Shown here piece after piece: positions 1 to 33,238 of a stretch of DNA of 33,238 bases (position 1 is the stretch's first letter; every line of letters begins with the position of its first letter). Source of the DNA: Nitrospirota bacterium. Its GTDB lineage: Bacteria > Nitrospinota_A > UBA7883 > JAJRTC01. The stretch is from positions 1 to 33,238 of the forward strand of contig JAJRTC010000005.1 of assembly GCA_024278445.1 (NCBI GenBank). The letters run 5' to 3'. The translations under genes and the position numbers were made by a program. A model generated the notes under the pieces. It was not told the origin of the DNA. It was given only the letters and a program-made list of their open reading frames with translations, and made no database searches.

Positions 1-859
1 CCTGAATAAGCCTGAAAACCGGCGGTATTTTCCACGAATCTTTCTGGAGGACGGCGTTTACGTTGTCTGGCAGAACGCGTGGAATGTTATCTGAAAACCC
101 TCCGCCCGTAATATGCGCCAAACCTTTTATTAACTGCCTGTCTATGAGCGGCAGGAGCGATTCTGAATAATCTTTATGCGGCTTTAGCAAAACCTCGCCT
201 ATGGTTTTATTAAACCCTTCAGGGGTCGTGGTTGCGCTCATTTTGAGCTTGTCGAATATTACTTTGCGGGCCAGGGTGTAACCGTTGGTGTGCAGGCCGC
301 TTGAAGCGAGCCCTAATATTAGGTTGCCCTCTTCGATGTTCCGTCCTGTTATAATCTGCGATTTTTCCACCACTCCGGTAATCATCCCCACAAGGTCATA
401 TTCACCTTTTGCGTATGTTCCGGGCAGTTCTGCCGTTTCACCGCCAACCAGCGACACGCCAGTTTTTTTACACGCCATCGCCATGCCGGAAACCAAAGCT
501 TCTATCTGTTCAGGTTTTAGTTTTTCTACGGCGATATAATCGAGAAACGTGAGCGCCTTTGCGCCCTGGCACAGGATATCGTTCACGCAGTGGTTAACGA
601 TGTCTATTCCAACGGTGTCGTATCGGTTAAGCATGTTCGCCACCATCAGCTTGGTGCCGACACCGTCTACACTCTGAACGAGAACAGGTTCTTTAAAATT
701 TTTAATGGTGGAGATATCGTAAAGCGAACCAAAGCCGCCCAAACCGGTTAATACGTTTTTGTTGTGTGTTTCTTTAGCTTTTGCTCCAATCCTTTTTAAG
801 GATTCCATCCCCGCGTCGATATTTACGCCGGAGCTTGTGTATGTAATCGGTTCGTCCAT
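1..859 (-). CDS. purM: Phosphoribosylformylglycinamidine cyclo-ligase (AIR synthetase), C-terminus truncated by window edge
   Basis: Reverse-strand translation from ATG at 859: MDEPITYTSSGVNIDAGMESLKRIGAKAKETHNKNVLTGLGGFGSLYDIS...VQSVDGVGTKLMVANMLNRYDTVGIDIVNHCVNDILCQGAKALTFLDYIA...VGGETAELPGTY; classic PurM motifs. Runs off the left edge, so absent from the ORF track. Confidence 0.95.
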   Translation of the reverse strand, partial: MDEPITYTSSGVNIDAGMESLKRIGAKAKETHNKNVLTGLGGFGSLYDISTIKNFKEPVLVQSVDGVGTKLMVANMLNRYDTVGIDIVNHCVNDILCQGAKALTFLDYIAVEKLKPEQIEALVSGMAMACKKTGVSLVGGETAELPGTYAKGEYDLVGMITGVVEKSQIITGRNIEEGNLILGLASSGLHTNGYTLARKVIFDKLKMSATTTPEGFNKTIGEVLLKPHKDYSESLLPLIDRQLIKGLAHITGGGFSDNIPRVLPDNVNAVLQKDSWKIPPVFRLIQ

Positions 860-935
860 CAAAATCTCCAAAAATAGGCTGTGACCCCGTAATTTACAAG
901 TATGTATTATAATCACAAATCAGTTTTTGATGTAG

Positions 936-3857
936 ATGAGCCGAAAACGTTTAAGGTTAACAGTTATGACGCCAGAAGAAATAGCAAGCCGGACAGCCGA
1001 TGAGAACGCGGCACTACAAGGGCAGGAACGGCTTTTTGAAATTTTTCCTTCTCTTGAAACAGACAAAAAGGTATTAACGCTTTTGTCTCACCTTTTTGCA
1101 GGAAGCGAATTTTTAACAAACTGGCTTCTTAACAGGGAAGTGGATCTGGAATGGATTGTTTCAGATGGCGTCCTTCAAAATAGCAGAAACCGCGCCAAGA
1201 TGGTTGCGCATATGGATAGCCTGCTACAAAAACTTTCACCAATATCCGCCCTTCGTATTTTTAAAAATCGTGAGCTTTGCCGGATAGCCGCACGGGAGCT
1301 GTCTGGTGCCGCTGATTTTGCCGAGGCGGTTTTGGAGTGGTCTTGCGTTGCGGATATAGCCATCGATACCGCTATCAAAGCGGCGGAAAGTGAGGCGTTA
1401 AAAAAACATGGTGTGCCGATATATGTGCCTTTCGATAAAACAGAACCTGAAACGGCAAAAATATGCGCCATCGCAATGGGCAAGCTTGGAGGGGGCGAGC
1501 TTAATATTTCTTCAGATATCGACATAATTTTCGTCCACTCGTCAGATCAAGGCTCTACGCCTGGTGTGGCGGGTAAAGGCGTGGTTACCCTGCACGAGTT
1601 TTTTGTTGGCGTGGCAAGGGAGGCCGTTCGCCTTTTATCTGAAATGACGGAAGATGGGAACATGTTCCGGGTCGATCTTGACTTGCGTCCTGAAGGAACC
1701 CGTGGCGAGGTTACGAATTCTATCGGCGCGGTGGAGATTTATTACGAGTCGTGGGGGCAGAACTGGGAGCGGCAGGCGCTTATAAAGGCGCGTCATTGTG
1801 GTGGAAATAAAAATGTGGCCGACGAAACGCTTGAGCGGCTCAGGCCTTTTGTATACAGAAAATATATAGACCAGAAGGCTGTGGATGAAATCGCTTTGAT
1901 GAAAGGGAAAATAGACAGCTCTTTAATAGCCAAAAAAGGGGTGAAAAGAGCGGGTAGAGACATAAAACTTGGTGAGGGCGGGATAAGGGAAATTGAGTTT
2001 TTGGCGCAGTCGCTTCAGCTTTTATATGGAGCGAGGTACCCGGAACTTAAAACACGATCCACACTGGAGGCGCTCGATGTTAGCTACTCTTTAGGAATAC
2101 TCTCCGAGCCGCACTATATCGATTTGAGCGAAGCCTACATTTTTTATCGCAGGCTTGAGAATCGAATCCAGTATTACCAGGGAGCGCAAACGCACCTTGT
2201 GCCGACCGACGATACGAGGCTGGTCGTTCTCGCCCGGCAGATGGGAATGGAAGGCGAGGGGCTTTCCGAAAGACTTGCAACAGAAATATCACGTCGCAGA
2301 AAAAGGGTGCGCGGAATTTTTAATTCCTACTTTGCCAAGGCGAATGAAGGTGAAAGCGATGTTTTTCCCGTTCCGGTAGACGATGAGGATGCAACGGTGG
2401 CATGGCTTGATTCGCTTGGGTTTGACAGGCCAAAAGATTCTGCCCGCGCGTTAAACTTTCTTCGCAACGGCAGGCCGTTTTCTCACCCGTCTGAACGAAG
2501 TCGCACGGCGTTCGACAGGTTCGGGCCCGCAATGGTAAAGCTTGCCATGGAAACGTCTTGGCCGGATAATGTAATTGTGCGGCTTGCCGAGTTTGTGGAA
2601 TCCAAGGGGGGGCGCGGCATGTTATACAGCCTGCTGGATACGCACCGCCCCGTATTGTCGCTTTTGTCCTCCATTTTTTCTTCTTCCGATCATCAAACCT
2701 TAAGGCTCATAACCCATCCCGATATTCTGGACAGGCTTCTTATCTCCGACCCTGTGGGCATGCCTCCTTCCAGGATCCAGTGTAAAAGGGAGTTGGTTTC
2801 GGCAGTGAAGAGCGGCAAAACGGTGGATGAACAAGTAGCCGGCATGAACTTTTTTCGTGTAACGGAAACAATGCGCCTCTCTCTTCGCTCGATTTTAGGT
2901 TTGGCGCAAATGGCCGAAACCATGGAAGGATTAACTATACTTTCGGAGGAATATATAAAAAAGATAACGGATATCGCCTGTGATGAAGTAGGCAAACGTC
3001 CTGACGGCACCTCGTTTGCCGTTATCGTGGCAGGCAAGCTTGGAAAACGGGAGATGAGCTTTAGTTCAGACGTTGATATGCTTGTTTTTTATGAAGGCGG
3101 CGAGCAGGGACGGGCGTATGTAACGCGGGTGACCCAAAAAATATTGAAGCTCTCATCGATGCAGACTTCGTACGGTATCGGGTACGATATCGATCTTAGG
3201 CTTCGGCCTGACGGTGAGAAAGGGCTCTTAGTTTCTTCGTTAAAGTTGATGACCGACTATTATAAAACCCGTGGTCAAGCGTGGGAGCGGATAGCGCTTG
3301 TGGGTGCGAGGCAGGTGGCGGGTGACGAAACTTTTGGCGATAAAGTCATGCAGGTTTTGCGATCTTTTATTTTCGCGGGGCCTTTTTCTGCTACCTCGGC
3401 AAAAAAGCTTGCCTATATAAGGGAGCGGGTGGCGGACGAAAAGGTAAAAGTTGGAACGACGGATATCAAATTCGGGCGCGGCGGGATGATGGACATAGAG
3501 TTTATATGTCAATGGCTCAAAATCGAAAAAGAAACTGCCGATAGTTTTCAGGATAGTAACGGCTCTTTTACCTTTTCTGTTTTAAGCGAGATTAAAGAAC
3601 AAGAATGGTTGCCACTTGAAACAGCGAGTGAACTTGAGAAAAATTACCGTCTTTACAGGGCTATAGAAGAAGCTTTGAGGATGGATCGCGGCAAATCTGT
3701 TAGCGTTATTCCCAAACCCAGCCTTGAGCTGAAAAGAATGGTGAGAAAAGTTGGCGAGAAGGGTGTGGGGCCAGACAGGTTCATACAGCTTGTTAAGGAA
3801 ACCATGAAACTCACCCGCGCTATATACCGTGATTTTACGTTCTTAAGGGTGAGGTAA
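936..3857 (+). CDS. glnE: Bifunctional glutamine-synthetase adenylyltransferase/deadenylyltransferase
   Basis: 973 aa with duplicated nucleotidyltransferase motifs (AMGKLGGGELNISSDIDIIFV; VAGKLGKREMSFSSDVDMLVFY) and KLGEGGIREIEFLAQ / KFGRGGMMDIEFICQ. The true start may be the downstream ATG at 966. Confidence 0.95.
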   Translation: MSRKRLRLTVMTPEEIASRTADENAALQGQERLFEIFPSLETDKKVLTLLSHLFAGSEFLTNWLLNREVDLEWIVSDGVLQNSRNRAKMVAHMDSLLQKLSPISALRIFKNRELCRIAARELSGAADFAEAVLEWSCVADIAIDTAIKAAESEALKKHGVPIYVPFDKTEPETAKICAIAMGKLGGGELNISSDIDIIFVHSSDQGSTPGVAGKGVVTLHEFFVGVAREAVRLLSEMTEDGNMFRVDLDLRPEGTRGEVTNSIGAVEIYYESWGQNWERQALIKARHCGGNKNVADETLERLRPFVYRKYIDQKAVDEIALMKGKIDSSLIAKKGVKRAGRDIKLGEGGIREIEFLAQSLQLLYGARYPELKTRSTLEALDVSYSLGILSEPHYIDLSEAYIFYRRLENRIQYYQGAQTHLVPTDDTRLVVLARQMGMEGEGLSERLATEISRRRKRVRGIFNSYFAKANEGESDVFPVPVDDEDATVAWLDSLGFDRPKDSARALNFLRNGRPFSHPSERSRTAFDRFGPAMVKLAMETSWPDNVIVRLAEFVESKGGRGMLYSLLDTHRPVLSLLSSIFSSSDHQTLRLITHPDILDRLLISDPVGMPPSRIQCKRELVSAVKSGKTVDEQVAGMNFFRVTETMRLSLRSILGLAQMAETMEGLTILSEEYIKKITDIACDEVGKRPDGTSFAVIVAGKLGKREMSFSSDVDMLVFYEGGEQGRAYVTRVTQKILKLSSMQTSYGIGYDIDLRLRPDGEKGLLVSSLKLMTDYYKTRGQAWERIALVGARQVAGDETFGDKVMQVLRSFIFAGPFSATSAKKLAYIRERVADEKVKVGTTDIKFGRGGMMDIEFICQWLKIEKETADSFQDSNGSFTFSVLSEIKEQEWLPLETASELEKNYRLYRAIEEALRMDRGKSVSVIPKPSLELKRMVRKVGEKGVGPDRFIQLVKETMKLTRAIYRDFTFLRVR

Positions 3858-3861
3858 CTTC

Positions 3862-4971
3862 GTGAATGACGAGCGGCTTTACAAAATAGGGTTAAACGCG
3901 ATTCCCTTCATAGGCCCTGTAAACTACGGCAGGCTCGTTGCCGCTTTCGGTTCGGCCAAAGGTGTTTTTGCCGCTGGAAAGGAGGATTTGGTTCGTGTCG
4001 AGAAGGTGGGCGAAAAACTTGCGGCTAAAATAAAAAACGCAAACCCGCTCCCCACAGCCGAAAAAGAGCTTTTATTGGCAGAAAAAATAGGGGCTAAAAT
4101 TTTTCTTGCAGGTGATGAAGGCTACCCGGCTCCGCTTTTAAACATATACTCACCCCCGCCCGTTCTTTATATTAAGGGGCAGTGGCGCACGGAAGACGAA
4201 CTCTCCATAGCGGTGGTAGGAACCCGCAACCCAACGGTGTATGGAAAAACGCAAGCCGGAAAATTTGGCAACGAGCTTGCGAAACGAGGGGTGACGGTGG
4301 TGTCTGGGTTAGCGAGGGGGGTAGATGGAGAAGCGCACAGGGAAGCGATCAGGGCAGGTGGCAGAACCGTCGCGGCGCTAGGTTGCGGCCTTAACGTTTA
4401 TTACCCGTCGGAACATAGAGCGCTTCAATTAAAAATTGCGGAGCATGGAGCGGTTATAAGCCAGTTTCCTGTCTCCATGGGGCCGGATAAAATATTTTTC
4501 CCTATGAGAAACCGTATTTTAAGCGGCTTAACCTTGGGAACCCTTGTTATCGAGGCGGCGGAGCGGAGCGGTGCGCTTATAACGTCGGCGGCCGCCCTTG
4601 AGGAAAACCGGGAGGTTTTCGCCTTGCCGGGGCCTGTTACGTCAAAAAAGAGTGATGGCGCTAACAGGTTGATAAAGCGTGGGCATGCGAGGCTTGTTTC
4701 CTGTGTGGACGATATCGTGAGTGAGCTACCTGAATATATACAGAACAAACTGGTTGAAAAACAGGCGGTTTTGCCGTTTTCTGATGAAGAAACCTTGACC
4801 GATGACGAAAAAAGCGTGATGGCGCAAATCGACCATGAGGTTAAGCATATAGACAAACTCTCGCGGGACTCAGGTTTGCCATCAAATAGCGTATCTGCTA
4901 TACTTTTGGCGCTTGAGCTAAAAGGTAAAGTAAAACAATTAGCTGGAAAGCTCTTTTTGAAAATTCGATGA
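3862..4971 (+). CDS. dprA: DNA-processing protein DprA (Smf)
   Basis: AVVGTRNPTVYGKTQAGKFGNELAKRGVTVVSGLARGVDGEAHREAIRAGGRTVAALGCGLNVYYPSEH...LEENREVFALPGPV; HhH-like N-terminus and winged-helix C-terminus. Confidence 0.96.
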   Translation: MNDERLYKIGLNAIPFIGPVNYGRLVAAFGSAKGVFAAGKEDLVRVEKVGEKLAAKIKNANPLPTAEKELLLAEKIGAKIFLAGDEGYPAPLLNIYSPPPVLYIKGQWRTEDELSIAVVGTRNPTVYGKTQAGKFGNELAKRGVTVVSGLARGVDGEAHREAIRAGGRTVAALGCGLNVYYPSEHRALQLKIAEHGAVISQFPVSMGPDKIFFPMRNRILSGLTLGTLVIEAAERSGALITSAAALEENREVFALPGPVTSKKSDGANRLIKRGHARLVSCVDDIVSELPEYIQNKLVEKQAVLPFSDEETLTDDEKSVMAQIDHEVKHIDKLSRDSGLPSNSVSAILLALELKGKVKQLAGKLFLKIR

Positions 4972-5043
4972 TTTGGGATGCCTCTTGCGGTGGCAAAAAG
5001 TCGCTTGCATATCCTTGTTTTTAATTTTAGTTGGTAGGTTCTA

Positions 5044-7353
5044 ATGGCTAAAGGTCTTGTAATAGTTGAGTCACCCGCAAAAGCGGCCACTCTTAAGAGA
5101 TACCTTGGAAAAGGTATTATCGTTATGGCGTCGGTCGGGCATATAAAAAACCTGCCAAAGTCCAAACTTGGTGTGGATATAGAAAACGGCTATACGCCCA
5201 AGTTTATTACCATAAAGGGTAAGGGTAAAGTAATCAAAGATTTAAAGGCCGCCGCTAAAAAAGTAGACACCATATATCTGGCTCCTGATCCTGACCGTGA
5301 AGGTGAGGCGATAGCCGCCCATATAGCCACTGAAATTGGAAAAGGAAAAACCGTATACCGGGTTCTTTTTAACGAGATTACGAAAAAAGCGGTTCAGGAA
5401 GGTATAAAAAACTGCGGTGAAATAAACGTTAACCGTGTGAACGCCCAGATGGCCCGCCGAATACTCGACAGGCTCGTAGGATATAAACTCTCCCCGCTAC
5501 TTTGGGACAAAGTGCGTAAAGGGCTTTCGGCCGGTCGTGTGCAATCGGTTGCGCTGAGGCTGGTTGTGGAGCGTGAAAAAGAGATTCGCGCCTTTGTGCC
5601 TGAGGAATACTGGACTATAGAAGGAAGTGTTGAAGGAAAAAATCCACCACCTTTTGCCGTTAAAGTTCTTCATTACAAGGGCGAAAAACTTGAAATCGGA
5701 AACGGTGAACGGGCGGAAGAAGTTGATAACGCGATACAGTCAGCCGTTCTTGTTGTTGATAACGTTGAGAAAAAGGAGCGAAAAAGAAACCCCGTCGCCC
5801 CGTTCATAACGTCTACCCTTCAGCAGGAGGCGAGTAACCGCGTTCGGTATAACGCGCGGCGTACGATGTCTATAGCCCAGAGGCTTTACGAAGGTCTTGA
5901 GGTTGGTGAAGATGGCCCGGTGGGCCTGATTACATATATGAGAACAGATTCAACCCGTGTGGCGGACGAAGCCGTGACCCAGGCGCGTGAGTTTATAAAA
6001 AGGGAATATGGAGACAAGTACCTCCCCGAAAAACCGAAAGTATATAAAAAGAAGAAGGCGGCTCAAGACGCTCATGAGGCTATCCGCCCCACTTCCGTAG
6101 AACGCACGCCGCAATCGCTTAAAAAGTATCTTTCAAAAGAAGAGATGGCGATATACGAACTTGTGTGGAAACGGTTTGTTTCAAGCCAGATGACGCAAGC
6201 TCAGTTTGACGTTACCACGGTAGATATAAAAGCCGGCGACTATAACCTGCGGGCGACAGGCTCCATCATGAAGTTCGACGGGTTTTTAAAGGTATTTGAC
6301 GAGCGTGCCGAGCCGCATAAAGACGACAGCAGGGGTGAGGCTATCAAAAAGCTTCCGCCTACCATAGCTCAGGGCGACAAAATAAAACTTGTTGAACTTG
6401 AAAAAAACCAGCATTTTACACAGCCGCCCCCACGTTTCACGGAAGCTATGCTCATTAAGGATTTAGAAGAGTTCGGTATCGGGCGCCCTTCCACATATGC
6501 CGGCATCGTCTCTGTTATTCAGGAGAGGGCGTATTGCGAATCAGAAGACAGGCGCCTTGTTCCTACAGATCTTGGAATTGTCGTTACAGAACTGCTTATC
6601 GAAAATTTCCCGGATATCCTGAACTCGGAATTCACCGCCCAGATGGAGAGAGAACTCGACCAGGTTGAAGAGGGCGAGAAAGATTGGGTTTCCGCGCTTG
6701 ACGATTTCTACAAGCCATTTAGCGCAGACCTTGAGAAGGCCAAGGTTCATATGCGCAACGTTAAAACCGACGCGGAAAAGGCAGATGAGATCTGCGAGAA
6801 TTGTGGCAAAGAGATGGTCATGAAGTTCGGCAGGTTTGGCAAGTTTTTGGCCTGCGAAGGATATCCTGAGTGCAAAACGACAAGAAGAATCGCAAAAGAC
6901 GGAACGATAGAGCCCAAGATGGAGCCTGTGCCAGATGAACCTACCGATTTTAAGTGCGAAACGTGCGGCAAGGATATGGTTATCAAAACCGGCAAATTTG
7001 GCCAGTATATTGCCTGTTCTGACTATCCCACATGTAAAACGACAAGGCAGATAGGCATAGGCATCGATTGTCCTGAACTTAAATGTGGCGGCGAACTTGT
7101 GAAAAAAAGGACAAGGCGCGGAAAAACCTTTTATGGGTGTAACCAGTATCCTAAGTGCGAGTTCGCCACATGGCAGGAGCCTCTCAAAGATAAACCTTGC
7201 CCCGATTGTCACTACACATTTCTTACCAAAAAGGTTTTGAAGTCTGGAACATTTTTGAAATGCGTGAACAAGGAATGCGGGTATCAGGAAGAGATACACG
7301 AGGAACCGGAGGAAGAACCAGCTTCCGGGTCGCAGTCGTCGGCGGAGGGTTAG
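5044..7353 (+). CDS. topA: DNA topoisomerase I, type IA, with four C-terminal zinc-ribbon modules
   Basis: MAKGLVIVESPAKAATLKRYLG..., YLAPDPDREGEAIAAHIA, GLITYMRTDSTR active-site Tyr motif, repeated C-x2/3-C zinc ribbons (CENCGKEM, CETCGKDM, CPELKCGG, CPDCHYTF). Confidence 0.97.
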   Translation: MAKGLVIVESPAKAATLKRYLGKGIIVMASVGHIKNLPKSKLGVDIENGYTPKFITIKGKGKVIKDLKAAAKKVDTIYLAPDPDREGEAIAAHIATEIGKGKTVYRVLFNEITKKAVQEGIKNCGEINVNRVNAQMARRILDRLVGYKLSPLLWDKVRKGLSAGRVQSVALRLVVEREKEIRAFVPEEYWTIEGSVEGKNPPPFAVKVLHYKGEKLEIGNGERAEEVDNAIQSAVLVVDNVEKKERKRNPVAPFITSTLQQEASNRVRYNARRTMSIAQRLYEGLEVGEDGPVGLITYMRTDSTRVADEAVTQAREFIKREYGDKYLPEKPKVYKKKKAAQDAHEAIRPTSVERTPQSLKKYLSKEEMAIYELVWKRFVSSQMTQAQFDVTTVDIKAGDYNLRATGSIMKFDGFLKVFDERAEPHKDDSRGEAIKKLPPTIAQGDKIKLVELEKNQHFTQPPPRFTEAMLIKDLEEFGIGRPSTYAGIVSVIQERAYCESEDRRLVPTDLGIVVTELLIENFPDILNSEFTAQMERELDQVEEGEKDWVSALDDFYKPFSADLEKAKVHMRNVKTDAEKADEICENCGKEMVMKFGRFGKFLACEGYPECKTTRRIAKDGTIEPKMEPVPDEPTDFKCETCGKDMVIKTGKFGQYIACSDYPTCKTTRQIGIGIDCPELKCGGELVKKRTRRGKTFYGCNQYPKCEFATWQEPLKDKPCPDCHYTFLTKKVLKSGTFLKCVNKECGYQEEIHEEPEEEPASGSQSSAEG

Positions 7354-8669
7354 CCGGTTGTGAGGCCGTATGGCAGATAGCGACTCGCGGTAAATCTTTT
7401 GTTCATGTCGATCTTTTCGAAATGCGTCCCGTTCGTGGCACGCCTGCGCATGACACAGGCAAGCTTGCGGAAATTGTCTGTTCAAACTCGCTAAAATCTG
7501 AGCTGAAAAGCACCCCTGCCGGGCTTTTAAAGGCCGACCTTGAGAGGCTTGGTTCGCTTCTTATAGCGACAGCTCAAAAAAACCGTGTTCCCGCAGGCCG
7601 GGCGCTTGCCGTGGACAGGGATAATTTTGCGAATGAAGTAACCATCGCTATCAAAAACCTTGACAATGTCACCGTGATACGCAAGGAAGTTGCCTCTATC
7701 CCGGAAGGGTACGATAAAGTAGTAGTGGCGACCGGGCCGTTAACATCAGATGGCATGGCGACTGCCCTGCAAAAACTTTTGGGTTTATCATCACTCTATT
7801 TTTACGATGCCATAGCTCCGATAGTGGAGGCCGGTTCGATTGATCGCTCTATCGCGTTTATTCAGGACAGGTATGGAGAGCCGGGGGAGGGGGACTATCT
7901 TAATCTGCCGATGTCAAAAGAGGAGTATGAACGGTTTTTAGACGATCTTCTTTCGGCCAAGGCGCTTCCATTTCGTGATTTTGAGCGCGATTACTATTTC
8001 GACGGGTGTCTGCCTATAGAAGAAATAGCGTCTCGCGGACGTGAGTCTTTATCGTTTGGGCCGCTAAAACCTGTCGGCTTGTCATATCCTGCAACGGGTA
8101 AAAGACCGCACGCCGTTATTCAGCTACGAAAAGAGAACGTATCGGGTGAAGCGTATAACATGGTCGGGTTCCAGACCAAGCTTGCGTATGGTGAGCAGGA
8201 ACGGGTGTTCAGGGCCATACCCGGGTTACAGAATGCAAAATTCTTGCGGCTAGGCTCGCTTCACAGAAATACATATATAGATTCGCCGTCTCTTCTTAAT
8301 ATCGATCTTTCGTTAAAATCTACCCCGAATATCCGTATGGCAGGGCAGATGACCGGTGTTGAGGGTTATGTAGAATCTATCGCCACCGGTTTATTGGCCG
8401 GTTTTTTTACTGTTTGCGAGCTTGAAGGGGCGCAGGTTACCCCCCTTCCGCCTACCACCACGTTGGGGGCGTTGCTGGCTTATATTAGCGGTACCGCTGA
8501 AAATAGTGGCTCTTCAGGCAGATTTTGCCCCGCTAACATGAACTTTTCGCTTTTTCCGCCACTTGCCGAAAAGGTGAAAAGGCGAAAGGAACGTCGTGCC
8601 GCAATTATTGATCGCGCAGATATGGATATGGGAAAGTGGCTTAACAACCACGTTGAAATGCCCTCATAG
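7275..8669 (+). CDS. trmFO: Methylenetetrahydrofolate-tRNA-(uracil-5-)-methyltransferase TrmFO
   Basis: FRVAVVGGGLAGCEAVWQIATRG FAD-binding motif, EMRP...HDTGKLAEIVCSNSLKS, GQMTGVEGYVESIATGLLAG. Track ORF starts at 7197; in-frame ATGs at 7260 and 7275 are likelier starts. Overlaps the topA 3' end. Confidence 0.94.
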   Translation: MRVSGRDTRGTGGRTSFRVAVVGGGLAGCEAVWQIATRGKSFVHVDLFEMRPVRGTPAHDTGKLAEIVCSNSLKSELKSTPAGLLKADLERLGSLLIATAQKNRVPAGRALAVDRDNFANEVTIAIKNLDNVTVIRKEVASIPEGYDKVVVATGPLTSDGMATALQKLLGLSSLYFYDAIAPIVEAGSIDRSIAFIQDRYGEPGEGDYLNLPMSKEEYERFLDDLLSAKALPFRDFERDYYFDGCLPIEEIASRGRESLSFGPLKPVGLSYPATGKRPHAVIQLRKENVSGEAYNMVGFQTKLAYGEQERVFRAIPGLQNAKFLRLGSLHRNTYIDSPSLLNIDLSLKSTPNIRMAGQMTGVEGYVESIATGLLAGFFTVCELEGAQVTPLPPTTTLGALLAYISGTAENSGSSGRFCPANMNFSLFPPLAEKVKRRKERRAAIIDRADMDMGKWLNNHVEMPS

Positions 8670-8706
8670 CAGATACGCTGTAAGGGCATTCCAGGGCCGT
8701 AGTGCG

Positions 8707-9585
8707 TTAGCCTTTGGAGGAACCACTCCATGTTCCGGTTTCTTGATTAAACCAGTTCCAGGAGCCTGAGACCGTGCCATTCAGGTCGAATGTTCCTATG
8801 AAACTGGTTCCATCACTTGCGCCGCCGCTTGTTTGAAATTGGGTCGCTCCACTTCCATCCCTGCTTACCGTTCCTGCAAAGGCAACAGTTTCTCCTAGGG
8901 AAGATGTCGCCGTTCCTGAAATTACTCCCGAAGAGGTTATGGTTCCAGACCACGTTCCTGCGTTATCTCCTGAATATGTGCCACTGTAATTGCCGGACAA
9001 AAGAGCGCCGATAGAGTTCTCCGCATGGGTAATAGCCTCGGAAACCGGCGTTAGCGAGTGTGTGCCAGCCCCTGTTACGGAGGTAAACTCTGAAATTATG
9101 GCCTGCAATTCACTCGATTCTGCAAAACCGGAGGTAGATTGGGCAAAATTTACGTCTTTGCCCAATGCTAAGTTGGCGACTTCTTCAGTGATTACGATAC
9201 CGTTAGAAGGGTTATTGTCATTATCAAGGGTCATCAAAAAACGAATGACATTAGTAACCGCAGGGTCACTTATATTCAGGGCACCGCTAACGATGTCTAC
9301 CGGAATAATGAGGGAGCTACCTGTTGCCTCGCCTATCAGAATAGAGCCGATATAAAATTTTACCGTAGCCCCTCTTTCGTATTGGAACGTACCAGCAGAG
9401 TTTGTGACGCCTTCCATGTCGCCCGATACCCAGCGTAAGCCTTGCACAGGGCTATCGATAAAGCTTCCCGTTAAAACATCATTGCCACCGCTACTTATAT
9501 TGTCACCGCCGCCGCCACCGCCGCAAGCGGAGAGCAAGACTATAACGGAAAGCATACATAAATATTTAAAATACGATTGTTTCAT
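8707..9585 (-). CDS. Putative lipoprotein with poly-Gly tract after the lipobox
   Basis: N-terminal signal peptide with lipobox LLSAC followed by GGGGGG; C-terminal GTYSGDNAGTWSGTITSSG repetitive beta-like sequence. Confidence 0.75.
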   Translation of the reverse strand: MKQSYFKYLCMLSVIVLLSACGGGGGGDNISSGGNDVLTGSFIDSPVQGLRWVSGDMEGVTNSAGTFQYERGATVKFYIGSILIGEATGSSLIIPVDIVSGALNISDPAVTNVIRFLMTLDNDNNPSNGIVITEEVANLALGKDVNFAQSTSGFAESSELQAIISEFTSVTGAGTHSLTPVSEAITHAENSIGALLSGNYSGTYSGDNAGTWSGTITSSGVISGTATSSLGETVAFAGTVSRDGSGATQFQTSGGASDGTSFIGTFDLNGTVSGSWNWFNQETGTWSGSSKG

Positions 9586-9805
9586 TTTTTCCCTTGTTTA
9601 AAGCTTTTAAAAGTGTGTAAAACTAACATTTTGTTGAAATTTTGGCCGTACGCCGGGATTTCGATGCTATAGTATCAAGTCTCAGATTAAAGAAAACCAT
9701 TATTGTAAACAAGAATGGGTTAATATGACGTTGGTAGGGTGCGCCGTATGGTTTTCACCCCCGAAATAAATTTTTAGCCATATATTCAATGAAAAGAGGG
9801 GCAGT

Positions 9806-10966
9806 ATGAGCGTCACAGGGAAAGCTTTTACGGTTTGTGGGGGCAGGCCACTTGTTGTAGTTGCTGTTTTATTGGCACTGTTTTTTACGGTAGGCCATGG
9901 TGTCGTGGCTTCCGAGGCATCGGATAGCAACGGGTATGCGACCTCCTCGGTATGTAAAAAGTGCCACATAGACATATATAATAGTTGGAAAAAGTCGCTC
10001 CATTCAATCTCATATACCAACCCGATCTTTAAAAATGCTTATAGCGAGGCGTATCTTTCCAGCAAGGGCGGGGCGAAATATGTTTGTCTTAAATGCCACG
10101 CGCCAACGTCTCTTGCCACGGGTGATGTGGATGTAGAACAGGCAATAACCGCCGAAGGTGTTACCTGTGATTTCTGTCACACGGTGGAGGCGGTTGACCT
10201 GACCAACTCTGAATCGCCATTTAAACTGGATGTGGGCGGTAAAAAGCGGGCGTCTATAAAAGATGCGAAATCACCGGTTCATGCCGCAAGTTATGCCAAG
10301 TGGTTTAACACATCTGAAATGTGCGCAGGATGCCATGAAGTGGCAAATATGAAAGGCGTTAAAACGGGAAGCACATATACCGAATGGAAACAATCCGAAT
10401 ATGCCAGAAACGGTCTTCAGTGCCAGGGTTGCCACATGGCGCAGGTGAAAGGCAAGGTTGTCGACCCCGCAGTTAAGGAAACGGCGTCTGACACTTTTCA
10501 CGACCATAGCCTCTCACATAACGTTGCCCAAATGGGTGATGCCGTGGACGTGGTGATACTGAACGCGCAACGGACGGAATCTGGCAGGCTTGTGGTTGAA
10601 GTCGCCATGACAAATGCCAAGGCCGGCCACAACGTGCCTACGGGGATGCCATCTCGCTCTCTTGTGCTTGAAGTGCGCGTGAAAGGCACAAACTTTACAG
10701 AGGCGATCCAGCGGAAGGCCTACGGTAAAAAGCTGGTTGACGAAAATGGCAAAACGCTCGTAAGAGCCGTGGATGTGCTAACTCGCGGGGTTAAGGTTTT
10801 GGAAAACACATCGCTTAAACCGAATGAGCAGAGGATCGCAAGGTTCATGTTCAGCTCAGCTCCCAAAAGCGGGATGGTGGTAACGGCGAGTGCTTATCTT
10901 GTTTATACCAACGAGGTGTCTACGGAAGAGCAGACCCAAATACTTATGGGGAGCGCGACGAAATAG
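9806..10966 (+). CDS. Secreted pentaheme c-type cytochrome, cytochrome c554-like
   Basis: Hydrophobic N-terminal signal segment plus five CXXCH motifs (CKKCH, CLKCH, CDFCH, CAGCH, CQGCH). Confidence 0.85.
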   Translation: MSVTGKAFTVCGGRPLVVVAVLLALFFTVGHGVVASEASDSNGYATSSVCKKCHIDIYNSWKKSLHSISYTNPIFKNAYSEAYLSSKGGAKYVCLKCHAPTSLATGDVDVEQAITAEGVTCDFCHTVEAVDLTNSESPFKLDVGGKKRASIKDAKSPVHAASYAKWFNTSEMCAGCHEVANMKGVKTGSTYTEWKQSEYARNGLQCQGCHMAQVKGKVVDPAVKETASDTFHDHSLSHNVAQMGDAVDVVILNAQRTESGRLVVEVAMTNAKAGHNVPTGMPSRSLVLEVRVKGTNFTEAIQRKAYGKKLVDENGKTLVRAVDVLTRGVKVLENTSLKPNEQRIARFMFSSAPKSGMVVTASAYLVYTNEVSTEEQTQILMGSATK

Positions 10967-10977
10967 GAATACATTAT

Positions 10978-11016
10978 AAAAAGGGCGGGTCTTTTAACAG
11001 GGCCCGCTCTTTTTTA
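10978..11016. terminator. Bidirectional rho-independent terminator
   Basis: AAAAAGGGCGGG-tcttttaacaggg-CCCGCTCTTTTTT: GC stem flanked by A- and T-tracts, between convergent genes ending at 10966 (+) and 11020 (-). Confidence 0.85.
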
Positions 11017-11019
11017 TGT

Positions 11020-11214
11020 TTAGCTGAACATCCCCTTTTTTACAGCTTCCATAACTACCATCCAAAGCCAGACGGCAACCCCTGAAGCCAGCAATATAAA
11101 ACCTGTTGTCATCGTCAAAGAGAACTGGAGCGGTGTGTTTGATATCAACGACAGAACAAGCGATATGGTTCCCGCGATATTCAAAGTCGCCGCAAGTTTT
11201 ATGAGCCTTGGCAT
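11020..11214 (-). CDS. Small two-TM membrane protein directly downstream of the NapC-type cytochrome
   Basis: 64 aa, two hydrophobic segments, start codon directly abuts the stop of the upstream cytochrome gene (TAAATG). Confidence 0.6.
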   Translation of the reverse strand: MPRLIKLAATLNIAGTISLVLSLISNTPLQFSLTMTTGFILLASGVAVWLWMVVMEAVKKGMFS

Positions 11215-11817
11215 TTACCAGTCCTCCTCTTCAGACGGAAGACTGTGCCCCACGTCGTGACACCCGTCAGACAGGCACGAGCGTGTTCCGGCGCGTATTT
11301 GTTCTAACATGTCGTTTTCGAGATTGTGGGCTTTTGTCTCGGCAAATTTTCTTGCAGGCCCATGGCAACGCAGGCATTCCCTGTTTTCATATTTTTCGTA
11401 CAATTCAATTTTTTCCGGCGCTCCTTTTATATAGTAGACGTAAAGGTGAGTCAAACCCCGGAGCTTGGCGTTAGTGGAACCGAACATTGTGTAGTGTGTA
11501 TGGCAGGCATAACAGGCCTTTTCCTGTGGCACCCAGTTGTTTTGGTAATGAACGGCGGAGAGTGGTTCAGTGTCGTCTACGTTAAGGCTGTTAACATAAT
11601 CTGTCATTACATGGCACTTGCCGCAGAAACTTACCTTTTGTACCTGTTTAAGGTCGTGGACTACAACGCCCAAGCCCCAAAAAATAGGGAACACGCCAAG
11701 TGTGAAAAGGCTTACGAATTTTCTCGCACGCGGGGTTGAAGATCCCCACTCTTTCAGAAGAAGAAAAACGATGAAAGAAATATTTATTACAGCAAGCAGT
11801 GCCAGTGTGATTTCCAT
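11215..11817 (-). CDS. NapC/NirT/NrfH-type membrane-anchored multiheme cytochrome c
   Basis: N-terminal TM segments followed by CGKCH, CYACH, CLRCH and CLSDGCH heme-binding motifs. Confidence 0.8.
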   Translation of the reverse strand: MEITLALLAVINISFIVFLLLKEWGSSTPRARKFVSLFTLGVFPIFWGLGVVVHDLKQVQKVSFCGKCHVMTDYVNSLNVDDTEPLSAVHYQNNWVPQEKACYACHTHYTMFGSTNAKLRGLTHLYVYYIKGAPEKIELYEKYENRECLRCHGPARKFAETKAHNLENDMLEQIRAGTRSCLSDGCHDVGHSLPSEEEDW

Positions 11818-11842
11818 TGCCGTCCTTGATTTGGATCAGGTT

Positions 11843-12169
11843 TTATTTAAGGCTTAACAGCCATTTTTGCAACTTCATGAAATCGGCTTTCGACCCCTTG
11901 AATTTCTTTTGATGTTTTTTGCCGTTCAGGTCGATCTTTTTACGAAGAAACTTTAAAAGAAAATCACCGTCGTGTTTTGTTCCAACGGTGGAAAGATCAG
12001 GGGCGTCCATCATTTTTTTGCTCTCGATTCCCTGTGCGGTTACAGTGTGGCAGTTTGTACACCCCTTATCCAGGAATACCTGTTTTCCTTCGTTCACTCC
12101 CGCCAGGGAAGTGGAAGACGTGACGCAGATAAAAACGCTTGCCAGTAAGCTGATAGCAATGCCCCTCAT
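11843..12169 (-). CDS. Periplasmic monoheme cytochrome c
   Basis: Signal peptide MRGIAISLLASVFICVTSSTSLA, then GKQVFLDKGCTNCHTVTAQG with a CXXCH motif. Confidence 0.82.
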   Translation of the reverse strand: MRGIAISLLASVFICVTSSTSLAGVNEGKQVFLDKGCTNCHTVTAQGIESKKMMDAPDLSTVGTKHDGDFLLKFLRKKIDLNGKKHQKKFKGSKADFMKLQKWLLSLK

Positions 12170-12319
12170 ATAGCCTCCTCGGTTCGATCAGATATATCTT
12201 ATATAAGTCCCTTTTGCAGTTTCGTCAAAAGGAGGTTTTGACTATTTTCATTATCAAGGGCCCGTCTGCTTTGAGTCAATCTTTTGTTTTGCCGCTAAGC
12301 ATAATAACTAACAAGTTGC

Positions 12320-13924
12320 TTAAAGGAAAAGAATGGTATCTTTTTTAAAATGCTTGTCGTCCCGGTTAGGATAGTCAAGGTTGTAATGCAGGCCACGGGT
12401 TTCTTTTCGTCTCATGGCGCAGTCGATAATAATCTCGGCGCACAGGGCCAGGTTTCTAAGCTCCAAAAGATCGGGCGTTAAAATAAAATTCCAGTAATAT
12501 TCCTCAATCTCTTGCCGTATGAGTGTAATCCTGTTTTTTGCACGGGCAAGGCGTTTGTTTGTTCGTACGATGCCAACATAGTTCCACATGAGCCGTCTTA
12601 TCTCGTCCCACATATGGTGGATAACAACCTGCTCGTCTGCGTCTACGGCGCTTCCTATGTCCCATGCCGGTATCTCCGGGGTTTCCTCACGTCTGCCATT
12701 AAAATGCGCAACCGCGTTTTTAACCGCCCTGTCTGCAAACACGATGGCCTCTAGCAGTGAATTGCTAGCGAGCCTGTTTGCCCCGTGGACGCCCGTGTGG
12801 GCGCATTCGCCTGCCGCGAAAAGCCCCGGTATGGTGGTTTTGGCGTCAATGTCCGTTATCACGCCACCACACATGTAATGCGCGGCGGGAACGACCGGTA
12901 TCATCTCGCGGGTTGGGTCGATGCCAAATTCCATGCAGGTTGAATATATGTGCGGAAACCTTTTTTTGAACCAGTCGGCTTCTTTCACGGTCGTGTCGAG
13001 ATAAACGGAGTCTACGCCCAGTTTTTTTATCTCATGGTCGATGGCGCGGGCCACTATGTCTCTTGGTGCTAGCGACCCCATCTCATGATATTTTTCCATG
13101 AAGGGCTCGCCGTTTGGCAGTTTAAGCTCCACTCCCTCGCCGCGCACCGCTTCTGAAATTAGTGATGACTTGGCCTTCGGGTGGTAAAGGCAGGTGGGGT
13201 GGAACTGCATGAATTCCATGTTGGCCACAGCCGCGCCCACCCTGTAGGCCATCGCCGTTCCGTCTCCACAGGCTATGTCCGGGTTTGATGTGTATATATA
13301 CACTTTCCCCAAGCCGCCTGTAGCAAGAAAAGTCGTTTTAGCGGTAAAAGGCGTTATATGCCCTGTCTCTTTGTCCATCACATAGGCGCCGTAACAGATG
13401 TCGTCGTCTGCGTCGGCTTTTAGTGAAGCAGGCCTCAGTTTGAACTTTGTAACAAGGTCAACAGCCATGTGGTTTTCAAACACCTGTATGTTTGGCGATT
13501 TTTCCACCGTGGTAATAAGGGCGCGTTCTATCTCTGATCCTGTAAGATCTTCAGCGTGTGCGATCCTTCGTTTTGAGTGCCCGCCCTCTCTGCCTAGGTC
13601 CAGCCCTTCTTTTCCTTTTGTGAAGCGAACACCGAAATCAATAAGTTCGTTAACCATTCGTGGGCCGTTTTCTACAAGTATTTTTACGGCGTCTTCATGG
13701 CACAGGTCATAGCCAACCCGCATGGTGTCTTGTTCGTGCTGTTCGAAAGAATCGTCGGAGCCCAGGACGGCGGCTATCCCACCTTGTGCGTAGTTGGTGT
13801 TCGACTCTGCCAGATTTTTTTTGGTGACAAGCGCCACCTTGCCGTGACGAGACGCCTTGAGTGCGAAGGTTAGCCCGGCGATGCCGGAACCTATGACCAA
13901 AAAATCTGTTTTAACGTTATCCAC
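12320..13924 (-). CDS. nadB: L-aspartate oxidase
   Basis: DFLVIGSGIAGLTFALKASRHGKVALVTKK...NTNYAQGGIAAVLGSDDSFEQHEQDT...HYMCGGVITDIDAKTTIPGLFAAGECAHTGVHGANRLASNSLLEA. Confidence 0.95.
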   Translation of the reverse strand: MDNVKTDFLVIGSGIAGLTFALKASRHGKVALVTKKNLAESNTNYAQGGIAAVLGSDDSFEQHEQDTMRVGYDLCHEDAVKILVENGPRMVNELIDFGVRFTKGKEGLDLGREGGHSKRRIAHAEDLTGSEIERALITTVEKSPNIQVFENHMAVDLVTKFKLRPASLKADADDDICYGAYVMDKETGHITPFTAKTTFLATGGLGKVYIYTSNPDIACGDGTAMAYRVGAAVANMEFMQFHPTCLYHPKAKSSLISEAVRGEGVELKLPNGEPFMEKYHEMGSLAPRDIVARAIDHEIKKLGVDSVYLDTTVKEADWFKKRFPHIYSTCMEFGIDPTREMIPVVPAAHYMCGGVITDIDAKTTIPGLFAAGECAHTGVHGANRLASNSLLEAIVFADRAVKNAVAHFNGRREETPEIPAWDIGSAVDADEQVVIHHMWDEIRRLMWNYVGIVRTNKRLARAKNRITLIRQEIEEYYWNFILTPDLLELRNLALCAEIIIDCAMRRKETRGLHYNLDYPNRDDKHFKKDTILFL

Positions 13925-13999
13925 GTAAATAGAAAATGTAAAATATAGTTTTCAAATGTAAAAAATAAAGAGTAGCCGGTTCGTTGTATAATTTAATTT

Positions 14000-14365
14000 C
14001 TAGCCGATTTCTTCGTTTACGGCTTTTAACAAGCTGTCATGATCCAAAGGTTTTCTGAATGTGCGGCCTGCCCCCAGAAAAGATGACATCTTTAAAAAAT
14101 CGTTTCCGGTTTCAGTGGTGCCGGCTGTTATCGCAAATATTTTGGCGCTTGGAAAATCGCGTTTCAGTTGTTCTATCACCCCTAAACCGGATGTCTCCGG
14201 CATGAGAAGGTCAGTGATTATAAGATCAGCACGTTTCTCCTTGTATGCGGCAATCCCTTCTTTGCCGTTGGATGCTGTTAACACCTCGTATCCATTTACG
14301 GATAAAGTTTTTTTAAGAACTTCCAGTGTTAACTTGTCGTCGTCAATAACGAGGATAGTTTTCAT
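14000..14365 (-). CDS. Stand-alone CheY-like response regulator receiver
   Basis: MKTILVIDDDKLTLEVLKKTL...ADLIITDLLMPETSGLGVIEQLK...FRKPLD; conserved DD, phospho-acceptor D and K. Confidence 0.92.
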   Translation of the reverse strand: MKTILVIDDDKLTLEVLKKTLSVNGYEVLTASNGKEGIAAYKEKRADLIITDLLMPETSGLGVIEQLKRDFPSAKIFAITAGTTETGNDFLKMSSFLGAGRTFRKPLDHDSLLKAVNEEIG

Positions 14366-14486
14366 TTTCTATAAACCTTTTATCACCTTGCCACGCGCTC
14401 ATCATAAGCGTTCGCTATTTAATATAGGTCAATTGTGTTTTTTTACAACATTAACCGGATTATACTTTTTGGTTGAACTTAGCTTT

Positions 14487-15785
14487 TTATACTGCTTGAG
14501 GTATCAGCTTCGCCAAAACGCGTTTTAACCGTTCAGAATTTCTCTTCCCGGCAGAAACCACATCGTTGTGCGAGATTGTTTTCTCCAGTTCGGCCGATGC
14601 TTCGTTAGATATGATCGCAAGGCCCGTGACGGTAACGCCCATACGTGCCGCTACCAGTGCTTCCGGAACCATAGACATGCACACGGCGTCTGCGCCGATG
14701 GAGCTTAAAAATTTTCTTTCGGCAGGCGTTTCATAAACCGGCCCGCGGACTGCCGCCAATATGCCTCTTTTGGGGCGAACGCGCGCCGATCGGCAGAGCC
14801 TGTCATATTTATCGGCAAGTGAATCGTCGTATATCGAGTTGCAATTAACAAAAACGGAAGGATCGCTGTTGGGGTCAACTCCGAAGAGAGGATTGTCTCC
14901 CATAAGGTTTATCTGATCTTCCACAAGCATTATGTCCCCCTTTCTAAAGTCGGGGTTTATAGCTCCAGCCGAAGTCGTGATGATAAGATGCTCCACACCC
15001 AAAGCCAGTATGGCCTGAATCGCGTGAGTTGTTTCGCTCATGGAACCTGTCTCATAGTAGTGGGAGCGCCCTGCGCTAAAAAGCAGCGGTACGCCGTCGT
15101 GCGAACCTGTTACAAAATGCCCCGGATGCCCTTCCGCCATCGGGAGAGGGAATTCCGGTATATCGGTAAACTTTATTTTTTTATCGCCAAAAAACTCTGC
15201 CGCTGGAAAAAGGCCGGAACCTAAAATTACCGCTACTTTAGGTTTGGTTACGATCTTGCGGTTAAGGTAGCCGATAGACCTTTTTATTTTCCCCTCTCTG
15301 GGGCCGAATATAGCTTCTCTTTTACGCCGAACCGCCGCTTCCATGACGTCTGGGACTACTATGGCCGGGCCCGGCCCTGAATCTGCATCGTCTCGTGACC
15401 TGCGCCTTATCGGGATAGCTCTTTTTTTTATTTTGGATACTTTAACGCGAAGAAGGGTGCCGTCCGGCTGGTTGCGAAGTTCGTATTCGTCTTCCTCTGG
15501 TTTAACAGCAGGTTTTTTTGTGACGGTTTTTTTCTTGGCAGTTTTTAAGGTCGTGGTTTTCTTTTTTGCCGGTTTTCTTCTAACCTTTGCTTTTGCGGCC
15601 GCCGGTTTTTTTTCGTCATCGGGTGCGACGCTCTCATCTTTCGGTGGTGTCGCCGTGGGCTTGCGCCTTAGGCCGGAGCGTGTTGTGACTCTTCTGGCGT
15701 CCCGTTTCGCTTTTCGGTTACTGCTTCTTGCCGAACCTTCTGTTCCTTCAGCTTCGATGCTTTCAGTTATTTTATTTTCGTTCAT
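14487..15785 (-). CDS. Purine nucleoside phosphorylase (trimeric PNP/MTAP family) with ~147-aa Lys/Arg/Ala/Pro-rich N-terminal extension
   Basis: Catalytic part VAVILGSGLFP...GHPGHFVTGSHDGVPLLFSAGRSHYYE...RGPVYETPAERKFLSSIGADAVCMSMVPEALVAARMG...ISNEAS; N-terminus KPAAAKAKVRRKPAKKKTTTLKTAKKKTVTKKPAVK. Overlaps the upstream ORF stop by 4 nt. Confidence 0.9.
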   Translation of the reverse strand: MNENKITESIEAEGTEGSARSSNRKAKRDARRVTTRSGLRRKPTATPPKDESVAPDDEKKPAAAKAKVRRKPAKKKTTTLKTAKKKTVTKKPAVKPEEDEYELRNQPDGTLLRVKVSKIKKRAIPIRRRSRDDADSGPGPAIVVPDVMEAAVRRKREAIFGPREGKIKRSIGYLNRKIVTKPKVAVILGSGLFPAAEFFGDKKIKFTDIPEFPLPMAEGHPGHFVTGSHDGVPLLFSAGRSHYYETGSMSETTHAIQAILALGVEHLIITTSAGAINPDFRKGDIMLVEDQINLMGDNPLFGVDPNSDPSVFVNCNSIYDDSLADKYDRLCRSARVRPKRGILAAVRGPVYETPAERKFLSSIGADAVCMSMVPEALVAARMGVTVTGLAIISNEASAELEKTISHNDVVSAGKRNSERLKRVLAKLIPQAV

Positions 15786-16825
15786 AGTCCTTCAGTTTCT
15801 TCTTCCTGTGTGGAAGGCGCGGCCACGTTTCGTGGTAGCTTAAGGTTTTTGATTATGTTTGAGGCCGGTTGCTTGATGGGAACCGATACGCCGTCTAGAA
15901 AGATCCTCGTTGCGGCGACGTTGCCGATGCTAAGGAGATAGCTCTCATTTGCCCACCATGTCGTTTGATTGCCTTCACGCAAAATAATTTCTCTCGTAAT
16001 GCTTCCGTCTACCACGACTTTGATCCATGAATCCTCCTCGGCCACGATAGTGAGGTAATAGGTTCTGGACGTGTCTTGCAGAGGCGAGCTTTCGTCTGCG
16101 CTCATGGCTTTTGGCGGTTCGGTTTTTTCCGTTTGCTCGGTTCTGTTGTCCTCTTCAGGCTCAATATCAGTATCGGTAGACGGTGCGTTAGCAGGTTTGT
16201 TAATCGGCTCCGTTTCTGCCGGGGCTATGTCAGATACTTTTTCATCATCTTCTGTTTCTACCGCCGGGGCGTTATCAACCTCTGCGTCGGGCAGAGCTTG
16301 TTCCGTTGGCAAAGATGTTTCAGGCTCAGGTGCAGGCTCCGGGATGGCGTTGCTTGGGACGATTACTTCCTCTTTTGTAACAGGAGCGGGAGTTTCGCCT
16401 TCTGTTTTGACAGGAAGATCGTTCACAAGCTGAGCCAGGCTATAAAGCAGAATAAGTACCAAAAGGGCCAAAATGACAAACTTGGGGATGTTAGACTGTG
16501 TCCGGTGAAGTGACATAGAGATAAATTCCGGCGAATTATCGACGTGTTCAACTCCAAGGCTCTCATAGCGAGACAAAATCTCATCGCCGTCTATTCCAAG
16601 TTCTTTGGCGCAAGAGCGTAACAGCCCCTTGGTGAACACCAAACCTGGCAGGTCGGTAAACCTGTCTTCTTCGGCCGCCCTTATAAACTTGGCGTTCATT
16701 CGGGTCAATTGCGACAACTCTTCGATGGAGAGGCCTTTTTGAACCCTTTTTTCGGTCAGGGTTTTGCCAATACTTTCGGTCATTCCTTCTAAAATCCTGT
16801 TTTTCTGAACAATTTCAGTCTGCAC
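15782..16825 (-). CDS. RodZ-like protein: Xre-family HTH, TM segment, acidic linker, periplasmic DUF4115-like domain
   Basis: IGKTLTEKRVQKGLSIEELSQLTRMNAKFIRAAEEDRFTDLPGLVFTKGLLRSCAKELGID, then a TM helix, Pro/Glu-rich linker, and YYLTIVAEEDSWIKVVVDGSITREIILREG. ATG at 16783 is an alternative start to the GTG at 16825. Confidence 0.85.
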   Translation of the reverse strand: MQTEIVQKNRILEGMTESIGKTLTEKRVQKGLSIEELSQLTRMNAKFIRAAEEDRFTDLPGLVFTKGLLRSCAKELGIDGDEILSRYESLGVEHVDNSPEFISMSLHRTQSNIPKFVILALLVLILLYSLAQLVNDLPVKTEGETPAPVTKEEVIVPSNAIPEPAPEPETSLPTEQALPDAEVDNAPAVETEDDEKVSDIAPAETEPINKPANAPSTDTDIEPEEDNRTEQTEKTEPPKAMSADESSPLQDTSRTYYLTIVAEEDSWIKVVVDGSITREIILREGNQTTWWANESYLLSIGNVAATRIFLDGVSVPIKQPASNIIKNLKLPRNVAAPSTQEEETEGL

Positions 16826-16899
16826 ATTGTATCGTTAATAAGCCTTAATAACTATAATAAGCTGATACTTAGCACGATACATGACATGATACATGGAAT

Positions 16900-18480
16900 A
16901 TGAACTCTGTCACGGCTTTAAAAGGGGCTTTGGGCGTACGCGCCGGTTTTAGGGATTATGCGTTGGCGGCGCTTTCCGGGGTTCTAATAGCCCTGGCTTT
17001 TCCGGATTATGGCATTTGGCCCCTTGCGTGGGTTGGTCTTGTGCCGCTTTTTGTTGTTATAAGGGCAAAAAACACTCTTTCCTCTACATGGCTTGGGCTT
17101 GTTGCGGGCCTCTTTTATTTTGGCCCAACGGTTTACTGGGTAAGTAATACCATGACCCAGTTCGGAGGTATGCCGCTTTTTGCCGCTCTTGTTACCACGG
17201 CGTTGATGATATGCGTTATGAGCTGTTACACGGCCCTGTTTTGCTATTTGTTATCGATGACGGAAGGCCGTGCTGGCCGTGGTATTTCTTTGGCCATGGC
17301 TCCTTTTTTGTGGGTAGCGCTGGAAACTGTGCGCGGTTCGCTTCCTGGGGTCGGTTTTCCTTGGGCGAGGCTTTCTGATTCGCAATTTGAGGTCTTAAAC
17401 GTAATCCAGATAGCCGATATTACAGGTTCTGAAGGGGTCTCGTTTGCCATTGTGCTTGTGTCGGCCATGCTGGCTATGGTTGTAGATTGGTTCCTGTCGA
17501 GGAGTAGCTTGCAGGATAAGTTCCCCCTTCGTTGGCTTTGCGTCACCTTGTTACTTGTGGCTGGCATACTGGTTTACGGGGAAATTAAACTTTCAGCTTT
17601 TAATAAAGGCGCTGATACTTCCCCGCTAGTGAAAGTCGCGCTTGTGCAGGGGAACGTTGACCAAAAAAGAAAGTGGGAGCGCTCCTATCGTGACGAACAG
17701 CTCGATACATACATAAGGAGAACAGAGGAAGCGGTATCTAATGGGGCGGAGCTTATAGTGTGGCCGGAGACGGCGGCTCCGTTTTATTTTGCTTCAGACC
17801 CTTTATACGACGCAGGTTTGCGGGCGCTCAGCCAGGATACCGGAGTGCCGATTATTTTTGGAGCGCCGGGATATATCAGAGAAAATGGGAAAGTTACATC
17901 GTTCAACCGTGCATGGGTTGTCCGCCCGGACGGGTATGAGGAAAAGTTCGACAAAGTTCATCTCGTCCCGTTTGGTGAATATATACCGATGAAAAAAGTT
18001 TTGTTCTTTTTAGATAAAGTGGTTACGTCGATAGGGGATATGGAACCTGGTAAATCTGTGAATCTGCTTGATATCGGGGCGTTTAAGGCCGGGGTGCAGA
18101 TATGTTACGAGATTATATTCCCGCAATACTCGCGTGAAATCGCGCGTAAAGGCGGCTCTGTGATAATCAACATAACCAACGATTCGTGGTATGGGAAAAC
18201 AGCGGCGTCACGCCAGAGCCTCTCCATGGCTGTTTTCAGGGCGGTTGAGAACAGGATTCCTGTTTTGCGGTCAGCGCAATCGGGCGTGTCGTGCATCATT
18301 GAGCCTTCGGGCAAGGTTGTAGGCGAGACACCGCTTTTTGTGGAAACTACGCTTATGGGGAGTTTTACGCCGAAAATAGGGGGGGGTACGATTTACTCCA
18401 ACTCAGGTGGTTTGTTTGGCCTGGGTTGCGCGGGTTTCGCTTTCGCCCTTATCGTTTTTAGCTCAAGGCGAAAGGTTTAG
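16900..18480 (+). CDS. lnt: Apolipoprotein N-acyltransferase
   Basis: Polytopic N-terminus (ALSGVLIALAFPDYGIWPLAWVGLVPLF) and nitrilase domain (VALVQGNVDQKRKW, LIVWPETAAPFYF, VHLVPFGEYIP, GVQICYEIIFPQ, NDSWYG). Confidence 0.96.
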   Translation: MNSVTALKGALGVRAGFRDYALAALSGVLIALAFPDYGIWPLAWVGLVPLFVVIRAKNTLSSTWLGLVAGLFYFGPTVYWVSNTMTQFGGMPLFAALVTTALMICVMSCYTALFCYLLSMTEGRAGRGISLAMAPFLWVALETVRGSLPGVGFPWARLSDSQFEVLNVIQIADITGSEGVSFAIVLVSAMLAMVVDWFLSRSSLQDKFPLRWLCVTLLLVAGILVYGEIKLSAFNKGADTSPLVKVALVQGNVDQKRKWERSYRDEQLDTYIRRTEEAVSNGAELIVWPETAAPFYFASDPLYDAGLRALSQDTGVPIIFGAPGYIRENGKVTSFNRAWVVRPDGYEEKFDKVHLVPFGEYIPMKKVLFFLDKVVTSIGDMEPGKSVNLLDIGAFKAGVQICYEIIFPQYSREIARKGGSVIINITNDSWYGKTAASRQSLSMAVFRAVENRIPVLRSAQSGVSCIIEPSGKVVGETPLFVETTLMGSFTPKIGGGTIYSNSGGLFGLGCAGFAFALIVFSSRRKV

Positions 18481-18482
18481 TT

Positions 18483-18779
18483 ATGGGTAAAGCGGAAAAG
18501 CAGGCGGCGATAAAGGATTTGCGTCGAATACCCGGCATCGGGGAAAAACTTGCAGAAAAGCTCTGGAGCATAAATATTCACTCAGTGGAGAGCCTGAAAG
18601 GAAAAAAACCGGAAAACCTGTATCGAAAACTTTGTAACTATAAGGGCGTTCGTGTGGACCCATGTGTTTTATATGTGTTCAGGGCGGCGGTCTATTTTGC
18701 CTCGAACAAGGAACATGATAAGGAACTTCTAAAATGGTGGAACTGGAAAGACAGAAAACTTGAGGGCTATGAAACGTAA
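18483..18779 (+). CDS. Helix-hairpin-helix protein of the Cdd1 (pathogenicity locus) family
   Basis: LRRIPGIGEKLAEKLWSINIHSVESLKGKKPENLYRKLCNYKGVRVDPCVLYVFRAAVYFA matches the family pattern as recalled. Confidence 0.8.
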   Translation: MGKAEKQAAIKDLRRIPGIGEKLAEKLWSINIHSVESLKGKKPENLYRKLCNYKGVRVDPCVLYVFRAAVYFASNKEHDKELLKWWNWKDRKLEGYET

Positions 18780-19653
18780 GGCCGCCGTAATAGGGGCTGG
18801 CGGCAATATCGGGATTTACGTTGCCCGTGAGCTTATGCGTGATTATGATGTAATTCCGGTCTTTCACAGTTATGTTCCGTCCGGTTTGGTTGGCGAGTTT
18901 CTGAATGTTGCCGACCTTGACGCTGTAAGACGGTTCGTCAAAAGTAAAAAACCTAAAATCGTGGTGAACCTTGCCGCCATAGCCGACCCTGACGTTTGCG
19001 AAAAAAATCCGGAGTTGGCAAAAAAGGTGAATGTCGATGGCGCTCATAACCTTGCAAAAGCGTGTGACGAGGTGGGTGCCTATTTTATCCATTATTCGAC
19101 AGACCTTGTATTCGACGGTAAAAAAGGAATGTATAAGGAAAGTGACCCTGTGAACCCGCTAAACGTATACGCCGCAACAAAAGCCCGATCAGAAGAAGCT
19201 GTCCTTGCGGTAACTAAAAATGCGGCTGTTTTGCGAACTGCCATAGTCTTCGGGAAGGGGGCGGGGAAGCGTAAAAACTTTTTTGAACATGTGGTAGCCT
19301 GCGCCCGTGAAGGCCGGGTGCAAAAACTTTTTACAGACCAGTACCGCTCGTTTTTTTATGTGGAAGATTCGGCTTTGGCGGTGAGATCGCTTATAGAAAA
19401 CCGTTCGACCGGCCTCTATCACTTGGGGGGTGCGCGTCGTGGCAGATATGAGTTTACACTCAAGGTATTAAAAGACATGCGCCTTCCAACCGGGACGATG
19501 GTTGGGGTGAGCATGGATGACGTCGGCTCTCATGCTCTCAGGCCTAAAGATTGTTCGCTCGATTCTTCCAAACTTACGCGTGACACGGGGTTTACGGTTA
19601 CGCCCCTTCCGGAGGCGATTGAAAAGTTCAAGGTGTCGCTTGGTTTTGTGTAG
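18769..19653 (+). CDS. Extended SDR / dTDP-4-dehydrorhamnose reductase-like (RmlD-type) NAD(P)-dependent protein
   Basis: MKRKAAVIGAGGNIGIYVARELM Rossmann motif, VVNLAAIADPDVCEKNPELAKKVNVDGAHNLAKAC, YSTDLVFDG, YAATKARSE (YxxxK). Confidence 0.82.
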   Translation: MKRKAAVIGAGGNIGIYVARELMRDYDVIPVFHSYVPSGLVGEFLNVADLDAVRRFVKSKKPKIVVNLAAIADPDVCEKNPELAKKVNVDGAHNLAKACDEVGAYFIHYSTDLVFDGKKGMYKESDPVNPLNVYAATKARSEEAVLAVTKNAAVLRTAIVFGKGAGKRKNFFEHVVACAREGRVQKLFTDQYRSFFYVEDSALAVRSLIENRSTGLYHLGGARRGRYEFTLKVLKDMRLPTGTMVGVSMDDVGSHALRPKDCSLDSSKLTRDTGFTVTPLPEAIEKFKVSLGFV

Positions 19654-19682
19654 CCTTGTTTTACTGTGATATTATTCCCGAT

Positions 19683-19976
19683 ATGAAAGTTATAGCCGAT
19701 ATATCGATAGTGCCGATGGGTGTGGAAGCCTCTGTGTCGAAGTATATAAAGGTGGCCCACCAAGTGTTGGTAGATGCCGACCTGTCTGCGAGGTTGTGTC
19801 CTTATGGCACGGTTGTGGAGGGGGAATATGGCGACGTAACCGCCGCTATGGAACTTGCCATGAAAGCCGTGTTTGACATGGGCGTGCCACGAGTCACCAT
19901 GACCATAAAAATGGGCGCGAGGGTAGATAAAGAGCAGTCTGCCCAAGACAAGCTCGACGCGGTTCTTAAAAAATAA
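19683..19976 (+). CDS. MTH1187/UPF0045-family thiamine-binding protein
   Basis: MKVIADISIVPMGVEASVSKYIKVAHQVLVDADLSARLCPYGTVVEGEYGDVTAAMELAMKAVFDMGVPRVTMTIKMGARVDKEQS; typical family pattern. ATG at 19683 preferred over track start 19656. Confidence 0.82.
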   Translation: MKVIADISIVPMGVEASVSKYIKVAHQVLVDADLSARLCPYGTVVEGEYGDVTAAMELAMKAVFDMGVPRVTMTIKMGARVDKEQSAQDKLDAVLKK

Positions 19977-20003
19977 TCTCGATTTTCCTTTGAATTTCTG
20001 AAT

Positions 20004-21203
20004 ATGAGCGATTCGCACTTTAAAAATCATGTTCCCTGTATAGAAGGGCAAAAAAACAAAGACCGTTTAAACGAAGCCCTTAAAGTTACGGTTGTGGGGG
20101 CCGTCACTAATTTTCTTTTGGCGGTAGGCAAACTTACGGCCGGTATTTTAGGTTCGTCATCGGCCATGGTGGCAGACGCCGTTCATTCGCTCTCAGACCT
20201 TGTGACAGATGTCGTTGTCTACGTTTCGGCCACGATAGCGGCGCAGGAGGCGGACGAGGCCCACCCCTACGGCCACGGCAGGGCGGAAACCATTGGCGCG
20301 GCGGTAATGGGGGCCGTGCTTATAGGCGTTGGCATCGTCATAGTTTTCGGAGTGATAGACCGTCTTATGGCAGGTGACGTTCTGATCCCTACATGGCCCG
20401 CCATTTGCGGCGCTCTTGTTTCTATCGTTGCAAACGAATGGCTTTATTTCTACACGGTTAGAATCGGCAAAAAAATAAACAACGATGTTGTCGTAGCCAA
20501 CGCATGGCATCATCGGACAGATTCCATCTCGTCCGTTGCCGCGTTAATAGGGATAGGCGGGGCGATGATTGGCTTTCCCCTGCTTGACCCGTTAGCGGCG
20601 ATCGTTATCGTATTTCTTATTGTTAAAGTCGGCGGCGAAATAATGTGGAAAGCTTTTCAGGATCTTATGGACAGGTCCGCTTCGCCTGAACAGTTAAAAG
20701 AGATTAAAGAAATCATAATGCACGCCAACGGTGTGCGGCACTTTCATGAGCTTCGCGCACGCAGGGTAGGGGGGGATGTTTTCGTGGATGCGCATATAGT
20801 CGTTCAGCCGAACATCTCTGTTTCAGAGGCGCACAACATAGCCGAAACCGTGCGATATAACCTAAAAGAGAAGGCGGGTGTGGCTGACGCGCTTATTCAT
20901 ATCGATGCCGAGGACGACATGACTTTTAAGCTCATGTTGGTAGACAGGGAAAAGATGGCAGAGAAAGTTCGCGCGAAGGCTGAGTTTGTGGACGGAATGA
21001 AAAGTGTGTCTGATGTGACCATTCATTACCTTAACGGGAGGGTTTGCGTTGAGTTTTCTGTAGAGATGGATGAGCAGATGACAATAGCGCAGGCAAGAGA
21101 TAGAGCCGTGGGGTTAAAGACTGAACTTTTGAAGGGTGGCTCCATCGACACAGTGGTCATACACAGTAGTCTTACCGGCACATTTTTTGATAACGGGGCG
21201 TGA
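20004..21203 (+). CDS. Cation diffusion facilitator (CDF) metal transporter with extended C-terminus
   Basis: GILGSSSAMVADAVHSLSDLVTDVVV, DEAHPYGHGRAETIGA, NAWHHRTDSISSVAALIGIGG; 399 aa, longer than the usual ~300 aa. Confidence 0.92.
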   Translation: MSDSHFKNHVPCIEGQKNKDRLNEALKVTVVGAVTNFLLAVGKLTAGILGSSSAMVADAVHSLSDLVTDVVVYVSATIAAQEADEAHPYGHGRAETIGAAVMGAVLIGVGIVIVFGVIDRLMAGDVLIPTWPAICGALVSIVANEWLYFYTVRIGKKINNDVVVANAWHHRTDSISSVAALIGIGGAMIGFPLLDPLAAIVIVFLIVKVGGEIMWKAFQDLMDRSASPEQLKEIKEIIMHANGVRHFHELRARRVGGDVFVDAHIVVQPNISVSEAHNIAETVRYNLKEKAGVADALIHIDAEDDMTFKLMLVDREKMAEKVRAKAEFVDGMKSVSDVTIHYLNGRVCVEFSVEMDEQMTIAQARDRAVGLKTELLKGGSIDTVVIHSSLTGTFFDNGA

Positions 21204-22393
21204 TGAAAAATATCATATCTGCAAAAATAGAAAACTTCATGGAGCGTTCATCCTGGATACGGAAGATGTTCGAGGAAGGGGCACGGTTAAAGGCTGAGTT
21301 TGGCGCTGAAAATATTTTTGATTTTACGCTGGGCAATCCCGTTAGTGAGCCGCCGGCAAAGGTTTTGGGAGAGCTTGAAAAGCTTGCGCTTGATAAAACG
21401 CCGGGTGCGCATCGTTATATGCAAAACGCGGGGTTTGACGAAGCGCGATTGGCGGTAGCTGTGAGTTTGCGCAAAAGGTCGGGCTGTGAGTTTACCAAAG
21501 ATAATATAATCATGACGGCTGGCGCGGGTGGCGCGTTGAACGTGATTATAAAAGCGCTGGTGGATTCAGGAGACGAGATCGTAATCACCGCGCCATATTT
21601 TCCCGAATACTTTTTTTATGCCGATAATCATCAGGCGGGTTTGAAAATAGCCGAAACAGACGAAAACTTTCAGCTCGATCTTCAAAAAACAGAAGACGCT
21701 ATAGGCCCCAAAACCAGAATTTTGTTATTAAACTCGCCTAACAACCCGACCGGAGCGGTTTATTCCGAGAGCGCGTTAAAAGAGGTCGGGGAGATATTGG
21801 AACGTGCCTCGGAAAAAAACGGCAGGCCGGTTTATCTTGTGATGGACGAGCCTTACAGAAAACTGGTGTATGGCTCAGTCGCCGTTCCTGATGTTTCCAA
21901 TTGCTATAGAAGGTCGATAGTCGCTACGTCGCATTCCAAGGATTTGAGCTTGCCGGGCGAGAGGATAGGATATATTGCCATCGGGCCGGATAATGACGAC
22001 GCCACAAAAATCGCGGATGCCATGACGCTTGCCAACAGGATTTTAGGGTTTGTTAACGCGCCGGCCCTGTTTCAGCGATTAGCGGCAAAGGCTCAAGACG
22101 TAAAACCTGATATGACGGTTTATACGAAAAATCGTGACCTGTTGCTCACCGGATTGCAGAGTGCGGGATATGATGTTGTTTCTCCCGACGGCGGATTTTA
22201 CCTTTTTCCAAAGTCTCCTGTTGCCGACGATGTCAAGTTTGTCGATGATCTCAAAAAAAAGAAAATACTGGTTGTGCCAGGCGCAGGTTTTGGCAGGAGC
22301 GGGCATTTTAGAATATCGTTTTGTTGTGACACGGCGGTTTGCGAAAAAGCTTTACCAAGGTTCGCAGACGCCATGAGGGAAGCAAAAGTATAA
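21203..22393 (+). CDS. Class I/II PLP-dependent aminotransferase
   Basis: LLLNSPNNPTGAVYSE, YLVMDEPYRKLVY, SHSKDLSLPGERIGYIA (PLP lysine), GFYLFPKSP, RISFCCD. Confidence 0.92.
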   Translation: MKNIISAKIENFMERSSWIRKMFEEGARLKAEFGAENIFDFTLGNPVSEPPAKVLGELEKLALDKTPGAHRYMQNAGFDEARLAVAVSLRKRSGCEFTKDNIIMTAGAGGALNVIIKALVDSGDEIVITAPYFPEYFFYADNHQAGLKIAETDENFQLDLQKTEDAIGPKTRILLLNSPNNPTGAVYSESALKEVGEILERASEKNGRPVYLVMDEPYRKLVYGSVAVPDVSNCYRRSIVATSHSKDLSLPGERIGYIAIGPDNDDATKIADAMTLANRILGFVNAPALFQRLAAKAQDVKPDMTVYTKNRDLLLTGLQSAGYDVVSPDGGFYLFPKSPVADDVKFVDDLKKKKILVVPGAGFGRSGHFRISFCCDTAVCEKALPRFADAMREAKV

Positions 22394-22459
22394 GCCTTGC
22401 GGCGTGATATTTTATGAAGTAGTCTGTTTTCATAAAATTTACAATTTGTGGTGGTGAGT

Positions 22460-22936
22460 ATGAAAGCGGTATATCCCGGCACGTTCGACCCTGTTACCTA
22501 CGGGCATATAGACCTTATGCGGCGGGGAACGGAAGTGTTCTCCGAGCTTGTGGTGGCCGTTGCGGCTAACCCGCGCAAAAACCCGATGTTTTCGTTAGAA
22601 ACCCGTGTGAATTTCGTAGCCGAGGCTACGGCGGATATACCTAATATAACCATAATCCCGTTTGAGACGTTGCTTGTGGACTTCGCGCGGGAGATTGGTG
22701 CCAAGGTGATACTAAAGGGTCTGCGGGCCATATCAGATTTTGAACATGAATTACAGATGTCGCTTATTAACAGGCGGCTGGCCCCCGACGTCGAAACGGT
22801 TTTTATGATGCCAAGTGAGGAGTTTTCCTATATCTCGTCATCGCTTATAAAAGAGATCGCGTCTCTTGGCGGTAACACGGGCGAGATGACCCCCGAACAA
22901 GTTGGCGAATTGTTAAAAGAACGCCTCACCAAATAA
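22460..22936 (+). CDS. coaD: Phosphopantetheine adenylyltransferase
   Basis: MKAVYPGTFDPVTYGHIDLMRRG, ILKGLRAISDFEHELQMSLINRRLAPDVETVFMMPSEEFSYISSSLIKEIA. ATG at 22460 preferred over the GTG at 22448. Confidence 0.96.
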   Translation: MKAVYPGTFDPVTYGHIDLMRRGTEVFSELVVAVAANPRKNPMFSLETRVNFVAEATADIPNITIIPFETLLVDFAREIGAKVILKGLRAISDFEHELQMSLINRRLAPDVETVFMMPSEEFSYISSSLIKEIASLGGNTGEMTPEQVGELLKERLTK

Positions 22937-22955
22937 AATTTTTTGCAAATGAAAA

Positions 22956-23642
22956 ATGCCGAATCTTGACAGAATAGTTTTCTACGGGCGAACCCTGGAT
23001 GAATATCGCAGGTTTTTCGCGCTTGATTTGGAATCGCTAAAAGGGGCGGCGGTTTTAGATTGTCCTGCCGGTGCCTCTTCTTTTACGGCGGAGGCATTCT
23101 CGATGGGGATACATGCCGTCGCGTTTGACGCCATGTATGGCCCAAACCTTAAAGCTATAATGGATTCAGGGTCGGAGGATATCGATCATGTTGTCGATGC
23201 TGTCGCCCGGGAGAAACAAAAATATCTTTGGGATTATTACTCCGATATTTCCGGCCTGAAAAAACGGAGAGCTGAGGCCTTGCAAAAGTTCTCGGAAGAC
23301 TATCCTGTTGGGGCTATGGAAAACCGTTATTTTAAAGGGCAACTTCCCGTTCTCCCTTTCGAAACCGGGGTTTTTGACCTTGTGTTAAGCGGTCATTTCC
23401 TTTTTTGTTATTCCGACAGGCTTGATTATGCGTTTCACAAGGCCGCCATTCTGGAGATGTTGAGGGTTACTTCGGGTGAGGTGCGCATTTATCCTTTAAC
23501 AACGCTTACGCTTGAGCCTTGCGGGTTTGTAACCGATATCATTGCAGACCTTGATAAGGATGGAATTACGGCGGAAATTGCACCTGTTCCGTTCGAGTTT
23601 GTAAAAGGCGCGAACCAGATGTTGCGCGTTTATCGTAAATAA
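22956..23642 (+). CDS. SAM-dependent methyltransferase-like protein
   Basis: AAVLDCPAGASSFTAEAFSMGIHAVAFDAMYG (motif I-like), FDLVLSGHFLFCYSDRLDYAFHKAAILEMLRVTSGEVRIYPL. Confidence 0.7.
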   Translation: MPNLDRIVFYGRTLDEYRRFFALDLESLKGAAVLDCPAGASSFTAEAFSMGIHAVAFDAMYGPNLKAIMDSGSEDIDHVVDAVAREKQKYLWDYYSDISGLKKRRAEALQKFSEDYPVGAMENRYFKGQLPVLPFETGVFDLVLSGHFLFCYSDRLDYAFHKAAILEMLRVTSGEVRIYPLTTLTLEPCGFVTDIIADLDKDGITAEIAPVPFEFVKGANQMLRVYRK

Positions 23643-23692
23643 CGTAAAAAGATACGGGTTGCGCCAATTTTATATTTTGACTTGAGGGAAAA

Positions 23693-24886
23693 ATGAAGCT
23701 TGCGGATCGTATATCGCTCATAAAACCATCGGCTACGATGGCTATTACCGCCAAGGCAAAAGCCATGAGGGCCGAGGGGATAGATATCCTTGGTTTCGGG
23801 GCGGGAGAACCAGATTTTGACACCCCCGATTTTGTAAAAGATGCGGCTATCGAGGCTTTAAGGGCCGGCAAAACAAAGTATACCGACGCGCCCGGCATGC
23901 CGGAGCTTCGCGACGCGCTTTGCGACTATTACAAAAGAACCGAGGGGCTTGAATATGAGCGGGCCGAGACGATATTTTCTATCGGCGGTAAACACTCTCT
24001 GTTTAACATTTTTCAGGCGATCCTCTCTGAAGGTGACGAAGTAATAATCCCGACGCCTTACTGGGTGTCGTACCCCGATCAGGTTCTGCTTTGCGGTGGT
24101 AAGCCCGTGTTTCTTGAAACGTCGGAGAAAAACAGCTTCTTGTTCAAGGCAAGTGACCTTGAAAAGCTCGTAACTGAAAATACGAAAGCGATAGTTGTTA
24201 ACTCGCCGTCGAACCCTTCCGGCATGGTGTATGACGATGAAACTTTAAAGGCCGTGTGCGACATAGCTATTAAACACAAGATTTATGTTGTGTGGGACGA
24301 GATATACAAAGACGTTTATTACGGTGACGGGAAATTACGCTCGCTCCCTTATTACAACCCTGACGTAAAGCCATATACGATCATATGCAGCGGTTTATCG
24401 AAAAACTTTTCAATGACAGGCTGGCGTATAGGTTGGGTGTTGGGTCCCAAAGACGTGGTTAAAGCCATGAGCATGGTGCAGGGCCAGTCGACATCGAACC
24501 CTGTTACCTTCGCTCAATATGGGGCCTTGGCGGCGCTAAAAGAGGGACCGACTCATATAGGGGAATGGCTAAAGCAATTCCGGGCGCGGCGCGATAAACT
24601 TTTATCGGCGTTTGAAGATATTCCCGGCCTGTCGTGCGTCACCCCTATGGGTGCGTTTTATGTTTTCCCAAATGTTTCCGGCTGGTTTGGGAAAAAGTGG
24701 AGCGGCGGGGAAATAAAAGACTCGTATGACGTGACAAAGTTTTTATTGGAAGTCGCCCAGGTTGCGGTGGTGCCTGGCGACCCGTTTGGTGCGCCCGGTC
24801 ATGTTAGAATATCTTACGCGTTGTCTATGAGCGATATAGAAAAAGGGATAGCCCGCATAAAAAGTGCCGTGGGCGAACTTTCGTAA
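23693..24886 (+). CDS. Aspartate aminotransferase (class Ib-like)
   Basis: GFGAGEPDFDTPDFVKDAA, VNSPSNPSGMVYDDE, VWDEIYKDVYY, CSGLSKNFSMTGWRIGWVLGP, RISYALS. Confidence 0.95.
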   Translation: MKLADRISLIKPSATMAITAKAKAMRAEGIDILGFGAGEPDFDTPDFVKDAAIEALRAGKTKYTDAPGMPELRDALCDYYKRTEGLEYERAETIFSIGGKHSLFNIFQAILSEGDEVIIPTPYWVSYPDQVLLCGGKPVFLETSEKNSFLFKASDLEKLVTENTKAIVVNSPSNPSGMVYDDETLKAVCDIAIKHKIYVVWDEIYKDVYYGDGKLRSLPYYNPDVKPYTIICSGLSKNFSMTGWRIGWVLGPKDVVKAMSMVQGQSTSNPVTFAQYGALAALKEGPTHIGEWLKQFRARRDKLLSAFEDIPGLSCVTPMGAFYVFPNVSGWFGKKWSGGEIKDSYDVTKFLLEVAQVAVVPGDPFGAPGHVRISYALSMSDIEKGIARIKSAVGELS

Positions 24887-24915
24887 CCGGTTCAAACCTT
24901 TCTGGAGATACTGTT

Positions 24916-25368
24916 ATGGTTGATGTTGGCAAGAAGGCTCCGGCGTTTACGCTTCTCGATCAGAATGAAAAAAAGACGTCATTAAAAGATTTTTCCGGCA
25001 AAACTCTTGTGATGTTCTTTTATCCGAAAGCGAACACAGGCGGATGAACGACCGAGGCGACCGAGTTTCGGGACGCAAAAAACGATTTTAAAAAGAAAAA
25101 GGCTGTCATAGTCGGGGTTTCCCGCGATAAGCCTTCCGCGCAAAAGAAATGGGAGGAGAAGTATGACCTGCCGTTTCCGCTGTTATCCGACCCTGAACAT
25201 GCCATTCATGAAAAATATGGCGCATGGGGCGAGAAAAACATGTATGGCAAAAAGGTGATGGGCGTTTTGCGGACGACCGTTGTTATAGGGCCAGACGGCA
25301 AGATCGTAAAAATTTACAAAAAGGTGAAAGCGGCAGGGCACGCCGCCAAGGTTTTAGACGATCTTTAG
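24916..25368 (+). CDS. bcp: Bcp/PrxQ-type peroxiredoxin, probable selenoprotein with TGA (Sec, codon 44) at the peroxidatic cysteine position
   Basis: Readthrough translation from ATG 24916: MVDVGKKAPAFTLLDQNEKKTSLKDFSGKTLVMFFYPKANTGG[U]TTEATEFRDAKNDFKKKKAVIVGVSRDKPSAQKKWEEKYDLPFPLLSDPEHAIHEKYGAWGEKNMYGKKVMGVLRTTVVIGPDGKIVKIYKKVKAAGHAAKVLDDL*. TGA at 25045-25047 replaces the Cys of the canonical FYPKxxTPGCTTEA motif. Not in the ORF track because of the TGA. Confidence 0.85.
25045..25076 (+). promoter_or_regulatory. Candidate bacterial SECIS hairpin immediately 3' of the Sec TGA
   Basis: GCG-A-CCGA-GUU-UCGG-GA-CGC (25057-25076): two-tier stem, apical loop starting with G/GU about 17 nt after the TGA, consistent with the bacterial SECIS geometry known to me. 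Confidence 0.6.
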
Positions 25369-25480
25369 ATGAGAAACGTGGGCTGTAATTATGATTCCCG
25401 TATGGTTACCCTGCGTGTGCGCGGCATTGAAAGTTTATAGCGAAGTAGTGGAATTGCTTTAATTGCCGGAAACGGGCTAG

Positions 25481-25786
25481 TTATTTATACCTGTATGTAA
25501 TTCTGCCTCTTGTTAGGTCGTAAGGGGAGAGTTCGAGCTTCACCTTGTCGCCCGGCAGGATGCGTATGAAAAATTTACGCATTTTACCTGAAACATGGGC
25601 CAAAACCGTGAATTCGTTTTCAAGCTCCACCTTGAACATGGCGTTCGGCAGGGCTTCTAGCACCGTGCCTTCCACTTCAACGGCTTTGTCGCTATTTACA
25701 GCTTTCGGCCCCGTATCTTCGTCTCTTCGAGTTTTTTTCTTTTTTCTGCCGGTGCCAAAATACCTGGTTTTTTTCTTCTTTGCCAT
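25481..25786 (-). CDS. infA: Translation initiation factor IF-1 with ~34-aa basic N-terminal extension
   Basis: [66 protein letters not shown] is canonical IF-1; preceded by [35 protein letters not shown]. Confidence 0.94.
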
Positions 25787-25999
25787 AATGTCCAGTTTAA
25801 ATTGTATGAATATCCCACCACGGCCAGCTTTCGGACCTGCCCTATGGTTTTAGCCGATTCAACCGCCGTGAAGTGTGGCGGGTAGAAATAGCTTGCCAAA
25901 AAATCCGCCTTGGCTATAATTTCCATTTGCGGTTCAGCGGATCATTGTACCGCAATATTATTGATAGTACACATAAAACATAACAAGGGTGACTATATT

Positions 26000-27172
26000 A
26001 TGGGGCGCATTAATTATTTATTCACTTCGGAATCGGTTTCGGAGGGACATCCAGACAAAATAAGCGATCAGATTTCTGACGCGGTTCTTGACGCCATAAT
26101 AGGGCAGGACCCTATGGCTCGTGTGGCGTGCGAAACTTTTTGCACCACGGGTCTCATTCTTGTTGGCGGTGAATATTCCTGCAAACCGGAAGTGAAGATC
26201 GATATAGACGCCATAGCAAGGGGCGTTGTTAAGGATATCGGATATAACGATTCATCCTTGGGTTTTGACTATAAATCATGTTCCGTGTTAAACGCCATGC
26301 ATGAGCAGTCCGCCGATATAGCCCAGGGCGTTGCCCGCGAAAACCCGGAAGACCAGGGCGCAGGCGACCAGGGCATCATGTTCGGTTATGCCACTAACGA
26401 AACCAAAGAGCTTATGCCTCTGCCGGTCGTTCTGTCTCACAAACTTCTTTTAAAGCTTGCAGAACTTCGCAAAAGCGGTGAAATGCCTTTCCTGAGGCCG
26501 GATAGCAAGGCGCAGGTGACGGTTGAATATACGAACAGGAGCCCGCACAGGATAGACACGGTTGTCATCTCCACACAGCATAGCGAGGATATTTCCGAAG
26601 AGAACTTGGCAAAAGAGGTGATTGAGAAGGTTATAAAACCTGTTATGCCTAAAGAACTTTTCGACGAGAAAAAGGTTAAATATCATATCAACCCAACAGG
26701 TCGTTTTATTATCGGCGGCCCGCATGGCGACACCGGCTTAACCGGCAGGAAGATTATCGTAGATACGTATGGTGGCGTTGGCTCCCACGGCGGCGGCGCT
26801 TTCTCTGGTAAAGACCCAAGCAAGGTTGACCGTTCGGCTTCCTACATGGCCCGTTATATAGCGAAGAATCTCGTCGCGGCGGGAATTATGGATAAATGCG
26901 AAGTTCAGTTAGCCTACGCTATCGGCGTGGCGGAGCCTGTCTCCGTTCTGGTAGATTCGTTCGGCACGCGTAAGGTAGATCAGGAAAAAATCCACGAAAT
27001 CGTTCGCGATAACTTTGATCTGCGCCCGTATGGGATATTGAAGACTCTTGATCTGCGTCGCCCGATCTACCGCCAAACAGCGGCATACGGCCATTTTGGG
27101 CGCGACCTTCCCGATTTTACCTGGGAAAAAACTGACAAGGCCGACGCTCTGCGCAAAGCCGCCGGACTTTAA
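26000..27172 (+). CDS. metK: S-adenosylmethionine synthetase
   Basis: [88 protein letters not shown] at 26000 preferred over 25910. Confidence 0.97.
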
Positions 27173-27210
27173 GGACAGGCCTGCTTTCTTTTAAAAAAGA
27201 AAATTTTACG

Positions 27211-27256
27211 TCTGGTCGGGTTTAGTCGAAAGATTGAATCCGACCAGATTTTTTTT
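27211..27256. terminator. Rho-independent terminator downstream of metK
   Basis: TCTGGTCGG / CCGACCAGA perfect 9-bp stem (27211-27219 / 27240-27248) followed by eight T. Confidence 0.85.
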
Positions 27257-27270
27257 GCCCGCCGATTTTT

Positions 27271-28632
27271 TTAGAATCCTTTTGTATCTTCAATTTTCCG
27301 CTGAAGGTCGTGCGGAGATTCGAAAATAAAAACTCTGCCCTTTTTATGTTTTATAAGAAAATTTAGTTTGTCTGACATAAATAGCAAATCTGTTCTTGCT
27401 GTGTCATAAGCAATATCATGAGTGTGTTGATGCTCGTTAATCTTGTAAACATGTCCTGGGTGTTTTAAGGCATGCCGAAGTAAGGTTTTCTGCCTGAAAT
27501 TAAGATCCCCTCGCAATCGGTGAGTGCTTTCCAGCATTTTTTCAGCTGATTTTATTTCTTGTGCTTTCTTTTCAATATATTCCTGTAGTGCTTTGATTGC
27601 TTTTTTTATTACGTTTATTTGATGGATAATGAAATAGGTTGTATCGTTGTCGTCAGTCTCTGTATGCAGGAAGGCTTTTCCATATTGGGCTGGTGCCTGT
27701 TTAATAATATGTGATATGGAAATAAACTCCATTAGCCAATAACCGCTATTTAATGCCGACCAATAAAAAAGTGCCCTAGCTGTTCGACCATTACCATCTA
27801 CAAACGGGTGGTCATATCCCAACATGAAATGTAAGAGTATGGCTCTCAATATTGGATGAATGAAGTATTTTGAGCTTTCATTGTTAGCAAACCGACAAAG
27901 TAATTCCATCCGTTTGGGTAGTTCGTTTGCATTTGGTGGTGTGTGTAGTTCCGTATTGTCACGCGCATCAACTATCTGTATGTCGTCCCCTGTAGAGCGG
28001 TATGCCCCGGCATCGGTTAGGTTTTCCAAGGTTTTATCCGTAAGGATTTTATGAAGCTCAAGAATAAATGCTGGAGTTAGTTTTTCGTTTTTATTTTCAC
28101 GAATAAATTGCATCGTAAGATAGTTATTAAAAATCATCTGCTCACTTTTGTCATGCGGCTTTCGTCCCGTTAGTAACATTTCTTTGGCCACTTTACGTGT
28201 TGTTATAGCTCCTTCTAGTTGGCTTGAGTCGATCGATTCATTTATAAGTGATCGGATAATATAGGTGTTGCGCATTTGGGGGTTAGCTACTCCTATATCT
28301 CCCGATATGTTGCCCGTAGCGTTTTTATCAAGCCAGTGCAGGTTTTCCAAAATAAAATCAGGGGTTGAAAATACAAATTGGCTATTTGATTTATCTAAAA
28401 GACTTATTTGCTTGTATGTTTTTATTCGGGCAAACTTAATCCCAGTCCACCACTCTGCCGAGGTTAATCCTTTTGGAGGTTCATGGTGTTGTAGCTTATC
28501 CCAATGCAGATAACGTCCTTTAGAATCAGTCGCTTTAAAGCTAGTGATAAGTCGACGGGCCTTGTCAAGATCCGATGCGGATAGCTCATCAAGTACTTTT
28601 GCAAAATCAGGAGGACTCGACGGTATTTTCAT
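27271..28632 (-). CDS. Fic family protein, class II-like with N-terminal inhibitory motif and C-terminal winged-helix-like region
   Basis: Fic core HPFVDGNGRTAR; upstream inhibitory-helix-like SIDSSQLEGA; C-terminal LNFRQKTLLRHALKHPGHVYKINEHQHTHDIAYDTARTDL. Track ORF begins at 28713; likely start is MKIPSSPP at 28632 (or 28677). Confidence 0.9.
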   Translation of the reverse strand: MKIPSSPPDFAKVLDELSASDLDKARRLITSFKATDSKGRYLHWDKLQHHEPPKGLTSAEWWTGIKFARIKTYKQISLLDKSNSQFVFSTPDFILENLHWLDKNATGNISGDIGVANPQMRNTYIIRSLINESIDSSQLEGAITTRKVAKEMLLTGRKPHDKSEQMIFNNYLTMQFIRENKNEKLTPAFILELHKILTDKTLENLTDAGAYRSTGDDIQIVDARDNTELHTPPNANELPKRMELLCRFANNESSKYFIHPILRAILLHFMLGYDHPFVDGNGRTARALFYWSALNSGYWLMEFISISHIIKQAPAQYGKAFLHTETDDNDTTYFIIHQINVIKKAIKALQEYIEKKAQEIKSAEKMLESTHRLRGDLNFRQKTLLRHALKHPGHVYKINEHQHTHDIAYDTARTDLLFMSDKLNFLIKHKKGRVFIFESPHDLQRKIEDTKGF

Positions 28633-28679
28633 TTTCGCTATTAACAAGTATTGTAATTCATATACAATAACCACCATAA

Positions 28680-28894
28680 ATACCAGTTCTTTAAATTTGG
28701 TATTTGGTAGCATTGTACATCAAAACAAAGGGAAATACCAATACCAAAAAAATTGGTAGCAAATTGGTATTTTAAAATAACCAGTAAAACAAGAAGTTAA
28801 GTGCGTATTGTATTGCTTGATACGCGAAAATTTGCAATCCGGAGAATTTAACCACTAAATACCAATACCAATTGAATTGGTATTAAATTGGTAG
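28680..28894. repeat. Three clusters of ATACCA / TGGTAT(G) short repeats in direct and inverted orientation
   Basis: Cluster I AAATACCAGTTCTTTAAATTTGGTATTTGGTAG; II AAATACCAATACCAAAAAAATTGGTAGCAAATTGGTATTT (28733-28772); III AAATACCAATACCAATTGAATTGGTATTAAATTGGTAG (28857-28893). Confidence 0.85.
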
Positions 28895-28935
28895 TAAGTT
28901 AAGAAGTTTTTGGAAATACTCGAAGATTTTTACCC

Positions 28936-28966
28936 CCCGCCCCCTCTTTTTTAGGAAAGGGCGGGA
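28936..28966 (-). terminator. Possible terminator/hairpin downstream of ahcY
   Basis: CCCGCCC...GGGCGGG stem; no clear U-tract. Confidence 0.4.
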
Positions 28967-28975
28967 TGTAAAAGG

Positions 28976-30409
28976 CTAGTAGCGATAGGTGTCAGGTTTA
29001 TACGGGCCATCCACCGGGATGCCCAGATAGTCGGCCTGCTCCTGCGAGAGTTGGGTTAACTTCACGCCGATTCTCTCAAGATGCAAGCGTGCCACTTCCT
29101 CGTCCAGCTTTTTGGAGAGGGTATAAACACCAACTTCGTGTTTGTTCTTCCAAAGGTCGATCTGCGCCAACGTCTGGTTTGTAAACGAGTTGCTCATCAC
29201 GAACGATGGATGCCCTGTAGCGCACCCAAGGTTGACGAGCCTCCCGTCTGCGAGAATAAAAATAGAATTGCCGGTTTCGTCGAAAGTCCATTTATCGACC
29301 TGCGGCTTTATATTAAGCTTTTTTACGCCGTCAAACTTTTCCAGTTCAGACATCTGTATCTCGTTATCGAAATGCCCGATGTTAGAGACGATCGCCTGAT
29401 CTTTCATCTTGCGCATATGTTCTAACGTGATGATGTCTTTGTTACCGGTTGTTGTGACATAGATATCTCCCTCGGCAAGGGCGTCTTCGATAGGTTTAAC
29501 TTCATAACCTTCCATGGCCGCCTGTAATGCACAAATCGGGTCGATCTCGGTTACGATAACCCTTGCGCCAAGGCCCTTGGCCGCCTGCGCACAGCCTTTG
29601 CCAACGTCGCCATATCCGCAGATAACGGCTACTTTGCCTGCGACCATCACGTCGGTGGCACGTTTAATGCCGTCCATCAGCGATTCCCTGCAACCGTAAA
29701 GGTTGTCGAATTTCGATTTTGTAACAGAGTCGTTAACGTTTATAGCAGGAACTAAAAGCTCGCCTTTTTCCATCATCTGATAAAGCCTGTGGACGCCGGT
29801 TGTCGTTTCTTCGGAGACGCCGCGCCACTCTTTTACAACGTTGCCCCAAAAACCGGGCTCCTCGGCCAGTGTTTTTTTCAAAAGGTCGTTGATGATTTTA
29901 AGCTCGGCGTTATCGGTCGGCTCGTCCAGAATAGAAGCGTTTTTTTCAGCCTGGTTGCCACGATGAATAACGAGTGTGGCATCGCCGCCATCGTCTACGA
30001 TTAACTGTGGGCCTTTGCCGCCGGGCCATGTTAACGCCTCCTTTGTGCACCACCAATATTCTTCCAGCGTTTCACCTTTCCATGCGAAAACGGGCACGCC
30101 GGTGGCGGCGATTGCGGCGGCGGCGTGGTCTTGCGTCGAAAAAATATTGCAGGACGCCCAACGCACGTCGGCACCAAGCTCGACCAGTGTTTCTATGAGT
30201 ACGGCTGTCTGGATTGTCATGTGCAGGCTTCCCATTATCCGCACACCTTGCAGTGGCTTTTCGGGGCCGTATTTTTCACGGGTCACCATGAGGCCGGGCA
30301 TTTCGCTTTCGGCAATTGTGATTTCCTTACGCCCGAAGTCGGCAAGGGAGATATCTTTTACTTTATAGTCTGTTGCGGTTGCTGTAGTCACGTTGGTTTT
30401 CTCCTTCAT
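28976..30409 (-). CDS. ahcY: Adenosylhomocysteinase (S-adenosylhomocysteine hydrolase)
   Basis: [92 protein letters not shown]-terminal [10 protein letters not shown]. Confidence 0.98.
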
Positions 30410-30430
30410 TAAAAATATGGTCAGTTCTGT

Positions 30431-31156
30431 TTATGCAACGATTTCATATAGTGAGACTGGTTCCGGTATAAAAGTAAGTTTTTCAATTTTCGGACCGGTT
30501 ATTTTAATGTTGTCTTCCAGTTTTTTTACCACCTCAGCCGTGGCGATTATTCCGCCATCAGATGACGAGGCAAACTCCAGCGCCCGGAACGCAATGTTCA
30601 CAGGGTCGCCGATTATGTCTATCTGTTCATAGTTCGGATGCCCAAGCCCGCCTAAAAATATCTCGCCCGCCGAGAGGGCAACCGTTATGCTCTCGCCCGT
30701 TACGGCTCTTGCGCTAAGTGCCGCTTTTACTGCCCGCTCCCTATGCTTGGGCCCGGAGAAGAAGCAAAGAAGCCCGTCGCCCATTTGTTTTATAGGCACG
30801 CCATCGTTTTTAGTTATAGCCTCTGTTAGCTGGTAGAAAAACGCGTTGGCCCATCCGGCAAGCTTGCGCGGCGATGTTCCCTGCGATTTTTTGGCATATC
30901 CTTTAACGCTGGATACAAAAACCGTGGCCTCGAAAACATCTGCCCCTTCGTCGTATAGCCCCAGGAGCCAGTCGATTGAGACGTCTAAAAGTTTTGCGAT
31001 CTGCGGCAGTAACAGAATGTCGGGCGCGTTCTCGCCCCGCTCCCATTTTGATACCGCCTGTGACGATACCTGCAGGGCGTTTGCGATGTCAGCCTGTTTT
31101 AAGCCGCGCTCTTCCCTGCACTTTTTTATTTTTGCGCCCAGTTCGTCTAACAGCAT
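30431..31156 (-). CDS. XRE-family HTH fused to class III nucleotidyl cyclase-homology domain
   Basis: N-term GAKIKKCREERGLKQADIANALQVSSQAVSKWERGENAPDILLLPQIAKLLDVSIDWLLG (HTH_3); C-term ATVFVSSVKGYAKKS...GVPIKQMGDGLLCFFSG...YEQIDIIGDPVNIAFRALEFASSSDGGIIAT (class III cyclase pattern). Confidence 0.85.
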   Translation of the reverse strand: MLLDELGAKIKKCREERGLKQADIANALQVSSQAVSKWERGENAPDILLLPQIAKLLDVSIDWLLGLYDEGADVFEATVFVSSVKGYAKKSQGTSPRKLAGWANAFFYQLTEAITKNDGVPIKQMGDGLLCFFSGPKHRERAVKAALSARAVTGESITVALSAGEIFLGGLGHPNYEQIDIIGDPVNIAFRALEFASSSDGGIIATAEVVKKLEDNIKITGPKIEKLTFIPEPVSLYEIVA

Positions 31157-31338
31157 TTTTAGATTATAGTAGATGATGTAATCATAATCGACAATAACGC
31201 CTAAGTTTAGTTTACTGGCGGCATTGTTGATTTCCCGCCCGACCTACCAAAGGAAACCGTTTTATCCGGCTTTGCCGTGAAACCAGATTTCAGGTTTCGG
31301 TTTAAAAATGTTATATAAGAGTAACATTAAGAAAAACA

Positions 31339-32121
31339 GTGGATAACCTAAAAATGCCGGTTAGAGAAACATTAAAAGCGCCCGGAGGGATTTTATACCT
31401 TATAAGAGGTTTAAAACTTATTTTCTCCGATTTTGCCATATTGCGTTTAGCCGTGGCGCCAGCCTTGGTCAATATTGCGCTTTTTGGCGTTTTGTTTATG
31501 TCTTTCAACTACTTTGCATATGAAATTTCTGCATATGTTTTCGATCAGTCGTCGCAGGAGTGGTATTGGTACGCTATTTCCACCGTGGTTGGAATTTTGT
31601 TTTTTTTAGCTTCAATACTTGTTGTGTTGTTTGGTTTTGTGGCGATAGGGCTTATCGTCGCCGCGCCGTTTAACGATATGCTCGCATCGGCGATTGAACG
31701 CAAGATAACGGGTAACGTTGCTGAAGCAAAGATGTCGCTTATAAAACTTGCCGGATATACGATGAAAAATGAAGCAAAAAAAATGTCGGTTATAATCGCC
31801 GTTCAGTTTGCCCTGCTTTTGGTAAACCTTGTGCCGGGCATCGGGCAGGCAATTTTTTTAATAGTAAGCCCGTGCTTTATGGCGCTTGTAATGGCATACG
31901 AGTTTACAGGATATACGCTTGACCGTCGTGGGCTCTCGTTTGCCGATAAAAGGAGATACCTGAAGTCGCATTTAGGGCGGTCGATGGGGTTTGGCCTTGC
32001 CGTATCGGCGACAGTGCTTATACCCCTGCTTAATTTTATGTTACTGCCGTTGGCCGTTGCGGGCGGAACGTTAATGGTTATAGAGAATCCACCAGAAGAG
32101 GAGTTCGCTGTTAATGACTGA
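31339..32121 (+). CDS. EI24/CysZ-like multi-pass membrane protein
   Basis: GGILYLIRGLKLIFSDFAILRLAVAPALVNIALF...VGIILF-like TM segments...GFVAIGLIVAAPFNDMLASAIERKITG...YEFTGYTLDRRGLSFADKRRYLKSH; EI24-like pattern. Confidence 0.75.
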   Translation: MDNLKMPVRETLKAPGGILYLIRGLKLIFSDFAILRLAVAPALVNIALFGVLFMSFNYFAYEISAYVFDQSSQEWYWYAISTVVGILFFLASILVVLFGFVAIGLIVAAPFNDMLASAIERKITGNVAEAKMSLIKLAGYTMKNEAKKMSVIIAVQFALLLVNLVPGIGQAIFLIVSPCFMALVMAYEFTGYTLDRRGLSFADKRRYLKSHLGRSMGFGLAVSATVLIPLLNFMLLPLAVAGGTLMVIENPPEEEFAVND

Positions 32122-33067
32122 TTCTTTATTAAAAGAAACCGTGAAATTTTATTTTTCGTTCAACGACCCTGAAAGTTTTATTTTATTGCCGGCGGTTAAA
32201 AGCCTGTCTGGCGCATATAAAATAAACATCGACTACATTCCGGTTTCCATGTTCGATAACGAAAAACTTTTTTCGCAAGACGATGCTGTCTGCAAATATT
32301 ACAAGGCAGACACAGAGCGGGTTTCTAAAAAAGCGGACAGAAAACTTAAGTATATAGATAGCCCGCAAAATTCGAAAGCCGTGTGTCGCGCAAAGTTTTT
32401 AGCGGACGAAAAAATGCTGGGGTTAAAGTATATAAACCTGTTGTTTGCACTGCGATGGCTGAGCGGGAAAGATATCTCGAATATAGCCGATATTATTGAC
32501 GGCCTTAAGTTTCTTGAGTTTGACGATGCGGAAATAAAAGATGCTCTGATGAACGATAAATATAAAGACGCGCTTGATGAAACTGAAAAAATGGCAAAAG
32601 CCGATGGGGTTATCGGGGCTCCGTTTCTCTCGTTTCGTGGAGAAGGATACCTTGGGGCCGACCGCTTAAGTTACCTTGAGGATATTCTGAAATCTGACCC
32701 GCTATTAATCATCCATCACGATGCCGCCTATGGTGTTATGTCCGCCGAGGAATTGAAGGCCAGGCTTGACAAAAAAGAGCCTACTTTTGTTCTGGACGTG
32801 CGTATCCCGAAAGATTTTTCAGCAGGCCATGTGCCGGGTGCCAACTGTCTCACCGCGAGAATCATTCAGCGCAATATTGAGAGGCTAGATCGAGACTGGA
32901 CGATAGTCGTGGTGGGCGAAGGTGGCGTGGACGCTTCTGAAACCGCATTCATATTGGCGTCTGCCGGTTTTAAAGACGTTTATGCGTTGTCGCAAGGTTA
33001 CGGCTCCTGGAGTGGTGAAGTCGAAACCGGTCTTGATAAATGGCAGGATAAATTAACAAGTAGCTGA
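32114..33067 (+). CDS. DsbA-like/HCCA isomerase-type thioredoxin-fold domain fused to rhodanese-like domain
   Basis: N-term VKFYFSFNDPESFILLPAVK...KADGVIGAPFLSFRGEGYLGADRLSYLEDIL (DsbA/kappa-GST-like); C-term MSAEELKARLDKKEPTFVLDVRIPKDFSAGHVPGANCLTARI...ILASAGFKDVYALSQGYGSWSG (rhodanese fold). Confidence 0.75.
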   Translation: MTDSLLKETVKFYFSFNDPESFILLPAVKSLSGAYKINIDYIPVSMFDNEKLFSQDDAVCKYYKADTERVSKKADRKLKYIDSPQNSKAVCRAKFLADEKMLGLKYINLLFALRWLSGKDISNIADIIDGLKFLEFDDAEIKDALMNDKYKDALDETEKMAKADGVIGAPFLSFRGEGYLGADRLSYLEDILKSDPLLIIHHDAAYGVMSAEELKARLDKKEPTFVLDVRIPKDFSAGHVPGANCLTARIIQRNIERLDRDWTIVVVGEGGVDASETAFILASAGFKDVYALSQGYGSWSGEVETGLDKWQDKLTSS

Positions 33068-33223
33068 AAAAGTCGTTCAAACTGTCATTCTGAGGAGCCG
33101 CAGGCGACGAAGAATCTCATAACACTGTTAATATCAACGGTTGAGATTCTTCGCGGAGCCTGTCATGAGTGAACGAAGTGAATCGAACGGGCTCAGGATG
33201 ACAACTGAAAATAGTTTTTCAGC
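33063..33223. mobile_element. MITE-like / dispersed palindromic repeat element with imperfect terminal inverted repeats
   Basis: Left end GCTGAAAAAGTCGTTCAAACTGTCATTCTGAGGAGCC; reverse complement of right end GCTGAAAAACTATTTTCAGTTGTCATCCTGAGCC. Internal AAGAATCTCA/TGAGATTCTT inverted pair. Confidence 0.75.
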
Positions 33224-33238
33224 AACCTGTTAAAACCA

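Follow-up and report, generated by a model that had tools for sequence, protein, structure and literature searches.

We have found that the purine nucleoside phosphorylase (PNP) encoded in the window (the whole stretch of 33,238 nucleotides that was analysed, which is an entire contig of a 2.41-Mb genome in 269 contigs that is 87% complete) carries a long N-terminal tail. The tail is genuine, and an artefact of assembly or of start calling is excluded. Enzymes of the trimeric type (PNP-I) are among the best studied of the salvage enzymes and are normally compact, with some 270-290 residues. Here, about 160 added residues, net basic in charge, stand in frame with a complete PNP-I. As far as the literature and the databases searched show, this combination of a known enzyme with a lineage-specific, conserved arm is novel. 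Our preferred reading, to which we assign a probability of roughly 0.5, is that the tail is a lineage-specific disordered recruitment arm, probably binding nucleic acid electrostatically, on an active 6-oxopurine PNP. The initial annotation had described an in-frame basic extension before the PNP core, and was right about both its presence and its coordinates; the length it gave (~147 aa) was slightly too short, as the conserved tail reaches approximately residue 160. The gene, its parts and its upstream neighbour are as follows.

14487..15785, (-) strand: tailed purine nucleoside phosphorylase, whole gene, 432 aa (open reading frame, Pfam and NF006054 matches, orthologs in 12/12 order genomes)
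15306..15785, (-) strand: N-terminal tail, residues 1-160 (order-wide homology, dN/dS of 0.19, AlphaFold2, leave-one-out profiles)
14490..15305, (-) strand: PNP-I catalytic core, residues 161-432 (family profiles, active-site residues)
15726..15785, (-) strand: acidic first 20 residues, net -3 here
15660..15716, (-) strand: block A, residues 24-42, RKAKRDARRVTTRSGLRRK (alignment; order consensus roughly KR..TR..LRRK)
15492..15611, (-) strand: variable linker rich in Lys/Ala/Pro/Thr, residues 59-98 (alignment and charge count)
15435..15497, (-) strand: block B, residues 97-117, EEDEYELRNQPDGTLLRVKVS, predicted beta-hairpin with a PDGT turn
15357..15407, (-) strand: block C, residues 127-143, RRRSRDDADSGPGPAIV, with GPGPA nearly invariant as protein
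15342..15344, (-) strand: Met148 codon, the internal start proposed earlier (Met in 3/11 aligned orthologs)
15782..16825, (-) strand: rodZ-like gene (HTH_25 and RodZ_C), the stop of which overlaps the ATG of the tail by four bases (ATGA)

A homologous tail is present on the PNP, once each, in all 12 examined genomes of the window's order, which represent five families, and in 0/371 genomes outside the order. Two findings had been named beforehand as signs of a spurious tail, namely orthologs without the extension and a frameshift or assembly error at this place; neither was encountered for this genome, and a comparison of the N-termini of the orthologs showed the extension in 12/12 genomes. 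A whole-genome search recovered the orthologs of the 11 other order genomes at 44-50% identity, the match reaching well into the tail in nine of them. The contig of G003 breaks off close to where the gene starts, and the G010 copy is divided over two contig ends. A profile of 57 positions, which covers the C-terminal half of the tail, gave one match per order genome (12/12, E<=1.7e-14), always on the PNP, and G010, although outside the input of the profile, was still matched at E=1.7e-14. The same profile had zero matches in the remaining 12 genomes of the phylum, in the 371 genomes outside the order and in viral contigs, and the tail as a query against its own genome matched nothing besides itself. 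With leave-one-out profiles each real tail scored 30-145 bits, against 8.1 bits for the best of 500 composition-preserving shuffles. The possibility that the hairpin is a mobile module shared with other proteins was rejected, as in the order, the 371 other genomes and the viral contigs the profile matches PNP tails only.

The earlier remark that no standard PNP with such a tail is known was upheld by the 371 genomes outside the order, and no report of one was found in the literature as far as this was covered, which was in part. The single phylum genome from another class encodes a 269-aa PNP without the tail, and the open frames of the closest untailed PNPs sampled (~40-42% identity) span only 270-296 aa. 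Long open frames before PNPs do occur in other phyla, stop-free, mostly high-GC and in most cases with starts near the core; as equivalents of the tail they were rejected, being mostly high-GC read-through without suitable starts. The best explanation is that the tail was acquired by the ancestor of one bacterial order, early, and then kept. A housekeeping enzyme would thus have gained a recruitment or regulatory arm that persisted as an order-wide, single-copy feature. In the sister order (11 genomes of one family) there is no PNP-I above the curated cut-off; these genomes hold MTAP-like relatives only, which points to a different purine salvage route or to loss. Within the window's order, the core of the G004 copy (L005 / L122) is interrupted by an in-frame TGA and the tail blocks of this copy fall in different frames, by sequencing error or decay.

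Selection was assessed between G008 and G011, two genomes of one genus. The dN/dS values were 0.19 for the tail, 0.15 for blocks B and C, 0.28 for the linker and 0.07 for the core, with a third-position excess. Order-wide conservation and purifying selection together imply that the tails are translated and constrained. The four-base overlap between the ATG of the tail and the stop of the rodZ-like gene is found not only in the window but also in G005 and G006. Thus, the presence in 12/12 orthologs, the dN/dS values and the ATGA coupling rule out an assembly error, a frameshift or a wrong start. Since the arm begins at the rodZ-coupled ATG, the long protein is presumably the product that is made.

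An effect of annotation has nevertheless to be weighed, in which the real start is M148 or lies nearby and the frame upstream either stays open by chance or serves a second isoform. There is an in-frame ATG at 15344, and two other orthologs have Met at the same place. From the ATG at 15785 (-) the product has 432 aa in all, and from M148 it has 285, in agreement with the PNP of ~285 aa that the initial annotation derived from this codon when it proposed two isoforms. However, the M148 codon (15344-15342) is preceded by ccggccatagtagtcccagacgtc, in which there is no Shine-Dalgarno, most of the aligned orthologs lack the Met, and it is the upstream start that is coupled to rodZ; the proposal of two isoforms through M148 was therefore dropped. 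Moreover, the region upstream of M148 shows conservation at the protein level and purifying selection, with GPGPA kept despite codon change, and the stop-free read-through before the PNPs of other phyla is quite unlike this tail. We consider an annotation effect very improbable.

The layout of the tail is, from N- to C-terminus, an acidic stretch, the KR..TR..LRRK block, the variable linker, an acidic patch, the hairpin, an RRR-type patch and GPGPA. The first 20 residues are net -3 to -9 across the orthologs that are complete at this end. The order alignment gives E-Y-E-[IL]-[KR]-x-x-P-D-G-T-x-x-[KR]-V-K as the consensus of the hairpin, followed by RRR...GPGPA and then the PNP. Conservation in the tail is strongest in the hairpin and GPGPA, which have invariant columns of the types E-x-x-P-D-G and G-x-G-P-A, and not in the basic linker, the length, order and Lys/Arg usage of which differ among orthologs. 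GPGPA and PDG are near-invariant as protein and their codons vary, so that selection acts on the protein. A nucleic-acid element in the GC-rich palindrome GGGCCGGGCCCGGCC that encodes GPGPA was ruled out, as the codons of the orthologs differ.

The AlphaFold2 model, for which the alignment contained no tailed relative, predicts disorder for residues 1-98 (pLDDT ~30) and 118-146, a beta-hairpin with strands at 101-105 and 111-115 at a pLDDT of only ~60, and a helix that starts at residue 145 and runs into the PNP fold. Residues 1-160 match zero Pfam families and zero PDB chains at E<=1. A weak resemblance to the Pfam family Tcp10_C (E=0.005, 2/11 members) fits a PDG-type beta-hairpin and was set aside as insufficiently significant. 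The hairpin and GPGPA segment, for which there is no known homologue, would form a defined and testable module. The tail combines predicted intrinsic disorder with net positive charge (+28 over 181 residues), the charge peaking in the linker at +15 in 40 aa, where the runner-up among the window proteins has +8. Across the orthologs, the extension carries approximately +11 to +28 in 10/10 full or near-full sequences, and the cores carry -9 to +5. Acidic residues nevertheless make up 13-18% of the tail, which is therefore a polyampholyte with a net positive charge and not a pure polycation.

Considering these features, the preferred reading can be put as follows. The ancestor of the lineage would have joined a mostly disordered, basic N-terminal arm of ~160 residues to a PNP-I, and this would act as a disordered recruitment arm, multivalent and net basic in charge, in which two or three motifs are fixed. 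If the enzyme forms the homotrimer, there would be three arms per assembly. Through the variable basic linker and the KR..TR..LRRK block the arm would attach electrostatically, and at many points, to a polyanion, RNA or DNA being the likeliest; such a tether is what a basic linker would most naturally serve. The hairpin (PDGT) and the RRR..GPGPA segment would make a docking contact, either with a specific partner or with the enzyme to which they belong. Activity might be affected. As a result the enzyme would be concentrated at the sites where nucleosides are released. Should the arm bind a degradation complex or nucleic acid, the turnover of nucleic acids and the recycling of purines would be directly and physically connected. 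Tethering of the PNP to nucleic acid is plausible by the precedent of AlgP and PhaF, discussed below. A wider proposal is that, throughout the order, a conserved basic arm bearing a new small beta-hairpin module holds the PNP to RNA, to DNA or to an assembly for RNA decay, and so couples the breakdown of nucleic acids to purine salvage. We put it forward tentatively and judge it doubtful.

What counts against a tether is the acidic content of the tail, and that its best conserved parts, the hairpin and GPGPA, are not the basic ones. These parts are not H1-like and suggest that the arm also has a specific docking role. It is in fact possible, albeit clearly less probable than the preferred reading, that the arm serves mainly protein-protein docking: the LRRK block, the PDGT hairpin and GPGPA would, as short linear motifs, recruit the PNP to a specific partner, with a metabolic enzyme or a membrane-associated complex as candidates, and charge would be secondary. 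The ranking of conservation over a basic linker that is variable in length, order and Lys/Arg usage favours such an arm, and so do the rodZ gene and the gene for a protein with an FHA domain, which adjoin pnp in much of the order. Yet these neighbours are inconstant: rodZ is missing from the locus in one genus (g8) and the FHA gene from the window genome and G005, and the tail stays.

The initial annotation had compared the tail to histone H1 and to AlgP. The Lys/Ala/Pro/Thr composition on which the comparison relied is indeed found in this species; the likeness to H1 fails in that the linkers of the relatives are rich in Arg and Pro, with few or no KP pairs (five pairs in the tail of the window, 0-5 in those of the orthologs), and in that residues 1-160 match neither histone H1 nor any other Pfam family at E<=1. 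The tail in the window lacks Lys-Pro-Ala(-Ala) repeats. Homology to H1 or AlgP was accordingly rejected, there being no family match and no conservation of composition. The property that is conserved is a net positive disorder together with fixed motifs, and not the H1 composition. The basic disordered tails of AlgP and PhaF of Pseudomonas bind DNA and position granules or cargo (PMC9239181). The PNP tail resembles them as a long, disordered, basic tail on a folded domain, with a similar richness in Lys, Ala, Pro and Thr in this species. Unlike theirs, however, it is N-terminal instead of C-terminal, shows a few KP pairs but no KPAA repeats, is Arg-rich in most relatives with a substantial acidic content, is interrupted by a predicted beta-hairpin and is attached to a metabolic enzyme. 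AlgP and PhaF are for the PNP tail a mechanistic analogy, suggestive of tethering, and not a case of homology.

The analogy could be extended to targeting of polyphosphate granules, with which the H1-like AlgP of Pseudomonas, a protein with Lys/Pro/Ala repeats, associates (PMC9239181). This is a highly improbable role for the PNP tail. It is disfavoured because none of the 24 genomes of the phylum has the polyphosphate kinase PPK1 (PF02503; the search was for the PPK1 family only, and as a control was positive in 7/14 known genomes), and the tails of most relatives are without KPAA repeats. The citrate-binding domain of ATP-citrate lyase was observed in 24/24 of the same genomes, which agrees with, but does not prove, a place in Nitrospinota, where the rTCA cycle is universal (PMC10839748).

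The usual gene order in the lineage is lnt (divergent) / rodZ - pnp - FHA protein - nadB. The FHA protein has 234-245 aa and consists of a canonical FHA domain (GRE.GDI, STNGT; PF00498, E=3.6e-27) and a second FHA-like half. Its gene stands between pnp and nadB in 10/12 order genomes, and adjoins nadB in 6/11 genomes of the sister order. Copies were located at the following positions.

L120:7231-7950, (-) strand: FHA gene
L121:7326-8027, (-) strand: FHA gene
L122:6837-7559, (-) strand: FHA gene
L126:4789-5490, (-) strand: FHA gene
L127:5741-6475, (+) strand: FHA gene
L131:1012-1713, (+) strand: FHA gene

This arrangement in most of the order raises the possibility of phospho-regulation, in which Thr residues of the tail would be phosphorylated and read by the protein with two FHA-like halves that is encoded beside the PNP. 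We regard it as highly improbable. The FHA protein was not found anywhere in the window genome (87% complete), nor in G005, both of which keep the tail; conversely, in the sister order its gene lies beside nadB in genomes without PNP-I. The FHA protein is therefore not an obligate partner of the tail, and a partnership of the two was rejected, as their distributions do not match. Moreover, the Thr residues of the tail are poorly conserved, except for one in the predicted beta-turn. In the window, what lies between pnp and nadB instead of the FHA gene is a gene for a stand-alone response-regulator receiver protein of 121 aa (14000-14365, (-) strand).

The core to which the arm is attached is that of an ordinary PNP-I. 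The NF006054 model (PRK08202) covers residues 166-429 with 249.4 bits at a curated cut-off of 218, and PF01048 covers residues 183-428 with a score of 133 at a cut-off of 25.1. The nearest solved structures are PNP-I enzymes, both by sequence and by predicted fold, the top Foldseek matches of the predicted model having a TM-score to the target of ~0.9. The active-site residues S190, R240, H242, Y244, E245, E352, M370, S371, N394 and H406 are kept, the counterparts of which in human PNP we take to be S33, R84, H86, Y88, E89, E201, M219, S220, N243 and H257, respectively. Among them are Glu352 and Asn394, which belong to the 6-oxopurine site. The core should fold and phosphorolyse 6-oxopurine nucleosides, and it probably assembles into the usual homotrimer.

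Compared with PNP-I (NF006054/PRK08202; PDB 8SWT, 8SWU and 4M1E, and human PNP), the core fold and the catalytic residues are alike, whereas the ~160 N-terminal residues and an order-wide TSAG are particular to the enzyme described here. The PNP of Anopheles gambiae (2P4S, a chain of 373 residues) likewise has residues before its core; the match is to the core only (residues 171-428 to 99-364 of the chain), and similarity to the tail is absent. As to TSAG, the residues that precede the AG/GG turn are Asn-Ala in most PNPs. In place of Asn115-Ala116 of the NAAG turn the enzyme has T271-S272 (window 14970-14975, (-) strand), and TSAG is common to all aligned orthologs of the order. The outgroup PNP of G251 reads TSASGG at this turn. 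NAAG is hence not strictly invariant in the family, and Thr-Ser leaves the membership of PNP-I standing. The order-wide Thr-Ser adjoins the phosphate/base site and may shift the substrate preference.

Follow-up and report, generated by a model that had tools for sequence, protein, structure and literature searches.

A putative XRE-cyclase fusion regulator encoded upstream of ahcY and predicted to respond to an adenosyl metabolite

The window, by which we mean the whole 33,238-nucleotide stretch analysed here, carries a gene for a putative transcription regulator located directly upstream of ahcY. The genes relevant to this locus and the intergenic region between two of them are as follows.

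25910-27172, plus strand: metK, encoding methionine adenosyltransferase (TIGR01034, 608 bits).
28976-30409, minus strand: ahcY, encoding S-adenosylhomocysteine hydrolase, 477 amino acids (TIGR00936, 629 bits; cut-off 497.6).
30431-31156, minus strand: the regulator gene, encoding an XRE/HTH_3 domain joined to a class III cyclase-homology domain, 241 amino acids (ATG start, from the open reading frame listing).
31157-31338, no strand given: the divergent intergenic region between the regulator gene and the cysZ-like gene, which contains the predicted operator (from the sequence and the open reading frames).
31339-32121, plus strand: a gene for a CysZ/EI24-family membrane protein (PF07264, 131 bits).
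32114-33067, plus strand: a gene for a fusion of DsbA-like and rhodanese domains (Pfam).

The ahcY ATG is located 21 nucleotides past the regulator stop codon on the same strand. The two genes probably share an operon, of which ahcY is the probable main target. The cysZ-like gene is a divergent neighbour of this pair and is conserved there in several relatives, which is an observation of synteny and carries no evidence of regulation. The DsbA-like thioredoxin-rhodanese fusion is likewise conserved beside these three genes in several relatives. A gene for a 480-amino-acid Fic-domain protein (27271-28713, minus strand; PF02661, 66 bits) is found between metK and ahcY, and in one relative (G010) an XRE/HigA-like gene and others occupy its place.

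A first-pass annotation made from the letters alone had described the 241-amino-acid protein as a fusion of a helix-turn-helix with a cyclase-homology domain, and the profile searches bear this out. With the Pfam models, HTH_3 matches residues 10-64 (60.4 bits, E = 1.7e-16, cut-off 23) and Guanylate_cyc matches residues 76-214 (23.4 bits, E = 4.9e-05, curated cut-off 21.9), and the cyclase-homology domain as a whole spans residues 76 to about 240. Among the other members scanned, HTH_3 scores range from 38.9 to 64.1 bits, and Guanylate_cyc scores in relatives range from 16 to 24 bits and are thus partly under the cut-off. A phmmer search of the PDB with the window protein returned the cyclase structure 2w01 as the best match (E = 6.8e-12, residues 71-239) and the phytochrome-cyclase fusion 6fht as the runner-up. 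As judged from these matches, the domain shares the class III cyclase fold. A single-sequence AlphaFold prediction of the window protein gave no usable model (pLDDT 42), and no fold search was based on it.

There are 24 genomes in which this architecture is observed, and they belong to four groups that are classed as separate phyla. Within the window's order, a full-length copy is present in 8 of the 12 genomes (counting that of the window), with 55-67% identity and in each case directly upstream of ahcY. A profile search of 385 genomes yielded three further full-length matches from other phyla, with E-values of 1e-68 to 1e-90, and a wide gap separates these from the remaining matches, which begin at about 1e-18 and nearly all cover the cyclase domain only. 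Carriers make up 12 of 68, 3 of 7 and 1 of 3 genomes in the three other phylum-level groups. In one carrier (G451) the regulator gene is split across two contig ends. A search of genome contigs for related loci produced only matches to the HTH, in Ruminococcus.

The immediate downstream gene on the same strand is ahcY in 23 of the 24 carriers, representing three of the phylum-level groups, and it usually begins within about 150 nucleotides. In the only carrier of the fourth group (G165), the gene immediately downstream is metE, which encodes the cobalamin-independent methionine synthase. The regulator tree follows the phylum-level groups, and the association between regulator and ahcY therefore looks old rather than recently spread. 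We reject a one-off degenerate gene or pseudogene, because the orthologues in the four groups are open and full-length and share the same neighbour. There are also differences in AhcY length within the class: carriers have proteins of about 470-485 amino acids, and most non-carriers have an open frame of about 425-460 amino acids (loci L037, L033 and L036 versus L029-L035). Two non-carriers of the window's order (G005 and G010) have the long type of ahcY with no adjoining regulator of the XRE-cyclase type.

Residue conservation was counted over 23 full-length members, the window copy included. In the alignment with 2w01, the window segment VFVSSVKGY lies opposite ILTSDLRGF, which places Ser83 at the position of the first metal-binding Asp, as the first-pass annotation had proposed. 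An Asp is found at this position in none of the 23 members, and Ser, Gly, Thr or Ala takes its place. The same annotation had noted that the second metal Asp is kept in the motif KQMGDG, and this residue (Asp127) proves to be invariant. It had also listed an intact N-x3-R motif (VNIAFR), and Asn187 and Arg191 are indeed both present in the window copy. The Asn is found in all members, but only 3 of the 23 (the window copy being one of them) retain the transition-state Arg, with Leu in 17, Gly in 2 and Ile in 1, so that the complete motif is no feature of the family. Thus, neither the two-Asp metal pair nor the Asn and Arg pair of active cyclases is met at the family level.

The residues that would contact a purine exhibit the opposite pattern of conservation. 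In the adenylate cyclase Ma1120, K101 and D157 form the pair that specifies ATP (PMC4215837), and a Glu488 to Lys change converts the guanylate cyclase Cya2 to an adenylate cyclase (PMC5995499). By reference to these two studies, Lys123 and Asp180 were assigned as an adenylate-type purine pair, and both are invariant in the 23 members, as is a GHPxY motif at residues 172-176. Judging from these counts, the base-reading residues are strongly constrained and the positions of the first metal Asp and the transition-state Arg are not. A degenerate pattern of this kind does not reflect chance, because the architecture and the neighbouring gene are both retained in orthologues with 55-67% identity. 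A normal adenylate cyclase is rejected on the absence of the first metal Asp from all 23 members and the loss of the Arg from 20. Because the adenine residues are kept and the catalytic ones are lost, we infer a sensor for an adenine-containing ligand rather than a cyclase, since a domain that bound such a ligand without cyclising it would be expected to look like this. The retention of the second metal Asp and Asn187 means that binding of a nucleotide triphosphate or cAMP is not excluded. In the DNA-binding domain, the QAVSKWE recognition-helix region is invariant in all 23 members, as would be expected if the operator is conserved.

A search for such an operator used 150 nucleotides upstream of the start codons in 19 regions, one per genus. 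Unsupervised discovery with one site per sequence returned the motif TCAACnnnnGCGTCATTG with a log-likelihood ratio of 179, compared with a mean of 58.7 (standard deviation 2.8, maximum 63.9) for 40 dinucleotide shuffles. The value of 179 is somewhat inflated by relatedness, though the sequences span four phylum-level groups. The common form of the motif is YCAAC-N5-CGTCATTG, and it is found 50-100 nucleotides upstream of the regulator gene. In the window, the predicted elements are as follows.

31192-31209, minus strand: the predicted operator TAAACTTAGGCGTTATTG, from motif discovery (pattern match 31192-31208), for which there are no binding data.
31189-31194, minus strand: a candidate -35 hexamer, TTGTCG, whose TTG is the last three bases of the operator (from the sequence and a spacing survey).
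About 31163-31171, minus strand: a candidate -10 element within TACTATAAT, whose exact hexamer is uncertain (from the sequence and the spacing survey).

The window operator is located 53 nucleotides upstream of the regulator ATG and falls within the region (31157-31338) that the first-pass annotation had named for EMSA. In most carriers, the spacing survey places the TTG of the motif 16-19 nucleotides before a -10-like hexamer, in the position of a -35 box, and the motif overlaps this predicted box of the regulator's own promoter. The motif and its position are observed in the aligned regions; that the protein binds there is inferred. Dyad symmetry is weak and amounts to CAA-N11-TTG. Two carriers (G003 and G452) have only weak sites, and a third (G008) has no convincing one. 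Thirteen relatives of the same class have no regulator, and no comparable site precedes their ahcY: the best score there is 10.1, whereas the motif sites score 12-26. Between the candidate -35 and -10 elements of the window (31173-31185) there is also a perfect 5-bp inverted repeat, ATGAT-TAC-ATCAT, with no obvious equivalent in relatives.

A strict pattern scan of 19 genomes produced matches that are mostly within genes. There is an excess of forward over reversed-pattern matches, to which we give no weight since it could arise from codon usage, and a wider regulon drawn from the genome-wide matches was rejected since they lie mostly inside reading frames. The window genome has a single supported site, its further matches being inside genes. 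There are only two informative intergenic matches, one about 70 nucleotides before the metH frame in G448 and the other directly before ahcY, after the regulator gene, in G452. With the position weight matrix, the sites upstream of metH score 22.3 bits in G447 and 23.4 bits in G448 (99% point of the null, 12.8), and the two genomes represent two species within a single genus. Weaker conserved sites precede metH in G434 (12.7) and G435 (11.1). The credible extra sites retained are those before metH of G447 and G448 and before ahcY of G452.

Upstream regions of metK (25) and metF (22) contain no site above 11 bits and none that is convincing. The metK gene of the window, which has no operator upstream, and metF were both rejected as targets. 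RNA-based control of the regulator-ahcY operon was rejected as well, since there is no Rfam match in the window, and 36 ahcY, metK, metH and metF loci yield only two tRNAs and no riboswitch. The regulon predicted from these sites and gene arrangements consists of the regulator itself, ahcY and methionine synthase.

The closest known system by function is SahR of Proteobacteria, whose core regulon comprises sahR, ahcY, metH, metF and metK (PMC4239095). Like SahR, the XRE-cyclase protein is linked to its own gene, ahcY and methionine synthase genes, although here this set is met only by predicted sites or operon membership, and the signal S-adenosylhomocysteine (SAH) is known for SahR and merely proposed for the present regulator. 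SahR belongs to the ArsR family, recognizes a 20-bp palindromic site and controls metK and metF (PMC4239095). In contrast, the window protein has HTH_3 and no ArsR model among its Pfam matches, carries a cyclase domain, is associated with a different site, and has no detected sites before metK or metF. The SAH riboswitches of Proteobacteria also control ahcY and spare metK (PMC4239095), but they are RNA elements.

By architecture, the closest known proteins are the LuxR-cyclase regulators of Actinobacteria, which are likewise transcription regulators that contain a class III cyclase-homology domain. They differ in HTH family and gene context and include at least one working cyclase, Rv0386, and the portion of the source available to us describes no link to the methionine cycle (PMC3466318). 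Class III adenylate cyclases such as Ma1120 and Cya2 (structures 2w01 and 6fht) share the fold by homology and the Lys and Asp at the purine positions, whereas the regulator lacks the first metal Asp, mostly lacks the Arg and has a DNA-binding domain joined to it. Ordinary XRE/HTH_3 repressors (434, P22 c2 and SinR) share the DNA-binding domain and the likely operator mode, but the present protein has a cyclase fold at its C-terminus in place of the usual dimerisation or sensor domains. The open-access papers searched gave no account of either an XRE-cyclase fusion regulator or a cyclase-fold SAH sensor; the subscription literature was outside the search.

We consider it likely that the protein is a one-component regulator of the methionine/SAM cycle, in which an XRE domain acts on an 18-bp operator and a non-catalytic cyclase-fold domain senses an adenosyl metabolite. 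The first-pass annotation had favoured a nucleotide-sensing one-component regulator over a normal cyclase, and the invariant adenine residues, the lost catalytic residues, the adjacency to ahcY or metE and the operator-like motif lend support to this view. The methionine-cycle link, the operator and the likely ligand were absent from that annotation. On this view, the XRE domain would bind the operator where it overlaps the -35 box of the regulator's promoter and thereby control the regulator-ahcY operon, together with metH in some genomes and metE in one. The cyclase-fold domain would have lost catalysis and kept its adenine pocket, so that a dimer could bind an adenosyl metabolite, for which SAH, on which AhcY acts, is the most likely candidate. 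Under the simplest model, an autorepressor dimer would cover the -35 box until SAH builds up and fills the pocket. The DNA would then be released, the levels of AhcY and methionine synthase would increase, and SAH would be consumed. Dimeric sensing, repression and the identity of the ligand are all inferences. The more specific proposal, that a class III cyclase fold serves as a non-catalytic SAH receptor that has kept its adenine contacts, dropped the metal and phosphate chemistry and drives a DNA-binding domain, is tentative and falls a little short of an even chance.

It is possible, though we think it less likely, that the same regulator has an effector other than SAH, such as SAM acting as a corepressor in the manner of MetJ, adenosine as the other AhcY product, or an adenine nucleotide (for example ATP, ADP or cAMP) that conveys the energy or signalling state. 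What the pocket residues define is adenine and not the remainder of the ligand (PMC4215837), and a metal-nucleotide complex could use the invariant second metal Asp. A triphosphate is nevertheless hard to reconcile with the absence of the first metal Asp from every member and of the catalytic Arg from 20 of 23, and a SAM-sensing repressor would be expected to target metK, yet 25 metK loci lack the operator. Moreover, the regulator's link is to ahcY itself, which is also the case in known SAH-responsive systems (PMC4239095). We prefer SAH over SAM because of this link, because metK is spared and because the pocket is of the adenine type. Very little credence is due to a regulator that has residual cyclase activity and makes cAMP with one metal or an altered metal site, even though the second metal Asp, the Lys/Asp purine pair and the Asn are invariant, the window copy keeps the Arg, and the LuxR-type fusions include the active Rv0386 (PMC3466318). 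The catalytic losses run through the family while the pocket stays fixed, and an enzyme under selection does not show such a combination. The altered metal use that the first-pass annotation had allowed for a cyclase is disfavoured by the same loss of the transition-state Arg.

Repression is also open to question, and the protein might instead be a dual regulator or a class II activator that contacts RNA polymerase at the -35 position. Binding over a -35 box is common among activators too, and the -35 hexamers beyond TTG are poor in several carriers. We regard this alternative as rather unlikely, given that XRE proteins which regulate themselves from a site over the -35 box usually act as repressors. 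An improbable reading is that the motif is merely a conserved promoter, or that the adjacency is a chance operon, and that the regulator acts elsewhere. Conservation may partly be that of promoter sequence, because the best-conserved 3' half of the motif doubles as the -35 box, and the abundance of matches within genes would also fit. Against it, CAAC and CGTCA are conserved in four groups and reach 15 bp upstream of the -35 TTG, the motif recurs upstream of metH and, in G452, between the regulator gene and ahcY, and relatives without the regulator have no such site in front of ahcY. A chance operon does not easily explain adjacency to ahcY or metE in 24 of 24 carriers. We classify the XRE-cyclase protein as a one-component repressor that responds to a metabolite through a repurposed sensor domain of an unusual kind, where both repression and the ligand are inferred.

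SAH is a product inhibitor of almost all methyltransferases, and to our knowledge it is unknown how SAH is sensed in most uncultured phyla. The XRE-cyclase family offers a specific and testable answer that consists of a protein, an operator and a short list of ligands. If the proposal of SAH sensing is true, then a cyclase fold known for making second messengers serves as a plain small-molecule receptor after losing catalysis, and the family represents a class of SAH-responsive transcription factors that has not been described before, in which the fold of a signalling enzyme is reused as a metabolite sensor. A genetically encoded switch that responds to SAH would help methyltransferase assays.

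The window has two further features of note. A 432-amino-acid protein is encoded at 14490-15785 on the minus strand, and its nucleoside phosphorylase domain is restricted to the C-terminal half (residues 183-428); the N-terminal 180 or so residues have no Pfam match at the threshold used. Past the DsbA-rhodanese gene, at 33080-33215, there is an imperfect inverted repeat, TGTCATTCTGAGGAGCCGCAGGCGACGAAGAATCTC ... GAGATTCTTCGCGGAGCCTGTC ... CTCAGGATGACA, which resembles a small mobile repeat of the MITE-like kind.
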